DNA of 61,885 nt, from IMG/VR virus record IMGVR_UViG_3300032086_002884, positions 1-61,885 of that record; one strand, written 5' to 3'. Position 1 is the first letter of the stretch. Each line of letters begins with the position of its first letter. Below are positions 1 to 61,885 of the stretch, one piece after another. The position numbers were made by a program, and so were the translations under genes. This DNA is from a virus. The notes under the pieces are model-generated. The model was given only the letters and a program-made list of their open reading frames with translations, did no database searches and was not told where the DNA came from.

Positions 1-391
1 TATCGGAGTCAGCCTAATTGGGCGAGAAGGTTTAGGCAACCTCCCTCACTAAGCAGCGAGTGCTAATACGGAAGTATCGGCAACTAAAATGTGATCTATT
101 TTTAAACTGGCCTTTAGATCAACCAGTCGATGCGATCTATACTTCTATTCACCTGTCGAAACCAGTACGCCCCCAATAGGGTTGTATTCTTGGACGGGGA
201 GGACTTACTTTTTACCTCCAAATTTTCAGGGCATGATATGTCAAATGTCCCTACTTTTAACCACTATCTCAAGACTGTATGGCACTTGCCCGTCCTCCTG
301 AGCCTCATGTACTGTTGTACCCTCATGCTGGCTGGTACATTTTCAGTCACCGTCCTATAGCAAGGAAGCTATCCTCGCTATATGTATTGTT
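1..391. other. non-coding left edge of window
   Basis: I see no gene supported by a ribosome binding site here. The first 100 bases are GC-richer and can fold on the minus strand (for example GGTT-GCCTA-AACC). A GCCGATA followed six bases later by TATTAG (about 64-83, minus) resembles the spacer and -10 part of the phage promoters found elsewhere in the window. A small hairpin ATAGC/GCTAT lies near 356-371. Confidence 0.4.
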
Positions 392-565
392 TTATATTAC
401 TCTATCCTCCAAAGGTTTTGTAAATACTTCAATGTTTTGTCTAATTATAACAGGTGCGAGTTGTTTGTCAAGTCTTTTTATTTGAGAATGTTGAACAAAA
501 TTAGTAGCTATACTTATCATCAACAATCCCCACAAAATCCAAGTTGCCGGATGTATTTCATTCAT
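392..565 (-). CDS. small membrane protein (57 aa)
   Basis: A 57-residue protein with one hydrophobic segment at about residues 6-22 and a charged C-terminus, so probably a single-pass inner-membrane protein. The start is the ATG at 565, which overlaps the end of the upstream endonuclease gene, a spacing typical of translational coupling. A longer reading from 697 is possible but would lie inside the endonuclease gene. Function unknown. Confidence 0.55.
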   Translation of the reverse strand: MNEIHPATWILWGLLMISIATNFVQHSQIKRLDKQLAPVIIRQNIEVFTKPLEDRVI

Positions 566-992
566 TATTTTTTCTGCTATAAAGATAGTTAAATAATTTA
601 GTAGCACCTTTATATGTGTCGCCAACATTACCTGCTGCTTCATTACAGTATCTACAAACCCATCCCCTGAAGTGTTCCGTATCAGGATAATGGTCACAAT
701 AAAATGATTGACCTTTCATATCTTTACCACAACATTCACACCTATCTGGTTTAGGTGGCGCATTTTCTTTAGCCTTGTTTAGTTGTTCTTTATAGATTTT
801 GCAGCAGGCTTTACATTTATAATAAAGCAGGAGTCTGTCCACATAAAAATCTGACGCTGGTTTAGTTTGTTTACATTTAGGACAATACTTTGTAGCATCA
901 TGTTCTTTAGTAGCAACTGTGCCATCTTTTTTAATAATAGAAACTTTTTTCTTTGTCGTATCTGTTTTATCGAATAAATTTAGTTGTTTCAT
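558..992 (-). CDS. recombination endonuclease VII-like HNH nuclease
   Basis: 144 aa. Residues about 85-135 match the endonuclease VII (T4 gp49-like) pattern: a Cys cluster (C85, C87, C88), the DH pair at residues 100-101, then RGW-x-C-x2-C-N (C113, C116) and GD-x4-GA. An extra N-terminal zinc ribbon (C37-P-K-C40 with C60 and C63) precedes it. T4 endonuclease VII resolves branched DNA before packaging; free-standing relatives can also be homing-type nucleases. The fold call is good, the exact role is inferred. It is the last-but-one gene of the leftward arm in this window. Confidence 0.75.
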   Translation of the reverse strand: MKQLNLFDKTDTTKKKVSIIKKDGTVATKEHDATKYCPKCKQTKPASDFYVDRLLLYYKCKACCKIYKEQLNKAKENAPPKPDRCECCGKDMKGQSFYCDHYPDTEHFRGWVCRYCNEAAGNVGDTYKGATKLFNYLYSRKNNE

Positions 993-1087
993 AATAATGT
1001 TTTGGAAGGATAGGAAGCCTTACTATCTATCAATGATACCCTTGTTAATATAATTGTGGCTTTAACTGGGCCACCAAAACTTTATTG

Positions 1088-1309
1088 TTACTGGCGTACC
1101 TTACGCTTAGAGTGCTTGGTAACACCGTAACGAGTTTCACCCTGTCTGCCAGTAGAGCGAACTACTGTAAGACCACTCTTCTTCAGAGTAGGCTTGATGT
1201 CGCTAATAGTAGCACGAAGATTTCTTACATCAAACATACTACTAGCACTATCTTGACTTAGAGTTCTACCTCTACTAAGATAATTAATCACACGATCCTG
1301 CTTAGTCAT
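1088..1309 (-). CDS. winged helix-turn-helix protein
   Basis: 73 aa, basic. Residues 1-66 have the order expected of a small winged helix: helix (DRVINYLSRG), turn, recognition helix (NLRATISDI) and a beta wing (GLTVVRSTGRQGETRYGV). This suggests a DNA-binding regulator or accessory protein. No partner domain is present. An upstream gap of about 80 bases separates it from the next gene. Confidence 0.6.
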   Translation of the reverse strand: MTKQDRVINYLSRGRTLSQDSASSMFDVRNLRATISDIKPTLKKSGLTVVRSTGRQGETRYGVTKHSKRKVRQ

Positions 1310-1388
1310 AAATACTTTCCTAAAATGTGGCAGACGTAAACCAATAAGAATACTGTTGCCACTTACAGTAAACTTATTTTATAATAAG

Positions 1389-1745
1389 CTATTCCTTATT
1401 TGAGTCAACCCAAAAAACCATTTTATTTTCTTCGTCGTCCCATGCACATTCTACAAGCCCTTTAGCGGCAAGCTGAGACATTGCCGACTGATAAATAAGA
1501 TTTCTGGTTTCGTCAAAAATATTATTAAAAACCTCTGTGTCAATAATGTCTTGATTGTTTTCATCAGAACCAATACTGTGATCAGTAATTATGGACTCAA
1601 TCTGAGACAGTGTAGCGATACCATCTAGGTCTGCATCACTATAGGATTTAGCCTCACCAGTATATTCTTCCGATAAACTTTCTGCCGCACAGTTCCTCAT
1701 AATTCTCGCAAATTCTAAACTGTCTGTTATTGAATAAGTTGCCAT
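1389..1745 (-). CDS. hypothetical protein (118 aa)
   Basis: An acidic, largely helical protein with no motif I recognise. It ends with an aromatic segment (MVFWVDSN). The gene starts two bases downstream of the zinc-ribbon gene, so both are probably made from one transcript. Confidence 0.6.
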   Translation of the reverse strand: MATYSITDSLEFARIMRNCAAESLSEEYTGEAKSYSDADLDGIATLSQIESIITDHSIGSDENNQDIIDTEVFNNIFDETRNLIYQSAMSQLAAKGLVECAWDDEENKMVFWVDSNKE

Positions 1746-1747
1746 GA

Positions 1748-2152
1748 TTATACCTTCTGTTTCTTAGGTTGTATTTTAGCCAAACGATGTTTAGTTCTCC
1801 AGATTTTAGTTAGAGAACATTGTTCATCACGACCCATCCAGATATGACAAAACCCACCTTCTTTTGCTCCGTATGCAATAATACCATTATCATCTACTCC
1901 CATAACTGTAAACTTACCTCTACATCCCATAGGAATAAATTCTCCGTCTACTACAGAATACGGGCCACCCGTAGCTTTAATTTTATCACCCTTTTCTAAT
2001 TCTTTCCAATCAAACTTTCTAATCATTCTTGTAGTTTTCTTCTCTTTGCTTTGTGGAGCAAACATAAAAGGATGTTGGCACTCTGGACACATATATGCTC
2101 TTGGCCCACATTGATGTCCACATTTTTCGCAAGTCTTTTTACCTTTAGGCAT
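1748..2152 (-). CDS. zinc-ribbon protein
   Basis: 134 aa. The N-terminus carries a zinc-ribbon knuckle pair (C8-x2-C, then C22-x2-C), followed by a beta-rich domain of about 90 residues with many Gly and Lys and a basic tail. Possibly a nucleic-acid or protein adaptor. It is the first gene after the promoter at 2188-2216, with a GGAG ribosome binding site. Confidence 0.65.
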   Translation of the reverse strand: MPKGKKTCEKCGHQCGPRAYMCPECQHPFMFAPQSKEKKTTRMIRKFDWKELEKGDKIKATGGPYSVVDGEFIPMGCRGKFTVMGVDDNGIIAYGAKEGGFCHIWMGRDEQCSLTKIWRTKHRLAKIQPKKQKV

Positions 2153-2187
2153 TAATCTAGTCTCCTGTGAAATAAACTGATACTACC

Positions 2188-2216
2188 AGTATAACATACT
2201 CATCGGCATTTGTCAA
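2188..2216 (-). promoter_or_regulatory. leftward sigma70-type promoter with GNCGATR motif
   Basis: -35 TTGACA (2211-2216), 17-bp spacer, -10 TATACT (2188-2193). The spacer carries GCCGATG seven bases before the -10. It drives the zinc-ribbon gene that starts at 2152. Confidence 0.8.
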
Positions 2217-2225
2217 GCCTAAACT

Positions 2226-2723
2226 TTAATAAGAATGCACAGTCCAAGTAGTTTCAGTAATAAATTTCATCTGTAATGTTTTAGCAAGTTCTTCGCCCAG
2301 TTTTGTCATTTTGGTTTCAAATAAACCATAAGGCTCAAACATTATATATAAAACATCAGTCTGTATATCATAACCTGATTCCCTACAACTGTCAAATATT
2401 CTTAAATTCCAATCAGGTAAATCATCGGCATCAATTCCTGTATGTTGGCAAAATGTCCTAATCATAAACTCATTACGTTCTTTATCGCTTTCATAACCGG
2501 ATGAATATTCGCCTTGTTCCATGCTAAGTTCAGCAATAAAGGTTTCAATAAAACCATCTCTATTTTTTGTCATAGTAGCAAGTGCTTCTTCATCAATATG
2601 TTTTTCTTGATATAAAACATTTGCAATTAATTGTCTGTTTGCTTTCTTCTTGATTTCATTCCTACGCAAGAAATCTACCATCTCAACAGCAACAGCACTT
2701 TCTGCCCAAATATCACTTCCCAT
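2226..2723 (-). CDS. hypothetical protein (165 aa)
   Basis: Acidic and soluble, no recognised domain. The start codon overlaps the stop of the upstream 57-aa gene (TAATG), which indicates coupling. The gene ends just before the promoter at 2188-2216. Confidence 0.6.
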   Translation of the reverse strand: MGSDIWAESAVAVEMVDFLRRNEIKKKANRQLIANVLYQEKHIDEEALATMTKNRDGFIETFIAELSMEQGEYSSGYESDKERNEFMIRTFCQHTGIDADDLPDWNLRIFDSCRESGYDIQTDVLYIMFEPYGLFETKMTKLGEELAKTLQMKFITETTWTVHSY

Positions 2724-2896
2724 TATTCATCAACCTCCTTAGCAAATCTATAGTATAATCTTTCTACTTCTTTTAAGTTGTAAGAATAAGGAGCAACATT
2801 ATCCTCATTCTGATTGTTCCATCTCATATCTTCATGTAGAGAATCTAGTGCATCAAGAACAATATCCATATCAGTTTCCTCTATAAGATATTTCAT
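2723..2896 (-). CDS. small hypothetical protein (57 aa)
   Basis: An acidic 57-aa protein. Its N-terminus (DMDIVLDALDSL) resembles that of the next upstream small protein (DLTMIVDSLEYM), so the two are probably ancient duplicates. Its ATG overlaps the upstream stop (ATGA) and its stop overlaps the next start. Confidence 0.6.
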   Translation of the reverse strand: MKYLIEETDMDIVLDALDSLHEDMRWNNQNEDNVAPYSYNLKEVERLYYRFAKEVDE

Positions 2897-3069
2897 TTTA
2901 AGTCTCTAATATTATAAAAACCATCCAGAAAATTGACCATACTATCTATCTGATCAAGAGTGTAAGGTTGATACCCTGTCTCTTTTTGTTGTGTTTTCAT
3001 AAGTTCTGACATATACTCTAATGAGTCTACAATCATAGTCAGGTCATGTTTATCTAGTTCTACTTGCAT
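2893..3069 (-). CDS. small hypothetical protein (58 aa)
   Basis: A 58-aa acidic helical protein, related by its N-terminal pattern to the 57-aa protein downstream. It overlaps both neighbours by 1-4 bases. Function unknown. Confidence 0.6.
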   Translation of the reverse strand: MQVELDKHDLTMIVDSLEYMSELMKTQQKETGYQPYTLDQIDSMVNFLDGFYNIRDLK

Positions 3070-3362
3070 TAAATCTTATCCTTCAGTAAGTCTTGTATAA
3101 ATTCTTGAGCAACATGGTCTGGGTCTTCTTCTACATTTACGTCGCATTGTTCAAGTAGTCCATCAAAGGCATCTCTGTATGCTACCCCTAAATCCTCTAG
3201 GATATAATCGCTACGTTCGTCTTCATCTAACTGAAGGTATTGAGTACCTGTAATAATATGTTTATGAGATTCATTGTCTATATAATCTCCGATCCATTGA
3301 AATCTAATACTCTCAGGATCAGCTTCAACCCAACCATTAAATTCTATAATAATTTTACTCAT
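3069..3362 (-). CDS. hypothetical protein (97 aa)
   Basis: Acidic 97-aa protein with a beta-rich N-terminus (SKIIIEFNGWVEA) and a helical C-terminus. It overlaps the upstream gene by four bases (ATGA). No known domain. Confidence 0.6.
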   Translation of the reverse strand: MSKIIIEFNGWVEADPESIRFQWIGDYIDNESHKHIITGTQYLQLDEDERSDYILEDLGVAYRDAFDGLLEQCDVNVEEDPDHVAQEFIQDLLKDKI

Positions 3363-3547
3363 GTTCCGTCTTCCAATCTAGTTAATACCAAACGGTCTTT
3401 GTCTTCGCTATCTTTAATAATCCAAGTATCACAAACAAATTCATCACCAGTTTCTATGTTGTGTACTACGACATGATTGTTCCATTTAAAGTTTTGATTA
3501 TTTAAATTCTGTTCTGTTAAAAATTCATACAGTTCGTACCATCTCAT
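3359..3547 (-). CDS. hypothetical protein (62 aa)
   Basis: First gene downstream of the promoter at 3566-3594, with an AGGAGG-like ribosome binding site before the ATG. A small beta-rich protein, unrecognised. Confidence 0.6.
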   Translation of the reverse strand: MRWYELYEFLTEQNLNNQNFKWNNHVVVHNIETGDEFVCDTWIIKDSEDKDRLVLTRLEDGT

Positions 3548-3565
3548 AATAAATCCTCCTATCCA

Positions 3566-3594
3566 AGTATACTATATGTATCGGCAGTTGTCAA
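3566..3594 (-). promoter_or_regulatory. leftward sigma70-type promoter with GNCGATA motif
   Basis: -35 TTGACA (3589-3594), 17-bp spacer, -10 TATACT (3566-3571). The spacer is ACT-GCCGATA-CATATAG, the best example of the shared arrangement N3-GNCGATA-N7. Confidence 0.85.
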
Positions 3595-3791
3595 GTAGAA
3601 TCTTTATCTTCTTTTTCTAGTCTTTCGTTATATCTCTTTTTGCTCTCTTTAGCTTTTTGTATAAAATTAAGAAAGGCTTGCTCTGCACTACCTTCATTAT
3701 CCTTATTCATAGGATACTTCTTAACTCCCTCATTTTTATTTACTGGTAATCCTGTAGACATAGAATATTTTGTTGGTTCTTTTTTGTTCAT
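3591..3791 (-). CDS. hypothetical Lys/Glu-rich protein (66 aa)
   Basis: Highly charged, probably partly disordered. The ATG at 3791 is preferred over an upstream in-frame GTG because it has an AGGG-type ribosome binding site. Its last codons overlap the -35 box of the next promoter. Confidence 0.5.
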   Translation of the reverse strand: MNKKEPTKYSMSTGLPVNKNEGVKKYPMNKDNEGSAEQAFLNFIQKAKESKKRYNERLEKEDKDST

Positions 3792-3801
3792 TATTATCAC
3801 C

Positions 3802-3948
3802 CTATTTAGATGCTAGTAAATATAAACCAATATTAGAAAAAGCATATCCAAAATAGGCAATACCCATACCGGAGTTGCCTTTGCAAATCTGTTCAACACT
3901 TACATATAAGTAAATCAGACCAGTTAGTACAATTAACCATCCACTCAT
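3802..3948 (-). CDS. small two-helix membrane protein (48 aa)
   Basis: Two hydrophobic segments (about residues 3-17 and 28-45) linked by EQICKGNSGMG, giving a hairpin membrane protein. The ATG overlaps the UvdE stop (ATGA). I recall similar short proteins in marine phages; function unknown. Confidence 0.6.
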   Translation of the reverse strand: MSGWLIVLTGLIYLYVSVEQICKGNSGMGIAYFGYAFSNIGLYLLASK

Positions 3949-4853
3949 ACAGATACACCTTCCATGAATTTTGCAATAGCTAAATCTTTTTGTTTGAGTT
4001 CCATATCTACATCGTAATCAATATCTCCATATTGATAGAAGTCTTTCTCTGCATAGTCTGCATGTTTGCGTGGATTGTTTCCTTGTGCAGATTCGCTATA
4101 GTGAAACAACGGCCTGTAGCCTTGCCATGTATTTACGCAGGCTAGGATTGCAAATTCTTCCGTCCACCCATCAGGATGGCAGGCATGATGCAAATAGTCG
4201 AAAGTAATTGGTATGTTAGTCTTAGGGTAAAAATCTTCTATAAGCTGTTTTACACTCCAACAATTAAGTTTGTCGTCATTTTCTATGACAAGTCTGTTAC
4301 GCACATTTTCTTGTAGCATATTGAAGTTGTATAAGAAACGCTCTGTAACCTCTGCATTAGTACCGTCACGATTATTAATGTGCATATTCATGGGGCAGTT
4401 ATAGTCCTGTGGACAACCTATCATGTCAAGAAAGTCTGCATAGAAGTTTAGTTCTCTGATAGTTCTGTCAACAGCATCTTGATTAGTAGATGCTAGAACA
4501 TTGAACTCTGATGGATGTACTGATACACGAACACCTGTATCCTGTATAGTTTGCTTTATAGACTCTATTTCCTCCATGATGTCAGTATATTGAGGGAGGT
4601 CAGATATAATAACATCGGCAGTAAGATAAGTAATAAGAGGAAATAAATCACTACTGATCCTATAAGTATAGTCGTTTTCTGCACAGTAGGAGATATGAGC
4701 ATGAGTCACCTGCATATTGTTGAGTATACGAGAGCCTAGAATTTCTAATGCTTCGTCGCGTGGAAGTGACGAGAAACGCTTGTAGGTCATAGTTTGAAAG
4801 CTATAACCTAATTCTTTAAGTTCAAGAGATATACAGCATAGTCCAAATCGCAT
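3945..4853 (-). CDS. uvdE: UV-damage endonuclease UvdE
   Basis: 302 aa, the usual length of bacterial UvdE (UvsE). Family motifs appear in order: RFGLCC at the start, VSVHPSEF near residue 110, MHINN near 155, VIEND near 187, TFDYLHH near 218 and HYSES near 252. These correspond to the metal-binding TIM-barrel positions. UvdE nicks DNA 5' to pyrimidine dimers and abasic sites and starts alternative excision repair, so it probably protects or repairs phage DNA in sunlit water. It has its own promoter (4872-4900) and is coupled to the 48-aa membrane protein downstream. Confidence 0.92.
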   Translation of the reverse strand: MRFGLCCISLELKELGYSFQTMTYKRFSSLPRDEALEILGSRILNNMQVTHAHISYCAENDYTYRISSDLFPLITYLTADVIISDLPQYTDIMEEIESIKQTIQDTGVRVSVHPSEFNVLASTNQDAVDRTIRELNFYADFLDMIGCPQDYNCPMNMHINNRDGTNAEVTERFLYNFNMLQENVRNRLVIENDDKLNCWSVKQLIEDFYPKTNIPITFDYLHHACHPDGWTEEFAILACVNTWQGYRPLFHYSESAQGNNPRKHADYAEKDFYQYGDIDYDVDMELKQKDLAIAKFMEGVSV

Positions 4854-4871
4854 AAGTGTCCTCCTACAACC

Positions 4872-4900
4872 ATTCTATACCAATATCGTCTATTTGTCAA
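4872..4900 (-). promoter_or_regulatory. leftward promoter of uvdE with GNCGATA motif
   Basis: -35 TTGACA (4895-4900), 17-bp spacer containing GACGATA, -10 TAGAAT (4872-4877). TATAGA two bases upstream is an alternative -10. It sits directly before uvdE. Confidence 0.75.
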
Positions 4901-4908
4901 CAACAACT

Positions 4909-5157
4909 TTATTCTTTTGTTGTATTTTGTGTCGGTGGGATAGAAGTAAATACACTTTTAATTAAATTTAATTTAGCAGTATTTGTTTCCACCATTGATA
5001 CATATTCATCTAGTACAGATAAAATATCAGGATGTTCACCAACACCAGCGGCTCTAGTCATATACAAATCAATAGTAGCAATACCTTCATCAATTTTAGC
5101 TTGATACTTTGATTCTAATGCCTTAATATATCTACTTGGTATTTGTGCTTGTTCCAT
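4909..5157 (-). CDS. hypothetical protein (82 aa)
   Basis: A helical 82-aa protein with the segment GVGEHPDILSVLDEYV, which I associate with a small-protein family of marine phages. The ribosome binding site is GGAGA. Its start lies inside the end of the 44-aa gene upstream. Confidence 0.6.
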   Translation of the reverse strand: MEQAQIPSRYIKALESKYQAKIDEGIATIDLYMTRAAGVGEHPDILSVLDEYVSMVETNTAKLNLIKSVFTSIPPTQNTTKE

Positions 5158-5266
5158 TGTTCTTATCTTCTCCTATAACGTAAGTAAAAGTAAATGTTTG
5201 TTGTTCTTCTGGCACATCTATAGTATCTACAAATTCTTTATTGTCAATACTGTTTTCTGTTTCCAT
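5132..5266 (-). CDS. small hypothetical protein (44 aa)
   Basis: Acidic N-terminus, then a beta-prone TFTFTYVIG segment. It overlaps the 82-aa gene by 26 bases in another frame. Supported only by gene packing and codon content. Confidence 0.4.
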   Translation of the reverse strand: METENSIDNKEFVDTIDVPEEQQTFTFTYVIGEDKNNGTSTNTK

Positions 5267-5272
5267 AATTTA

Positions 5273-5563
5273 TTACCTATAGTATAAAGGTAGATAATTC
5301 CATTGCAGTTGTGGCTGATAAGTAATTGTTCTTTCTCTTCTTAAAAGCCAGCATCGTCTTTCTGTAATTACTGGAACATTATAGTAATAAGGAACCCAAC
5401 CATAAACCACAGTGGGTTGTGGCACTACATAACTTATAGTAGGAACGGGGGTCTCTACTACTAATGGTGGTGGTACAGGTGTAACTGGTACACTTGCTAC
5501 CCACTCACCAGCATGTCCGATAGATGTCCATAATGCAACCGTTAAAAATAAAAATGTCCTCAT
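5273..5563 (-). CDS. secreted proline/valine-rich protein
   Basis: 96 aa with a clear Sec signal peptide (residues 1-18, ending SIGHA-G). The mature part is Pro/Val-rich (VPVTPVPPPLVVETPVP), then Tyr-rich with a single Cys. It is probably exported to the cell envelope or periplasm. It is preceded by AGAGGAATGTT, a good ribosome binding site. Exported small proteins of this type could modify the envelope or take part in superinfection exclusion or lysis; the role is not known. Confidence 0.65.
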   Translation of the reverse strand: MRTFLFLTVALWTSIGHAGEWVASVPVTPVPPPLVVETPVPTISYVVPQPTVVYGWVPYYYNVPVITERRCWLLRRERTITYQPQLQWNYLPLYYR

Positions 5564-5580
5564 AACATTCCTCTTTCTTG

Positions 5581-6129
5581 TTAAAATTTAATATGATTAC
5601 TTTCTATGCCCTTCATCTCATCCCTGAGTCTCCAAGCCCTCTCTGTTTCTTTACTATTTAAGCTACCATTTTCAATATAATCTCTCATCTCTTCTTCATT
5701 CCAAGGGTCAAAAGCCTCATCTTCATAATAGTATTCCCAAGGTTTCCATCTAACTCTAACATGGTCTATCTTAGTTTTTCTGTCACCATTTTCATCTGTA
5801 TAAGAAAACTTAACCCAATACCATTCTTCCGCTGCCATCGCTTCTTCAATAATTTCTACATCTTGGTACTTACCCATTACTCCGAATATTTTTAATCTCC
5901 CCTGACCATAAAGCCATTTTATAACACCTTCATCTTCAAAATCAATCGGATAAAATGTATTATAAAAAGAAGTTTGAACAACAGGGTATTTCCAACCAAC
6001 CCATTCTGCATTTACAATAAAGCCGATTGAAATGCCTACAAACAATAAAAAGAACTGATAGAACAAAGTTCTGCAAACGGTTACAACAATCATTATAAGA
6101 CCTAAATTGGGGAGGGATTTTAATAGCAT
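5581..6129 (-). CDS. membrane-anchored hypothetical protein (182 aa)
   Basis: A long N-terminal hydrophobic stretch (about residues 8-40, possibly two helices) is followed by a 140-residue acidic, Trp/Tyr-rich soluble domain. Starting at the second ATG (6093) would shorten the hydrophobic part to one segment; both starts have weak ribosome binding sites. Unrecognised. Confidence 0.6.
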   Translation of the reverse strand: MLLKSLPNLGLIMIVVTVCRTLFYQFFLLFVGISIGFIVNAEWVGWKYPVVQTSFYNTFYPIDFEDEGVIKWLYGQGRLKIFGVMGKYQDVEIIEEAMAAEEWYWVKFSYTDENGDRKTKIDHVRVRWKPWEYYYEDEAFDPWNEEEMRDYIENGSLNSKETERAWRLRDEMKGIESNHIKF

Positions 6130-6137
6130 ACTATTAA

Positions 6138-6353
6138 TTACACCTGCCCTTTAATAATCTGCAATATCCTGCGTGATAAAGCAGCTTGTCCTACAATTCT
6201 ACCGTCATTATAATCATCACCATATCCGGCAGTTGATTCATGTGTAAACTGATCGTTTATCTTTTCTTCACAAAGTTTTACGATCTGTGCTATTTTAGCA
6301 TCAGTATGGAATTGATTTTTCAGTGTCGTAATTTCTCGTTTGAAAAATTTCAT
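6138..6353 (-). CDS. hypothetical protein (71 aa)
   Basis: Helical 71-aa protein with a central Gly/Asp-rich turn (GYGDDYNDGR). It overlaps the upstream gene by four bases (ATGA) and belongs to a coupled run of four small genes (6138-6982). Confidence 0.6.
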   Translation of the reverse strand: MKFFKREITTLKNQFHTDAKIAQIVKLCEEKINDQFTHESTAGYGDDYNDGRIVGQAALSRRILQIIKGQV

Positions 6354-6571
6354 TTGTATTTACTTCTTGCATAGTCTACAATTTGACCAGCAGTAAATGG
6401 TACAGTATTGCCTCCAAGATAATATTCCACACATAGCTTTTTGGCATCTTGAGTGATCTTTATGTTGCTATAAATATGTGTATATGCTGTTCTATATTCC
6501 ATCAGAATATACTTTTTTACATTTATAGTAAACTTATTTACTGCTTTTTGTAATTTAGGACTATCTCTCAT
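6350..6571 (-). CDS. hypothetical protein (73 aa)
   Basis: Basic, helical 73-aa protein. Four-base overlaps with both neighbours. It shows weak similarity of layout to the 77-aa protein upstream (lysine-rich helix, YDTD/YARSK end), so duplication is possible but not proven. Confidence 0.55.
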   Translation of the reverse strand: MRDSPKLQKAVNKFTINVKKYILMEYRTAYTHIYSNIKITQDAKKLCVEYYLGGNTVPFTAGQIVDYARSKYK

Positions 6572-6801
6572 GGGTTTAGCCTTAGCATAGCAATAATTTT
6601 ATTTGCAGTTTTGTCTGTGTCATAATTTCTATTGCGTGAATCTTCTAAAAGATATTTCACTCTGTCTTTATTTTTAGAAGTCTGTACTTTCTTCAGAGTG
6701 CTGTTGCCGTACTCTGTAGAAATATAATTAAAAACATTTTTATTAAAAGCATCAACCTTCGTCATCATTTTCTCCATATAATTTTTTCCAACAACTATCA
6801 C
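6568..6801 (-). CDS. hypothetical protein (77 aa)
   Basis: Basic helical protein. Its start region overlaps the end of the Cys-rich gene by 50 bases. A later ATG (MEKMMTK, 6777) would reduce this overlap and is a plausible alternative start. Confidence 0.5.
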   Translation of the reverse strand: MIVVGKNYMEKMMTKVDAFNKNVFNYISTEYGNSTLKKVQTSKNKDRVKYLLEDSRNRNYDTDKTANKIIAMLRLNP

Positions 6802-6982
6802 AAGTTCCTGATATTAATAATTCACGTTCTGATGCAGTCAAATAACTCAATAAGTCTTGTATGTATCCCTTGTCGTCCTGCCAATCATCAAAGTCTTGCT
6901 CATTCAGCCAGATACTATTTTCCAATCCGCATAGTTTACATACGACATGAAACACTTTATCTCTGTTATTAAACGCTACCAT
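6752..6982 (-). CDS. CxxC zinc-binding small protein (76 aa)
   Basis: Two CxxC pairs (CKLCG near residue 15, CDSCW near 63) flank an acidic helical core with SERELLISGTC, a pattern I associate with a widespread small phage family. Probably one zinc site. The start is the ATG at 6982, directly next to the -10 box of the promoter at 6983-7011, so that promoter would give a transcript starting inside this gene. Confidence 0.6.
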   Translation of the reverse strand: MVAFNNRDKVFHVVCKLCGLENSIWLNEQDFDDWQDDKGYIQDLLSYLTASERELLISGTCDSCWKKLYGENDDEG

Positions 6983-7011
6983 AGTATAACACAATTATGT
7001 ACTCTTGTCAA
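6983..7011 (-). promoter_or_regulatory. leftward sigma70-type promoter without CGATA motif
   Basis: -35 TTGACA (7006-7011), 17-bp spacer, -10 TATACT (6983-6988). It lacks the GNCGATA box. The adjacent ATG means it would serve the genes after the 76-aa one rather than that gene, unless initiation is unusual. Confidence 0.55.
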
Positions 7012-7169
7012 CCGTACCATGCTGTTATTATGTTTGCAACTATAAAAAAATTTGTAATAATTGCTTGTAATACAAGTAAGGTTCTTACAAAAGCGATACC
7101 ATCACTTTGTCTATCGGTTGTACCAGATTTTTCACCTAATGCTTTGCACCAGATTTTCCAATATTTCAT
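7008..7169 (-). CDS. small membrane protein (53 aa)
   Basis: Starts MKYWKIWCKALG and has one membrane segment at about residues 28-48. I recall very similar small proteins in marine myoviruses. The ATG at 7169 overlaps the upstream stop (ATGA). It ends inside the -35 box of the promoter at 6983-7011. Confidence 0.65.
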   Translation of the reverse strand: MKYWKIWCKALGEKSGTTDRQSDGIAFVRTLLVLQAIITNFFIVANIITAWYG

Positions 7170-7429
7170 TTTAATAAACTGTGAATATAGATAACTAATA
7201 CAACCATTACTACTGTTAAAATAATTGGTGCAACCCAATAATGAAGAAGAATGTTAGACTGTAAATAAATAGACCAATAATCACTGATAGCATTGTCAAT
7301 TTCTCTGGTTGAATATCCCTCATTCTTTAATACCCAGTGTAATTGTTCCTCTGTTAATTGATCTTCTTCATCCCAGTATCTTCTTGCCATGATAAGCAAA
7401 CGCTCATCTTCATCAATATTCCTGTACAT
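7166..7429 (-). CDS. membrane-anchored small protein (87 aa)
   Basis: An acidic cytoplasmic part of about 60 residues (WDEEDQLTEEQLHWVLKNEGYS, UBA-like in feel) is followed by a C-terminal membrane helix (residues 65-84). It is coupled to the 53-aa membrane protein, so the two may work together. Function unknown. Confidence 0.6.
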   Translation of the reverse strand: MYRNIDEDERLLIMARRYWDEEDQLTEEQLHWVLKNEGYSTREIDNAISDYWSIYLQSNILLHYWVAPIILTVVMVVLVIYIHSLLK

Positions 7430-7465
7430 TGCATTGTTATCATTTCTACCGCCTTTAGGTAAAAA

Positions 7466-8047
7466 TTAATCTAATCTTCCACTCATCTCAGTCCATATCA
7501 TAAGGTCTGCTTGAGCCAATGTCAAGCCTGTATAATGCTGTTCCATAAGATATTTACACAGTCCTGCGAATTGAGCATATTTCTCTGGATTTTGTGGAGT
7601 ATTCTTTGGTGCTTCTTTAACACCACATTTTTCTCTCATCCATCTTAATATATGTGTATCTAATACAACCTCGTCACAAAACTCTCTGGTATGTAACAGA
7701 AAGAATCTGGCAGTCTTTGGCCCAACACCATAAACATTCATCAAATCTTCTCTAGTGCAAGTTCTCAAATCTAATTTACTAGAAAAATATAATGCCTTGC
7801 GTATTCTATCATACTGTCCTGTCTTATGTGCCTTCAAATAATTATGAAGTTCTGATAACTTGAGGCTTTTAATAAACTCAAACGGAGTCATATCTCCTCT
7901 GTCTTTGAGTAGCTTGGCAACTAATCTAGCAGTTGTATCACTATTCTTACCAGCAACAAGGATGCAGAATATCCAGAAAGATTGTAGTTCTACATCTGTA
8001 CGATTGTAATTAGTAATATCTTTAGGATCAATCAAAGTTTCCATCAT
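7466..8047 (-). CDS. helix-hairpin-helix DNA glycosylase/AP lyase (HhH-GPD)
   Basis: 193 aa. The helix-hairpin-helix reads VYGVGPKTA (residues about 101-109) and is followed by VVLDTHILRWM. These carry the Lys and Asp used by bifunctional HhH glycosylases such as Nth and Ogg. The C-terminal four-cysteine iron-sulfur loop of Nth/MutY is absent. Such enzymes remove damaged bases and cut the abasic site. Together with UvdE 3 kb away it suggests a phage base-repair set. The damaged base recognised cannot be told from sequence alone. Confidence 0.8.
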   Translation of the reverse strand: MMETLIDPKDITNYNRTDVELQSFWIFCILVAGKNSDTTARLVAKLLKDRGDMTPFEFIKSLKLSELHNYLKAHKTGQYDRIRKALYFSSKLDLRTCTREDLMNVYGVGPKTARFFLLHTREFCDEVVLDTHILRWMREKCGVKEAPKNTPQNPEKYAQFAGLCKYLMEQHYTGLTLAQADLMIWTEMSGRLD

Positions 8048-8112
8048 TAAAATCCGTTATCCAAAGTAGTAGATAGACCAAGACAAAAGCAATTATTGTT
8101 GCCGTTGTACTC

Positions 8113-8140
8113 ATTATACTACTTTATCGTCCACAGTCAA
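8113..8140 (-). promoter_or_regulatory. leftward promoter with GNCGATA motif
   Basis: -35 TTGACT (8135-8140), 16-bp spacer with GACGATA, -10 TATAAT (8113-8118). It drives the HhH glycosylase gene starting at 8047. Confidence 0.75.
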
Positions 8141-8153
8141 TAGCAAACTTTAA

Positions 8154-8609
8154 TTATTTGCTACTGCGTGGATGTCCTTTTGGTAGTAAATCGTTATCTT
8201 GTTTATATCCACTATTTTTAGGACGACCATTTCTTAGCAAATATAAAAATGCTCTTACTCTTGCCATCGCCCAACCATCTCTACTCATTTTCGGAGCGTG
8301 TGAAGTAGAATAAGCACCTGCACCCCTTCTATAGACCGCTTTAAGTTGACCTAATGTTGCTTTGCTACCCTTATCGTTTTTGTTGTGTTCAATAACGGCT
8401 TTCTTTAAACGCTCAGTGGTATTTTTATTGAAAGTTATTTTACCCTTGTCGTCTTTTGCACTATCAGGTTTATTTTTCTTTGAACCTTTTTTTTGATCTT
8501 TCTTTGGGGCAGGGGTTCTTCTGGGATCATCTTTAGCAGTCTTACCTTCTGTAAGGCATTTGGCTACAGCATATTCATTAAGTGCTAATAAATATTTATT
8601 GGTAAGCAT
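8154..8609 (-). CDS. DUF5824-like phage protein
   Basis: 151 aa. The N-terminal half is very Lys-rich and low in complexity. The C-terminal half has a conserved-looking core (YRRGAGAYSTSH, MSRDGWAMARVRAFL, NGRP, DNDLLPKGHP) that I associate with a phage family of unknown function (DUF5824 or similar), often with virion or polyvalent proteins. The basic linker suggests nucleic-acid contact. The family name is from memory. Confidence 0.6.
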   Translation of the reverse strand: MLTNKYLLALNEYAVAKCLTEGKTAKDDPRRTPAPKKDQKKGSKKNKPDSAKDDKGKITFNKNTTERLKKAVIEHNKNDKGSKATLGQLKAVYRRGAGAYSTSHAPKMSRDGWAMARVRAFLYLLRNGRPKNSGYKQDNDLLPKGHPRSSK

Positions 8610-8642
8610 AGTAGTATGATCTCCTTTATTGTAAATACACCA

Positions 8643-9938
8643 TTATGCAATAATTTCATGCTGAATATTTCCAAAAACATCTGTCAGCCTAAAATCCCTA
8701 CCACTATATCTATATGTTAATTTACTATGGTCAATACCCATTAAATGTAATATAGTAGCATGTAAATCGTGCATATCCATACTGTCTACTGCTTTATGCC
8801 CAAAGTCATCAGTAGAACCATGTCTCATACCACCTTTAACACCACCTCCTGCCATCCACATAGAGAATCCACCATTATTATGATCTCTACCTGTTGCTCC
8901 TTCTTTTATGCCGGGAGTTCTACCAAACTCACTTCCAAACAATATAATTGTATCTTCAAATAGTCCAGAATCTTTTAAGTCTTGGATCAAAGCAGCAATA
9001 GGTTTATCAATAGCTGTTGTATTCTTTTTTAAATTATCATTAATATTCTGGTGCATGTCCCAACCACCATGACCAATCTCTACAAATCTAACTCCTGCCT
9101 CACTAAATTTCTTAGCTAATAAACATTGTTTACCAAACTTAGCAGTAGCTTTATCATTGATACCATACTTCTGTAAAGTTTCTTGTGATTCTTTAGATAT
9201 ATCAACAGTATTAGGAACACTTGTTTGCATCCTAAAAGCTAACTCATAACTCTCAATCAATCCTTCTAGTCTACTATTTTCCGCACCGTCTTTCAGGTGC
9301 ATCTGATTAAAGTCTCTTAATAAATCTAAACCTTCTCGTTGTTTGTCTTTAGTTGTAGATGTATTTACAAGATTAGGTATAGCGCTTTTACTACCAGCAT
9401 TAATAGCAGTACCTTGATATACTGCCGGTAAGAATGAACTACCATAATTATCAGGCCCAATGTTAGCATCTATAGTTATAAATCCCGGCAACTCTTTATT
9501 CTCTGTACCTAATCCATACAATAACCAACTACCCATACTAGGTCTACTAAATTGAAAATTACCAGTATGCAATAAACTTCTAGCCTGATTATGATTACCT
9601 GTTTTACTCTTCATACCATTTAACAAACATAAACTATCTGCGTGTTTACGCAAGTGTGGGAAGTTCTCACTAATTTCTATACCACTTTTCCCTGCTGGAG
9701 TTAAAGGTACTGCTGGTTTTACAATCTTTCTACCTTTACTTACAGGATCATCTATACCTGCTTTTTCTACCATTAAAGGCTTATGATCAAAAGTATCAGT
9801 GTGAGTCATACCACCATTCATATACATGAATATAACTCTCTTATTACTTTTCATAGCCTCTTCTGCCATCAATCCTTTTAATGCCAACATACCAAAACCA
9901 AAACTACTGGTTTGTAATAAACTTCTTCTATTTAACAT
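8643..9938 (-). CDS. Tat-exported DUF1501 family protein (planctomycete type)
   Basis: 431 aa, the normal family length. The N-terminus has a twin-arginine signal (NRRSLL, then a hydrophobic stretch to about residue 25). The DUF1501 fold, related to the sulfatase/alkaline phosphatase superfamily, shows MNGGMTHTDTFDHKP, the GGWDMH motif, SEFGRTPG, GRDHN and a C-terminal DLHATILHLMGIDH with the tail RDFRLTDVFG. In Planctomycetes these genes stand in large numbers directly after PSCyt1-DUF1549-DUF1553 genes, exactly as here (11-base overlap). The substrate is unknown. Nothing is truncated, so it looks functional. It is most likely acquired from a host and kept as an auxiliary gene. Confidence 0.93.
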   Translation of the reverse strand: MLNRRSLLQTSSFGFGMLALKGLMAEEAMKSNKRVIFMYMNGGMTHTDTFDHKPLMVEKAGIDDPVSKGRKIVKPAVPLTPAGKSGIEISENFPHLRKHADSLCLLNGMKSKTGNHNQARSLLHTGNFQFSRPSMGSWLLYGLGTENKELPGFITIDANIGPDNYGSSFLPAVYQGTAINAGSKSAIPNLVNTSTTKDKQREGLDLLRDFNQMHLKDGAENSRLEGLIESYELAFRMQTSVPNTVDISKESQETLQKYGINDKATAKFGKQCLLAKKFSEAGVRFVEIGHGGWDMHQNINDNLKKNTTAIDKPIAALIQDLKDSGLFEDTIILFGSEFGRTPGIKEGATGRDHNNGGFSMWMAGGGVKGGMRHGSTDDFGHKAVDSMDMHDLHATILHLMGIDHSKLTYRYSGRDFRLTDVFGNIQHEIIA

Positions 9939-12294
9939 TACGAAATTCTCCTGTGCAGATTATGATTTGAATAAGTTTGGCAAGATCACTATCTTCTTTA
10001 ATAAAGTCTATAGATTTTTTACTCTCTTGCTCTGTAGGTGGACGACCTAAAAACTTTAGAAATATTTTATTTATGTTGTTTCGATATAATATATTGGGCA
10101 TAGTTTTACCCATCTTTTTATTATGATCAAGTAATACTTTTGCTTCTTCTTGTGCCAATGCTATGATCTTAGGATTGTTCATAAGAAATAACGCTTGAGT
10201 AGAAACTGTCGTAACACTTCTCTCAGCATTAAGCAGGCTATTGTCTGGTCTATCAAATATGTCCAGTACCTCAATCTTATTATCTCTTAATGATGGTATA
10301 TAAATTGATCTTGCTCTTGTCTCCCCAATATACTTTCTTAGTTCTTTGCTGGAGTTTTTTATACCCGTTTGAAAATCACTTATATTCTTATGCGACCCTT
10401 CTAGCTTACCTGAGACAAATAATAATGAGTCTCTAATTTGTTCAGCCTCTAATCTTTTCTCATTCATTCTCCAGAAATAAATATTGTCAGGATCAATCTC
10501 ATAATTATTTTTATCAAACTTACTACTACGCCTGTAAGCATTACTCATCACAATAGTTTTAATGAGTCTTTTATTTGATAACCTGCCCGTAATAAACTTA
10601 GTAGATAAATAGTTCATAAGTTTAAGATTAGTAGGTTCTCCACCAAGTATACCAAAATTATCAAAACTGTCCAGTATACCTTTACCAAACAAATGTCTCC
10701 ATACTCTATTCACATGAACTCTGTAAGTTAATGGATTAGTTTTATGTGTTATCCATTCTGCAAACTCATATCGTCCACTGGTATTATCAAAATTAAGATT
10801 AGGTCTATCACTAAATATCTCTGGTAATCTTCTGGGTACTTCATCGCCCAGATTATTTACCTCACCTCTAATTGCTAATTTAACTTCTGTCATCTTTTCT
10901 TTATCTTTGACAGACATTATAGGCTCTAAATGTTCTAGGTATTTTAAATACTCCTCTGATAACTTAGCCTTGGCTTCATCTAGTTTCTTTTGTCTCCTAC
11001 CCAATTCTTTGTTTAATTGATCCTCTGTTGCTCTTTTGTTCCATGTTTTAATAGACTCTATCTGTGTCTCTAGGTTTTTAATATCACACAGCAGAAACCA
11101 CTCCTGTATCTTTCTCTTCTTATATAAATCTTCTGTCTCTTCTGTGAGTAGATAGTCATAGTCTCCCAAATATCCTGTGTTATTATTACCCCTGTAAAGA
11201 CCATCTAAATTTTCAGTATTATTAAACACACCAGCAACACCATAATAATCCTGCTGAGAAAATGGATCGAACTTATGATCGTGGCATCTTGCACAACTTA
11301 AAGTCATGCCAAGAAAACCTCTAGTAATAGCATCTATCTGATCATCGTTACGATCTGCTTCAAACTGTTTAATCTGTGCCTGTATATTCTTTGTCCCTAT
11401 GGTTAAAAAGCCTGTAGCTATCCTGTTGTTGTTATATTCTTCATAACTTTTATGTGGCAGTAGATCGCCAGCTATTTGTTCTTTAATAAATTGGTCGTAT
11501 GGCTTATCGTTATTAAAACTATCTATAACATAATCTCTATATCTCCAAGCATACGGACTAACTAAATTTCTATCTTGTCCAGATGATTCTGCATACCTTG
11601 ATACATCAAGCCAATGTCGTCCCCATTTTTCTCCAAACCCATCATCCTGCAATAAACTATCAACTAACTTCTCATACTTATCTTCTGATGTATCGTCCGT
11701 ATAGCCTTTTATCTGCTCAATACTTGGTGGTAGACCAATAAGATCAAAATATAATCTACGAACAATAGTATAATCATCTGCTATCTTTACTGGTTTTAGC
11801 TTGTGCTTTTCTATCTCTAAATTTAAGACGGCATCTATCTCTGTGCCATCATCATATTTAGCTACAGGAGGTCTAGTTACCTTCTTAAATGCCCAAAAAT
11901 TTCTAGCCTGTCTTAATTCTACTGCCCTATTCTCATGCTTATATCTTGGGTCAGGCATACCCATTTTAATCCATTGTCTAAAATTATTGACAACTTCTTC
12001 ACTCAAAGGATTATCTGGAGGCATATCACCAGACTCAATATAGTCTAGTAATAAACTCTTATCTATCTTGCCGGGAACAACTGATGGGCCAGAATCGCCA
12101 CCGTTTAATATACCTTGCCTAGTATCTAAAGACAATCCACCCTTTACATCCTTAGAATTAGAAGAATGACATGAATAACATTGGGTAGTTAAAACAGGTT
12201 TAATATTCTCTTCAAAGAATTTGATACCAGTTTCCTGCCCTACTGCAATATTAGAATAAATAATAAAACTAATTAGAAGTATTTTTTTTAACAT
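9928..12294 (-). CDS. planctomycete cytochrome PSCyt1-DUF1549-DUF1553 protein
   Basis: 788 aa with a Sec signal peptide (residues 1-19). PSCyt1 domain: heme motif C39-Y-S-C42-H43 and downstream SGDMPPD, whose Met near residue 91 could be the axial ligand. DUF1549 (about 145-350) contains the family's second motif C334-A-R-C337-H-D-H-K-F-D-P. DUF1553 (about 505-780) has the WITHKTNPLTYRV and NRVWRHLFG motifs. A charged coiled segment (390-480) links them. This architecture is known from Planctomycetes and relatives, whose many paralogs are thought to work outside the cytoplasm, possibly with complex polysaccharides. All hallmark residues are kept. Heme attachment would need the host's cytochrome c maturation system. 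Confidence 0.93.
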   Translation of the reverse strand: MLKKILLISFIIYSNIAVGQETGIKFFEENIKPVLTTQCYSCHSSNSKDVKGGLSLDTRQGILNGGDSGPSVVPGKIDKSLLLDYIESGDMPPDNPLSEEVVNNFRQWIKMGMPDPRYKHENRAVELRQARNFWAFKKVTRPPVAKYDDGTEIDAVLNLEIEKHKLKPVKIADDYTIVRRLYFDLIGLPPSIEQIKGYTDDTSEDKYEKLVDSLLQDDGFGEKWGRHWLDVSRYAESSGQDRNLVSPYAWRYRDYVIDSFNNDKPYDQFIKEQIAGDLLPHKSYEEYNNNRIATGFLTIGTKNIQAQIKQFEADRNDDQIDAITRGFLGMTLSCARCHDHKFDPFSQQDYYGVAGVFNNTENLDGLYRGNNNTGYLGDYDYLLTEETEDLYKKRKIQEWFLLCDIKNLETQIESIKTWNKRATEDQLNKELGRRQKKLDEAKAKLSEEYLKYLEHLEPIMSVKDKEKMTEVKLAIRGEVNNLGDEVPRRLPEIFSDRPNLNFDNTSGRYEFAEWITHKTNPLTYRVHVNRVWRHLFGKGILDSFDNFGILGGEPTNLKLMNYLSTKFITGRLSNKRLIKTIVMSNAYRRSSKFDKNNYEIDPDNIYFWRMNEKRLEAEQIRDSLLFVSGKLEGSHKNISDFQTGIKNSSKELRKYIGETRARSIYIPSLRDNKIEVLDIFDRPDNSLLNAERSVTTVSTQALFLMNNPKIIALAQEEAKVLLDHNKKMGKTMPNILYRNNINKIFLKFLGRPPTEQESKKSIDFIKEDSDLAKLIQIIICTGEFRNVK

Positions 12295-12400
12295 TTTTGC
12301 TGCCCTTCACCCATTTAGGCTTGTATGGACAATTAATACACCTACAGCCGCAACATTCCTTTCTTGTCAATAAATACTCTTTAGTTAATGGTTTGGTCAT
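12269..12400 (-). CDS. DUF5522-like cysteine-rich small protein (43 aa)
   Basis: 43 aa, with LTKEYLLTRKECCGCRCINCPYKP. This closely fits the DUF5522 pattern (LxxEYLLxRGxCCGxxCxxCPY), a tiny metal-binding family found in bacteria. The gene overlaps the sulfotransferase by 20 bases and the cytochrome gene by 26, so it bridges the two translationally. Its role is unknown; chaperone or metal binding is a guess. Confidence 0.75.
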   Translation of the reverse strand: MTKPLTKEYLLTRKECCGCRCINCPYKPKWVKGSKNVKKNTSN

Positions 12401-13046
12401 CTAATCTATCATATTTTTTTAAAACATCCCCTATAATTTTATTAATAAAATAGATTTGGCAATCGTTTTGAAACTTATTTAGATATTCTTGATGATCCAA
12501 ATTCCTCCTATGCGTCATTAGACCATTATTAATGATGTCATCACTCAAGTCTTGACCGCTAAACTCAAATTCTTTTTTGAATCTCCCATATACTTTACCA
12601 AATAAATGCCTACATTTGATTTTTTTAAGAATAAAAAGTATGTATCCTCTAGGATTATTCATCATATCTTCATATCTCAAAATTTTACAAGTTCTATTAT
12701 TAAATATTGTTTCATATATTGATGACTGATAGAACAACCTGCCGCTAAGTACAAAATCATCTAAGCTAATTTTTTTAATTAATTCTCTCAATTCCCATGC
12801 TTTGCTATCAAATTCACTGGTACTATGTGTCCATCCATGAGAATAATAATGAGAAATCATCCTATTTACAGGATGTCTCAATATAACTATATCAGATTCT
12901 TTAACTTCTTTCTCTAATTTTTTTTTATTATGAATATTTAGTCTATCAAAATCTATAATCTTTTCGTCGCACAGATTATTTATGTATACATATATTGCAT
13001 TTTGTAGAGTACTGCCAGATTTATGTATTGCTCTAATTTTTATCAT
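12381..13046 (-). CDS. sulfotransferase-family protein
   Basis: 221 aa. HKSGSTLQNAI (residues 8-18) fits the 5'-phosphosulfate loop of PAPS-dependent sulfotransferases. DIVILRHPVNRMISHYYS (about 53-70) fits the 3'-phosphate binding motif with its Arg and Ser. The C-terminal part (ILRYEDMMNNP) also fits the family. Such enzymes move sulfate from PAPS to sugars or other acceptors. The protein starts only seven residues before the P-loop, as is normal for compact members. It is the first gene of the run sulfotransferase, DUF5522, PSCyt1, DUF1501. The acceptor is unknown; surface glycan is plausible. Confidence 0.8.
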   Translation of the reverse strand: MIKIRAIHKSGSTLQNAIYVYINNLCDEKIIDFDRLNIHNKKKLEKEVKESDIVILRHPVNRMISHYYSHGWTHSTSEFDSKAWELRELIKKISLDDFVLSGRLFYQSSIYETIFNNRTCKILRYEDMMNNPRGYILFILKKIKCRHLFGKVYGRFKKEFEFSGQDLSDDIINNGLMTHRRNLDHQEYLNKFQNDCQIYFINKIIGDVLKKYDRLDDQTIN

Positions 13047-13215
13047 TTAATTTGATAATAGTCCAATATTTAGACCCACAATTATTATCCACCCACTCTT
13101 CTGCCATATATTTGTCTTCAAAAGGGCCGAATATTCTATCGTCCCTGTCTCCAACACGAAAGTTCTTTAATTCTACAGAATATTTACTCAAGTCGCTAGT
13201 AACCACAATATACAT
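13033..13215 (-). CDS. hypothetical protein (60 aa)
   Basis: Small protein with beta-rich start MYIVVTSDLSKYSVELKNF and end CGSKYWTIIKL. It overlaps the sulfotransferase start by 14 bases. Unrecognised. Confidence 0.55.
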   Translation of the reverse strand: MYIVVTSDLSKYSVELKNFRVGDRDDRIFGPFEDKYMAEEWVDNNCGSKYWTIIKLNDKN

Positions 13216-13418
13216 TAATAAATCTCCAAATAATCCTTACCTGTATTGATAAGGGCTAAAACATTAGCAATATACTTTTCTGCTTCAATTTCAGTACCAA
13301 ATTGCACTATCTGTCTTTTGGTTAATTTACAGGGTAGCATCAAAGGTTTATCGCCTTTGTATATTACATATTGTGGTACTCCATCTCCTGTTTGATCGTG
13401 TTTTCTTATGTTGTACAT
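13215..13418 (-). CDS. hypothetical protein (67 aa)
   Basis: 67 aa, basic, with a strand-rich first half (YVIYKGDKPLML) and a helical second half. One-base overlap with the 60-aa gene and 13-base overlap with the phosphoribosyltransferase gene. Unrecognised. Confidence 0.55.
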   Translation of the reverse strand: MYNIRKHDQTGDGVPQYVIYKGDKPLMLPCKLTKRQIVQFGTEIEAEKYIANVLALINTGKDYLEIY

Positions 13419-13894
13419 AAATATGGTACTCCTAAGTCTCTTTTACAATATTGTGGTATTTTTCTATATGCACATTGATCCTTCATATATGACCATACGC
13501 CTATACATTTAGCTTGAGGTATTTCTTCTTTAATATTTTTAATAATAGCCTTCACAGTGCCACCAGAGCATATAAGGTCGTCAATAATAATATACTTATT
13601 AGAATAAGCCCCCTCAACCATAAAATCCGAATATCCATCAATTTGCTTCCTTACAACTATGATGTTTTTATTCAACAATTCTGCTATCTGTGGTACAACC
13701 ATTATACCACTTACTCCCATACATGCAATAGCGTCATATTCTTTATCGTACTTTTTGAGTGCAGCATAAGTATTCATAATAATTTTATTACGATATTTAT
13801 GGCTCAATATCCTGCTAGTATGGCTACATCCCTGTATCACCTTACCATCAGGAGTACGTCTAAACTCATCCAATTCTTGTTCTAATATATTCAT
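13406..13894 (-). CDS. phosphoribosyltransferase-family protein
   Basis: 162 aa. The PRPP-binding signature is YIIIDDLICSGGTVKAI (residues about 101-117, acidic pair D105-D106). The Rossmann-like core is kept, with CMGVSGIMVVPQIAELL (58-74) as the pyrophosphate-loop region. Type I phosphoribosyltransferases salvage purines or pyrimidines or act as regulators; the hood that sets base choice is not diagnostic here. Probably part of phage nucleotide salvage. Confidence 0.8.
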   Translation of the reverse strand: MNILEQELDEFRRTPDGKVIQGCSHTSRILSHKYRNKIIMNTYAALKKYDKEYDAIACMGVSGIMVVPQIAELLNKNIIVVRKQIDGYSDFMVEGAYSNKYIIIDDLICSGGTVKAIIKNIKEEIPQAKCIGVWSYMKDQCAYRKIPQYCKRDLGVPYLCTT

Positions 13895-14069
13895 TTAGAA
13901 AGTTTTTTAGTTCTGTAAGTTCCTGAAGGTTCATAGCGTGAAAGGTATCAATATAACCCCATACAACTTTACCGTCCATCTGTTTGTATGCTCTGTATAT
14001 TTCAACACCTAATATATCACCGTCTTCACTACCACACTTCTTGATCTTAAAGTCTATTGTTTTATCCAT
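13866..14069 (-). CDS. hypothetical protein (67 aa)
   Basis: Start chosen at the ATG at 14069 (MDKTIDF); an in-frame GTG four codons earlier is the alternative. It overlaps the phosphoribosyltransferase by 29 bases. Mixed alpha/beta, unrecognised. Confidence 0.5.
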   Translation of the reverse strand: MDKTIDFKIKKCGSEDGDILGVEIYRAYKQMDGKVVWGYIDTFHAMNLQELTELKNFLNEYIRTRIG

Positions 14070-14103
14070 ATAATTAACCACTTTCTAGGTGATTAACTAT
14101 ACA

Positions 14104-14259
14104 CTATTTATCCCACTTGTCGAACTCTTGTATAAGGTTTTTAAGGTAGACTATTTTATTGGTCATTTCTTCAGGCTTTATATCATTCTCATTCTCATAT
14201 ACTATTTGTCTACATACCTCAAAGGCATCAAACATTATCTCGTACTGTCGAACATTCAT
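14104..14259 (-). CDS. small hypothetical protein (51 aa)
   Basis: An acidic helical 51-aa protein (MNVRQYEIMFDAFEVC...). Its start lies inside the end of the 58-aa gene, the usual overlap style of this arm. Function unknown. Confidence 0.5.
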   Translation of the reverse strand: MNVRQYEIMFDAFEVCRQIVYENENDIKPEEMTNKIVYLKNLIQEFDKWDK

Positions 14260-14404
14260 TAGGCTTTACCCATAAAGTAAGAACTCCACAATTAGGAGTA
14301 GGTCTAATTTTCTCCCAATCATTTACCAAAAACAAATCGCCCCTTATACTATAATCGTCACTTGCAAAACTGCAACTTTCAAGTTTTTTTGTATTTTCTT
14401 CCAT
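14228..14404 (-). CDS. small hypothetical protein (58 aa)
   Basis: 58 aa, rich in Ser and Cys (C11, C39, C51), with a beta-prone GDLFLVNDW segment. It overlaps the 51-aa gene by 32 bases. No strong ribosome binding site. Confidence 0.4.
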   Translation of the reverse strand: MEENTKKLESCSFASDDYSIRGDLFLVNDWEKIRPTPNCGVLTLWVKPNECSTVRDNV

Positions 14405-14443
14405 TTGTGGGAATTATACCCCCCATTACTTTCTATTTGTTTT

Positions 14444-14587
14444 TCATTTATGGGATTTGTTCCCATTTAAGGTTCTTTTGATTATATGAGCATTAGAGTC
14501 TTTGTGTCCAGTATCTTGAAGATAGCGGTCAATAATTGAGGTTAATAGTGCTATTTCTGACGCTGAAAGCAAGACTTGTTTATACAT
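14444..14587 (-). CDS. small hypothetical protein (47 aa)
   Basis: Start taken at the ATG 14587 (MYKQVLLSASEIALL) preceded by AGGG. A longer frame to 14728 would add an N-terminal membrane segment from a TTG start and cannot be excluded. I recall the LSASEIALL pattern from small marine-phage proteins. Confidence 0.5.
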   Translation of the reverse strand: MYKQVLLSASEIALLTSIIDRYLQDTGHKDSNAHIIKRTLNGNKSHK

Positions 14588-14889
14588 TTTTACCCTATAA
14601 AATAAGAAGAAGCCTACTACTATACATACTACCAGATACAAGGATAAAGTCAAGTGGAATTTTAGTTGGTTTTTACCTTTTTTAGTCTCGACCTCACGCA
14701 ATAAGTAAAATATAATTAATTTTGGCAATAATAGGCATATTATTAGTAAAAAACAGTGTTTTTGTTGTTATGCAGAAGAGAAGTAAGGTATATATGGGGA
14801 TTATTAATCATAAAGTATAGAATATTGGTATTTAATCTATAGTTCCTTGATATTATTGGCACATAGATGCTAGAAACTTTATAAAATTT
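14588..14889. other. gap without a confident gene
   Basis: AT-rich. It holds an AAAAAC/GTTTTT inverted repeat near 14744-14757 and a TGGCAC-type box at 14857-14870 (see repeats). I see no other signal apart from the possible N-terminal extension of the 47-aa gene. Confidence 0.4.
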
Positions 14890-15102
14890 TCATTTTTGTT
14901 CTAGTTTGGGATTATCTATATTGGTAGTATGGGTGGGATTCTTAATAGATATAACTAATGTCTGACCTTTAACTTTACTAAAATTTTTATTATAATTATC
15001 TACAAACTTTCCTATCTTACTGCACAATAATCTACAGTCTATAGTAGTATCTAGATTTATATACAGGTCTTGATTTTGACTGACTACGACCAACCTGACC
15101 AA
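14890..15102 (-). CDS. doubtful small gene (70 aa)
   Basis: An open frame with a TTG start inside repeat E1. Codon content is plausible (GQTLVISIKNP), but there is no good ribosome binding site and no in-frame ATG near the start. It may be a real gene whose start was formed by the repeat, or chance. Confidence 0.3.
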   Translation of the reverse strand: MVRLVVVSQNQDLYINLDTTIDCRLLCSKIGKFVDNYNKNFSKVKGQTLVISIKNPTHTTNIDNPKLEQK

Positions 15103-15124
15103 TCCTTATAGTTTAGATAAGACA
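15076..15124. repeat. intergenic repeat E1
   Basis: A 49-bp element that opens TTGACTGACTACG, has a 9-bp-period direct repeat GACCA-ACCT-GACCA, and ends in TTTAGATAAGACA. One of eight copies in the left arm, all in the same orientation. E1 and E2 form a 60-bp tandem. Confidence 0.75.
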
Positions 15125-15135
15125 AACCCCTATAT

Positions 15136-15184
15136 TTGACTGACTACGCCACCTCCGCCACATCCTATTAGTTTAGATAATACA
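15136..15184. repeat. intergenic repeat E2
   Basis: Exactly 60 bp from E1. Same outer sequence (TTGACTGACTACG ... TTTAGATAATACA), but the internal direct repeat is GCCAC-CTCC-GCCAC, so both repeat arms changed together relative to E1. A TGGCAC-type box follows at 15232-15247. Confidence 0.75.
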
Positions 15185-15265
15185 ATTCTATCTAGCCCAA
15201 GATAAAATTCATATCTAGTCTATAGTAACACTGGCACAGAATGATGCAAGAAAGGGATCGCTAAT

Positions 15266-15314
15266 TTGGCTGACTACCTACCAACAATCTCAACCTTTAT
15301 AATTTAGGTGATAC
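15266..15314. repeat. intergenic repeat E3
   Basis: Copy of the E family (TTGGCTGACTACC ... TTTAGGTGATACA) with a degenerate inner repeat. Its end codes the last residues of the 80-aa gene on the minus strand. Confidence 0.65.
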
Positions 15315-15539
15315 AATAGTAAGATTTTCACCTTCTAATTTAGCAAAATAACTTTGGGTAATTCTAACTTTATCTACATCCCAAAAATCGTCATAACTTT
15401 TGGTATAGACATTAATTCTATACTTGTTATCATATACATTAACAGCCTTACATACTTCTAAATTCTTAGGTCTTTCTCTTTGTTTAAATAAAAGAGTACA
15501 AATATCAACCATAGGTGCATCTTGATTTTTTCGTGCCAT
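15297..15539 (-). CDS. hypothetical protein (80 aa)
   Basis: 80 aa, basic with a strand-rich middle (NKYRINVYTKSYDDFW). Strong ribosome binding site AGGAGG seven bases before the ATG. The last codons (VSPKL, stop) lie in repeat E3. Unrecognised. Confidence 0.65.
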   Translation of the reverse strand: MARKNQDAPMVDICTLLFKQRERPKNLEVCKAVNVYDNKYRINVYTKSYDDFWDVDKVRITQSYFAKLEGENLTIVSPKL

Positions 15540-15584
15540 TGTAACCTCCTGTTAAATTTTTCTAAAATAAGACATAATTAATAC

Positions 15585-15613
15585 TTGACAAGTACAGGGT
15601 TATAGTATATATA
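15585..15613 (+). promoter_or_regulatory. rightward promoter inside the leftward arm
   Basis: TTGACA (15585-15590), 17-bp spacer, TATATA (15608-15613). It points right, against all genes of this arm, and directly precedes a hairpin-forming stretch (15615-15700). Confidence 0.55.
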
Positions 15614-15614
15614 T

Positions 15615-15700
15615 TATGCAGGGGTTGGGGTTAATACTAACTAGTAATACACTATAGTATCTTAGATATTAAGAATCCAAGTACTAGCCCTACCTGCATA
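15615..15700 (+). ncRNA. candidate small structured RNA
   Basis: TATGCAGG (15615-15622) pairs perfectly with CCTGCATA (15693-15700). Inside, GGGTTAATACT pairs with AGTACTAGCCC (10 of 11 positions, one wobble), and TCTTA/TAAGA forms an apical hairpin. No open frame is present and a rightward promoter lies just before it. There is no U-tract terminator, so this is a candidate only. Confidence 0.4.
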
Positions 15701-15779
15701 AAAAATACAAATAAATATACTAATCACCCATCCAAATCATCAACAAAATAATTAACATAAATTTTCCAAAGAAAAGGGA

Positions 15780-15807
15780 TTGACAAAGAAGAATCAGAAA
15801 CTATAAT
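15780..15807 (+). promoter_or_regulatory. rightward consensus promoter
   Basis: TTGACA (15780-15785), 16-bp spacer, TATAAT (15802-15807): both boxes are perfect consensus. It points against the leftward genes and faces the promoter at 15849-15877, so antisense or interfering transcription is possible. Confidence 0.6.
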
Positions 15808-15848
15808 AAGTTGTGGAAGAGGTACTAGCCCCACTGACTCCATGAGCT

Positions 15849-15877
15849 ATTATATCATATAGTATCGGTACGCACAA
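15849..15877 (-). promoter_or_regulatory. leftward promoter with CGATA motif
   Basis: -35 TTGTGC (15872-15877), 17-bp spacer with ACCGATA, -10 TATAAT (15849-15854). It would transcribe the 80-aa gene at 15297-15539. Confidence 0.6.
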
Positions 15878-15885
15878 TGCTCCGA

Positions 15886-16065
15886 CTATTCAGAAATTGT
15901 ATTATAGTCCAGACTTAGATTCCTGACTACTATATCACACACTTCAGTATAGTCTATATCAATTAGACACCTTTTATTATTCCACAATTGCCCCCTACTA
16001 TTATCCTCAAAATAAGATAATAAATCTTCTTGCAATTGTTCACATATATCTCTTCTATTCTGCAT
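15886..16065 (-). CDS. small hypothetical protein (59 aa)
   Basis: A 59-aa acidic protein (MQNRRDICEQLQEDLL...). AGGAG stands ten bases before the ATG. Helical first half. Unrecognised. Confidence 0.6.
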   Translation of the reverse strand: MQNRRDICEQLQEDLLSYFEDNSRGQLWNNKRCLIDIDYTEVCDIVVRNLSLDYNTISE

Positions 16066-16081
16066 AATTATAATACTCCTT

Positions 16082-16303
16082 ATTCTGGCTGACTATCACC
16101 AAGACCACCAATCAGGTTTGATTAGGTAAGACACCTATACATTATATCGGCTATCCGCCTGGTTGTCTATAGGAAATCTTCGTAAGTCCTTGCCAGTAAA
16201 CAACTTAGCTAATTTTAGCGGGCAAGGCTTGTGCCATAAAAGATGGGAGGCCGACCCCACCACAAGGCCGACCTCCCCGACGCACGCCACGAAAGGAGAG
16301 CGA
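16082..16303 (-). repeat. composite intergenic element (E4 plus hairpins)
   Basis: Right after the DUF932 gene, in transcript order: a GGGAGG/CCTCCC hairpin, a CTTGCC/GGCAAG stem enclosing GCTAA/TTAGC, the P-type sequence GTAAGTCCTTGCCAG (16182-16196), a CCTATA/TATAGG stem, then repeat E4 (16082-16134: CTGACTATCACC ... ATTAGGTAAGACA, inner repeat CACCA-AGAC-CACCA). A TGGCAC-N5-TTGC box on the minus strand (16221-16236) lies within the stem. Probably a structured 3' untranslated region or a processed RNA. Confidence 0.6.
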
Positions 16304-17251
16304 TTAGAGCGAACTAGCGTATTCTGTTGCCAGTGCTAGTGCCCTGTTGTTAGCAGTGCCGTTCTGACCAAACCACAGGCTTTCCATGCGGTTGTTGGTG
16401 TTACGACCTTTGTTGTAATTAAGATACTCGTTGAAGCCGTTGTAAGCAGCCCACCAAGTACCTCGTACTCCAGCCATATCCTGCTTAGGGCCATGAATTG
16501 TAGTGAGAACATCATCAAGGATATTCTTGGTACGAGTCTTCATGTCTTCATCAGCAGTCTTGTCTACATTCAACAGAACCTTGACATACTTGCGAACGTC
16601 AGCCTGATTGAAGTCACGACTAGCTAGGAATCGGAACTGTTCCGCAGTAGCCTCAAACTGAGCATTGATATTGTCCATGATGTCACGGACGTTATCAAGT
16701 TTACCCTGAGCCGAACGAGTGTGTCGGATTCTTAGCAGATTACTCTGTTTATGAGAGTGAGCAAAAGCCAAGGTATTGACACAGACAACACGAATTGGCG
16801 TGTATCCTACACGGATAGCAGTTGTGCCATCGTGACTGTTAGAGAGAAGAATAAACTTCTGAACCTCATCACCCTTGACAATTTCACTAGGGTCACGGTT
16901 TAGTTGAGCCAATGCCCAAACCTTTTGACCGCCACTTAGTGATCCACCCGTATGGAGACTACATTCGCCAGCGTCTACGAATGGTTGGAACCATTCAAAC
17001 GCATCCTTATTCTGAAGTGGTACATATCTTGGGCCTACCACTCCCAGAATGCTATTATCACTTTTGCGATAAGTAGCTTTTGCAGGAACATCATAACCGT
17101 CTGTTGTTACGAGATCCTTGACGCCAACTTCCCAATCCAAACCAGACTTTTCAATGGCTTCGCTGATTGTTGGAGCATCTTCCAACTTCTCACCGAGTCC
17201 ATGCCAAGGTTCTGCTCCGGTGTAAAACATAGATTCAACATTAGCAGGCAT
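16304..17251 (-). CDS. DUF932 phage/plasmid-like protein
   Basis: 315 aa, matching the DUF932 family (phage/plasmid-like protein) over its length: MFYTGAEPWHGLGEKL at the start, GVVGPRYVPLQNKDAF near residue 70, then SHDGT and RVVCVNTL, and a C-terminal AAYNGFNEYLNYNKGRNTNNR. The family is common in phages and plasmids; its biochemical role is unproven, perhaps in DNA metabolism. It has its own promoter (17291-17318), ribosome binding site AAGGA, and higher GC than its neighbours, which may mean high expression. Confidence 0.88.
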   Translation of the reverse strand: MPANVESMFYTGAEPWHGLGEKLEDAPTISEAIEKSGLDWEVGVKDLVTTDGYDVPAKATYRKSDNSILGVVGPRYVPLQNKDAFEWFQPFVDAGECSLHTGGSLSGGQKVWALAQLNRDPSEIVKGDEVQKFILLSNSHDGTTAIRVGYTPIRVVCVNTLAFAHSHKQSNLLRIRHTRSAQGKLDNVRDIMDNINAQFEATAEQFRFLASRDFNQADVRKYVKVLLNVDKTADEDMKTRTKNILDDVLTTIHGPKQDMAGVRGTWWAAYNGFNEYLNYNKGRNTNNRMESLWFGQNGTANNRALALATEYASSL

Positions 17252-17290
17252 TTTAGTTCCTTTCGTAAGAGTGATGTCCTGTATGCTTTA

Positions 17291-17318
17291 AGTATACCAT
17301 ATATATCGTCGCTGTCAA
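17291..17318 (-). promoter_or_regulatory. leftward promoter of the DUF932 gene with GNCGATA motif
   Basis: -35 TTGACA (17313-17318), 16-bp spacer with GACGATA, -10 TATACT (17291-17296). Confidence 0.85.
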
Positions 17319-17347
17319 CAATAATCTTTAGGAAAAAATTAAATGGT

Positions 17348-17400
17348 CGTAAGTCGTTACCCAGTAAGGGTTTACATGCGACCCGGCCCGCAGCCTTACA
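17348..17400 (-). repeat. P-type hairpin repeat
   Basis: CGTAAGTCGTTACCC ... GGGTTTACATGCG, related to the GTAAGTCCTT elements at 16181, 19184, 20436, 21399 and 22683. ACCC/GGGT forms its stem. It lies between the lipoprotein gene and the DUF932 promoter. Confidence 0.5.
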
Positions 17401-17459
17401 TAAAAAAGACCTGCCACCACCCACAAGGAAAACGTCCCGGTATGCGGTGATGACAGATC

Positions 17460-17627
17460 TTATTTAGTCCAATCTCTAAATAATTCTAAACGAACACCCA
17501 CATTCATTCTGTCGTTATCAGGTTGTCCATTCAGACTTATCGTTTTGTTGCATGTAAGAGAAGTCCTAGTCGTAACACATCCTGTGCAACAGACTAAGAA
17601 GAACGCCAAACATAGTCGATATACCAT
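17460..17627 (-). CDS. small lipoprotein (55 aa)
   Basis: The N-terminus reads MVYRLCLAFFLVCCTGCVTT: a short hydrophobic signal ending in a CTGC lipobox, so the mature protein would be a lipid-modified peptide of about 38 residues starting at C18. Strong AGGAGG ribosome binding site. The gene overlaps the end of the upstream 55-aa gene by 34 bases in another frame. Small phage lipoproteins include outer-membrane spanins (Rz1 type) and exclusion proteins; no inner-membrane spanin partner is evident next to it, so the role is open. Confidence 0.65.
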   Translation of the reverse strand: MVYRLCLAFFLVCCTGCVTTRTSLTCNKTISLNGQPDNDRMNVGVRLELFRDWTK

Positions 17628-17761
17628 TCTACCACCTCCTTAAGAGTAATATCGTCATCCTCAAGGATTTTCTTTACCTTATCTGTCTCGGATTGATTCA
17701 TCACACTCATTCTGTGATTCAGGTAGTCCAAGACTGTTGTTATCTTTTCTTTTTTATCCAT
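17594..17761 (-). CDS. hypothetical protein (55 aa)
   Basis: Helical, acidic 55-aa protein. The start at ATG 17761 lies two bases after the tRNA-Arg gene; the GGAG of the tRNA acceptor stem is at the right distance to act as its ribosome binding site. A longer frame would run through the tRNA and is rejected. Confidence 0.6.
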   Translation of the reverse strand: MDKKEKITTVLDYLNHRMSVMNQSETDKVKKILEDDDITLKEVVEWYIDYVWRSS

Positions 17762-17763
17762 AA

Positions 17764-17835
17764 TAACTCCGGCGAGAATCGAACTCACATTTGAGGTTTA
17801 GAAGACCACTGTTCTATCCGTTGAACTACGGAGCC
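17764..17835 (-). tRNA. tRNA-Arg(UCU)
   Basis: A 72-nt cloverleaf: acceptor GGCTCCG with CGGAGTT (two terminal G-U pairs), D stem GTTC/GAAC, anticodon loop CTTCTAA (anticodon UCU), variable loop of four bases, T arm GTGAG-TTCGATT-CTCGC, discriminator A, no encoded CCA. One mismatch in the anticodon stem. UCU reads AGA, the dominant arginine codon in the right-arm genes, so it probably supplements the host pool. Confidence 0.93.
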
Positions 17836-17911
17836 AATAAATGAAAGGCGGCCAGAGCCGCAGTCTTGGATATCCCCATTGACGCTGCGACTCTGACCGG
17901 TTCAATGTGTA

Positions 17912-18199
17912 TCAGACTCCCGGCAGAATGGCATCTGCTGTATCGTGAGACACAAGCAACTCTGACTTAGCTTGGGTAGCCTTGTGTGCATCGCCTGCTT
18001 GTTTGACATCAATACCAAACTTGCGTTGACGAGCAACCTTCCAGCCCTGCTCTGAATACTGCTTTACGCCATCAGACTTTACCAAAACGAGTGCTTCTTC
18101 AGGAAGATGTTCCTCAAGTGAAGCAGACACGAAGCTGGTAACTTCATCAGTGTCAAGCGAATTAGAAGCGACTGTGATATTAAAACTATAAGCCTTCAT
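17912..18199 (-). CDS. hypothetical protein (95 aa)
   Basis: 95 aa starting MKAYSFNITVAS, with GGAG before the ATG at 18199 (an in-frame TTG further up is not needed). Strand-rich start, then a helical Ala-rich C-terminus. GC-richer than its neighbours. Promoter at 18236-18264. Unrecognised. Confidence 0.65.
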   Translation of the reverse strand: MKAYSFNITVASNSLDTDEVTSFVSASLEEHLPEEALVLVKSDGVKQYSEQGWKVARQRKFGIDVKQAGDAHKATQAKSELLVSHDTADAILPGV

Positions 18200-18235
18200 A
18201 ATAATCTCCAAAAGTTAGTGAAACCAATTAATAAC

Positions 18236-18264
18236 ATTGTACCATATATATCGTCATGCGTCAA
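18236..18264 (-). promoter_or_regulatory. leftward promoter with GNCGATA motif
   Basis: -35 TTGACG (18259-18264), 17-bp spacer with GACGATA, -10 TACAAT (18236-18241). Confidence 0.8.
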
Positions 18265-18686
18265 GCATATTCTTTACATTTTCTCATCCTTCCTTCCTCT
18301 AAGATATAAACACTATTACCGTTAGTGATCAGAGAAGCATAATCAGTTCCATCCCAATTGAATTCTCCATCATCACCTCCACGACGCCAGTGTATATCCT
18401 TGATAGGATTATACGATAATTTGTCCATATATTTAGTAGATATGCTATCAGCCTCATACAAGTCAAAGTTATCACACTCAACCCATCCACACACATCTTT
18501 CTTACCTGCACCATGCACCCTCCTTGCTGCATTAGTTTTATTGATAAGTTTAGCATCATACATTTCTATCTGATACTTTTGTGGGTCAACGTACTTGACT
18601 GTACCATCGTATGCTTTGATTTGCCAGTGCATGTAGTTCTGACCACGTTGTAGATGAAATCGTATTTTGTATTCAAAACCAATCAT
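18261..18686 (-). CDS. hypothetical protein (141 aa)
   Basis: Start at ATG 18686 (MIGFEYKIRFHL) with AAGGAG seven bases upstream. Beta-rich, aromatic residues throughout, HWRRGGDDGEFNWDG near residue 100. Its stop overlaps the -35 of the next promoter. Unrecognised. Confidence 0.65.
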   Translation of the reverse strand: MIGFEYKIRFHLQRGQNYMHWQIKAYDGTVKYVDPQKYQIEMYDAKLINKTNAARRVHGAGKKDVCGWVECDNFDLYEADSISTKYMDKLSYNPIKDIHWRRGGDDGEFNWDGTDYASLITNGNSVYILEEGRMRKCKEYA

Positions 18687-18704
18687 AATTATCTCCTTTC
18701 CCCT

Positions 18705-18733
18705 AGTATACATTATCGACATTCTATTGTCAA
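18705..18733 (-). promoter_or_regulatory. leftward promoter with shifted CGATA motif
   Basis: -35 TTGACA (18728-18733), 17-bp spacer, -10 TATACT (18705-18710). GTCGATA sits only three bases before the -10, not seven as elsewhere. Confidence 0.8.
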
Positions 18734-18743
18734 GACTTTAATA

Positions 18744-18795
18744 TTTAGCTGACTGTAACTCATTTACAACTATCTTACTACATTAGGTGCGACAT
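18744..18795 (-). repeat. intergenic repeat E5
   Basis: Divergent E-family copy (TTAGCTGACTG ... ATTAGGTGCGACA). It ends the structured RNA region and lies 11 bases upstream of the next promoter in transcript order. Confidence 0.55.
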
Positions 18796-19120
18796 TACCC
18801 AGCGTCCATACGATGTTGGTCCAATCTTCCCCGGCCTAGCCGGAAGGTATGGAAGTCGTTTTCAGACTATGACCGAAGCCATCACTGGGTCTACTCGCCG
18901 CTTTGAGGTTTGTAATAGGACTTAGGTATTACCCGTACTAGGGCAACACTTTCCCGTATAGCTATCAGGCTGCCAAGGTGCTATACGCCTTATCCGTCTT
19001 AATGTATTGGCAGTGGACACTGGGACTTGCACCCAGTAGGTCGTCTTTACATCGTCAGGATACCGAATTATCCCAGCCAAATGTACGTCCGGTAACGCCT
19101 AAGCAACTCTGCTCGCCACT
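18781..19120 (-). ncRNA. candidate structured non-coding RNA with pseudoknot
   Basis: About 340 bases, GC-richer than the flanks, no open frame, starting just after the promoter at 19126-19154. Minus-strand helices: CTGCCAA (19013-19007) with TTGGCAG (18976-18970), interleaved with CGTATAGC (18987-18980) and GCTATACG (18962-18955), an H-type pseudoknot; ACTGGG-TGCAAGT-CCCAGT (19037-19019), a T-loop-like hairpin; GGAT/ATCC (19073-19058); a stem capped by C(TTCG)G (18882-18869), the stable UUCG tetraloop in this orientation; CTTCCGGC with GCC..GGAAG (18846-18826). It does not match tmRNA, RNase P RNA or a complete tRNA. Function unknown. Confidence 0.65.
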
Positions 19121-19125
19121 ATATC

Positions 19126-19154
19126 ATTCTACTATATAATATCGTCATTGTCAA
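19126..19154 (-). promoter_or_regulatory. leftward promoter of the structured RNA
   Basis: -35 TTGACA (19149-19154), 17-bp spacer with GACGATA, -10 TAGAAT (19126-19131). The only thing downstream before the next promoter is the structured RNA candidate. Confidence 0.8.
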
Positions 19155-19183
19155 TAGAATAGTTTAGAAAATATATAAATAAT

Positions 19184-19232
19184 TGTAAGTCCTTACCAGC
19201 AAACAACTTACGACGACCATGCGGGCCCGGCT
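19184..19232 (-). repeat. P-type hairpin repeat
   Basis: GTAAGT (19185-19190) pairs with ACTTAC, enclosing CCTTACCAGCAAACA, followed by a CGGGCCCG palindrome. It lies directly after the 85-aa gene, as a 3' untranslated hairpin. Confidence 0.55.
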
Positions 19233-19237
19233 TCCTT

Positions 19238-19495
19238 TCATTCCTCAAAATCTTTATCACGAGATTCGTCCAGGATGTGATAGCATTCCTCTAGTATATC
19301 CTCCGTTTCCCATACTGTCGTCTTCTTATCTGCACTAATATAGTCTTTACAACCACGTTCGTCTACATATACATATTCGTCTATCAGTTCACTTCCTGTC
19401 ATATAATCTAAAAACATTTTTATAACTATTTCTTTTTTGTTTAGATTCGTATCAAATACTTTCCTAAAATTACCAGATGCTATGTAGACCTTCAT
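19238..19495 (-). CDS. hypothetical protein (85 aa)
   Basis: 85 aa, acidic, starting MKVYIASGNFRKVFDT. Four-base overlap with the Gp88-like gene (ATGA), so the two are co-translated. Unrecognised. Confidence 0.65.
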   Translation of the reverse strand: MKVYIASGNFRKVFDTNLNKKEIVIKMFLDYMTGSELIDEYVYVDERGCKDYISADKKTTVWETEDILEECYHILDESRDKDFEE

Positions 19496-20265
19496 GTTGT
19501 CACCTCTTCCTTCTTGAGAATTTTAAGTGCATTTGCTGCTTCGCTACCCTTGGGCTGTACTCCGTGAATCAGTAGGGCAAAATCCTGATTGGCCTTGGTT
19601 GGATCGCAGGCGTGACTATCGTCGTTGTCAATTTCCAGACCTAGATCGGCGGCCTCCTGTTTTGAGAATACCACCTTAGCAGATCGCAGGCCATGCTCTG
19701 CAATCAGATGATCGTCACGACCACCGTATGATGCAGTCAGAACAAGATTAGTCGGAACCTTGTCACGACTACGAACCCAATACGTCAGAGACTTAGTGTA
19801 GGCGTAGAATAAAACGTCTTGATTACGCTCTGCGACTTTGATCCATGCCATGAAATACTTGTGACTAAACATATCGCCAGACACATGGATACGAATAACT
19901 CTGGCATCCTTGGGTAATGCTGCACACAAGGCGTCGGCCATATCGTCAGACGTTTCTAGTGCATGAATAGCGTCGTGATTACGCTTGCGACTTTTGTAAG
20001 TATTGGTGAACAATACTTCTTGACTAGCAGAGAAACAACGGAATTTTGTATCTGGCCCGTCCTTGATTCTGCGACTACCATCGGCCTGTTCTTCGGCTTG
20101 AGACTTGCACAGAAAAGCGAAAGGACAGTCTACCCCCGACAAAATATCAAAGGAATAAACTTTGGCGGCAGACCGTCCTATCTTCTGGCCTAACCACCGC
20201 TTGAGCACAGTAGAGGCGAGCTTGTATAGTTTCTTGAGTTTAGTATTGGCGGCTGAGAATTTCAT
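19492..20265 (-). CDS. Gp88-like phage protein
   Basis: 257 aa. It resembles the phage Gene-product-88 family: KVYSFDILSGVDCPFAFLCKS (residues 35-55) with two Cys, then RCFSASQEVLF, RIHVSGDMFSHKYFMAWIKVA near residue 125, FYAYTKS and LTASYGG. These are the family's conserved blocks as I remember them. Biochemical function unknown. GC-rich relative to neighbours, own promoter (20302-20330), upstream gap of 225 bases. Confidence 0.75.
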   Translation of the reverse strand: MKFSAANTKLKKLYKLASTVLKRWLGQKIGRSAAKVYSFDILSGVDCPFAFLCKSQAEEQADGSRRIKDGPDTKFRCFSASQEVLFTNTYKSRKRNHDAIHALETSDDMADALCAALPKDARVIRIHVSGDMFSHKYFMAWIKVAERNQDVLFYAYTKSLTYWVRSRDKVPTNLVLTASYGGRDDHLIAEHGLRSAKVVFSKQEAADLGLEIDNDDSHACDPTKANQDFALLIHGVQPKGSEAANALKILKKEEVTT

Positions 20266-20301
20266 TGTGGTGTTCTCCGGTGTGATGTTGCTTGTCCCCT
20301 C

Positions 20302-20330
20302 AGTATACTATAGTTATCGTCCACTGTCAA
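20302..20330 (-). promoter_or_regulatory. leftward promoter of the Gp88-like gene with GNCGATA motif
   Basis: -35 TTGACA (20325-20330), 17-bp spacer GTG-GACGATA-ACTATAG, -10 TATACT (20302-20307). Perfect boxes. Confidence 0.88.
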
Positions 20331-20348
20331 GCATAATCTTGAATCTTT

Positions 20349-20490
20349 TTTGGCTGACTATGCCACTAATGCCAGCCGGTAGGCTTAGGTGTGACAGAAT
20401 AAGACTTTGGCACAGAACGTGCGGGCACGACCGAACCTAAGTCATTGCTGAGCAACAACTTAGGCCGGTTCGCACACACCACGAGAGAGC
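20349..20490 (-). repeat. composite intergenic element (E6, TGGCAC box, P hairpin)
   Basis: In + order: E6 (20349-20397, GGCTGACTATGCC ... CTTAGGTGTGACA, inner repeat GCCAC-TAAT-GCCAG), a TGGCACAGAACGTGC box (20408-20422), a CGTGC/GCACG hairpin, then CCTAAGT/ACTTAGG (20436-20464) enclosing TTGCT/AGCAA and flanked by GAACC/GGTTC. It lies between a gene end and a promoter, like the elements at 21315 and 22601. Confidence 0.65.
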
Positions 20491-20491
20491 G

Positions 20492-20875
20492 TTACGCCAC
20501 AATTCTACCGAATAGCGGCTTGCGGCAATTCTTGACACGTTCGCAATAGAACTGTCGGATTTCACCGTCGTGCAATTCACACGTTACAATGTGATTTGTA
20601 CGCTTGAACTCCGGATCGCCTTTGCGATAGTTGGAAAGCCTATTCATTCTCTGAATAGTAGCGTCAGAAAACCTGAAAGGCTTGTCAAGAACCCTTGCAA
20701 GTACACGCTTTGGATCGCCATTCAATGGCTGCATGTACTCAAAATTAAAAACCTGTCCCGGTTTGGCTTCGCATAGATTAGCACGAAAACCACCGTAAAC
20801 AGCGTAGATGCTGAAAGCTACCAATGCGATAGCAGCAGCAGCAACGATACCAACCGAAATCATCAAATTGTCCAT
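20492..20875 (-). CDS. membrane-anchored hypothetical protein (127 aa)
   Basis: One N-terminal membrane helix (residues 5-27), then a soluble domain with a beta-strand core ending HIVTCELHDGEIRQFYCERVKN. Four Cys in the soluble part. Probably faces the cytoplasm or periplasm from the inner membrane. Unrecognised. Confidence 0.65.
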   Translation of the reverse strand: MDNLMISVGIVAAAAIALVAFSIYAVYGGFRANLCEAKPGQVFNFEYMQPLNGDPKRVLARVLDKPFRFSDATIQRMNRLSNYRKGDPEFKRTNHIVTCELHDGEIRQFYCERVKNCRKPLFGRIVA

Positions 20876-20910
20876 AATAAAAACTCCAAAGTGTGAAACT
20901 GAACCTAACC

Positions 20911-20939
20911 ATTATACCATATGCTTGACACCGTGTCAA
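20911..20939 (-). promoter_or_regulatory. leftward promoter without CGATA motif
   Basis: -35 TTGACA (20934-20939), 17-bp spacer, -10 TATAAT (20911-20916). The spacer has a second TTGACA-like inverted copy (TGTCAAG), so TTGACAC/GTGTCAA form a 7-bp inverted repeat that could be an operator. Confidence 0.75.
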
Positions 20940-21238
20940 GCCTTAATCGTCATTCCATCCTCAAAAGGTGTGATCCCATTCACATACCATTCCCAATTTT
21001 CTTGGCGTACATAAAAAGGACTAAACTTATTGATTCTGTTTTTTGTTGTGTCTGTTTTGTGTCCACCATGTCTCAGCGTTACACTATTGTCAGGGTGGAT
21101 CGTTACCACATCTGTACTGTACAGCCGAACAGCAATGCTGCCATTATGCAAAATTCTAGCGTATGTATTGTTTGCTACCTTGCGTTCCAGTTTGCAAGTT
21201 TTGCCGTGAACCAATTTTGTCAATTCTTTGTGTGTCAT
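20936..21238 (-). CDS. hypothetical phage protein (100 aa)
   Basis: Basic, beta-rich, with VTLRHGGHKTDTTKNRINKF and NWEWYVNG...FEDGM. I recall this as a widespread small phage family, often near Gp88-like genes. Possibly nucleic-acid binding. Promoter at 21267-21294. Confidence 0.65.
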   Translation of the reverse strand: MTHKELTKLVHGKTCKLERKVANNTYARILHNGSIAVRLYSTDVVTIHPDNSVTLRHGGHKTDTTKNRINKFSPFYVRQENWEWYVNGITPFEDGMTIKA

Positions 21239-21266
21239 AACTTTTCTCCTAAGTGTTATATCGACA

Positions 21267-21294
21267 TTCTACCAGATAAACTTTAATTGTCAAG
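21267..21294 (-). promoter_or_regulatory. leftward promoter, CGATA motif downstream of -10
   Basis: -35 TTGACA (21289-21294), 16-bp spacer, -10 TAGAAT (21267-21272), immediately followed by GTCGATA. The motif therefore sits near the start of transcription here, as a repressor site might. Confidence 0.7.
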
Positions 21295-21314
21295 CGAAAA
21301 ATTTGGCGTTTTTT

Positions 21315-21430
21315 CTCGCTGGCTATGCCACCTATGCCAGCCGGCAGGCTTAGGTAGGACAAATCAGCATTTGGCACAGCATATGCGGGCCCCGTCGCTG
21401 TAAGTCCTTATACAGCAACGAGTTACGCCG
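21315..21430 (-). repeat. composite intergenic element (E7, TGGCAC box, P hairpin)
   Basis: E7 (21315-21362, GCTGGCTATGCC ... CTTAGGTAGGACA, inner repeat GCCAC-CTAT-GCCAG), a TGGCACAGCATATGC box (21372-21386), and a GCTGTA/TACAGC hairpin around GTAAGTCCTT. Same order as at 20349 and 22601. Confidence 0.65.
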
Positions 21431-21463
21431 ATTTATAAAAAGTTAGGTGGAGCCGCTATCCCC

Positions 21464-21655
21464 TCAGTCAGATGTAGTAATATCGTAAGGGTAATTCCAG
21501 CTATAAGGGCTATTCCTAACAGCTTCATTGTGTCTCTCTGTTGTCGACTCATCAAGTTCCTCCTCAAATAAAACGGTGTGTATGCTCCACATTAGAGCAA
21601 TACCAATACTATAACCAGTTACCACACTTAGAAAATCTAAATTAATAAAACTCAT
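21464..21655 (-). CDS. small membrane protein (63 aa)
   Basis: One membrane segment (about residues 7-30), then an acidic tail with SPYSWNYPYD. Four-base overlap with the upstream gene. Unrecognised. Confidence 0.55.
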   Translation of the reverse strand: MSFINLDFLSVVTGYSIGIALMWSIHTVLFEEELDESTTERHNEAVRNSPYSWNYPYDITTSD

Positions 21656-21879
21656 CCTGTATACTCCTCATAAGTGAAACTCTGAACCCCTCGACGATAT
21701 TGTTCCTCTACAATACCTGAAATCGCTGCTAGATTTTCCTGTCTGTTCTCTGCTGTACTCAGATCAATCTTAGGTACTGCTACCATTATCGACAAATTGA
21801 CCTGCTCTGTTCCAGTAATTTCATCAACAATATTGTTGCAATCGTAGTATCGAAAATTTGGATCCATTGACTTATTCAT
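21652..21879 (-). CDS. hypothetical protein (75 aa)
   Basis: Acidic 75-aa protein with a strand NLSIMVAVPKID and a helical end. Coupled to the membrane protein downstream and to the 56-aa gene upstream. Unrecognised. Confidence 0.55.
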   Translation of the reverse strand: MNKSMDPNFRYYDCNNIVDEITGTEQVNLSIMVAVPKIDLSTAENRQENLAAISGIVEEQYRRGVQSFTYEEYTG

Positions 21880-21881
21880 GT

Positions 21882-22052
21882 TTATTCTCCGTTGATAAAT
21901 CGTACTCGTAAAATGTTAGCGGCTACACTTACTCCGTCAAGTTCTTGTTGCTCCTGACATGCCAACAAATAGCATTGTAATCTAGGCGTGTCAAATTTGT
22001 CAAGTACTTTGTAAAGGTATGCGTAAACAGATGTCGGTTTGTATTCGTACAT
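21882..22052 (-). CDS. hypothetical protein (56 aa)
   Basis: Start at ATG 22052 (MYEYKPTSVYAYLY), overlapping the upstream TGA by one base (TGATG). Helical. Unrecognised. Confidence 0.55.
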   Translation of the reverse strand: MYEYKPTSVYAYLYKVLDKFDTPRLQCYLLACQEQQELDGVSVAANILRVRFINGE

Positions 22053-22288
22053 CACACCCCCCAATCTTCTGGATAGTCGAAAATATCATTCACGCAATCG
22101 TATTCGTTACCATATCCGTACAGGTCAGCGTATTCCTGATCCATGTCTGGCTGCCCGTCATCATACGCATCTATCTCGTCTTGAAAGACATCACCATGAG
22201 CGACATATTCTTCTATCTGCTCAAGAACAGGATCAAGTCCGTCAACGTCGTCAAAATCTGAACGATAAATGTTTTCAGCAGGTGTCAT
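22052..22288 (-). CDS. acidic hypothetical protein (78 aa)
   Basis: Strongly acidic (about one third Asp/Glu), starting MTPAENIYRSDF with GGAG seven bases upstream. First gene after the promoter at 22324-22351. Such acidic small phage proteins sometimes mimic DNA; nothing here proves it. Confidence 0.6.
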   Translation of the reverse strand: MTPAENIYRSDFDDVDGLDPVLEQIEEYVAHGDVFQDEIDAYDDGQPDMDQEYADLYGYGNEYDCVNDIFDYPEDWGV

Positions 22289-22323
22289 AATCAATTCTCC
22301 AAGTGGTTAAGTGTTATATTCCA

Positions 22324-22351
22324 AGTATACAGGTATTATCGACATTGTCAA
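22324..22351 (-). promoter_or_regulatory. leftward promoter with GNCGATA motif
   Basis: -35 TTGACA (22346-22351), 16-bp spacer with GTCGATA, -10 TATACT (22324-22329). It drives the coupled run of four genes 22288 to 21464. Confidence 0.85.
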
Positions 22352-22360
22352 GAAAAATCT

Positions 22361-22519
22361 TTACTTTTTTTCTAAGATTGTATCCAAGTAAATTTCCTCC
22401 GGCGTGATAACGTATCCATACTCACAATTAGGGGTATAAACTCCCAAATATACTTTCCCGTTGTCATACCCTTCGAACCCTATCATCATCCCAAATATAG
22501 TGTAGATTGTCAACATCAT
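22361..22519 (-). CDS. small hypothetical protein (52 aa)
   Basis: 52 aa (MMLTIYTIFGMMIG...), GGAG ribosome binding site, strand-rich with KVYLGVYTPN. Promoter at 22543-22569. Unrecognised. Confidence 0.55.
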   Translation of the reverse strand: MMLTIYTIFGMMIGFEGYDNGKVYLGVYTPNCEYGYVITPEEIYLDTILEKK

Positions 22520-22542
22520 TTTTCTCCGTGGGTTATTCTTTC

Positions 22543-22569
22543 CTTATACATATATTATCGGCTTGTCCT
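22543..22569 (-). promoter_or_regulatory. leftward promoter with GNCGATA motif (weak -35)
   Basis: -10 TATAAG (22543-22548), GCCGATA seven bases before it, and a poor -35 (AGGACA, 22564-22569). The CGATA box is conserved where the -35 is not. Confidence 0.6.
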
Positions 22570-22600
22570 GGAGCTATCTTTAATTAAATACATCTTTTTT

Positions 22601-22712
22601 CTCGCTGGCTATGCCATCAATGCCAGCCGGTAGGCTTAGGTGATACATATGTACACCTACGTTCGGCGGCGGGCTCCGTAGAGCTAAGTCCTTTCCTCAC
22701 AAGGGTTTACGT
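22601..22712 (-). repeat. composite intergenic element (E8 and P hairpin)
   Basis: E8 (22601-22647, GCTGGCTATGCC ... CTTAGGTGATACA, inner repeat GCCAT-CAAT-GCCAG), then a GC-rich stretch and GCTAAGTCCTT ... AAGGGTTTACG (P type), which runs into the stop of the 140-aa gene. Confidence 0.6.
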
Positions 22713-23129
22713 CAACAATACATATCGTTTCTTATTACCTCCCATTTTTTCCAGCTTTGAGATTTTATGTCGAAAAAATAACGCTGCTTTCCCTTGTATA
22801 TGTCTGCTGCTTAGATGGTGATTCATTTCTTCGAATGATATTTTATCTTTACCCTCTACCATCTGATTCCATATAATATCTTTTTGCTCTGATGTAACAT
22901 ACTTAGGATTCATAGGAGTAGCAGTCATGCTGCTCATCTTCTGTTCAATTTGTTTCTCTAGAAACTCTGGCGATAGGTCACTCATAATATCAGAGTACTG
23001 TTCTTTTATATCCTTTACTCTCTGCTCATATCGTTGGTACTGCTCTATTATCAGTCGATTCTGTATTAGTACTTCTGCCATATCTCTGCACATATCATCT
23101 AATGCTGTCAATCTTGTTTCAAAATCCAT
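22707..23129 (-). CDS. coiled-coil hypothetical protein (140 aa)
   Basis: Start at ATG 23129 with GGAG eight bases upstream. Residues about 5-70 form a heptad-like coiled coil (LIIEQYQRYEQRVKDIKEQY), then a helical domain with basic KISKLEKMGGNKKRYVLL. May be an oligomeric or scaffold-type protein. Unrecognised. Confidence 0.6.
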   Translation of the reverse strand: MDFETRLTALDDMCRDMAEVLIQNRLIIEQYQRYEQRVKDIKEQYSDIMSDLSPEFLEKQIEQKMSSMTATPMNPKYVTSEQKDIIWNQMVEGKDKISFEEMNHHLSSRHIQGKAALFFRHKISKLEKMGGNKKRYVLLT

Positions 23130-23131
23130 GA

Positions 23132-23290
23132 TCATTCTCCAGATGGTGATGTTTCTGTTTCCTCTAATAGCTTACGATTGAACTTGTGAACAGTACCATC
23201 CTGCTCAACACCCAACCATATCTTAGTGCATTCATCCCAGGCAGCTGATAGGATAGGGTACTGCCTCATAAGTGTTTCAGTGTCAGTCAT
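23132..23290 (-). CDS. small hypothetical protein (52 aa)
   Basis: Start at ATG 23290 (MTDTETLMRQYP) with GGAG upstream; overlaps the end of the 116-aa gene by eight bases. TKIWLGVEQDGTVHKF suggests two strands. Unrecognised. Confidence 0.5.
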   Translation of the reverse strand: MTDTETLMRQYPILSAAWDECTKIWLGVEQDGTVHKFNRKLLEETETSPSGE

Positions 23291-23633
23291 TATAACAATA
23301 GTCTCCTGTGTTAAAGTTACGGATACGCTGTAGTCTGTCGGCAACTTCATAGAAGTCTAACCAGCCATCAACGTCTACAATACCTAATGCTGCATTCCAT
23401 TCGGTATCATAGATCAGTTCACTTGTGATCTCTGGATCAGTACCGTGAGGATACTTTAACAACGCAAGTTCAAAATACCCTGCATGGCCACCATAAGTCC
23501 CATCATGACAAGCGACACTAGCCCCAAGTCCGTTGCTGAAATAGTAGCGTTTAACATATCGACCTTCCTTATTGTGAACGTCTGCTAGGAATCGTGTCTC
23601 ATTTAGTTTCAGTGGGTTTACTTTAGTTTTCAT
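23283..23633 (-). CDS. hypothetical protein (116 aa)
   Basis: Mixed alpha/beta protein starting MKTKVNPLKLNETRF, with YFSNGLGASVACHDGTYGG, a pattern I associate with small marine-phage proteins. Coupled to both neighbours. Function unknown. Confidence 0.6.
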   Translation of the reverse strand: MKTKVNPLKLNETRFLADVHNKEGRYVKRYYFSNGLGASVACHDGTYGGHAGYFELALLKYPHGTDPEITSELIYDTEWNAALGIVDVDGWLDFYEVADRLQRIRNFNTGDYCYND

Positions 23634-23758
23634 TCTACATCCTCCTCAAATATAGGATCACCACACTCATCGACTGCTATACCGTCATCATTCATAAAAA
23701 CATCGCCATTGGCTATACCCTCAACGATGATTTCTATTTTATCTTGTTCGCTAAACAT
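23630..23758 (-). CDS. small acidic protein (42 aa)
   Basis: 42 aa, starting MFSEQDKIEIIVEGIANG, AGGAG ribosome binding site. Its stop overlaps the next ATG (ATGA). Too short for a domain call. Confidence 0.55.
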   Translation of the reverse strand: MFSEQDKIEIIVEGIANGDVFMNDDGIAVDECGDPIFEEDVE

Positions 23759-23766
23759 TTTTACTC

Positions 23767-23859
23767 CTAACAAATTGGTGTGTAGCTATAGAATACTGAC
23801 ACAACAATAACACAACATACAATAACAATCAACAACAATTCTTGATCTGACTCTTTCAT
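23767..23859 (-). CDS. tiny membrane peptide (30 aa)
   Basis: 30 residues, mostly one hydrophobic helix (LLLIVIVCCVIVVSVF), with a perfect AGGAGG ribosome binding site. Tiny membrane peptides of phages can act in lysis or exclusion; no evidence here beyond the sequence. Confidence 0.45.
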   Translation of the reverse strand: MKESDQELLLIVIVCCVIVVSVFYSYTPIC

Positions 23860-23868
23860 AATGCCTCC

Positions 23869-24309
23869 TTATCGGCTTGCCTTCAGTATACCTTCCACTT
23901 TACGCTTGTCAACCATTTTCTCCAGACGGTTACGGATAATGCAACCCCTCACATTGGCTTGACGCCATGCCTTTACGATTGCTGTGAGCCTGACTATCTC
24001 TGATTGTCTGACATTAGCAAGTGTCTCTAAAAAGTCTGTTCTAGCTTGCATGATGTCGGCATAGTCACCGAATCCATCAACACTAGGACGGATTGCCAAT
24101 TCGACTACGGTATTTTGTTTGCGATTATTACAGACACCGCACAGGGCTTGCAGATTGTCCAGACTTGTTTCACCACCCTTCGACTCTGGCACAATGTGGT
24201 CAGCTTGCAGGGCGTCACGGTCACCGATACCACAGGCACGGCAACGGCCATTGTCACGGTTGATCACTTGCAATCGCAGACTTGCAGGAATTGGTTTTTT
24301 GCGTCTCAT
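23869..24309 (-). CDS. HNH endonuclease
   Basis: 146 aa. Classic HNH: basic start, CRACG (C21/C24), LQADHIVPESKGG with the catalytic His, NLQALCGVCNNRK (second Cys pair and Asn). C-terminal 75 residues are helical and basic, probably DNA-binding. GC-richer than its neighbours, which fits a mobile gene; could be a free-standing homing nuclease or a packaging-type HNH. Confidence 0.85.
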   Translation of the reverse strand: MRRKKPIPASLRLQVINRDNGRCRACGIGDRDALQADHIVPESKGGETSLDNLQALCGVCNNRKQNTVVELAIRPSVDGFGDYADIMQARTDFLETLANVRQSEIVRLTAIVKAWRQANVRGCIIRNRLEKMVDKRKVEGILKASR

Positions 24310-24343
24310 AATGTGGTGTCCTTAGCGGGTGGTGAATAATCCG

Positions 24344-24372
24344 AGTCTAATATATATATCGACAGATTGCAA
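24344..24372 (-). promoter_or_regulatory. leftward promoter with GNCGATA motif
   Basis: -35 TTGCAA (24367-24372), 17-bp spacer with GTCGATA, -10 TAGACT (24344-24349). Directly upstream of the HNH gene. Confidence 0.7.
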
Positions 24373-24380
24373 GGGCAGCA

Positions 24381-24560
24381 TTAGCCTGCCCCGTAAAAAT
24401 CCAGACTAGCCTGAAAATGTACAGACTCCGAATCCTCATAATCGACACGATCTTCAATCACTTCACAATGTTCTAAGCAATCGGGACAAATTTGTGCATC
24501 CGAATGAACGTATGATCCACAGCAATCGGTAACATAATAGATTTCAAAATTCTTACTCAT
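24381..24560 (-). CDS. zinc-ribbon small protein (59 aa)
   Basis: 59 aa with CC (residues 13-14) and CPDC (25-28) plus C32, a likely zinc knuckle, then an acidic tail. Promoter candidate at 24598-24624. Confidence 0.6.
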   Translation of the reverse strand: MSKNFEIYYVTDCCGSYVHSDAQICPDCLEHCEVIEDRVDYEDSESVHFQASLDFYGAG

Positions 24561-24597
24561 AATTAAAACTCCTTAAAGGTAAAACTTGTTTTGATAC

Positions 24598-24624
24598 CTA
24601 ATACATATGCAATCGGCGTGCCAA
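24598..24624 (-). promoter_or_regulatory. leftward promoter with CGAT motif
   Basis: -35 TTGGCA (24619-24624), 15-bp spacer with GCCGATT, -10 TATTAG (24598-24603). Weaker match than the others; the GNCGAT to -10 distance of seven is kept. Confidence 0.5.
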
Positions 24625-24685
24625 AACTAAAAATATTTTTATACTTGTTTTATAGGTATATTGTGATTCTCATTTTAAGACATGA

Positions 24686-24729
24686 TTTGCATTTTGCAAA
24701 TAGTGTAGCATTTTGCATTGCATTTTGCA
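24686..24729. promoter_or_regulatory. three palindromic GCATTTTGCA sites
   Basis: GCATTTTGCA occurs at 24689-24698, 24708-24717 and 24720-24729. The first extends to a perfect ATTTGCA-TTT-TGCAAAT palindrome, the third to TTGCA-TTT-TGCAA. Clustered dyads in a divergent region suggest operators for a dimeric repressor, perhaps the helix-turn-helix protein encoded at 24908-25108, or origin iterons. Confidence 0.55.
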
Positions 24730-24767
24730 ACACCCATGATATTGTGTATCATTTTGAGATATTTCTG

Positions 24768-24815
24768 CCCCATAGGTTTAGATAGTACACTTATGTACAG
24801 TAGTGGGGTTTTTTT
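24768..24815 (+). terminator. rightward intrinsic terminator candidate
   Basis: CCCCA (24768-24772) pairs with TGGGG (24804-24808), with an inner GTACA-CTTA-TGTAC stem, followed by seven T. It would stop rightward read-through, but no rightward gene lies before it. Confidence 0.5.
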
Positions 24816-24827
24816 GTTTTGATATCG

Positions 24828-24850
24828 TTATTGAGAATCAGTCTCAATAA
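24828..24850. promoter_or_regulatory. 9-bp inverted repeat (Fur-box-like)
   Basis: TTATTGAGA-ATCAG-TCTCAATAA is a perfect 9-bp inverted repeat. The core TGAGAATCAGTCTCA resembles a Fur box. Likely operator; the regulator is not known. Confidence 0.45.
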
Positions 24851-24907
24851 GCGGGGGTGGTATAGACACAATCCGACCCCCCATATTAAATTAACCGTTT
24901 TATATAA

Positions 24908-25108
24908 TTAGTTAATAGTATCCTTCTTGGGTCTTCCTTTCTTTTTAATCACTTGCATCTTTCGTCTCTGTTGTCTTATCATATCCGACGTTATCTTCTC
25001 TCCACTAATTTCTCCCATTCTTATAGCTATTTGTTTGTCACTACATGTCCCGCAATTCTCCCTAATGAATTCCTTCTCTGCATTACTCCATCTCTTATAG
25101 TTAGCCAT
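24908..25108 (-). CDS. helix-turn-helix DNA-binding protein (66 aa)
   Basis: 66 aa, basic. WSNAEKEFIRENCGTCSDKQIAIRMGEI has the spacing of a SANT/Myb-like or homeodomain-like helix-turn-helix, with the end IKKKGRPKKDTIN like an AT-hook. It is transcribed away from the rightward promoter at 25124-25154, the classic position of a phage regulator. The N-terminus of the 268-aa protein (25921) has the same pattern. Confidence 0.7.
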   Translation of the reverse strand: MANYKRWSNAEKEFIRENCGTCSDKQIAIRMGEISGEKITSDMIRQQRRKMQVIKKKGRPKKDTIN

Positions 25109-25123
25109 TTTAGTAGATCCTTA

Positions 25124-25154
25124 TTGACAAATGTGTATATCTTAATACTATAAT
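25124..25154 (+). promoter_or_regulatory. rightward promoter of the structural arm
   Basis: TTGACA (25124-25129); TATAAT (25149-25154) at 19 bp, or ACTATA at 17 bp. It stands right before the first rightward gene. It lacks the GNCGATA motif. Confidence 0.65.
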
Positions 25155-25186
25155 ACTAGATACACCGTTTTTTGCAAGGAGCAAAG

Positions 25187-25336
25187 ATGAGTAAACCAAT
25201 TGACTCTACATTAAATGTAAAAGCTTGTGCCAGTTTGGATGTTTCAAAGGACCTGGAAAAATCCCAAGGAAAGTGCATTAATGAGCTACTAGATGAGCAA
25301 AAAGAAGACGACGAAGAAGAACACACTACCGAATAA
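25187..25336 (+). CDS. small acidic-tailed protein (49 aa)
   Basis: 49 aa beginning MSKPIDSTLNVKAC and ending in an Asp/Glu run (EDDEEEHTTE). AAGGAG ribosome binding site. Its last 44 bases overlap the sigma-like gene in another frame. Possibly a small regulator or anti-sigma-type partner; that is a guess. Confidence 0.5.
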   Translation: MSKPIDSTLNVKACASLDVSKDLEKSQGKCINELLDEQKEDDEEEHTTE

Positions 25337-25937
25337 TGTAAGCGAAGCAGAATTTTTAGAAGTATTAGATAATATAAGTAGACGACTAGGTAATAAATTT
25401 AAATTTGGATATCATACTTTTGAAGACATGAAACAACAAGCCGCTATATTTGCTATAGAAGGCTTAAAACGCTACGACTCTAGCAGACCATTAGAAAACT
25501 TTTTATGGACGCATGTAAGAAATAGATTATTTAATTATAAAAGAGATCATTATCAACGACCAGATATTCCCTGCAACACCTGTCCTTTTTTCGACAAGCA
25601 TTGTAAAAAAAGCCAGAGTATGTGTACAGAGTTTAGCAATAGAAATGATTGCGAGCTTTATGACACATGGTATATCAGGAATAATGCTAAGAAAAACATA
25701 ATGAAACCTGTGGATATAGAAAACACACCTAGCCACAGTAAATGCTTGGATGTAGAAGATATAGTTGACAATGCTGAGGTTCTTAATATAATAGATATTA
25801 AAATGCCTACTCAATATCGTGATCTGTATTTAAAATTACGTCATGGAGATAAAATAACCAAAAACGACCAGAAGAAAGTTATTAGTATAATCCAAACTAT
25901 CCTAACACAACACTACGAAAATGAACAAGATACCTAA
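25293..25937 (+). CDS. sigma-factor-like protein with Cys-rich insert
   Basis: 214 aa. Residues 30-85 resemble sigma region 2 (HTFEDMKQQAAIFAIEGLKRYDSSRPLENFLWTHVRNRLFNYKRD). A cysteine-rich stretch follows (CNTCPFFDKHC, C-x6-C, C; about 93-120), probably zinc-binding. The C-terminal helices could be a reduced region 4. Placed first in the late arm, it is probably a late-gene sigma factor or transcription activator. No clear ECF region 4 helix-turn-helix is visible. Confidence 0.65.
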   Translation: MSKKKTTKKNTLPNNVSEAEFLEVLDNISRRLGNKFKFGYHTFEDMKQQAAIFAIEGLKRYDSSRPLENFLWTHVRNRLFNYKRDHYQRPDIPCNTCPFFDKHCKKSQSMCTEFSNRNDCELYDTWYIRNNAKKNIMKPVDIENTPSHSKCLDVEDIVDNAEVLNIIDIKMPTQYRDLYLKLRHGDKITKNDQKKVISIIQTILTQHYENEQDT

Positions 25938-26727
25938 GAAGCGTGGACAGCTATCTCTAGATGAAGAAGAGTATATAAGAGATAATTTTAATAAATTAGA
26001 TATTAAACAAATCGCCACCCACTTAAACCGTACTCCTGCACCAATCAAAAGATATATATCTGAATCTAAATTGGAGTATATGAATGATCCTGAAGGCTAT
26101 GACACCCTTAAAAATAAACTACACAGTAAAAGCTTTTGGAATGAAATAACTAGACAATTTGATGCTGATAGTGGAGAATTAGAATATTTTGAAAATACAT
26201 GGATTAATTTAGTAAAACAATTTCGTGAGGACGTACTTCCTGCAGAAGAATTACAAATTAAACAGTTTATCACTATTGACATTTTAATCAATCGTTCAAT
26301 GAAAGAACGCAAAAGACATATAGCAGATACAGAGAAGCTACAGAAGCAAGTAGACTTTGAATACAGTTTAGCAGAAGAAGATAGAGACACGGCGAAACTC
26401 ACTAATTTAGAAACTCAATTAAGTTTTGCAAGGAACAGCATTAGCTCTTATACGAATGAGTATACTAAACTTTTAAATGAACAGCAGAAGATTAGCAAAG
26501 ATTTAAAAGCGACACGTGAACAGCGGATTAAACGTATAGAGGATGGTAAATCATCATGGGTGGGGCTTATCAGAATGTTGGAAGACGAAGAGATAAGAGA
26601 AAAAGAAGGTAGGCAGATGGAAATATTAAATATGGCTACAGAAAAAAGTAGAGAAAAATTAGCAGAATACCATACTTATGCAAATGATATTGTAGACAAA
26701 CCCTTCTTAACACCAGATGATGTATAG
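25921..26727 (+). CDS. HTH plus coiled-coil protein, candidate small terminase
   Basis: 268 aa. N-terminal helix-turn-helix (LSLDEEEYIRDNF, LDIKQIATHLNRTPAPIKRYI; residues 11-48), central helical part, then a long coiled coil (about 130-215) and charged tail. DNA-binding plus oligomerising regions upstream of the large terminase fit a small terminase subunit, which recognises the packaging site. The assignment is positional; no sequence family is recognised. Confidence 0.5.
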   Translation: MNKIPKKRGQLSLDEEEYIRDNFNKLDIKQIATHLNRTPAPIKRYISESKLEYMNDPEGYDTLKNKLHSKSFWNEITRQFDADSGELEYFENTWINLVKQFREDVLPAEELQIKQFITIDILINRSMKERKRHIADTEKLQKQVDFEYSLAEEDRDTAKLTNLETQLSFARNSISSYTNEYTKLLNEQQKISKDLKATREQRIKRIEDGKSSWVGLIRMLEDEEIREKEGRQMEILNMATEKSREKLAEYHTYANDIVDKPFLTPDDV

Positions 26728-26986
26728 AAATTATAAAGATCCACAATATAAACAATGGAGAAAACAGGTCAAAAAATTAGACAATCATACATGTCAGTGG
26801 CCAGGGTGTAATATGAAAAAACAATTACAAGTACATCATATAAAAAGGTGGAGTGATTTTCCAGGGTTACGTTTTCATCCCAATAACGGTATAACATTAT
26901 GCAGAAAACATCATTCGTTTATTAAGGATAACGAAGATGCGTATGCAGAAACTTTTTTTAAAATAGTTAGTAATAGGAGGAGATGA
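26717..26986 (+). CDS. HNH endonuclease of the packaging module
   Basis: 89 aa. HNH motif CQWPGC...LQVHHIKRWSDFPGLRFHPNNGITLCRKHH (residues about 21-66). HNH proteins next to the terminase are needed for packaging in several long-tailed phages. Overlaps both neighbours, so it is co-translated. A homing role is less likely because it is embedded in the operon. Confidence 0.85.
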   Translation: MMYRNYKDPQYKQWRKQVKKLDNHTCQWPGCNMKKQLQVHHIKRWSDFPGLRFHPNNGITLCRKHHSFIKDNEDAYAETFFKIVSNRRR

Positions 26987-27606
26987 TGCTTAATACAAAA
27001 CAGCCATATATATGCAAGTTAAAAAATGCAGTAACATTATATAGATACAGAAATATTAAGGTTAATCCAGTTACTAAAAAAGAGCTGATTGTCGAACCTG
27101 CTACCTTTCATTTAGATGAATTAGCTGTATTTTTTCAAGCTCATGAACAAGGCAAAATAGTTTTTGCTATTATAAAAGAGGTAGACACTCCTATTTTATT
27201 GTACAAAGAAGACGATTATGTTAAGTGGAAAGCAGATGGAGGCACACTAGAAGGATTGCAACACAGATTTGAACAACTGCTTGGTAAACATCCAGAATTA
27301 TTTTTACAAGCACATATGCCACGCACTTTGGATAGTGATCCTCATGGTCCAGGAACCATTCTTTCAGGCATGTTAGAAGCTGTAGGAATTAAGAGTTCTC
27401 CTACGTGTAGTTGTAAAAAACGTGCCGTTCGAATGAATGTTGAAGGAAACGATTGGTGTGAAAACAACATGGAAGAAATATTAACTTGGTTATCAGAAGA
27501 AGCATCAAAAAGAAAACTGCCTTTTGTAAAGACTGTTGCAAAGTTAATTGTTCAAAGAGCAATCAAAAAGTCCCGTAGATTATTAAAGAAATATGGATCA
27601 ACTTAA
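26983..27606 (+). CDS. hypothetical packaging-module protein (207 aa)
   Basis: 207 aa; AGGAGG before the ATG. The C-terminal region has CSCKKRAVRMNVEGNDWCENN followed by ILTWLSEEASKR...FVKTVAKLIVQRAIKKSRR. I recall this C-x-C / Asn-Gly-Cys pattern with a basic helix from many phage proteins near terminase or tail genes. Function unknown. Confidence 0.6.
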   Translation: MMLNTKQPYICKLKNAVTLYRYRNIKVNPVTKKELIVEPATFHLDELAVFFQAHEQGKIVFAIIKEVDTPILLYKEDDYVKWKADGGTLEGLQHRFEQLLGKHPELFLQAHMPRTLDSDPHGPGTILSGMLEAVGIKSSPTCSCKKRAVRMNVEGNDWCENNMEEILTWLSEEASKRKLPFVKTVAKLIVQRAIKKSRRLLKKYGST

Positions 27607-28051
27607 GATCATTATAGATACTAGGGAACAAAAACCTTGGGAGTTTCCTGGTCACACCACAGCGGTACAAAAACTAGACACAGGAGATTATTCTGTAGAG
27701 GGTCTAGAAGATATACTTTGTATTGAAAGGAAGCAGAACACATCAGAGTTTGCCAAAAACATTGTGGAGAAAAGGTATGACGATTGGACAGAGAGAATGT
27801 CAAAGTTTAAATATAAGTTCCTTTTGTTAGAATTTTCTCTATCAGACGTTTATCTGTTTCCTAAAAACTCTGGGATCCCAAAACATATGCTGAACAAAAC
27901 AAGAATAAGTTCTAAGTTTTTAATTAAGAAACTTATAGAGTTATCTATGTTACATGATATTCATGTACTGTTTTGTGAATCCTCTTATACAGCATCTAAG
28001 TTTGCTGAAGCAATTATGTACAAGGTTTATTCCAATGAACGAGAACAATAG
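27593..28051 (+). CDS. ERCC4-type nuclease
   Basis: 152 aa. Catalytic pattern of XPF/ERCC4 nucleases: DTREQKPW (residues 8-15), DTGDYSVEG (29-37), IERKQNTSEF (about 45-54). It is the nuclease domain alone, without the HhH domain of XPF. It could cut branched DNA or act in replication and packaging. Overlaps the terminase start by 17 bases. Confidence 0.85.
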   Translation: MDQLKIIIDTREQKPWEFPGHTTAVQKLDTGDYSVEGLEDILCIERKQNTSEFAKNIVEKRYDDWTERMSKFKYKFLLLEFSLSDVYLFPKNSGIPKHMLNKTRISSKFLIKKLIELSMLHDIHVLFCESSYTASKFAEAIMYKVYSNEREQ

Positions 28052-30068
28052 TTTAGAAGATGCTTGGTTGGGTTTAGGTGACCTATCTAAAATAGCAACA
28101 CCAAACAATCCTATGATTGGTAGATCTAAACATGATATAGAACATCCAGACTACCATTTACTAAAAATATTAAGAGACCCAAAGTATCTTGCTACCACCT
28201 GTAAACTTCTATTCAACATAGAGCTGCATCCGATACAGGTGGCAATACTGCAAGAGTTCTGGGTACGACCCTTTCCAATGTTCATAGCAAGTCGTGGTTT
28301 TGGAAAGTCTTTTCTTATGAGTCTTTATTGTATACTGAAATGCACCTTTGTGCCTGGAACCAAGATTGTTGTTGTGGGTGCTGCCTTTAGACAGAGTAAG
28401 ATTCTTTTTGAATATATGGAAACTATTTGGCGCAATAGTCCTGTCTTAAGAAGTATTTTTAGTGGTAATGACGACGGACCCAGAAAAGATGTTGATCGAT
28501 GTACACTCCGATTAGGCGACAGCTGGACTATTGCTATTCCTATGGGAGATGGTTCTAAAATCAGAGGTCTAAGGGCACATATTATTATTGCTGATGAATT
28601 TGCTTCCATATCTCCTGAAATATATGAAACTGTTGTTGCTGGTTTTGCTGCTGTTAGTGCAAGCCCTATTGAGAATGTAAAAGAAGAAGCTAAAAAACAG
28701 GCTATGAAAGATCTTGGTGTTTGGACAGATGAATTAGAAGTACTTACTAAGAAAATGGGAAATCAAGCTATAATAAGTGGAACCGCTGACTATGCTTTCA
28801 AACACTTTGCACAATACTGGAAAAGATATAAAGGTATTATAGAAAGTAAGGGTGACCACAATAAACTTCAGGATGTTTTTGGTGAAGAAGTTCCAGATAA
28901 TTTTAATTGGAGAGATTATAGCATTATTCGTATCCCTTATGAGTTAATACCCAAAGGGTTTATGGACGACAAACAAATTAGTAGAGCAAAAGCGACTATT
29001 CATACTGGCACATATCAAATGGAGTATGCAGCAGTATTTGTAGAGGATAGCGAGGGGTTCTTTAAGAGAAGTCTAGTTGAAAGCTGTGTTGTTGATGATA
29101 AAAAGTCTATCGTAGATCAAGATGAGAATCTTATTATATTTGATCCTGTAACCAAAGGAAATCCTGGAGCAAAATATGTTTACGGTATTGACCCTGCTAG
29201 TGAAAAAGATAATTTTTGTATTGTTGTTATTGAACTAAGGCCAAATCATAATAGAGTTGTATATGTATGGACTACGAACAGAACTAACTTTAAAGATAGA
29301 CAAAAAACAGGTCTAGTATCTGAGCATGATTTTTACGGTTTCTGCGCAAGAAAAATAAGAGACTTAATGAAAGTGTTTCCAGCAGAAAGGATAGGTATAG
29401 ATGCTCAAGGAGGAGGTATTGCTATAGAAGAGGCTTTACACGATCCTGTACGGTTACAGCCTGGAGAACACTTAATATGGCCACTTATAGATTATGATGG
29501 TAAAAGTAAAGAGACAGATGTTCAACAAGGATTACATATTTTAGAAATGGTACAGTTTGCTAATGCCAATTGGACAGCCCAGGCCAATCATGGTTTACGA
29601 AAAGACATGGAAGATAAAAGGTTGTTATTCCCAAGGTTTGACAATTTTTCTTTAGGTCTAGCGATGGAAAGAGAAAGTCAGAATATATTAGAGGGTGATC
29701 TTAATCCTATATATGATAATCTCAGTGAATGTATTTTAGAGATAGAGCAACTTAAAGATGAATTAACAACAATTGTCATGACGCAGACCAGTACTAGTGC
29801 TGGAGCTAGAGATAGATGGGATACTCCAGAAGTAAAGCTGCATGGGGGTAAAAAGGGCAGATTGAGGAAAGATAGATATAGCTCTTTAGTAATCGCCAAT
29901 ATGCTTGCACGACAAATGACAAATGTTCTCAAACCTCCTACCTATGATGTTATTGGTGGAAATGCCAGAAACCATAGAGGTAAAGATAGTGGAGATATGT
30001 ATAAAGGCCCAGAATGGTTTACTGGTCCAGCTAACGACGATATTTATACAGGTATTTACAGAGATTAG
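28035..30068 (+). CDS. terminase large subunit
   Basis: 677 aa from ATG 28035. The ATPase has Walker A ASRGFGKS (residues 85-92) and Walker B IIIADE (D187-E188); the RNase H-like nuclease has YGIDPAS (D386) and RIGIDAQGGG (D456), with a C-terminal DRYSSLVIAN. It pumps DNA into the prohead and cuts it. An earlier in-frame start at 27954 would lie inside the ERCC4 gene and is rejected. Confidence 0.95.
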   Translation: MNENNSLEDAWLGLGDLSKIATPNNPMIGRSKHDIEHPDYHLLKILRDPKYLATTCKLLFNIELHPIQVAILQEFWVRPFPMFIASRGFGKSFLMSLYCILKCTFVPGTKIVVVGAAFRQSKILFEYMETIWRNSPVLRSIFSGNDDGPRKDVDRCTLRLGDSWTIAIPMGDGSKIRGLRAHIIIADEFASISPEIYETVVAGFAAVSASPIENVKEEAKKQAMKDLGVWTDELEVLTKKMGNQAIISGTADYAFKHFAQYWKRYKGIIESKGDHNKLQDVFGEEVPDNFNWRDYSIIRIPYELIPKGFMDDKQISRAKATIHTGTYQMEYAAVFVEDSEGFFKRSLVESCVVDDKKSIVDQDENLIIFDPVTKGNPGAKYVYGIDPASEKDNFCIVVIELRPNHNRVVYVWTTNRTNFKDRQKTGLVSEHDFYGFCARKIRDLMKVFPAERIGIDAQGGGIAIEEALHDPVRLQPGEHLIWPLIDYDGKSKETDVQQGLHILEMVQFANANWTAQANHGLRKDMEDKRLLFPRFDNFSLGLAMERESQNILEGDLNPIYDNLSECILEIEQLKDELTTIVMTQTSTSAGARDRWDTPEVKLHGGKKGRLRKDRYSSLVIANMLARQMTNVLKPPTYDVIGGNARNHRGKDSGDMYKGPEWFTGPANDDIYTGIYRD

Positions 30069-30079
30069 GTGTATGAAAC

Positions 30080-30108
30080 TTGTAATCCCATTACAATAGA
30101 ATTATAAT
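30080..30108 (+). promoter_or_regulatory. rightward promoter before the portal gene
   Basis: TTGTAA (30080-30085), 17-bp spacer, TATAAT (30103-30108). The portal ATG starts five bases after the -10, so transcription would begin at or inside the start codon; there is no ribosome binding site. Confidence 0.5.
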
Positions 30109-30113
30109 ATAAC

Positions 30114-32318
30114 ATGCCAAAAAAATATCCAAAAAGTGACGCTATTCAAAACGTAAGTCCCACACCTCCTGAAGAAGCATATATTTTCTATGGAGATGAT
30201 GAAGCTAGTAAAAATGAAGCTATGAAAGCTTCTGCTGGAGCATTAGATGAATATACTCTGATAGACGGATATAGTAATAAAGCTACTGCTCATTCTAGAT
30301 ATCGTACTGATTTTTCTAATTTAGACACAAACACATCAGGAAGACCAGGATTAACTCGTGGCGATTATGACTACTTTAGGCCAGATGAAGCAGTGCCTAG
30401 AAAAGTCAAAAATGTAATGTATAGAGCTGATGATATTTATCAGCGTGTAGGGTTGGTAAAAAATGTTGTAGACTTGATGGGAGATTTTGCTACTCAGGGG
30501 ATTAGGATTGTACACAGAAATAAAAGGGTGGAAAGGTTCTACAAAAGATGGTTTGAAAAATGTAATGGCAAAGATCGTAGCGAAAGATTTGTTAATAACC
30601 TTTATAAAACAGGCAATGTCGTTGTAGACAGACAAACAGGAAAGCTAACAACAAAAGCCACAGAAAAAATGTTTAAAGCTTTGGCTAAAGCTGATTTTGA
30701 CATTGGCCCAGAAGAAAAAGTTGAAAAGAGAGTTATTCCTTGGAAGTATACTTTTTTAAATCCCTTATATGTTGATGTGGCTGCTGGGCCTTTGTCATCT
30801 TTTGTGCAAGATAAGCGTTATGAGCTTGTCTTACCACCAAATTTGCGTAAGCTAATTAATGCTCCTAAGAACGATGCAGAAAAACAGGTTGTTGCACAGT
30901 TGCCAGACCAGATTATTGAAGCTGCTAAGTCAAAGATGAAATATCCATTAGATGCAAGCAGGACATCTGTATATCATTATAAAAAAGACGATTGGCAAAC
31001 TTGGGCATATCCTATGATATATGCAATCATGGATGATATTACAGTTATTGAAAAATTAAAGCTCGCTGATATGTCTGCATTAGATGGTGCTATTTCCAAT
31101 ATTAGAATATTTAAATTGGGTAATTTAGAACATAAGATTGCTCCTACAAAAGCAGCTACTTCTAAACTAGCACAAATTCTAGGAAACAATGTTGGTGGAG
31201 GTACAATGGATTTAGTTTGGGGTCCAGACATTGAATTGATTGAAAGTAAAACAAATGTACATCAATTTTTAGGAGAAGGTAAATATACCCCTCACTTAAA
31301 TGCTGTGTATGCTGGATTGGGTATTCCTCCTACATTAACAGGAACCTATGGTGCAGCTGGAACTACAAATAATTTTATTAGTTTAAAAACCTTAACACAA
31401 AGACTACAGTACGGCAGAGATGTTCTTATTAGGTTTTGGCAGCAAGAGATAGAGCTTGTTCAGAAAGCTATGGGTTTTAAATATCCTGCAAGGATAGAAT
31501 TTGATAGAATGGATCTCAGTAATGAAGAGGCTGAGAAGTCTTTATTGATACAGCTAGCAGATAGAAATATTGTTAGTGATGAGATGGTTCGATCTAGATT
31601 TGGTCTTGATCCAGATATGGAAAAGCTAAGAGTCAATCAAGAACATAAAGAACATAAGAGAAAAACCAGTCCTCCTAAAGTTAGTCCTTATCATGATGCT
31701 AATTTTGAAAATGCTATTAAGAAATTGGGTGTCCAGCTAGGTATGTTAACTCCTAGTGAGGTTGGGGTAGAATTAAATAATAAAGATTCCGATCAGCAAA
31801 ACTTACTTGAGCTTAAGGATAAGTTTGAGAAGCAGAAGCCTAAGAAGCCTGTTATTACAGAAAAAACCCCTGGTCAGCCAGGAGAAGGAAGACCTATGAA
31901 TTCAAAGGATGCAGAGAAAAGAAAAGAAAAAGAGTTTGCTCCACAAACAGGTGCAAGTTTATCTATTTGGGCTATAAATGCTCAAGAAGCTATATCTGAA
32001 ATTGTTAATCCTATTATGCTGGATTTTTATGGAAAGAAAAATCTTAGAAGCCTATCTCATCTTGAGGCCAGTGAGCTAGAAGAGGTTAAATCTAAGGTAT
32101 TATTTAATATTAAGCCATATTCGATTATAGATAGGGATGCTGTGGAGTTGGTGTTTAATACTATTAATACTCAAGCAAATTTAGAACTAATGGGCCATTA
32201 TATAGATTGGCAAAAATCTGTTCAGCAAGATCTTCCGCATACGATGTCTTTAGATGACCAAAAACAAGCAAAAGCATCTTTTTATTCCATGGTGTATACA
32301 ATTTTACACAAAACATAA
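30114..32318 (+). CDS. portal protein
   Basis: 734 aa, directly after the terminase. Central part typical of portals: DDIYQRVGLVKNVVDLM, VYHYKKDDWQTWAYPMIYAIMDDI, LGEGKYTPHLNAVYAGLGIPPTLTGTYGAAGTTNNFISLKTL, then a long helical region. A C-terminal extension of about 190 residues (after a Lys/Pro-rich linker near 530-570) is unusual and might be an extra domain. It forms the 12-fold ring for DNA passage. Leaderless or poorly led start (see promoter). Confidence 0.88.
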   Translation: MPKKYPKSDAIQNVSPTPPEEAYIFYGDDEASKNEAMKASAGALDEYTLIDGYSNKATAHSRYRTDFSNLDTNTSGRPGLTRGDYDYFRPDEAVPRKVKNVMYRADDIYQRVGLVKNVVDLMGDFATQGIRIVHRNKRVERFYKRWFEKCNGKDRSERFVNNLYKTGNVVVDRQTGKLTTKATEKMFKALAKADFDIGPEEKVEKRVIPWKYTFLNPLYVDVAAGPLSSFVQDKRYELVLPPNLRKLINAPKNDAEKQVVAQLPDQIIEAAKSKMKYPLDASRTSVYHYKKDDWQTWAYPMIYAIMDDITVIEKLKLADMSALDGAISNIRIFKLGNLEHKIAPTKAATSKLAQILGNNVGGGTMDLVWGPDIELIESKTNVHQFLGEGKYTPHLNAVYAGLGIPPTLTGTYGAAGTTNNFISLKTLTQRLQYGRDVLIRFWQQEIELVQKAMGFKYPARIEFDRMDLSNEEAEKSLLIQLADRNIVSDEMVRSRFGLDPDMEKLRVNQEHKEHKRKTSPPKVSPYHDANFENAIKKLGVQLGMLTPSEVGVELNNKDSDQQNLLELKDKFEKQKPKKPVITEKTPGQPGEGRPMNSKDAEKRKEKEFAPQTGASLSIWAINAQEAISEIVNPIMLDFYGKKNLRSLSHLEASELEEVKSKVLFNIKPYSIIDRDAVELVFNTINTQANLELMGHYIDWQKSVQQDLPHTMSLDDQKQAKASFYSMVYTILHKT

Positions 32319-32327
32319 GGTAAAATT

Positions 32328-33920
32328 ATGAAAATATATAAACAAGAAATAGCTGATGGTATAGATGCATTAGTGGCTAGTCAAGCGTGTATTACCTATG
32401 CTTCTGTCGCTGAACCTTGCGAAGATACCAAAGCTTTTGCTTTTAATAATATTAAGAGCGTTGCAGCTATTGAGGATAAAGATTTATATTATGTTCAGTC
32501 TATTCTGGTTAGTAGTACTTGGAATAAAAACGACGATGTGTTTGATAGGGGGGAAGTTTGGAAAGCCAAAAGTACACCAGAAGATAAACCAACCAATCTA
32601 GAACATGATGAGAGTGTCGTTGTTGGACATATTACTTCTAATTATCCTATAGATGATAATGGTCAAGTTATTCCTGTAGAAACATTAGAAAACGATTTAC
32701 CTGAAAAATATCATATCCTAACAGGCTCTGTAATATATAGGGCTTATAGTGATCCTGAGCTTAAAGCTAGGGCAGAAAATTTAATTAGAGAAATTGAAGA
32801 AGGTAGTAAATATGTTAGTATGGAGTGTTATTTTAAGAATTTTGATTATGGTTTAAAGAACCAAACTACTGGTGAGTTTAAAGTTTTAGCCAGAAAAGAA
32901 GATACTGCCTATTTAACAAAACATCTAAGAGCTTATGGTGGCACTGGCCAACATGAGGGTTATTCTGTTGGTAGAGTATTAAGAGATATTACTTTTAGTG
33001 GTAAAGGTTTCGTTGACAAGCCTGCTAATAATGATAGTATAATTTTTAGTCGCACCATGTTGAATAAATTTTTAGAAGATAAAAACACTGATTTTGAAAA
33101 AAAGGGTGTAATAGACAATAAGCCGTTTTCTAAGCCGGAGAAAAAAACTATGAATCTAGAAGAGACCGTCGAAAAGATGAATAAGAAATTAGAATCGCTT
33201 CTAACGTCTGAAGCATTCGCATCAACATACAGTAAAGCTTCAGATCTTGAAGTCAAGGTTTCTGAGTTGGAAACTAAGGCGGAAGAATCTGCTGAGGCTT
33301 TGACCGAACAAACTGAGAAGTTCACTGCACTTGAAGCTTCAATTGCAGAGAAAGATGAACTCGTAAAGGCCCTTGAGGAAGAAAAAACTTCTTTAAAAGA
33401 ACAGCTTGACTCAGCTAATGAAGTTCTTGCTGGCTACAAAGAAAAAGAAGAAGAAATGGCCAAGAAAGAAAAAGCATTAAAAAGACGGGCATCTCTAGTA
33501 GAAGCTGGTCTAGATGATGAGGCAGCAGAAGCTGCAGTAGCTAAATTTGAGAATCTTGATGACGAATCTTTTGATTCTATCGCTCTTGTTATCACTGAAG
33601 CAGCTAAAACAGCTGAGGCAAAGATGCCACCAGCTCTTAAAGAAGCTTTAGATAAGAAGAAAGATAAAGAAGAAGATGAAGAGGCAGTCATGAAGAAGAA
33701 GCCAAAGGCTTCTGAAGAAATTGTTGCTGAAGAAACAGAAGAGACTGAGGCAGCAGAAGAAGAGGCAGACGAGGTGATTGCAGAAGCATCTGATCTTGAA
33801 ACAGTTGAGACTGACGAAGAAGTGAGTCTTTCTGTAGCAGGTGAAGAGGAGGTTTCCGCAGTTGAAACTACTCGTGCAGCTTTAGTTGATTTTGTTAAGT
33901 CTAGACTTCAAACCAAGTAA
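32328..33920 (+). CDS. prohead protease-scaffold fusion
   Basis: 530 aa. Residues 1-240 look like a phage prohead protease: NLEHDESVVVGHI (His), YVSMECYF (Ser) and a late GKGFVDKPANNDS. Residues 275-530 are a highly charged coiled coil ending in an Asp/Glu-rich tail and a short basic helix, as in scaffolding proteins. The protease would cut the scaffold after assembly. An internal start at 33150 probably makes the scaffold alone. Confidence 0.82.
   Translation: MKIYKQEIADGIDALVASQACITYASVAEPCEDTKAFAFNNIKSVAAIEDKDLYYVQSILVSSTWNKNDDVFDRGEVWKAKSTPEDKPTNLEHDESVVVGHITSNYPIDDNGQVIPVETLENDLPEKYHILTGSVIYRAYSDPELKARAENLIREIEEGSKYVSMECYFKNFDYGLKNQTTGEFKVLARKEDTAYLTKHLRAYGGTGQHEGYSVGRVLRDITFSGKGFVDKPANNDSIIFSRTMLNKFLEDKNTDFEKKGVIDNKPFSKPEKKTMNLEETVEKMNKKLESLLTSEAFASTYSKASDLEVKVSELETKAEESAEALTEQTEKFTALEASIAEKDELVKALEEEKTSLKEQLDSANEVLAGYKEKEEEMAKKEKALKRRASLVEAGLDDEAAEAAVAKFENLDDESFDSIALVITEAAKTAEAKMPPALKEALDKKKDKEEDEEAVMKKKPKASEEIVAEETEETEAAEEEADEVIAEASDLETVETDEEVSLSVAGEEEVSAVETTRAALVDFVKSRLQTK
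33150..33920 (+). CDS. nested scaffold protein (internal start)
   Basis: In-frame ATG 33150 with GGAG nine bases upstream gives a 256-aa product (MNLEETVEKMNKKLE...) covering only the coiled-coil scaffold. The junction is exactly where the protease domain ends. Nested scaffold genes are known (lambda C/Nu3). Codon choice also shifts here toward that of the capsid genes. Confidence 0.6.
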   Translation: MNLEETVEKMNKKLESLLTSEAFASTYSKASDLEVKVSELETKAEESAEALTEQTEKFTALEASIAEKDELVKALEEEKTSLKEQLDSANEVLAGYKEKEEEMAKKEKALKRRASLVEAGLDDEAAEAAVAKFENLDDESFDSIALVITEAAKTAEAKMPPALKEALDKKKDKEEDEEAVMKKKPKASEEIVAEETEETEAAEEEADEVIAEASDLETVETDEEVSLSVAGEEEVSAVETTRAALVDFVKSRLQTK

Positions 33921-33940
33921 TTTTTAAGGGAGAATAAAAC

Positions 33941-34405
33941 ATGGCTCTTAAACCAGATCGTATCGAAACTCAAACAGACATCTCTTTTTTCTGCAATTCT
34001 GCAATTGACAGAGGTGGATTAGTATCAGTTGTCACAGGTGGCTCAGGCGTAGCTATGGATGATGGCAATGCAGTTGTAAACTACGTTGCTAGTCCTAGTG
34101 GAGCAAAGCCAGTTGGCCTTTTGCTTAATGATGTTGTTAATAATGACCTTACGCGACAGCATATTAATTATCATCAGGATGAAGTACAGGTTGGCAGTAA
34201 GGTTGCTATCCTTAGAGTTGGTCAGGTAACTACCAACACTATCGCAACAGGTGTAGCAGACGCACCAGTAGCAGGCGCAGATGCTTATCTCGCAGCTAAT
34301 GGTACTCTCAGTGCAGTTCAAGCTGCAGGAGCACCTAAGGTTGGTCAATGGCTAAGTGCCAAAGACGCCGAGTCTTATGCCAAAGTATCCATCAACATCA
34401 CTTGA
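33941..34405 (+). CDS. capsid decoration/stabilising protein
   Basis: 154 aa between scaffold and major capsid protein. Beta-rich, Gly/Ala/Val-rich, no Cys cluster, pattern KPVGLLLNDVVNND and a Gly-Ala end VGQWLSAKDAESYAKVSINIT, like small head decoration proteins that bind the capsid surface. Good ribosome binding site (AAGGGAG). Confidence 0.7.
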   Translation: MALKPDRIETQTDISFFCNSAIDRGGLVSVVTGGSGVAMDDGNAVVNYVASPSGAKPVGLLLNDVVNNDLTRQHINYHQDEVQVGSKVAILRVGQVTTNTIATGVADAPVAGADAYLAANGTLSAVQAAGAPKVGQWLSAKDAESYAKVSINIT

Positions 34406-34428
34406 GATTAAAAAAGGGAGAAACAACT

Positions 34429-35445
34429 ATGTCAGATATGAGTAATAAAACTTTTCAACCAACTCCAGAGTTGACCGATCTTTTGGTCAGATCTGGTTCA
34501 CAGCAAAAAGAGACCTCTCTTGCTGCTAATGCAGAATTTGCAAAAGCTCTTGAGCAGCCTCTTCGTCAGGGTGTCCTGAGTGGCAACATTCTTGATGGCA
34601 TTTTTGAGCCAATTCAATTAGCTCCTGGTGCTAGTCCAGAATTTCCACTGGATTTCCTTGCTCCAGGCACCGAAAAAGATTTCGTTGCTTACACCATTCC
34701 TAATCACGGATATATTCCAGAACGTCATGTCGAAGGCGATTATGTCATGGTTCCTACTTATGACATCGGCTCCAGCATTGACTATCTTTTAAAGTATGCT
34801 CGTGACGCCCGTTGGGATGTTGTCGGTCGTGCTATGGAAGTTATGGAAGCTTCATTCGTTAAGAAGATGAATGATGATGGCTGGCACACACTTCTCGCTG
34901 CTGGTGTTGACCGTAACATCGTTGTCTTTGACAGTGATGCTGCTGCTGGTCAATTCACGAAGCGTCTTGTGAGCCTTATGAAGACTGTTATGCGTCGTAA
35001 CGGTGGTGGTAATAGCTCAAGTAATAACAGAGGTCAACTTACAGACCTTTATGTTTCTCCTGAAGCTATGGAAGATCTTCGCAACTGGGGCATTGATCAG
35101 GTCGACGAAGTTACTCGTCGTGAAATCTATGTCGCTGATGATGGTGGTGGAGCAGTAAACCGTGTCTTCGGTGTGAATCTCCATGATCTAGACGAACTTG
35201 GTGAAGGCCAAGAATATCAGCTGTTCTTCCAAAATGTACTTAGTGGTACACTTAGTGGAGATAGTGAACTTGTTGTAGGTCTTGATCTTCGCAAGAGAGA
35301 CAGCTTCATCATGCCAGTTCGTGAAGGCGTTCAGATCTACGAAGACGATACACTTCATCGTCAGAAGAGAGCTGGATTCTATGGCTGGGCTGAGCAAGGT
35401 TTTGCTTGCCTCGATAATCGCAGAGTTATCCTTGGATCTCTGTAA
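34429..35445 (+). CDS. major capsid protein (HK97 fold)
   Basis: 338 aa from ATG 34429 with AAGGGAG upstream; a longer frame from 34348 would overlap the decoration gene and is rejected. N-terminal helical arm (residues 1-50), YVMVPTYDI and KKMNDDGWHTLLAAG in the middle, then LTDLYVSPEAMEDLRNW, VFGVNLHDL and a C-terminal basic AGFYGWAEQGFACLDNRRVILGSL, all as in HK97-fold capsid proteins. Cgt-rich arginine codons mark it as highly expressed. A strong terminator follows. Confidence 0.9.
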   Translation: MSDMSNKTFQPTPELTDLLVRSGSQQKETSLAANAEFAKALEQPLRQGVLSGNILDGIFEPIQLAPGASPEFPLDFLAPGTEKDFVAYTIPNHGYIPERHVEGDYVMVPTYDIGSSIDYLLKYARDARWDVVGRAMEVMEASFVKKMNDDGWHTLLAAGVDRNIVVFDSDAAAGQFTKRLVSLMKTVMRRNGGGNSSSNNRGQLTDLYVSPEAMEDLRNWGIDQVDEVTRREIYVADDGGGAVNRVFGVNLHDLDELGEGQEYQLFFQNVLSGTLSGDSELVVGLDLRKRDSFIMPVREGVQIYEDDTLHRQKRAGFYGWAEQGFACLDNRRVILGSL

Positions 35446-35472
35446 GTCTTAATCATTATTTGGTTGAAACTG

Positions 35473-35502
35473 GGGCTGGCGTAAAAACCAGCCCTTTTTT
35501 TA
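35473..35502 (+). terminator. intrinsic terminator after capsid gene
   Basis: GGGCTGG (35473-35479) and CCAGCCC (35488-35494), 8-base loop, then seven or more T. It ends the head operon. Confidence 0.92.
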
Positions 35503-35558
35503 TATATTTATATATAAGGTGTATCTTTAAGTATACCCATAATTTTGAGAGGTAAGCC

Positions 35559-35972
35559 ATGGCAGCTAGTCAGTATGACTTCAAAATAGAACAAGGTTCT
35601 TCGTTCAGATTATCTATTATCTACAAGGATTCTAATAATAGTCCTATAGATTTAGCTAATTATTGTGCTAGAATTGTGTGGAAAACCAATACTAATATTA
35701 CTCAAACCTTTACAACAGAAACTTCTGATTTTTCTACATATAAGCTATTTATTGAGACTCCTACCACAGATGGTAAAATAACATTTTTACTACCAGCTTC
35801 AACTACTAATGGATATAGTTTCAGTAGTGCTAAATATGATTTTGAATTACAAGACAAAAATAGTGAATTGTATACGGGTGGTGGTAGCGAAACTTTCCGA
35901 ATACTATACGGGAATATCAATATAGATAAAAGATATAGTAAATCAGACGACCTTTTGGCTTGTACATCATGA
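35559..35972 (+). CDS. immunoglobulin-like structural protein (137 aa)
   Basis: Beta-sandwich pattern: KIEQGSSFRLSIIYKDSNNSPIDLANYCARIVW at the start, GKITFLLP and SAKYDFELQDKNSE later. This is a small phage virion family that often precedes tail-fiber genes (from memory). Probably a neck or fiber connector. Confidence 0.65.
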   Translation: MAASQYDFKIEQGSSFRLSIIYKDSNNSPIDLANYCARIVWKTNTNITQTFTTETSDFSTYKLFIETPTTDGKITFLLPASTTNGYSFSSAKYDFELQDKNSELYTGGGSETFRILYGNINIDKRYSKSDDLLACTS

Positions 35973-36331
35973 GTTTCACTATAGAGGTAGAACCAATAGT
36001 CTCTAATTTTATAGGTATCGAAACATCATTTTCAGATACAATAGAGACAGTTTTGGAAGACAGTATAACAGACAGTAAGACTTTGGATATAATAAACAAT
36101 AATTATTCTGATACTGAAGATGTTAATTACAGTAAAAATATTATAGATATAGAAGCTACAAATACTAGCTCTACTACTAATTTTATAGACGTTGAGATTT
36201 ATCAAACATTCGACCTTACTGTACAAACAGGGTCAACGAGTGAATTTATTGGAAATATTCATCATAGTAGGGTTGATGGTTTAGAAGATTTTATAGAACA
36301 CGGCAGACAATTTGACTGCGGCACACCATAA
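35969..36331 (+). CDS. hypothetical structural protein (120 aa)
   Basis: Start at ATG 35969, overlapping the previous stop (ATGA). Acidic, Thr/Ser/Asn-rich, strand-prone; ends HGRQFDCGTP. Between two virion genes, so probably a virion protein. Unrecognised. Confidence 0.55.
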   Translation: MSFTIEVEPIVSNFIGIETSFSDTIETVLEDSITDSKTLDIINNNYSDTEDVNYSKNIIDIEATNTSSTTNFIDVEIYQTFDLTVQTGSTSEFIGNIHHSRVDGLEDFIEHGRQFDCGTP

Positions 36332-36343
36332 AGGGAGACAACA

Positions 36344-37627
36344 ATGCCAAGAGATACATTAATACAAGTAAGAAGAGGGACACTAGCTCAATGGTTGTCT
36401 ACAAACCCTACTTTGGCTAATGGTGAGTTGGGTTTTATTACGGATCAGTGTAGACTTGTTGTGGGTAAAGATGAAGTTAATTTTAGCGGACTATGGAATT
36501 CGGATTCTTGCGTAATTCCACAAACAGGATTGACAGGTGGGGGTACTGGTAGCGTTAATGATGTTTTCAGATTTGTTAATGTTAGTGGTTCAGAAACCTT
36601 AATGGCTAGTGGAGAAGCCACTCTTAGTTTAGTTGGAGGTAATAGGATTAATATAGTGGGTGTGTCTGGGACAAACACTATTACTTTTGATGTATCTGGT
36701 TTAGTCGCTGCTGATATTAGTGACTTTATACCTACTGTTACGGGCTTGGTGGCAAATCAGTTTGAGACAGATTTAGTCGCAGGAAATAATATTCAGCTAT
36801 CGTATAATTCTATTAATGACGATTTATCTATCAATACAACTGGTGTGGTTACGCATGATGGTGATGAGAATGTTTTAATAGGAGGTAATCTAAGTGTAGT
36901 AGGTGACTTGAACATTCAAGGATCCAGTTCTATATTTAATAGTACTAATGTAAATATTGGCGATAATTTAATTACTTTAAATATTGTTGATGTTGTGCCT
37001 AGTGGTGGTATTAGGGTTGTTAGGTCTGGCGTTACTCCTACAGGTTTTGCTGATTTCTTATGGCAAGAACATAGAAGTAGATGGGAAGCTCAATTTGGTT
37101 TGTATTCCCCACAACTTTTTGCTGATAGTATTAGTGCTACAACAATATCTGGGACATTAGTTGGTACAGCAGATTGTGCCACAAACGTTTTTGTTGCTGA
37201 TGTAAATCATACTGGTACACAGAATTCTTTACTTTTAACCAATGTGAATGAAACAGGCTGCAATCCTGTAATATCAGACACTTCTTTGTATTATGATTCT
37301 AGTGGTAATATTTTAGTTGCTCCAACTTTTAGTGGTAACTTATCTGGAAGAGCTACTGTAGCTACTACTATAGATGTACCTCACACTAATGCAGACACTA
37401 ATTATAATATTGTATTAGTTAATCCACCAGGCTCTGGTAGCTCTTTAGTTGCAGAGTCAGGTCTTAATCTTTATTATAATCCATCAAACAATAAACTATA
37501 TGGTTCATACATAAACTCTCCACTTATTTCAGGTGCTTCGGTTGGTCCAGGCAATGCTGGTATCAATAGCTTTATATTAACAAATTATTATATTAGAAGT
37601 TCAAAAATAGATGGTGGATCTCCATAA
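36344..37627 (+). CDS. tail fiber/adhesin with Mtd-like N-terminus (427 aa)
   Basis: N-terminal 50 residues (LIQVRRGTLAQWLSTNPTLANGELGF ... GKDEVNFSGLW) match the domain found at the start of many phage fibers (Mtd N-terminal type), which anchors a trimer. The rest is repetitive beta structure rich in Asn/Ser/Thr/Gly. Same N-terminal domain as the 2575-aa fiber next to it, so the two genes are paralogs or partners in one fiber. Confidence 0.75.
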   Translation: MPRDTLIQVRRGTLAQWLSTNPTLANGELGFITDQCRLVVGKDEVNFSGLWNSDSCVIPQTGLTGGGTGSVNDVFRFVNVSGSETLMASGEATLSLVGGNRINIVGVSGTNTITFDVSGLVAADISDFIPTVTGLVANQFETDLVAGNNIQLSYNSINDDLSINTTGVVTHDGDENVLIGGNLSVVGDLNIQGSSSIFNSTNVNIGDNLITLNIVDVVPSGGIRVVRSGVTPTGFADFLWQEHRSRWEAQFGLYSPQLFADSISATTISGTLVGTADCATNVFVADVNHTGTQNSLLLTNVNETGCNPVISDTSLYYDSSGNILVAPTFSGNLSGRATVATTIDVPHTNADTNYNIVLVNPPGSGSSLVAESGLNLYYNPSNNKLYGSYINSPLISGASVGPGNAGINSFILTNYYIRSSKIDGGSP

Positions 37628-37640
37628 GGACGACCGCTAA

Positions 37641-40600
37641 ATGGCTAGGAATAATTTAATACAATTTAGAAAAGGTACATTAAGTCAATTTAATAGTACT
37701 AACCCTACTCTTGCCAGTGGAGAGCCTGGATTTGCTATTGATGCGAATGTGTTAAAGGTAGGAGATGGTATCACTCCCTGGAGTGGTCTTCTGGGATTTA
37801 GTGTTGGTAGTGGAATAAGTAATATCAATGGATTAACCTCCTCATCTTTAGTTATAGACGGTGGTCGTAACATACAGGTTACTACTAGCGGTACTGAGAT
37901 TATCAATATCTCCTATACAGGTTTGGATCACATATCAGTATCTGCCATATCTAATGAAACCAATAGTAATAATACTTTTATTCAGGATTTACTTTTTGAC
38001 CAGTATGGCCATGTCACAGGCGTTGCTAGTGTTGCTGTTACAGGCATTGGAGACAGTGTTCCTAGCAATGTTTTGGTGTCAGGAGACAACATTAGTTTAT
38101 TAACTAATGATGCTGACTATGAGTCGATACCTCAGTATGCTTTGACGGCCTCTCCAGGTAATGCTAATTATACCTTTAATGGTCCAGGCTTATCTGGTGG
38201 TGGTAATGATCCAACATTATATTTATATAGAGGCAGAACATATAAGTTTGTTAATAATATGGGTGCTCATCCATTTCAATTTCAGACTACTGCAGGAGTA
38301 GGTGGCACTGCTTATACAGATGGTATTACTGGTAGTCCTGTTAGTAATGGTACATTGACTTGGGAAATCCAACATGATGCCCCTAATATTTTATATTATC
38401 AGTGTACATCACATTCTAGTATGCAGGGTGTTGTTTATATCTTAGACAAAGACTCTCATCCCACGATATCTACTATATCAAGTGTTGATAATAGCAATAA
38501 TACTTTTGTTCAAGACTTATCATTTGATCAGTACGGTCACGTTACTGGTGTTGTTAGTATTGGGGTTACTGGCATTGCAACTACAGAGGATCTTAGTTCT
38601 GTTTCTGGTTATCTACAAGGACAGATAAATGCCTTGCCTTCCGATACTAATACTTTTGTTAGTGGAATTGTATACAGCACAGGTTCAAGAGATTTAGTAT
38701 TAACTAGAAATGATGGTGTTTTATTAACAGGTGATCTTAGTGTTGTTTTACAAAGTGGAGATAATATAAGTCTACTAAATAATAATCTTGGTTACATTAC
38801 AGGGTTTACAGAAACTATTAGTTCTGGGGATCCTGTTAGTTTCTTAGTTAATGATGTACCTTACGCAATCAGTGGAACTCATATAGCCATAAGCAATGCT
38901 GCTTCTAATGTTAATAATACTGATGATGATTTTGTTCAAGATCTTTTGTTTGATGAATTTGGTCATATCACAGGAGTTGTCTCTGCAAAAGCTTCTAGCG
39001 GAGTAGTTAACGCAGCATTAAACACACAAGTACAGGCTGGAGAACATATACTTTTAATCTATGATTCTGGTACAGGTACTGATCCTACAGGAACACTAAC
39101 AATTAATGTTACTGGTATTATAGATGGTGGAGCAACTGTTAATCATTTACCTGTGTTTAGTAATACCGTCACCCCTCTTGTTAATAGTATTATTCATCAA
39201 AGTGGAAACACTCTTGGTATTAATGATATTGCTAGTGGTGGTAATATTACTTTACATGCTCACGGTATAAATAATACCGGTAGCTGGATAGTAAATGAAA
39301 ATGCTCAGGGTAATTCTATATATAATACAGTATTCGAAACTAGAGAAAGCGGTACTAGGCTTGGTGCTATGTATAGCTATGGTACTGCCTATGGCGGTGG
39401 GTCATTAGCTAGCGTTGGATCTGGAGGAACTGCCTTTGCTAGTATTACAGGACCTGTTGCTATTGGACCTGCTGATGCAACTAAAGATTTACTTTTTGGT
39501 GCTGGCAATGCCCAATACGCAAAGATGACAAGCACAGAATTTAGGATTAATCATGATGGACTAAATCGTGATTTTAGAGTTGAAGGAGTTACAGACCAAG
39601 ATCTGATTGTTGCTGACGCTAGCACAGGTCGTGTCGGTATAGGAACAGGAGTTCCAGAAGTAAGGTTGCATGTTTCTGCAACAAATGGTGAAGGCACAAT
39701 TTTATCTCAAACACATGATAACAATAGCTGGGCAGGATTACTTGTTCGTAATGAGCACAATCAAAATGTTGCTAGTTTTCAGTATGGTAATAGTGGCGTT
39801 TCGCACACTCCATCACTACAAAATACTCTTATAGTTGGGAGTAGACAGTCTGGAGTGCCGGTAAAATTCTATCAAGGAGCAGAACTTGATGGTGCGTTTA
39901 GACATAATAACGAAAGAATAATTTTTGATACTAGTGGAAATACCACATTAACAGCAGCGTCTGGTCAGAACGTTGTGGTTAGTGGAAGCAATGATTTTAT
40001 AGTTTATGGAATTGGTACTCATCCTTTAATCTACACAGATCCTGATAGTGGACCTGGTAGAGTTGGTATTGGGAGAATACCAGATAATTATGTTTTAGAC
40101 GTTTCAGGTTCTCTTAGGGTTAGCCCTATTAGCACAGCAACTAGAATATTCACCGTTAACAATACTTCTGGAACTACAGCATTTGAAGTAGAGCCCAATT
40201 CGGTTTATACTAGATTGCCTCTTGGTGTTAATATTACCGGTTCTGTAAATACAGCCTATGGTATTGAAGTATATGACACAGGCATTATGTCAACCGGAAC
40301 ATTCTTTTTTGCTGCTGGTAATGGTATTGATGCTGTAGGGGCTTATGTCAAAAATATTAACCCCTCAGGAGACTCTTTTTATGCTTTAGGTATTGATGGT
40401 GGTGCTGTCAACTGGGTTTTGATGAATGATGCTAGTGGTCGTGGAACAGAAGACACTTTTGTTTTAATGAAAGGTAATGTAGCTAGTGATGATGTAAAGT
40501 TGGCTGTTACTGCTAGTGGCAATGTTGGTATAGGTACAGATAGTCCTAGTACTAAATTAGAAGTAGCTAATAATGGTAATACCACGATTAGAGCAAACAA

Positions 40601-43600
40601 TACATCAGACAACATTATTAATATTTTGAATGTTGACTCTGATAAGGGTTACATAGGAACAATAACAGATCATGATCTGAGGATAGGTACAAACAGTAAT
40701 GGTAGAATAATTATTTCCAACACTGGAAATGTTGGAATTGGTGTTGATCCAGATGTATTTCTAAGTGGTATGCCTTCTCATCATCCTTCTTTTGTCCTTG
40801 GTGATGGCAATGGTCATACTAGTCAAACTATCTATTCAGCTTCCACCAGTGCTGGAGTCATATACTTTGCAGATGGAGTTGACGAAACTTCACGTTCAAG
40901 AGGCTGGATATCGTATGATCATAATTCAGGATTAGATCGTATGCGGTTTGCTACATCTAATGTTGCAAGAATGTTTATAGATTCTGTTGGTAGTGTTGGT
41001 ATTGGTACAGATTCTCCAGTAACAAAACTAGATGTTAGTGGTACAATAACTGCTAGTAGCGGCAATTCAACTCAGTGGAATACTGCTTACGGATGGGGAG
41101 ACCATTCACAAGCTGCGTATATCACAGGACATCCTGTTATTAGTGCTGCTAACACGAGTTCAAATGCTGGTAATGTTTTTATACAGAATTTAACCCTAGA
41201 TGCTAATGGACACATTCTTGCTATAGATGTTGCCCTACCTACTGGTGTTGGTGGCGGTGGTAGTGGTATATCTAGTTTATTAGAAGATCAAAATCCTCAG
41301 CTTGGTGGTAATTTAGATTTAAATAATAAAAATATAGATGGTGCAGGTAGTATCGATATTGATGGACCTATTACTGCTGAAGAACTTACCATAAGCAGTT
41401 CCGATCCTTATATATATCAACGGAGTACAGACTCAACAGAGATAGTTAAGACATATCATTATGACACGGGAAGTCAGCTTGGAGGACTTCTTTCATATGG
41501 AAAATCCTCTAGTGCATTTACAAGTTTCAATACTCTGCTGGGATTAGGTGCTGGCAGTTTTCATTTATTCTCTAGTTATGGACATTTAGGTATTAATACC
41601 TACGGAGTTGCTAAAGATATTGTATTTGGAACAGACAATACAGAAAGAGCTAGAATAACTTCTGTAGGTGATATTGGTATTGGGACGAATTCTCCTGTTT
41701 CCAAACTTGATATTAGAGATGGAGATATCCTAGTAGGAACTAAATTGGTGGTTGGTAGTGGAGTATATAGTCAAACTTCACCTGGAGCTTATTTCGGATT
41801 AAAACACACTAGTCTCACAGGTCCATCCGAATATATGATCATGAGCGCTGGTACTCACACTTATCTTAGCGCTAAAGAAGATAGCGATGTTATTATTAGA
41901 GGTGGTGGGAATAAAGTTGATCATCAGGTTGTTGTATCTGAAAGTGGAGTTACTATCGGTAAGTATAGACCTGCAGCCAGTAGTGTTGTAGCTGAACATG
42001 ATGTTGAGCTTGTGTATGACGATGGTGGTTGTGTCAGAGTTGCTGATCGTGGTGGTAGTGGAGTTATGATTGGAGATTGCGCATACTCTCTTGGTGATAC
42101 ATATGCTGGCATGAAGCATACTCATCATAGTGGTAGTCAAGACTATATGATGATTAGTCAAGGATATTCTACATTGGTTTCTAGTAAATCTGGTTATAGT
42201 ACATATCTACGAGCTGGCGGTAATGCTACAACTTATCAAACTATTATTGGGTCTGATGCCTGGGGAATTGGTCCTAATGCTAACAGATTAAGAGTTAATA
42301 GTCAGTCTGTTCTTGTTAACAACGGTACGGGTAATTATGACTTTAAGGTTTATGGCCAAAATAATGCAACGCCATTAATTCATGCTGATGCTGCATTGAG
42401 CAGAGTTGGAATTGGTACAGCTACTCCTGCTTCTACGCTGGACGTTGATGGAACGATAACTGCTACGACCCTAGTTAAATCTGGGGGAACATCTTCACAA
42501 TTCTTAAAGGCTGATGGGAGTGTTGATACTAGTACATACTTAACTGGAAGTAGTACTATTGGTAGTCTTACAGATGTCACACTAACCACACCCATAAACA
42601 ATGATCAAGTGCTTTCGTATTCATCTGTTGGTGGTTTTACAAATACTGATCTTGGTCTTAACTTAATGAAAAGAGGAAGCATTCCATTTGGTGGATATAG
42701 TGATTCTCAAATGGGTCATTATTTCTTTTTTGATGGAAGTTCCGAAGCTGTTATAAATACAGATGGTGACGATATAAACTTTAGGGTTGAGGGTAGTGGT
42801 GGTACTAATTTATTATTTACCGATGCTGGAACAGATAGAGTTGGTATTGGAAATAACTCGCCTACACATAAATTAGATGTTGCGGGTGAAACTAGGATTA
42901 TGCCTAGATCTTCTCCAAGTGGCCACACTCTTTATCTTGGTAGACATCCATATCAAGCTAATATTAAAGCCGAAGGCTCTAATCAAGAAAACCAATGGAT
43001 GATTATAGATAGTGCTGGCTCAGGCATGAGAACTGCCTTAAATTACTTTGTCGACGATGATGTATTATTAGCTTATGGCGGTGGTAATGTCGGCGTTGGT
43101 ACTACTAGTCCTAACAATCAATTAGATATTTACGCAACTGGCGTACACGCTGGAGCAACTATTCGTGGCACTAATGCTCCCGGCTTAAAACTTTGGGATA
43201 TGTCATATGGCACTTATAATAACGGCGGATCAAAGATTGTAGAACAAGCTAGCAGTTTGCATAGCGGGGTTTTAATTATTGACGCTGATACCGATAATGT
43301 TGGTCATGGATCTTATATGTCGCTTCGCGTTGATGGCACTGAACGTGTTCAAATTACAGAACATGGAAATCTTGGTATTGGCGTTGATCCAGATTTATTT
43401 ATACGCGACCTTCCATCCCATCACCCTTCTCTTGTCCTTGGTGACGGTAATGGTCATACTAGTCAAACCTTTTACTCATCTAGCAGTAGTTCTGCTGTTA
43501 TATATTTTGCAGATGGAACAGGTATTAGTCATTACCCTGGATATATACAATATACTCATTCTGAAGACCATATGCAGTTTGCCACAAACAATCTGGTCCG

Positions 43601-45368
43601 TATGCGTATAGATTCTGCTGGTAATGTTGGTATTGGTACACCTTCTCCAGCACACAAATTAGATGTGGTTTATCCTGATAGTGGATGTGTGAGATTTGCT
43701 GATCCGTCTGGCAGTGGAATTATGATAGGTGATTGCGCTTTATCATCTAATGCTACTTATGCGGGTATGCAGCACACCAAAATGGTTGGTAGTTACATGA
43801 TGGTGAGCGATGGTGACGACACCTATATTAGTGCCAGAGATACTCAAAGTGTGTTTATTAGAGGTGGTGGAAATGCTGCTGAAGCAGAAATTGCTATTCA
43901 TGATGTCGGTGCTGGTGGAGTGGGTATTGTGTTCAACAGCCAGAGTGCTGATAGAGATATTAGAATAGCAGGCACTGGTGACGCGAATCTCTTTAGGGTT
44001 GATGCTGATGAGGATAGAATTGGTATCGGCACGGCTACACCAGCTTATAAGTTACATGTACAGGGTACTGCATATATTTACAATGGAATTATAAGTCCAA
44101 CAACAGCATTTAGAACTGCTGATATTCCATTATCTGGTCCTCCTATTTATGATGGGTTTATTGCTTATCAAAATAGCGATTGTTGGGGTTTAGGTAATAG
44201 TGCTAACGACGGTTTTGTGTTTGAAAAAACAGATGGTAATCAAGGCGGTGCTGACGGCGGCATATTTTTTAATATAAGAGGTAGCGGTGGCACTACTGAA
44301 ACAGCGATGAGTATAAATGGACAAAAAGAAATCTTTATTGGACAAACAGGAACCTATGTACAACAAGGATATTCGTTAAATGTTAAAGGTGGAGCAACTC
44401 TAGATTCTCTTAATATCAATAGTCAGTATACACTTCCTACGGCAGATGGTACAGCTGGACAGAGTTTGGTAACAGATGGTGCTGGCAATATTGTATTTAG
44501 TAGTATTAGTGGAGGGGGAGCAGGTGGTTCTGGTAATTTAGTAAGAGGATCTGAGGTAGTAACTGCTACTACGGGACTCTTTGATGTTTCAGGAGGTTAT
44601 AGCGTTGGTACACTTGATGTTTATCAAAATGGCGTTAAATTATTTGAAGGAGCTGCTTATGACTATACTGCTACAAACGGCACATCCTTTACGTTAGCCA
44701 ACTCAGCCAATAGTGGAGATTTAATAGAATACATAGGGCTTAATACTTCTACAAATGCGGTGGGTAATACCTCTTTGGGTACTGTAACTGTTACAAGTAA
44801 TCAAACCGTATTCAACACAAGCGACACATTTACTAGCTCTAACTTGGCTGTATTTCTAAATGGTGTTAAGTTAGTAGACGGTACTGACTATAACGTAACC
44901 AGTAGTTCTCAGTTTACATTAACATCTACCGCAGTCTCTGGAGACATTGTTGAATATATAGCTTATGGAGCTACAGTAGCCAGCTCTAATCTGCAAAAAA
45001 CTGGTGATACAATGACGGGCAACTTAACTGTCAATGCAGATCTTATAGTTAAAGGTTACAAAGAAACACATACAGATAATGGCAATACTGGTACTTCACA
45101 AACTATAGACATTAGTAGTAGTACTTTACAAACATATACATTAACAGGTAATTGTACGTTTACAATGCCTACCGCAGAGGCTGGTAGAAGTTTTACAATG
45201 TTTCTTAAGACAGGAGCTGGCAGCTTCAGTGCTACATTTACTGGTGTTAAATTCCCTTTAAATATTGCCCCTATAATTACTACTGATGCTAATAGAATGG
45301 ATTTAATTACATTTTACTCTGATGGGACAAATTGGTACGGCAATACACAGCAGGAGTACCATATATGA
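37641..45368 (+). CDS. giant tail fiber (2575 aa)
   Basis: Mtd-like N-terminus (residues 1-55); a cupredoxin-like segment at 177-268 (H210, C255, H258, M261); then about a dozen units of the type VGIGTxSPxxKLDV, typical of long trimeric beta fibers; two near-identical 100-residue blocks (near residues 1030 and 1910); NGVKLxxGxDY repeat domains near 2320-2450; and a C-terminal beta domain ending FYSDGTNWYGN. No S74 chaperone motif seen. Host-binding fiber, certainly virion-associated. Its length and mosaic repeats suggest growth by duplication. Confidence 0.88.
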   Translation: MARNNLIQFRKGTLSQFNSTNPTLASGEPGFAIDANVLKVGDGITPWSGLLGFSVGSGISNINGLTSSSLVIDGGRNIQVTTSGTEIINISYTGLDHISVSAISNETNSNNTFIQDLLFDQYGHVTGVASVAVTGIGDSVPSNVLVSGDNISLLTNDADYESIPQYALTASPGNANYTFNGPGLSGGGNDPTLYLYRGRTYKFVNNMGAHPFQFQTTAGVGGTAYTDGITGSPVSNGTLTWEIQHDAPNILYYQCTSHSSMQGVVYILDKDSHPTISTISSVDNSNNTFVQDLSFDQYGHVTGVVSIGVTGIATTEDLSSVSGYLQGQINALPSDTNTFVSGIVYSTGSRDLVLTRNDGVLLTGDLSVVLQSGDNISLLNNNLGYITGFTETISSGDPVSFLVNDVPYAISGTHIAISNAASNVNNTDDDFVQDLLFDEFGHITGVVSAKASSGVVNAALNTQVQAGEHILLIYDSGTGTDPTGTLTINVTGIIDGGATVNHLPVFSNTVTPLVNSIIHQSGNTLGINDIASGGNITLHAHGINNTGSWIVNENAQGNSIYNTVFETRESGTRLGAMYSYGTAYGGGSLASVGSGGTAFASITGPVAIGPADATKDLLFGAGNAQYAKMTSTEFRINHDGLNRDFRVEGVTDQDLIVADASTGRVGIGTGVPEVRLHVSATNGEGTILSQTHDNNSWAGLLVRNEHNQNVASFQYGNSGVSHTPSLQNTLIVGSRQSGVPVKFYQGAELDGAFRHNNERIIFDTSGNTTLTAASGQNVVVSGSNDFIVYGIGTHPLIYTDPDSGPGRVGIGRIPDNYVLDVSGSLRVSPISTATRIFTVNNTSGTTAFEVEPNSVYTRLPLGVNITGSVNTAYGIEVYDTGIMSTGTFFFAAGNGIDAVGAYVKNINPSGDSFYALGIDGGAVNWVLMNDASGRGTEDTFVLMKGNVASDDVKLAVTASGNVGIGTDSPSTKLEVANNGNTTIRANNTSDNIINILNVDSDKGYIGTITDHDLRIGTNSNGRIIISNTGNVGIGVDPDVFLSGMPSHHPSFVLGDGNGHTSQTIYSASTSAGVIYFADGVDETSRSRGWISYDHNSGLDRMRFATSNVARMFIDSVGSVGIGTDSPVTKLDVSGTITASSGNSTQWNTAYGWGDHSQAAYITGHPVISAANTSSNAGNVFIQNLTLDANGHILAIDVALPTGVGGGGSGISSLLEDQNPQLGGNLDLNNKNIDGAGSIDIDGPITAEELTISSSDPYIYQRSTDSTEIVKTYHYDTGSQLGGLLSYGKSSSAFTSFNTLLGLGAGSFHLFSSYGHLGINTYGVAKDIVFGTDNTERARITSVGDIGIGTNSPVSKLDIRDGDILVGTKLVVGSGVYSQTSPGAYFGLKHTSLTGPSEYMIMSAGTHTYLSAKEDSDVIIRGGGNKVDHQVVVSESGVTIGKYRPAASSVVAEHDVELVYDDGGCVRVADRGGSGVMIGDCAYSLGDTYAGMKHTHHSGSQDYMMISQGYSTLVSSKSGYSTYLRAGGNATTYQTIIGSDAWGIGPNANRLRVNSQSVLVNNGTGNYDFKVYGQNNATPLIHADAALSRVGIGTATPASTLDVDGTITATTLVKSGGTSSQFLKADGSVDTSTYLTGSSTIGSLTDVTLTTPINNDQVLSYSSVGGFTNTDLGLNLMKRGSIPFGGYSDSQMGHYFFFDGSSEAVINTDGDDINFRVEGSGGTNLLFTDAGTDRVGIGNNSPTHKLDVAGETRIMPRSSPSGHTLYLGRHPYQANIKAEGSNQENQWMIIDSAGSGMRTALNYFVDDDVLLAYGGGNVGVGTTSPNNQLDIYATGVHAGATIRGTNAPGLKLWDMSYGTYNNGGSKIVEQASSLHSGVLIIDADTDNVGHGSYMSLRVDGTERVQITEHGNLGIGVDPDLFIRDLPSHHPSLVLGDGNGHTSQTFYSSSSSSAVIYFADGTGISHYPGYIQYTHSEDHMQFATNNLVRMRIDSAGNVGIGTPSPAHKLDVVYPDSGCVRFADPSGSGIMIGDCALSSNATYAGMQHTKMVGSYMMVSDGDDTYISARDTQSVFIRGGGNAAEAEIAIHDVGAGGVGIVFNSQSADRDIRIAGTGDANLFRVDADEDRIGIGTATPAYKLHVQGTAYIYNGIISPTTAFRTADIPLSGPPIYDGFIAYQNSDCWGLGNSANDGFVFEKTDGNQGGADGGIFFNIRGSGGTTETAMSINGQKEIFIGQTGTYVQQGYSLNVKGGATLDSLNINSQYTLPTADGTAGQSLVTDGAGNIVFSSISGGGAGGSGNLVRGSEVVTATTGLFDVSGGYSVGTLDVYQNGVKLFEGAAYDYTATNGTSFTLANSANSGDLIEYIGLNTSTNAVGNTSLGTVTVTSNQTVFNTSDTFTSSNLAVFLNGVKLVDGTDYNVTSSSQFTLTSTAVSGDIVEYIAYGATVASSNLQKTGDTMTGNLTVNADLIVKGYKETHTDNGNTGTSQTIDISSSTLQTYTLTGNCTFTMPTAEAGRSFTMFLKTGAGSFSATFTGVKFPLNIAPIITTDANRMDLITFYSDGTNWYGNTQQEYHI

Positions 45369-46225
45369 TTTTTATACCAAAGAAAACCTTAATGACAAAT
45401 AAGTTATTCCGCGCCGATGGAGGTAGTGTTGCATTTGATGGTGAGTATCGTGTTCACACGTTTACGTCTAGTGGAACATTTTCTACCACTCTAGATTTAA
45501 CCGTTGACATATTAGTTGTTGCTGGAGGTGGAGGTGGAGGTCAAGGTGGTGGTGGTGGAGGTGCTGGAGGATTAATTTATAATACTAATATTTCATTAGC
45601 TGCTGGTAGTTATACTGTAACTATAGGTTCTGGTGGAGCCAGAGCAGTTCAGATACAAAATGCTGTCCACCCAGTACTGAATTATCAGGGTTCTAATGGA
45701 GGTAATTCTACTTTTGACTCTCTATATACTGCAGTAGGTGGTGGAGGTGGAGGTTCTCATAATACTGGTAGTAGTTTTAGTTGGAGTAGTAATCCTAGTG
45801 GTCGATCTAGAGATGATGGAAGATCTGGCGGTAGCGGAGGTGGAGCTGCATTTAATTGGAATATTAGTTCTCTTGGAGGTTGTCAAAGACCAACAGGAGG
45901 AGCTGGTACTGCTGGTCAGGGTAATAGCGGAGGAAGCAGTTGTAGTGGTGGCAATTGCAATACTCCTAGAAGGGCTGGAGGAGGTGGAGGCGCGGGTGGC
46001 GCTGGTGTAAGTTGTGGTTCAGCAAATGGAGGGGTTGGATTACAGGTAAATATTACAGGGTCGTCAGTGTATTATGCTGGTGGAGGAGGTGGTTGGAGTG
46101 GTGGCACAGGAGGTCAAGGTGGTGGCGGAAACTATGCTGTAGTAGCTACGCCAAATACCGGAGGGGGTGGAGGATCTAGTGCTGATGGAGCAGATGGCAT
46201 AGTAATAGTGAGGTACACAAGATGA
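45365..46225 (+). CDS. glycine-rich adhesin tip protein (286 aa)
   Basis: ATG 45365 overlaps the fiber stop (ATGA) with CAGGAG upstream. Residues 22-end are the glycine-rich domain of phage adhesins (DILVVAGGGGGG ... YTVTIGSGG ... SADGADGIVIVRYTR), as in receptor-binding tips of several phages (PG-II sandwich type). Probably caps the giant fiber and decides host range. Confidence 0.82.
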   Translation: MIFIPKKTLMTNKLFRADGGSVAFDGEYRVHTFTSSGTFSTTLDLTVDILVVAGGGGGGQGGGGGGAGGLIYNTNISLAAGSYTVTIGSGGARAVQIQNAVHPVLNYQGSNGGNSTFDSLYTAVGGGGGGSHNTGSSFSWSSNPSGRSRDDGRSGGSGGGAAFNWNISSLGGCQRPTGGAGTAGQGNSGGSSCSGGNCNTPRRAGGGGGAGGAGVSCGSANGGVGLQVNITGSSVYYAGGGGGWSGGTGGQGGGGNYAVVATPNTGGGGGSSADGADGIVIVRYTR

Positions 46226-46575
46226 CAAGAGCAAGAGAAACAAGTGAAAACGCAAGACAAGCAAAGGCTTGGGTTAATTTTCAAGACGGTGGAACTATAA
46301 CCAGCGCTTTCAATATAAGTAGTGTAACAGAATCGCCAAGTACTGCGCTTCCGGCTGGTCATTTTAGAGTAAATTTTGAAAACGCCATGCCAGATACTGA
46401 TTATGTAACTTTAATAACTCAAACAGATAATGGATGGGGAAATAAAACTTCTTTGGTTCAAACTCATTCTACGGACTACACTGCAAATTCTTTTGCAATA
46501 GTTGCAGTACAAGGTCAACAAAATGCCGTATCAGAATCGCCAGTAGCAACAATGGCTGTTTGTTTCCACGATTAA
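46222..46575 (+). CDS. fiber-associated protein (117 aa)
   Basis: Overlaps the adhesin stop (ATGA). AKAWVNFQDGGTITSAFNISSVTES, then VNFENAMPDTDYV, is a domain seen again in the C-terminal half of the 234-aa protein at 47455. Beta-rich receptor-binding or tip domain. Confidence 0.65.
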   Translation: MTRARETSENARQAKAWVNFQDGGTITSAFNISSVTESPSTALPAGHFRVNFENAMPDTDYVTLITQTDNGWGNKTSLVQTHSTDYTANSFAIVAVQGQQNAVSESPVATMAVCFHD

Positions 46576-46588
46576 ACAAGGAGAAAAA

Positions 46589-46846
46589 ATGAAAAGAATA
46601 ATTTATCCAAATGATGACGGTGGAGTGGCAGTAATTCACCCATCGCCTAACACAAAATATACAATAGAAGAACTTGCTCTTAAGGATGTTCCTGCTGGCA
46701 AACCTTACATAATTATAGAAGATACAGATATTCCTACAGATAGAACATTTCGTAATGCCTGGGAATATGATTTTGGAACTTTAGATAATGTAGATGGTTT
46801 CGGATTGGGCTCTGAAGAATTTTTTAACCAAGGCTTAGGAGGTTGA
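46589..46846 (+). CDS. small fiber-cassette protein (85 aa)
   Basis: MKRIIYPNDDGGVAVIHPSP ... LALKDVPAGKPYIIIEDTDIPTDRTFRNAW. I associate this pattern with short proteins that accompany DUF4376 fiber-assembly genes in aquatic phages. Possibly a chaperone subunit. Confidence 0.65.
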   Translation: MKRIIYPNDDGGVAVIHPSPNTKYTIEELALKDVPAGKPYIIIEDTDIPTDRTFRNAWEYDFGTLDNVDGFGLGSEEFFNQGLGG

Positions 46847-46847
46847 A

Positions 46848-47453
46848 ATGATTAATGTAAATATGGATAAAGCTAAAGAGATATGGAAAGATAAGATTCG
46901 TGAGGATCGAAAACCTTACTTTGAATCTTTAGATGTAGACTACCTTAAAGCTACAGAAGCTCAGAATGTAACATTGAAAAGCCACATAGAGACAAAGAAA
47001 CAACAGCTCCGTGATGCTCCAGAAGATTCTAGGATTAACGAAGCTGAAACCCCAGAGTTACTAAAGTCAGTAGATCCTGTATCTGAAATTATGTATATAA
47101 CAGAATTAGATCAGGCTAAGTTAGACAAGCTTACAGAGATAGATGAGGATTGGAAAGTAATACTTAATACAGGTTTTGAAACACCAGAAGGTTGGAGCCT
47201 TGGTATTACTACAGATGACGTAGCATTATTGAACGGAGCGTACTCTCTTGCAAAAGAAGCTGCTGCTCTTGGTTCTACAGACCCTGTTACTATTTTAGAT
47301 ACTAATGGAGAACCTCATTCATTAAGCGTAGCGGAAATGACACCAATTATGTTGGCGTATGGTGCTGCGAGAGCTAATCTAAGTGGCGCAGACGCTGCAA
47401 GAAGAAAACTGGTTAAAGACGCAACAACAATAGAAGAACTAGCGGAGATATAA
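46848..47453 (+). CDS. DUF4376-like fiber-assembly protein (201 aa)
   Basis: The helical first half starts with KAKEIWKDKIREDRKPYFESLD; the second half (residues 105-201) fits DUF4376: LNTGFETPEGWSLGITTDDVALLNGAYSLA ... EMTPIMLAYGAARANL. DUF4376 proteins are thought to help fiber assembly. AGGAGG before the ATG. Confidence 0.75.
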   Translation: MINVNMDKAKEIWKDKIREDRKPYFESLDVDYLKATEAQNVTLKSHIETKKQQLRDAPEDSRINEAETPELLKSVDPVSEIMYITELDQAKLDKLTEIDEDWKVILNTGFETPEGWSLGITTDDVALLNGAYSLAKEAAALGSTDPVTILDTNGEPHSLSVAEMTPIMLAYGAARANLSGADAARRKLVKDATTIEELAEI

Positions 47454-47454
47454 A

Positions 47455-48159
47455 ATGAGTATAGCTAGAGACATAAGCAGACAAAGCAGTAAACAGAATG
47501 CAACATTAACAGCGGATCAAACTGCAGTTACGGTTACAGGAGGATTTAGTGGCTCTAGCATACAGGTATATCTTAATGGCGTTAAAATTATACAAGGACA
47601 AGATTATAGCTTGAATGGTACTAGTGGTATTACATTAACTCAGGGAGCTAGTGCTGGAGATATAATTGAGTTCGTAATCAGAAATACCTCTAATTCAGGA
47701 TTTAGCGCTGCAAATACTGGACAAATTGTAGATCAAGCTGTTACTTTTGATAAATTATCAAATAGTGGAACTGAAGCAGATAATGTGCAAAAAAGAACTG
47801 CAAAAGCTTGGGTTAATTTTGATGGCACTTTTGCAAGTACTCCGTATACCGAAGCTAATGGAGGAATTAGGGATGCCTTTAATATTAGCACCATTACTGA
47901 CGCAGGTACTGGAACTTATATAGTAAACTTTGATACAGCTTTTGCAAATGATGAGTGGTCTATGGCTGGTGCTGGTAGATTGGCTACATACACAGGAGAT
48001 AGTAATTCTCCACAAATAAATTTAGACAGAAAAGTAAGTCGTAATTTAGCTATAACAACTACTTACGCTAGAGTTTGCGCTACTTACCATTTTGGAAGCA
48101 CTATTAATCTTGCTAATCCTGAAGAGATAATGTTAATATTTTTTGGAGAATTATCATGA
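47455..48159 (+). CDS. tail fiber protein with NGVK repeat (234 aa)
   Basis: N-terminal NGVKIIQGQDYSLNGTSGITLTQGASAGDIIEFV (same repeat type as near the end of the giant fiber), then AKAWVNFDGTFAS...FNISTITDAGTGTYIVNFDTAF, the domain of the 117-aa protein. Probably a short side fiber. Confidence 0.7.
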   Translation: MSIARDISRQSSKQNATLTADQTAVTVTGGFSGSSIQVYLNGVKIIQGQDYSLNGTSGITLTQGASAGDIIEFVIRNTSNSGFSAANTGQIVDQAVTFDKLSNSGTEADNVQKRTAKAWVNFDGTFASTPYTEANGGIRDAFNISTITDAGTGTYIVNFDTAFANDEWSMAGAGRLATYTGDSNSPQINLDRKVSRNLAITTTYARVCATYHFGSTINLANPEEIMLIFFGELS

Positions 48160-48650
48160 CAAAAACACACAATAACGCAACACTATCATCTTCGCTTACT
48201 GGGTCTGTAGCTTTCTTCCCTTTATCAAGTGCGCCTATTGGTTGGATCAAAGCTGACGGTTCTGCTATATCTAGAACAACTTACTCAGATCTTTTTGATG
48301 TAATTGGTACAGAGCATGGCTCTGGAGATGGAAGTACGACATTCAATGTGCCAGATTTACGTGGAGAATTTTTAAGGTGTTGGGACGATGGAAGGGTAGT
48401 AGATTCTGGAAGGGCAATAAATTCTTCTCAATCACAAGATTGGAAGAGTTTTTATCAACATAATACAGGTCAGAATACTTACAGTTACGATCACACCCAT
48501 GTAAATATGGGTAAAACCATATATCCAACTTATACTGGCAGATTGTTTGTAGGAGGTTGGTCTGCTCCATCAGCTGCGATGGGTACAGCTTGGGATGAGT
48601 CAGAAATTAGGCCAAGAAATGTGGCGTTGCTAGCCTGTATTAAAACTTAA
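48156..48650 (+). CDS. phage tail collar domain protein (164 aa)
   Basis: Phage collar domain: VAFFPLSSAPIGWIKADGSAISRTTYSDLFDVIGTEHG ... TFNVPDLRGEFLRCWDDGR, then HTH (DHTHVN) and RPRNVALLACIKT. Found in short fibers such as T4 gp12. Overlaps the preceding stop by four bases. Confidence 0.88.
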   Translation: MTKTHNNATLSSSLTGSVAFFPLSSAPIGWIKADGSAISRTTYSDLFDVIGTEHGSGDGSTTFNVPDLRGEFLRCWDDGRVVDSGRAINSSQSQDWKSFYQHNTGQNTYSYDHTHVNMGKTIYPTYTGRLFVGGWSAPSAAMGTAWDESEIRPRNVALLACIKT

Positions 48651-48703
48651 AGAAGAAACATGCTTAATAGTGTATATATAACTATATAGATTACGGAGAT
48701 ACC

Positions 48704-49249
48704 ATGGCAGATTATTTCTTTCCATCACCTAGCGGTAACACTACTGATATCAGAGAATCTGGTACTATAGTTAAGATTATCAAAAAAAATAGTAAGTTTA
48801 AGGTTATAAAAACGAATAAACCTACTATTGGTGATACAATATCATTAACAGCCACGCCTTTAGGCTCCCCAAATAATGTTACTCAGTGGTCATTATCGTA
48901 CGACAACAGTGAAACCACTACAGATGATAATTTAGACAGATCAGATACATCTTTACCAGACACAAATCCCACAATAAATATTTATGATACGGACTTATTA
49001 TTTATTTCAGTTCTGCCAAAAACTTTTAGTAATGCTGGTGAAGTCGCAAATCTAATTTTAACTTCTAATGCTAGTTCACACCCTTATCAAAGTCTTAGTG
49101 TTGGTAGTGTTGTTAATAATCCAGAAAATAGTGGTGTAATTAAATGGAATCCAGGAGTGGGTAACACTGGTACATTTTTTTATCGATGGAAAGATTCGAC
49201 AGGCGTATCTTCTGCTGGCGGCACAATCAATGTTACCTCTACTCCTTAA
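48704..49249 (+). CDS. beta-rich virion protein (181 aa)
   Basis: Beta-sandwich-like. The C-terminal part (LILTSNASSHPYQSLSV ... GTFFYRWKD) recalls a cupredoxin-like fold without the copper Cys. Good ribosome binding site (CGGAG). Probably structural; weak call. Confidence 0.55.
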   Translation: MADYFFPSPSGNTTDIRESGTIVKIIKKNSKFKVIKTNKPTIGDTISLTATPLGSPNNVTQWSLSYDNSETTTDDNLDRSDTSLPDTNPTINIYDTDLLFISVLPKTFSNAGEVANLILTSNASSHPYQSLSVGSVVNNPENSGVIKWNPGVGNTGTFFYRWKDSTGVSSAGGTINVTSTP

Positions 49250-49266
49250 ACACTAGAAACTATATT

Positions 49267-49791
49267 ATGTCTACACAATGGATATTAGAAATACCACTTA
49301 TTGTAAGAACTTGGATAAATGATTTATCTGATAGTCCTACCTATAGTGACGATAGATTACAGCAAGTTATTATTGTTGCTGGACAATATGTAACTAGAGA
49401 AATAAATTTAGACATTAAGTATAATTGCGATATCGTAAATCTTTCTATTAGTCCAGACCCTTCCACGCCCAATAGAGATGAAACATTTATTGCTTTCGTA
49501 GCTCTAAAGGCAGCCTGTATTTTAGATCAAAGTACATTTAGAACCAAAGCTGCCGGGGAAGGCATTAGAGCAGGTTTGGGTGCTGCCAGCGTTTCTGTCG
49601 CAGGGAACCTAAAAGGATATAAAGAGATCTTGGACGTCGGCCCTTGTGCTATGTATGAAAAACTAAGGATGGAATATGAAATAGGTAATGCTAATGGTAT
49701 TAAGGCTGTCCTTGGACCATTTGTAGGCAATAATTTTGATGCTAGATATTTAAATAGAGAACACGGAAGATCTAGAGACTTCTTTTCATGA
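49267..49791 (+). CDS. head-tail connector (adaptor) protein (174 aa)
   Basis: Start ATG 49267. N-terminal half helical (VRTWINDL ... YSDDRLQQVIIVAGQYVTREI, ETFIAFVALKAACILDQ), typical of head-completion adaptor proteins that bind the portal (gp6-like). C-terminal half with GAASVSVAGNLKGYKEIL and GPCAMYEKLRMEYEIG. Position before the neck genes agrees. Confidence 0.65.
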   Translation: MSTQWILEIPLIVRTWINDLSDSPTYSDDRLQQVIIVAGQYVTREINLDIKYNCDIVNLSISPDPSTPNRDETFIAFVALKAACILDQSTFRTKAAGEGIRAGLGAASVSVAGNLKGYKEILDVGPCAMYEKLRMEYEIGNANGIKAVLGPFVGNNFDARYLNREHGRSRDFFS

Positions 49792-50987
49792 TAGACTTAA
49801 CTGCTGTTAAAAACCTATATAATAATACTATAGATGACTTACTGTCTTCTAAAGGATTGGCTGTGCCTTGTAATGTTGTACACGAAGACCCTAGCGGATC
49901 AGGATGTCCAAACTGTGTAGTAAATCCTATTACGGGAAGATCTACCAGCAGGTACTCTCAGCCTACATTAGCTCCTGACCTTGAGATCAAAGCTTCTGGA
50001 GGTGTGCCAGAGGATATGTTTATATTTTATATAGATGAAAATAGTAGTTATTATAGTAGTGGAAATCAAGATATTCAGATGAGTGGAATGACTCTCTTTA
50101 GAGAAGCATTTCCTAGTAGCTTGGTGTTTTTTTTAGATGTAGAACATCCTCAAGGCTTTCAAACCTTATATCCTAGCGGTTTTTTTGACGACGGTCTCAC
50201 TTTTTCTTCAAGAGAAAGTATTGGTAAGCTTTTAGTAAGAGATAGTGGTAACCCAGCTTCTGCTGAAAACTCTTATCAGATATTACAAGACATTATTAGT
50301 AGTGGAGTAAGTTCTACTGCTAGTGGCATTTTTTATAATAGTAATACTGCACATATACTTAGAGATAGCTCTAATAGCTTGGTGCCTAGTGACGTATCCG
50401 CTACATTTAGTGGTTTAGTGTCTAGCTTTAATGGCTTAAGTATTGGTGTAAGAAACACTGACTCTATTTGGCAGCACGAGGAGCTGTTATGCGGTTTTGC
50501 TCATGATGCGTGTTTCAATAGAACGGATGCTATAGACGCTTTTGTTGACACTCATTGTGACGGTCGTGTGCTCAGTTCATTTAGAGAAACATACAATACA
50601 CACTGTTCTGGAGAAGATTACTTTCCTGCTCCAGTTTCGGAAGAAGTTGCTTCCGGAGAATATATTTGGTTTCCTGAAGGCCATATATGTCCTGTTTGTA
50701 ACGGAGCAGGTTCTTTCCCTGTTACTACTACAGAGTTAAAAAATATAGTGGTGATTTTTGATAATAAAAAATTTATTAATTTTGGTAATGTTAATGTACC
50801 TCAAGGAGACATGCAGACCATAACTCCTATTACTATGTATACTACATTAACCACAGCAGATTATATACTTGTAGATACATCAGTCACCCCTTATGCACAA
50901 AACAAGTTTACTAGAGTTTCAGAACCACAGCCAGTAGGATTAGGAGAAAATAAATATATTTTTACTAATTGGCAAAGGAGTTCTTAG
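49788..50987 (+). CDS. connector protein with zinc motifs and an insertion (399 aa)
   Basis: N-terminal IDDLLSSKGLAVPCNVVHEDPSGSGCPNCVVNPITGRSTSRY and C-terminal GHICPVCNGAG are the two Cys-pair ends of a phage connector family that is, as I recall, normally about 150-200 aa. Here roughly 230 residues lie between them, with FIFYIDENSSYY, SLVFFLDVEHPQGF and a Cys/His-rich ELLCGFAHDACFNR. The insert may be a separate domain. Overlaps the adaptor by four bases. Confidence 0.65.
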   Translation: MIDLTAVKNLYNNTIDDLLSSKGLAVPCNVVHEDPSGSGCPNCVVNPITGRSTSRYSQPTLAPDLEIKASGGVPEDMFIFYIDENSSYYSSGNQDIQMSGMTLFREAFPSSLVFFLDVEHPQGFQTLYPSGFFDDGLTFSSRESIGKLLVRDSGNPASAENSYQILQDIISSGVSSTASGIFYNSNTAHILRDSSNSLVPSDVSATFSGLVSSFNGLSIGVRNTDSIWQHEELLCGFAHDACFNRTDAIDAFVDTHCDGRVLSSFRETYNTHCSGEDYFPAPVSEEVASGEYIWFPEGHICPVCNGAGSFPVTTTELKNIVVIFDNKKFINFGNVNVPQGDMQTITPITMYTTLTTADYILVDTSVTPYAQNKFTRVSEPQPVGLGENKYIFTNWQRSS

Positions 50988-51622
50988 TGCAATTTACAGT
51001 AAACTTATTGGAGTCAGACAACAAGATAACTACAGAGATATTAAAAAGCCTGTTATCAGACACTAAAAATTATATGAGTCAAGTTTCTAAAAAGCTGGAA
51101 CCTAGCATTAGAGATATAGTCAAGCAGGCATTTTTGAATAGTCCAGAATACAGATCTCTTTTGTCTGGGCAGTTAAGATATGAGTTTGGATTAGATAATC
51201 CTGCAGCTAAAGTCAATCAAATACTATCAGTTTGGGATAATGTTGTAGTTAGTTTTGATTCTCCAAAAATTAAAGCAAATCAGATACACGGAAAATTAGT
51301 TATAGCTATGATTAATAGTAATTATAGTGATGTTCTTGCGTTAGATGCTAGTAGACAAGAGACAAAAAAGGGACAGTCTTTAGCTTGGTTAGAGTGGTTG
51401 TTGCTTATGGGTGACAAAACTATTATCAAAGACTATGAGGTATTTTTGGGTTCTGGTCGTAATTCTAGAACCGGCGGTGCTGTTATGAAGAAGGTTGTAG
51501 GAGGTAAATGGAAAGTTCCTAGTGAATTTTCTGGTAGTTCTAAAAATAATTGGGTAACTCGTGTATTAGATAGTGTTGAAACAAAAATAGATGATGCTAT
51601 TAAAAAAGCGGTTAAATTATGA
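50987..51622 (+). CDS. head closure/neck protein (211 aa)
   Basis: GTG start at 50987, sharing one base with the previous stop, AGGAG six bases upstream. Helical; SLAWLEWLLLMGDKTIIKDYEVFLGSGRNSRTGGAVM (about residues 131-165) is a pattern I recall from neck proteins of long-tailed phages. Probably tail completion or head closure. Confidence 0.65.
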   Translation: MQFTVNLLESDNKITTEILKSLLSDTKNYMSQVSKKLEPSIRDIVKQAFLNSPEYRSLLSGQLRYEFGLDNPAAKVNQILSVWDNVVVSFDSPKIKANQIHGKLVIAMINSNYSDVLALDASRQETKKGQSLAWLEWLLLMGDKTIIKDYEVFLGSGRNSRTGGAVMKKVVGGKWKVPSEFSGSSKNNWVTRVLDSVETKIDDAIKKAVKL

Positions 51623-52569
51623 GTACATTTTACGGCGTAGATAACATAGGAAATAATCTCCTAATCAATCAGCTAGAAACAAACATGAAGTCTTTTCTAG
51701 ATTGGGGATTTCTGAATACTGGAGGTTTTGTAAATATACACAGACCTGTGAAAAATATTCACGAGAATGGTTTATATAAGTTATATACAGTCAAAGATGC
51801 TAATTTTAAAGATGGTCGGGTTTGGCAGCCAGCAAGAAAAGATTGGGTGTATGAAACAGGCTTGGATGTAAATAATCATCAGCCTATTCCTATTAGCGGA
51901 ATATATATCAATAATACTTTTTATGACACCACTACCTCAGGAACTTACGCTTATACTATAGATTATAAAAATAGTAGAATTATATTTAATAACAGACAAT
52001 CTTCCAATCTAAATATAGAAATGAGTCATTCTTATAGGTGGGTTCAGATATACAACTTCGCAGACGCAAAATGGTGGCAAGAATTACAGTATAATCCAAA
52101 TAATAATGAAGCTCATCAAAAAACTAAAGATAAGGGTGATTTTACTATTCCTGCACATCAAAGGGTACAGATGCCAGCTGTAGTCATAGAGACTGTTGCT
52201 AGAGGCACATCAGATCCATTTCAAATGGGAGATAAATCTCAAAGGATTTCTCAAGACTTTTTGTTCCATATTATAGCTAATAATTATACGGATAGAAACA
52301 ATATTATCGATATCCTAAGATTGCAAGAAGATAAAGTACTATCTTTTTACGATATGGATAAAGTGGTTAAAGATGGCAAATACTGGTTAAATTTTGATGG
52401 AACTCTTAATCCCAATAGACTTCAATATGATGTTTTATGTAAGCTTTCTAGCACATATCATTGGAATACATGTAGATTAAAAAATATGGTTATTTCGGAA
52501 GTGGAGTCGTTTAATGCTGATCTTTTCGAGGCAAATATCAGAGTAACTGCTGAAATTATAATAGTTTAA
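51619..52569 (+). CDS. neck/tail structural protein (316 aa)
   Basis: Mixed alpha/beta with long strands (GIYINNTFYDTTTSGTYAYTIDYKNSRIIFNN) and a C-terminal domain typical of tail terminator or neck proteins (VLCKLSSTYHWNTCRLKNMVISEVESFNADLFEANIRVTAEIIIV). Overlaps the previous gene (ATGA). Virion protein by position. Confidence 0.6.
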   Translation: MSTFYGVDNIGNNLLINQLETNMKSFLDWGFLNTGGFVNIHRPVKNIHENGLYKLYTVKDANFKDGRVWQPARKDWVYETGLDVNNHQPIPISGIYINNTFYDTTTSGTYAYTIDYKNSRIIFNNRQSSNLNIEMSHSYRWVQIYNFADAKWWQELQYNPNNNEAHQKTKDKGDFTIPAHQRVQMPAVVIETVARGTSDPFQMGDKSQRISQDFLFHIIANNYTDRNNIIDILRLQEDKVLSFYDMDKVVKDGKYWLNFDGTLNPNRLQYDVLCKLSSTYHWNTCRLKNMVISEVESFNADLFEANIRVTAEIIIV

Positions 52570-52629
52570 AAAAAATGGTGTATAATAATTCAAGTCTACC
52601 GTCTAACAACAGAATAATCGGAGAATATT

Positions 52630-53577
52630 ATGGCAAATAAAAGAGTGTTTTACGCTTCTCAAGGCGTGGCCGTTGCTCAGTCTGGGGTTAGTAGCCCTAC
52701 AACGGTTACTGGTGCCCAAAGCGTAACAATGAATACAAATTTTAATCTAGAACAGGTTTTCCAGCTGGGCCAACTGGCAGTTTATGACAATGTTGTTGGC
52801 GATCCTAGTGTAGAAGTCTCTATTAGTAAGTCTCTGGATGGACAGCCTACTATCTATAACTTAGCTTGTGGTAGCGGCAGCCTTTTAGAGACAGCTTCTA
52901 CTGTTAGCAAGGTGGAGTTTTGTGTTGGGTCTGATACGGTAAATAAGGTTGGTGATAACGCTACTAGTATTCCTAAAATTACTTGTGACCCTATATATCT
53001 ACAAAGTTTGAGTTACAATTTTGCTGTTGATGGAGACTTTACAGAAGAAGTAACATTTGTTGGATTGAGTAAAGTTATTGGAACTGGTCTTGTTACAACT
53101 CCTGGTGACGGAAACGCTACCAGACAAACAGTTCTTAGAAGACAGAACTTTGATCAACTCAGTTCTAGTCTTCCAAGTCAGGTAGATGGAAAAAATATTC
53201 AAAGCATTAGCCTTAGTGCTGACCTTGGTCGTGAATCTATGTACAAAATGGGTAGATTCAAAGAATTCCATAGATATGTTAACTTCCCGCTTGAAATTTC
53301 AATGGACATTGAAGTTATTGCAGATAGCCTTGATGACGTTGCTGTTGATATTCCTGATGCAAGTTGCTCAGGTCTTAACCTTCCAAAACAAGATTGTGTT
53401 TTGCAATTTTGCGACTCTGAAGGAAGCGGAAGCTACACATTCACTTTGGGTGATGCTACTTTAACTAGTGTTGCATTTGGTGGTGGCGATACTGGTGGTG
53501 GAAATGCCAATCTGACATTTTCATACGTTGTATACAATAGCTTTACAATTGCTAGTGCTGCTTCTCATGCTGGCTAG
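52630..53577 (+). CDS. major tail (tube) protein (315 aa)
   Basis: Starts MANKRVFYASQGVAV. Beta-rich with NLEQVFQLGQLAVYDNVVGDPSVEVSISK and a C-terminal GGGDTGGGNANLTFSYVVYN. Directly upstream of the tail-assembly genes. CGGAG ribosome binding site and expressed-type codons. Tube protein is the best fit. A paralog follows. Confidence 0.72.
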   Translation: MANKRVFYASQGVAVAQSGVSSPTTVTGAQSVTMNTNFNLEQVFQLGQLAVYDNVVGDPSVEVSISKSLDGQPTIYNLACGSGSLLETASTVSKVEFCVGSDTVNKVGDNATSIPKITCDPIYLQSLSYNFAVDGDFTEEVTFVGLSKVIGTGLVTTPGDGNATRQTVLRRQNFDQLSSSLPSQVDGKNIQSISLSADLGRESMYKMGRFKEFHRYVNFPLEISMDIEVIADSLDDVAVDIPDASCSGLNLPKQDCVLQFCDSEGSGSYTFTLGDATLTSVAFGGGDTGGGNANLTFSYVVYNSFTIASAASHAG

Positions 53578-53604
53578 TGTTTAAATAATTAATAGGATTT
53601 TTTG

Positions 53605-54564
53605 ATGGGAAACAAAAGAGTGTTTTATGCCTGTCAGGGGCTAATGCTTGATGGCAAGCCCCTGTATGGCGTACAAAACGTTTCTGTAAGAACAGAACAA
53701 AATACTAACGTTGTAGAAAACTGGGGCTCTTTGCATATCAGTGGGGTGGCTGTTGACACACCTCGTTCTACCGTTACTATTAGCAGAATCATAGCATCAC
53801 CTGCTACCGGCGTACCACAAGGTTCTGGTATATATGGATCTATTGTAAGTGGAGACTTATCTGCAGTAGCCACGAATCACAGTAGTCAATTGTGTTTATT
53901 TGTTACAAATGACACAGATCCAGGAGTGAGCGATGAATCTACCTCTGTAAGAAACGTATCTTTTAAGGATTGTAGTATAAATAGCCTGTCTTACAGTATT
54001 AATGTAGACGGATATTTGACAGAGAATACTGAAATAATAGCTTATAACAAAGTACATAATGGTAGTGGATGTCCAATAGGCAGTATGGATTTCAAAAAAA
54101 ATCAGGCGCACCCAATACAGAGGCAGGATATAAACTCTTTTGATTTTTCAAATAAAGTTACTTCTTCTGGAGCTATACAAAACATAAGTATTTCTATTCC
54201 ATTTAACATACAAACCGTTGATGAGTTTGGTACTGCAATGAGTAGGCACTCTAAGGGTTATCGCTTCCCTACTCTCCCTATAGCCTCCACTCTCTCTGTT
54301 TCTGTAATATATCAGAACACCGACAGATTTGATAATTATATGTTTGCAGAACCAACTGGTACCACTAGCTGTGATTATATACCGCCAGACTTTCCTCAAG
54401 TTACTGGTCTTAGTTTTTCTGCTTGTGGTGGCTTTGGTGTTAGTTTAGGCAATTGTGTATTGCAAAGTATAGATTATGAGGGTGGTGATGTTGGTGGCGG
54501 AAATGCAACACTAACATATGATTTTGTGTGCTATAATTCAGGAAGTATACATGGACAAGAATAG
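53605..54564 (+). CDS. paralogous tail tube-like protein (319 aa)
   Basis: Starts MGNKRVFYACQGLML and ends YEGGDVGGGNATLTYDFVCYNSG, the same beginning and end as the 315-aa protein, with a diverged middle. Probably a second tube or tail-tip/terminator variant from a gene duplication. Start taken at ATG 53605, not the TTG before it. Confidence 0.68.
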   Translation: MGNKRVFYACQGLMLDGKPLYGVQNVSVRTEQNTNVVENWGSLHISGVAVDTPRSTVTISRIIASPATGVPQGSGIYGSIVSGDLSAVATNHSSQLCLFVTNDTDPGVSDESTSVRNVSFKDCSINSLSYSINVDGYLTENTEIIAYNKVHNGSGCPIGSMDFKKNQAHPIQRQDINSFDFSNKVTSSGAIQNISISIPFNIQTVDEFGTAMSRHSKGYRFPTLPIASTLSVSVIYQNTDRFDNYMFAEPTGTTSCDYIPPDFPQVTGLSFSACGGFGVSLGNCVLQSIDYEGGDVGGGNATLTYDFVCYNSGSIHGQE

Positions 54565-55564
54565 AATTCTGTCAAGATTGCTCAAAGGCTATTATTTTGT
54601 TAAGGTGAAAAATTTTAAACTCAAAGTTAAGCCCCCAACAGTATATGTAGAAAATAAGGCAGCGCTATACCACGATAAAATTCTAGAAGATCTAAAATTT
54701 GATGATAGTCAAGATTGGTTAGATGAAGACAAAAGGATGTTTATTTTAACTATAAATAAAATATGGGACAATAGTCAACAAAAAGAACTTGACACACTAC
54801 TTGATGACATAATCATATTGAAGAAAGAGCTATTTAAAAACTTTAATTTGGTTGATACTAGAAAATTAATTAAAGAAAAAATCAAAGATAACGAGTCTAG
54901 AATAAACGTATTGCACAATACAAGATATACATACTTTGATCACACAAAGCAATCATATGCAAATGTGTTAAAAAATCATTATATTATTAAAAATACGGTG
55001 TATTTAAAAGACAGATTGTTTTTTAAGATTCAGAAAGAACAACATTTGTATTATCTACAAAGACTTTCTAACCTTATAACAGAATTAAATATTCAGGACA
55101 TTAGAAGTATAATACATTGTGATTCTTGGAAAAGTTTATGGGAAAGTGCTAAGACAGGCGTTTTCGACAAACCTATAAAAGACTGTAATGTTGAACAAAG
55201 GATGGCTATTACAGCTAGTATGATGTTGGATAATATTAGACAGCATCCTGATTGTCCAAGTGAAGAAATCCTGAAAGATTCCGATGCGTTAGATGGTTGG
55301 GTATTATTCCAAAACGATAAATTCGAAAAACAACAAAAGAAGCAAGCAATAGAAACTAATATAAAAGACAAAAATGCTGGAGAGGTTTTCGTTATGGCTA
55401 GTAGTCCAGAGGAGATAAAATCTATAATGGAATTAAATGACCCATTAACTAAGTCTCAAATAAGAAGATCGATAGACCATGCAGCAAAGACAGAAGGTCC
55501 GACTAAATGGCAGGATATTCCTGGAATGAAAGAAGCCATAATAAGAGAGAATAAAAATGAATAA
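54551..55564 (+). CDS. tail-assembly protein (337 aa)
   Basis: Start ATG 54551, 14-base overlap with the tube paralog. Basic N-terminus, long helical charged middle, C-terminal DPLTKSQIRRSIDHAAKTEGPTKWQD. Position between tube and tape measure is that of tail-assembly chaperones, but no chaperone frameshift is evident. Unrecognised. Confidence 0.5.
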   Translation: MDKNRILSRLLKGYYFVKVKNFKLKVKPPTVYVENKAALYHDKILEDLKFDDSQDWLDEDKRMFILTINKIWDNSQQKELDTLLDDIIILKKELFKNFNLVDTRKLIKEKIKDNESRINVLHNTRYTYFDHTKQSYANVLKNHYIIKNTVYLKDRLFFKIQKEQHLYYLQRLSNLITELNIQDIRSIIHCDSWKSLWESAKTGVFDKPIKDCNVEQRMAITASMMLDNIRQHPDCPSEEILKDSDALDGWVLFQNDKFEKQQKKQAIETNIKDKNAGEVFVMASSPEEIKSIMELNDPLTKSQIRRSIDHAAKTEGPTKWQDIPGMKEAIIRENKNE

Positions 55565-55865
55565 AAAATATCAGAGAGAATTGCTACGCAAAGCAGAAAC
55601 TAGATTTAAGACTATCATGATAGGCTCAATAGCTAGAGTAGAAGAATATTTTGGTTATTTGTGGGCACACGGCAAAGACAATCCCACAGAAAGAGAAGAA
55701 GAGTTTAGGGTCTTGTGGGATGAACTAAGGAATGAAATTCTTAACCATGGTAATTATAACATTAGAAAAGGATTGGATGATATATACGAGACATTTGAAC
55801 AAGGTGAGAGTAAGTACGAATATAATTTTATTATGAAAGACAAAAGGAGCAATCAAGATGGATGA
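55557..55865 (+). CDS. tail-assembly protein (102 aa)
   Basis: Helical charged protein, eight-base overlaps on both sides. Likely partner of its neighbours in tail assembly. Unrecognised. Confidence 0.5.
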   Translation: MNKKYQRELLRKAETRFKTIMIGSIARVEEYFGYLWAHGKDNPTEREEEFRVLWDELRNEILNHGNYNIRKGLDDIYETFEQGESKYEYNFIMKDKRSNQDG

Positions 55866-56730
55866 AAATGATTTTAAGATAACTAAAGGCAAGGAAGAGA
55901 TTGAATTAACGGTCAAATCGCCTTCACCTAAAAATCAAAGAGAAAGCCAAAAAATTTATAATAGAGCTTTTTCTGATGCTTTAAACTCTGGCTCTATAGT
56001 TAGAGCTAGGTTAGACGACGTAATGAAAGAGCAAAAGTTATGGGATGATAAGAAAGAACAAGAGTATCAAGATATACAAAAGGGTGTTCTAGAAAATGAA
56101 AGAATACTGGCAAAAGGTGGGATTTCTTTGCAAAAAGCTAGAGAATGCGCACTTAAGATGCAGAAATTAAGAGAAGATTTAAAAAATTTAATATCTGAAA
56201 GGACAACGCTAGACTCACATACTGCAGAAGGTCAGGCTGATAACGCTAAATTTAATTTCTTAGTATCTTGTTGTGTGGTGTATAAAGATACTAATAAGCC
56301 TTATTTTGAAGGATATGAGGATTACAATAAAAGGGCTATTGAACCAGCAGGTATTATTGGTGCTCAAAAGTTAGCCAATATGCTTTATGGTTTAGATGAT
56401 GATTTTGAGAAAAATTTACCAGAAAATCAATTTTTACATAAATATAAGTTTGTAGATGAAAACCTCCGACCTATCAATAGTGACGGTAAGCTTGTTGATA
56501 ATGAAGGTAGACTTATTGATGAGTATGGTAGATTCATTGATGATAAGGGTAATCGTGTAGATATTGAGGGCAATCCATTAGATGATGACGAAAATTATAA
56601 ATTTGAGTTCTCTCCATTTTTAGACGATAGTGGAAAACCCATTATAGAAGATGAAGACAAAGATGAAGAAAAACCTAAACCTAAACCGAAGACTAGAGCA
56701 AAAGCAAAAAAAGATATTGAGTCTTCATAG
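55858..56730 (+). CDS. tail-assembly protein with Asp/Gly repeats (290 aa)
   Basis: Helical first part. Residues about 205-245 contain short tandem units of the form DxxGxxxDxxGRxID (NSDGKLVDNEGRLID, DEYGRFID, DDKGNRVD), like calcium-binding or spacer repeats. Ends in a Lys/Pro-rich tail. Just upstream of the tape measure. The first two thirds resemble a chaperone-type protein only by position. Confidence 0.5.
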   Translation: MDENDFKITKGKEEIELTVKSPSPKNQRESQKIYNRAFSDALNSGSIVRARLDDVMKEQKLWDDKKEQEYQDIQKGVLENERILAKGGISLQKARECALKMQKLREDLKNLISERTTLDSHTAEGQADNAKFNFLVSCCVVYKDTNKPYFEGYEDYNKRAIEPAGIIGAQKLANMLYGLDDDFEKNLPENQFLHKYKFVDENLRPINSDGKLVDNEGRLIDEYGRFIDDKGNRVDIEGNPLDDDENYKFEFSPFLDDSGKPIIEDEDKDEEKPKPKPKTRAKAKKDIESS

Positions 56731-56758
56731 TCAATTTTTATCTATTCATAACTTTAAC

Positions 56759-56795
56759 ATAGCCCTTTGTGTAATATCATTGGGCTATTTTTTTG
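56759..56795 (+). terminator. intrinsic terminator before tape measure
   Basis: ATAGCCC (56759-56765) and GGGCTAT (56782-56788), then seven T. Ends about 12 bases before the tape measure start, so the tape measure may be led by reduced read-through or a separate start. Confidence 0.85.
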
Positions 56796-56806
56796 GAGTT
56801 TAAAAT

Positions 56807-59800
56807 ATGGCACAGCCTTTTAATCTTACAGCACAGCTTAACTTGCAAGGCCCTTCTAATGTAAAAAAAGTAGTTGCAGATATTAGAAGACAGCTTGGAA
56901 CCATTAAAGCAAATGTAGACCTTAACATTAAAGGGACTACAGCCAAGAATATTGCTGGAATTAATAAACAGCTGAACTCTTTAGCTGCTGCCGCTAAAAA
57001 TGCTCAGGGTAATGTTACCACTCTAGGTGCTGCTCTGAAAAGTTTAAATAGCGGATTTAATAGTGCTAATTCTACAGCTAAAACTTTTAATAAGACAGCA
57101 GCATCTACAGGCAAAAATATACAAAATAGTGCTCAAAGTGTTCAACAAGCTACTACTGCTGTAGAAGAGTTTGGTAAACAATCCGCATTGGCCGTTAAGC
57201 GTTTTGCTGCTTTTAGTGTTGTTACTTCTGTGATAAATAGATTTAGTAGTGCTGTTAGTGATAGTTTTAAAACCTTTATTGCTTTTGATAGACAGCTAGT
57301 AAGAGTTGCTCAAGTTACTGGTGGTACTGCTGCGGACATAAAAGCATTGTCAAACGAGATAGGAAGTTTAGCCGCTAAGTTTGGTGTTGCTTCTACTGAT
57401 TTGGCTGAAGTTTCTGTTACTTTAGCACAAGCAGGTTTAAGTGCAAATCAGGCGAAGGTTGCTTTAGAAGCATTGGCCAAAACATCATTAGCTGCTACAT
57501 TTACTAATATTAACAATACAACAGAGGGCAGTATTGCTCTTATGCGTCAGTTCAAAGTTAGTGTGCAAGACCTAGAGAGTGCTCTTGGATCTATTAATGC
57601 TGTTGCTGGTGAATTTGCTGTGGAATCTAGTGATATCATTACTGCAATTTCTAGAGCTGGTGGTGTGTTTGCTGCTGCTAGTAAGGGAGTGAGTACTGGT
57701 ACAGAAGCCTTGCAAGAATTTGTTGCTGTTTTTACTAGTGTAAGATCTACTAGTCGTGAAAGCGCAGAAACTATTGCTACTGGTTTGCGAACTATTTTTA
57801 CTAGAATTCAACGTGGCAGCACAATAAAGTTCTTAAAAGAGTTCGGTGTGGAGCTGCAAGATGTAGAGGGTAAGTTTGTTGGTCCATTTGAAGCCGTTAG
57901 AAGACTTAGCGATGCGTTGCAGGGACTTGATCCTAGAGATGTTCGGTTTACAAAAATTGTAGAAGAACTTGGTGGCTTTAGACAAATTGGTAAAGTTATC
58001 CCTTTAATTCAAGAGTTTGCAACTGCACAAGAAGCATTAGCAGTCGCACAAAGAGGTTCAGGATCATTAACCAAAGATGCTGTAACAGCACAGGCAGCTC
58101 TTGCAGTACAATTTCAAAAAACTCGTGAAGAATTCAACAATCTAATTAGAGATATTGGACAGAGTGCTACTTTTCAAACCATTACTAAACTTGTACTGGG
58201 ATTAGCTAATTCCTTTATTAGTGTAGCTGGAGCTTTAAAGCCAATACTACCTTTGATTACTGCACTTACTGCAGCAAAAGGCTTTAAGTTTATTACTGAA
58301 TTTATGAGTGGGTTTAAGGGAGGTCTTGGGGGTGGTGGCGGACTAGCTGGTGCTCTTGGTGGTGGTGGAGGTGCTCCATCTGGTGGCGGTGGCGGTGGCG
58401 CTGGTGGTGCAGTACAGGCAAACACTACAGCTTTAACCTCAAGCACTTCAGCAATACAGCAATTAACTACAGCTATAAATAATTTGGTTGGCGGTACTAA
58501 AACACAGCCTTTAGGAGCATTGCAAGGAATAAAATTTGCTAGAGGTGGAGATGTTCCTGGCACAGGCAATAGAGATACTGTTCCGGCAATGTTACAGCCA
58601 GGAGAGTTTGTAATTCGTAAAAGTGCTGTAGACGCATTCGGTAGAGATAATCTTGCTAGGATTAATAAGTATAACAATGGAGGACCTGCTAAAAGGGCCG
58701 GTATTTCAGAAGTCAAAAGAATTACTAAAGTTTTAGATGGAGACACCTTCGATGCTGAAGTTGTACCAACTCGTGAGTCTTTTACCGCTAGATTTAGACC
58801 AGAGGGATATGATGCTTATGAAACTAGTGGTATCAGTAGGGTCGCACAAGATAGGCTAGAAAGACTAAGAGAGCTTAATAGAAATAATGCACAAATAAGT
58901 GCAGCGTTACGAAATCCCAAAATCAGTGGCACTGACCCAGGTATTGAAATACCAGAAAATACCTTAATAGAACAGAATAGAACCGCTTTGGATGCAGCAA
59001 AGAGTGGGACAAAACAGTACGCTGCATATCTTGAGAAGAACAAAGATATTCTTGCAGATCAGATACTTAGAGAAGATGGTGGTTTTGGTAGATATCTTAT
59101 TGATCATGGCGGTGTTCCTATTGGGCCAAGAAATGTAACTGGTAGATTTAGTAAGTTTGCTACTGGCGGAGCAGTTTCAGATACTGTTCCTGCTATGCTT
59201 ACTCCCGGCGAGTATGTAATAAACAAGAAGTCTGCCCAAGCATTTGGTTATGGTAATCTCAAGAAGATTAATGGTTATGCTCAGGGTGGTGTTGTTAAAA
59301 ATGGAGTTCAGCATTTTAGTAATGGAGGTATGGCTGATAGACTTAGTGAAGCATTTTCTGATCAAAATATAGCCAAACAGCTTAAAGCTACCTCTATACA
59401 AGTAAGAAGATTTGGTTTAACTTTACAAAGAGGAGCATCTAAAGCTAGTAAAAAAGTATCTGATAACTTTAGGGTTGCTAGTATACAAACTCAAAGATTC
59501 GGTCTTCGCATTGATGAAGCAAGTAAGTTTACAGGGAGTTTTGTTGGTACTTTTAGTGCTGGTCTTGCTGCTTTGACTCCGCAAATAGATAGCATGGTAG
59601 CTAGTTTTGATCAGCTAAACGGTACAACCTTAGCAACTAGCGAAGAGTTTATGGGCTTTCGAAAAGGCTTGGAAGGAGCTACATCAAAAGGTTTAAGTGC
59701 TTCTATTGCAGCCCAGCAAGCTGGTTTTGGACGAAAGAGCACTGCACTAATCGCTGGTGGAGCCGCTGTATCTGGCGCAGTGTCAGGATTTATTGCAGGA

Positions 59801-61885
59801 GGATCACAAGCACGAGAAAGAGAGTTTAGGGCAGAGGGTGGCAAAGCTGATGTTAGACGTTCACAGGCTCGTGAAGATTTTAATTCAGCTGGTACAGAGA
59901 AACAGCGATTACAAGCATTAGCAGATTTTACGGATGCGACTGTAGATTATAACGCTAGTATAGCAGCGGCAAATAAAGAATACATGAGCGAGACTGCTAG
60001 GCTTGGTAGAGCTATTGGATCGGTTACTGATGGTATTCTTGGCGGACTAATGTTACTTGGTGGTATCAGGGGTGCTAGGGGTGCTATGGGGAGATCTGCA
60101 GGTGGTCCTGTTTATGCTAGTAAGGGACAGTATGTTAATTATGAGCCTAAAGGTACAGATACCGTACCGGCTATGCTGAGTCCTGGTGAATTTGTTGTTA
60201 ATGCTAGATCTACTAAACAAAACAAAGGATTGCTAGAAGCTATTAATAAAAGTAAAGGCGGTACGATAAGAAGCCCAGTTTACTTGCGTAATGGTGGGAT
60301 GTCTTACGACGAGGCTAGAAAACTAGGATATAGTCATAGTGAAGCTTATGCTATGAATAAGAAGAACATAGAGAGCTCAGGCTCCAAAAATGCTGGTTTC
60401 TTTGGTGGGATAGGTTATCTGGGGCAGCTGAGTCAGTTTTATAATCCTTTTGATAATACTAAAAGAGAAGGTAATGATTCTTTAGGTGAAGGAATTAGAA
60501 ATACTGGTAGAGGATCAATGGCTATAGCAGCTGCTGCAGGTACAGCCGCTGGTGGTCTAGCTCTGGCTCCTGGTCTTGCTGCTGGGGTTGGTGGTACTGG
60601 GGCTCTTGGTACTGCTTCCAACGTAGGTTTCGGCGCAATGGATGCTGCGGACTTTGCTGCAGATCCTTCACTTGCTACTGGAGCAATGTTAGCTACTAAT
60701 TTTATACCTGGATCTGGTTTCATTAAAGGTGGTGCTAGAGGGGTAAAGGCTGCAAAGGGAGCAACTCAAGTCGCTAAGACAGCGAAGGCTTCAAAGACAG
60801 CATCAAAAGCTAGTAAGAAAGGTGGTGGGTTCTTTAGTAGACTGTTTGGTGGAGGTAAAAAAGCGACACCAGGTGCAGTAACTCCTCCACAGACACCTTT
60901 GCGTCGAACACCAGGAGCGTCTCCCGTAACTCCAGGGGCAGGCAAGCCTAGCAGCTCCCTGCGGCGAGACTTTATCGGACCTCCTGCTCCACCTCCTAAA
61001 GTCCCCAAAGCAACATCAGTAACTGGTAAAACCAGCAGAACACGAACAGGAATGAGAAGACGTGGATTTGGTAGAACCGGTAAGTTTGGAAGGGCAATGA
61101 ATATGGCAGGCAATGCTGCTTCGCTAGGGATGTTTGCGCTTGGTGCTGCTGGTGGCATAAGTGAAGGCGTAAGTCAATATATGGGAACAGATGCTGAATC
61201 AGCCGCTAGAATGCAACAAGCTAGTCTTGACAGATTTGCAGGAACTAAAGAAGGAGCCATAAAGAGAGGTCAGATAGGTAGGTTAGATAGTCCTGTAAAT
61301 CAAAGAGTGTTAGAAAACTTCGACAGAGTTAGAGCTGGCGGCGGAAGCGCAGAATTTCAAAGAAGACAATTAGGACAATCTGATGTTAATGATTTAACAA
61401 CAGGAGGTTTATTAAGTGAACAGCGTAGACAAGAAAGTATAAGACAAGCAACCAGTAAGATCGGTGCCGAGGGTGGCAGTTCTATCAATATTGCAGCAGA
61501 CGAAACAGCACAAGAATTCATGGCCAGTGATAGGTATGCTGCCTTAAAGGACGATGAGAAAAAAGCTATTGAAAAGGCCATAGTCGCTGGAGAGAGACAA
61601 TTAACCAACGATGCTTATAGGGCTGCTAGAGCAAAAGAACTAGAGCGTGCAGGCATCTCTGCTGCAGATGCTCAGAAACAGATAACTAAAGAATTACATG
61701 AGAATACTGATGTCAATGGTAATCTGACAGGAGCTGTAGCCAGGCGAGCAGAATTAGAAAGAGGTATAGCTGAAGAGACAGCCTCCAAAGCACTTAAGGC
61801 TGCTATGGAGCAGAAGAAATTTACCAGACAGACAGCAGATCTTACTGCAATTATGACACGAGCTAGTGCTAGTTTTAAACGGCTA
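56807..61885 (+). CDS. tape measure protein (partial, 1693+ aa)
   Basis: Open from ATG 56807 (TTGGAG upstream) to the window edge. TP901-type core (about residues 150-430): FDRQLVRVAQVTGG, GSLAAKFGVASTDLAEVSVTLAQAGLS, AISRAGGVFAAASKGVS, TGLRTIFTRIQRGS. A Gly-rich linker (503-540) is followed by three DTVPAMLxPGEFVI repeats (about 576-628, 783-835, 1099-1165). Between the first two lies a staphylococcal-nuclease-like segment (DGDT at 644-647, RFRPEGYDAYETS, later FGRYLIDHGG). Then membrane-prone and Gly/Ala-rich regions. It sets tail length and may act at the cell envelope. Confidence 0.9.
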   Translation, partial: MAQPFNLTAQLNLQGPSNVKKVVADIRRQLGTIKANVDLNIKGTTAKNIAGINKQLNSLAAAAKNAQGNVTTLGAALKSLNSGFNSANSTAKTFNKTAASTGKNIQNSAQSVQQATTAVEEFGKQSALAVKRFAAFSVVTSVINRFSSAVSDSFKTFIAFDRQLVRVAQVTGGTAADIKALSNEIGSLAAKFGVASTDLAEVSVTLAQAGLSANQAKVALEALAKTSLAATFTNINNTTEGSIALMRQFKVSVQDLESALGSINAVAGEFAVESSDIITAISRAGGVFAAASKGVSTGTEALQEFVAVFTSVRSTSRESAETIATGLRTIFTRIQRGSTIKFLKEFGVELQDVEGKFVGPFEAVRRLSDALQGLDPRDVRFTKIVEELGGFRQIGKVIPLIQEFATAQEALAVAQRGSGSLTKDAVTAQAALAVQFQKTREEFNNLIRDIGQSATFQTITKLVLGLANSFISVAGALKPILPLITALTAAKGFKFITEFMSGFKGGLGGGGGLAGALGGGGGAPSGGGGGGAGGAVQANTTALTSSTSAIQQLTTAINNLVGGTKTQPLGALQGIKFARGGDVPGTGNRDTVPAMLQPGEFVIRKSAVDAFGRDNLARINKYNNGGPAKRAGISEVKRITKVLDGDTFDAEVVPTRESFTARFRPEGYDAYETSGISRVAQDRLERLRELNRNNAQISAALRNPKISGTDPGIEIPENTLIEQNRTALDAAKSGTKQYAAYLEKNKDILADQILREDGGFGRYLIDHGGVPIGPRNVTGRFSKFATGGAVSDTVPAMLTPGEYVINKKSAQAFGYGNLKKINGYAQGGVVKNGVQHFSNGGMADRLSEAFSDQNIAKQLKATSIQVRRFGLTLQRGASKASKKVSDNFRVASIQTQRFGLRIDEASKFTGSFVGTFSAGLAALTPQIDSMVASFDQLNGTTLATSEEFMGFRKGLEGATSKGLSASIAAQQAGFGRKSTALIAGGAAVSGAVSGFIAGGSQAREREFRAEGGKADVRRSQAREDFNSAGTEKQRLQALADFTDATVDYNASIAAANKEYMSETARLGRAIGSVTDGILGGLMLLGGIRGARGAMGRSAGGPVYASKGQYVNYEPKGTDTVPAMLSPGEFVVNARSTKQNKGLLEAINKSKGGTIRSPVYLRNGGMSYDEARKLGYSHSEAYAMNKKNIESSGSKNAGFFGGIGYLGQLSQFYNPFDNTKREGNDSLGEGIRNTGRGSMAIAAAAGTAAGGLALAPGLAAGVGGTGALGTASNVGFGAMDAADFAADPSLATGAMLATNFIPGSGFIKGGARGVKAAKGATQVAKTAKASKTASKASKKGGGFFSRLFGGGKKATPGAVTPPQTPLRRTPGASPVTPGAGKPSSSLRRDFIGPPAPPPKVPKATSVTGKTSRTRTGMRRRGFGRTGKFGRAMNMAGNAASLGMFALGAAGGISEGVSQYMGTDAESAARMQQASLDRFAGTKEGAIKRGQIGRLDSPVNQRVLENFDRVRAGGGSAEFQRRQLGQSDVNDLTTGGLLSEQRRQESIRQATSKIGAEGGSSINIAADETAQEFMASDRYAALKDDEKKAIEKAIVAGERQLTNDAYRAARAKELERAGISAADAQKQITKELHENTDVNGNLTGAVARRAELERGIAEETASKALKAAMEQKKFTRQTADLTAIMTRASASFKRL

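Follow-up and report, generated by a model that had tools for sequence, protein, structure and literature searches.

A multidomain structured RNA with a tRNA-like, pseudoknot-containing domain in a family of environmental phages

An intergenic locus of an IMG/VR virus record (IMGVR_UViG_3300032086_002884; all 61,885 nucleotides were analyzed and are referred to here as the window) is almost certainly a real structured RNA gene. On comparative sequence evidence, the locus encodes a noncoding RNA on its own, in a family of large environmental phages, and its predicted product is a chain of separable domains that can be reordered. The first of them in the window, D1, very probably adopts a tRNA-like fold, and paired positions of D1 and of the two other domains, D2 and D3, change with compensation among the relatives. 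The features of the RNA are listed in Table 1.

Table 1. Features of the structured RNA and its promoter (window coordinates).
Feature	Position	Strand	Remarks
Promoter TTGACA-N17-TAGAAT	19126..19154	-	5 nt before first D1 base
D1, tRNA-like domain	19012..19120	-	40 pairs, 27 changed on both sides, 12 distinct sequences
D1 acceptor stem	19120-19116 with 19016-19012, plus 2 bp across bulge	-	7 bp in total
D1 D-type hairpin	19113-19102	-	ANAG present
D1 stem UAGGCGUU/GACG-A-CCUA	19101-19094 with 19045-19037	-	leads to pseudoknot
D1 pseudoknot	19048..19093	-	at anticodon-arm position; both-sided changes within the family at 15 of the 16 pairs
Pseudoknot helix ACCGGA/UUCGGU	19093-19088 with 19067-19062	-	7 bp if outer U-A counted
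Pseudoknot helices UACAU/AUGUA and GGGAU/AUCCU	19085-19081 with 19052-19048; 19074-19070 with 19061-19057	-	interleaved with ACCGGA/UUCGGU
D1 T-arm CUGGG-UGCAAGU-CCCAG	19036-19020	-	5 bp, 7-nt loop
Tail GCCA and linker AUACA	19003..19011	-	after acceptor stem; R-C-C invariant (12/12)
D2	18918..18995	-	99% paired cells; both-sided changes at 8 pairs
D2 closing stem GGA/UCC + GG/CC; 8-bp hairpin CGUAUAGC/GCUAUACG; hairpin with CCC-UAGUAC-GGG	within 18918..18995	-	
D3 (optional)	18798..18889	-	97% paired cells; both-sided changes at 8 pairs
D3 closing stem CCCAGUG/CGCUGGG, UUCG hairpin, second hairpin	within 18798..18889	-	
D3 stem UCCAUAC/GUAUGGA	within 18798..18889	-	bears two inner hairpins
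3' hairpin site of several homologs	18768..18790	-	weak or lost in window

Location, Promoter and Reading Strand

Together with its promoter, the structured segment occupies positions 19154-18798 of the minus strand, between a gene of 85 aa (19238-19495) and a gene of 153 aa (18261-18722). A previous reading of the sequence alone had described the stretch as gene-free and richer in GC than its surroundings, and this was borne out: GC is about 0.45-0.51 in the RNA core vs. about 0.35-0.37 in both flanks, all overlapping ORFs have at most 53 aa, and comparison of the frames at the same place in the homologs revealed no conserved reading frame.

The promoter postulated in that reading is also present. 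The structured segment ends near 18798, and the next promoter lies at 18733. Because only 5 nt separate the promoter from D1, transcription is expected to start at or beside the acceptor stem. The promoter-led homologs are organized in the same way: all 11 contain TTGACA, so that no TTGACG-type variants were needed, with a spacing of 16-17 nt and a distance of 5 or 7 nt between the -10 element and D1. The TTGACA-type promoter set has 28 matches in the window vs. about 8 expected, many of them with internal CGAT, and suggests that the RNA may be expressed early by the host RNA polymerase.

The direction of reading proposed from the promoter was confirmed independently by the G-U pairs. On the minus strand the D1 pairs comprise 410 Watson-Crick, 34 G-U and 36 unpaired cells, vs. 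only 5 G-U and 65 unpaired cells on the opposite strand; this excess on one strand indicates that the RNA is read from the minus strand of the window.

It should be mentioned that strong promoters of the form TTGACA-16/17-TATAMT occur along the minus strand (e.g., at 2216, 3594, 4900, 8140, 17318, 18733, 19154, 20330 and 22351). Many members of this battery have CGAT in or near the spacer and are followed by small genes on the same strand, an arrangement resembling an early-gene set.

Distribution of the RNA

The RNA had been thought to be an orphan. This did not hold: the D1 covariance model (R1) matches 15 IMG/VR contigs, the window included, and the D2 model (R2) matches the same 15 together with a truncated contig, L172. 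The relatives were gathered via the neighboring GP88 gene and DNA patterns, and after merging of identical RNAs (L003/L004, L014/L023, L028/L030) 12 distinct D1 sequences were left. Other matches to loose patterns (L016, L017, L022, L024-L026, and most of L129-L152 and L165-L173) were discarded as chance matches or ordinary tRNAs.

D1 was absent from all 48 records of TerL relatives of the window, and no match to D2 was found in the 27 of them searched for it; the RNA is therefore limited to a narrow group or has diverged past the models. The contig of the closest TerL relative, with an identical TerL, begins within the GP88 gene, so its RNA site lies off the contig. GenBank phages and plasmids gave no meaningful match to the RNA, and the D2 pattern found three chance matches only in bacterial and archaeal species genomes.

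The TerL gene of the window (27954-30068) has at least 71% identity in 80 relatives among the matches listed, with at least 599 contigs matched. No GenBank phage has a match to the protein encoded at 30114-32318, which together with TerL points to a large uncultured phage lineage. Two adjacent genes on the minus strand (8643-12294) may hint at the host: their products are of the DUF1501 and PSCyt1/PSCyt2/PSD1 types, which are found chiefly in Planctomycetes, and Pfam calls PSCyt1 "Planctomycete cytochrome C".

Structure of the tRNA-Like Domain

With the pseudoknot included, 92.5% of the D1 cells over the 12 sequences are paired vs. 31-44% in slid controls, and the covariation score is 0.67 vs. 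0.07-0.14. The interleaved minus-strand pseudoknot seen in the sequence-only reading is fully supported, since all three helices covary across the 12 distinct sequences, with both-sided changes in five of six pairs of ACCGGA/UUCGGU and in five of five pairs of both UACAU/AUGUA and GGGAU/AUCCU. Covariation had been set beforehand as the test that could refute the structure, and in D1, D2 and D3 alike changes at paired positions are compensated. The folding energy is not significant (z of -1.05 on the minus and -1.36 on the plus strand); being unremarkable on its own, it leaves covariation to carry the case.

The hairpin originally described as T-loop-like is now recognized as the T-arm of a complete tRNA-like domain. 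Comparison of the distinct D1 sequences revealed that: (i) a 5-bp T-arm with a UGCRANY loop is present in 12 of 12, the loop being UGCAAGU, with UGCGAAC in one sequence; (ii) G55-C56 of the T-loop and ANAG of the D-type hairpin are found in every sequence; (iii) at the third position of the acceptor stem 11 have U-A and one has U-G; and (iv) the fourth tail base after R-C-C is A or G, with G in half of the sequences. Aminoacylation of D1 is doubtful because of the bulged acceptor stem and the frequent G at this fourth position.

In canonical tRNAs, residue 55 is contacted by G18, and C56 is paired with G19 (PMC4810234). Among the tRNAs called in the fetched contigs, which were selected partly by T-arm and not by D-loop, 12 of the 13 with G55 carry AG and lack GG in the D-loop, and all 39 with T55 carry GG there. 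As G55 goes with AG in phage tRNAs, D1, which combines the two, has a matched alternative elbow, and we infer that its D-loop and T-loop would dock. Phage tRNAs with the G55/AG elbow occur in L133, L137, L147 and other contigs.

The R1 model gave weak matches to real tRNAs in tRNA-rich phage contigs and picked no tRNAs in the three cellular genomes tried. Since cellular tRNAs are missed by the model, the likeness of D1 to tRNA is anatomical; kinship is not proven, and we do not claim that D1 is derived from tRNA.

Other Domains and Their Order

D3 is the weakest-supported domain, because its both-sided changes come mostly from the window and L172; D3 of L021 was compared by eye only. The UUCG-capped stem to which the initial reading drew attention, AUGGC(UUCG)GUCAU, is present in the window. 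It is window-specific, as relatives have other hairpins at this place. The long hairpin of that reading is likewise present in the window RNA. D3 is missing from L028, L029, L030, L138, L139 and L144.

Promoter-led copies have either the order D1-D2-D3 or D1-D2 followed by the 3' hairpin. A different order, D2-D3-D1, was found in L014 and L023, where the RNA directly follows the stop codon of a DUF7249 gene and D1 has no promoter; L172 starts as these two do, and its contig stops just past D3. The modules are linked by short unpaired ACAAUACA-like linkers, and a short linker of the AAUACA type connects D1 to D2. Each of the 15 contigs with D1 also carries D2, placed either before or after it. 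As both are present wherever the contig is long enough, they probably cooperate, and their order seems unimportant.

Additional modules were found in some relatives. In L028 and L030 a second module lies between D1 and D2; energy-only folding turns it into a cloverleaf whose acceptor stem has 7 bp, whose T-arm carries the loop UGCAACU and whose tail is GCCG. In L028 this second tRNA-like cloverleaf, a 150-nt structure with a very long central arm that is also found in L030, is located on the minus strand at about 6410-6577. Behind D2-D3-D1 of L014 (minus strand, about 9840-9980) there is one more module, a long hairpin rich in GC, as well as two strong hairpins ahead of the GP88 gene.

Comparison with Known RNA Classes

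Rfam 15 (4227 families) contains no match at gathering scores to the window element or its homologs, and up to E = 10 only chance matches to the element itself were obtained. RNase P RNA, 6S RNA, SRP RNA, known riboswitches and introns were rejected, having no Rfam match. No report of this RNA was found in the open-licence literature searched. By these comparisons the RNA is predicted to lie outside tRNA, tmRNA, GOLLD/ROOL and all other Rfam classes, in line with the view first taken of it. Its nearest working likeness is the head of tmRNA or a viral tRNA-like structure.

D1 resembles tRNA (RF00005), especially phage tRNAs with a UGCAAGU T-loop, in its 7-bp acceptor stem, D-type hairpin and T-arm of 5 bp with a 7-nt loop, and it shares with phage tRNAs the alternative elbow (G55 with AG). 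The R-C-C following its acceptor stem is shared as well and may correspond to the beginning of the unpaired N-C-C-A of tRNA. It differs from tRNA in having a pseudoknot in place of the anticodon arm and a bulged acceptor stem, and it is not seen by ARAGORN or the Rfam tRNA model. An ordinary tRNA was therefore rejected as an explanation of D1: the only tRNA called in the window by ARAGORN and Rfam is a tRNA-Arg (17764-17835 in Rfam), which is also the sole Rfam match in the window.

Like the tRNA-like domain of tmRNA, D1 has a head in whose anticodon-arm position a stem runs into a pseudoknot. In contrast to tmRNA, its D hairpin is paired, and it has U3-A70 and not G3-U70, the pair known for alanine charging. 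Neither a match to the tmRNA model nor a frame for a degradation tag was found, and tmRNA was rejected.

Viral tRNA-like structures mimic the elbow, have pseudoknots elsewhere and hijack tRNA-binding factors (PMC4810234). Similarly to the tRNA-like structure of turnip yellow mosaic virus, D1 combines elbow mimicry with a pseudoknot (PMC4810234). However, the plant-virus structures form the 3' ends of RNA-virus genomes and elsewhere differ in topology, whereas D1 stands at the start of or inside a DNA-phage transcript unit with other domains attached, and its pseudoknot takes the place of the anticodon arm.

Phage T4 produces two small stable RNAs of unknown function, C and D, alongside its tRNAs. 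They may be comparable to the RNA described here; the window RNA has no blastn similarity to any GenBank phage.

Possible Function of the RNA

The explanation that we favor is that D1 engages the tRNA-handling machinery and that the RNA is an early-expressed, non-decoding tRNA mimic; in our judgment it could equally prove right or wrong. According to this model, the host-type promoter would start transcription at the 5' end of D1, and the acceptor stem, the R-C-C tail and the docked elbow would let tRNA factors handle the domain. As the pseudoknot replaces the anticodon arm, D1 could be handled as a tRNA without decoding. It would thus recruit or occupy machinery that recognizes the tRNA elbow and acceptor (RNase P, RNase Z, the CCA-adding enzyme, EF-Tu or the ribosome), and D2 (and D3) would provide a second activity. 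More tentatively, the RNA may represent a new class of DNA-phage RNA machine in which permutable modules accompany an early, non-decoding tRNA mimic that acts on the tRNA or translation machinery of the host, e.g., as a decoy or in counter-defence.

Alternatively, D1 could be mainly a processing signal by which tRNA-maturation enzymes set the ends of D2(-D3), the functional RNA, as tRNA-like elements do for some long noncoding RNAs. In L014 and L023 the RNA has no promoter of its own and follows a stop codon, so it must be freed from mRNA; the short unpaired linkers fit this role, and either order of D1 and D2 would work. However, where a promoter precedes D1, transcription itself defines the 5' end of the domain and makes a 5' cut unnecessary, and the conserved pseudoknot within D1 would be superfluous for processing. 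We regard this alternative as rather unlikely.

GOLLD and ROOL, phage RNAs with no known function, form nanocages and often lie close to tRNA islands (PMC12286853). The RNA studied here is likewise large, structured, phage-encoded and multi-domain, contains a pseudoknot and lies about 1.2 kb from a tRNA gene; its domains might accordingly form a homo-oligomer or cage, as in self-assembling ornate RNAs of this type. Such an explanation is improbable, given that the Rfam covariance models of GOLLD, ROOL and OLE have no match, that the RNA is about half as long (about 330 nt vs. 659 and >800), and that a cage is hardly compatible with domains that are optional, lost or permuted.

The intergenic site could also point to a leader or 3' UTR element regulating a neighboring gene in cis. 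All 13 contigs tested have a GP88 or DUF7227-family gene within about 1 kb of the RNA, and eight of the 13 were found by the RNA pattern, without use of this gene in selection. However, this gene may be upstream, downstream or divergent (in L021 it is on the opposite strand), and such variation argues against simple cis-regulation; moreover, the gene downstream of the RNA varies by contig and usually has its own promoter. We consider a cis element very improbable. The GP88 protein was dropped as a pointer to RNA function, as it gave no usable fold match: its predicted model, of middling confidence (pLDDT 69), had only insignificant, mostly TIM-barrel-like fold matches in PDB and no PDB sequence match. 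In L006 (6001-6762) the GP88 reading frame contains stops, unlike in relatives, due to a frameshift or assembly error.

Finally, a chance appearance of structure in a conserved coding or DNA element would fit the insignificant folding energy. It is hardly conceivable, since the covariation greatly exceeds that of shuffled and slid controls, the G-U pairs mark one strand only, and no ORF is conserved.

What the tRNAs and large structured RNAs of large phages do is mostly unknown. The family described here offers a recognizable handle on them: its tRNA-like domain cannot decode, covariation proves the pseudoknot, and the naturally permuted copies reveal which parts are independent modules. The D1 and D2 models can be used to find further members. 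If the predictions of tRNA mimicry hold, this strategy of plant RNA viruses would have a close parallel in DNA phages.
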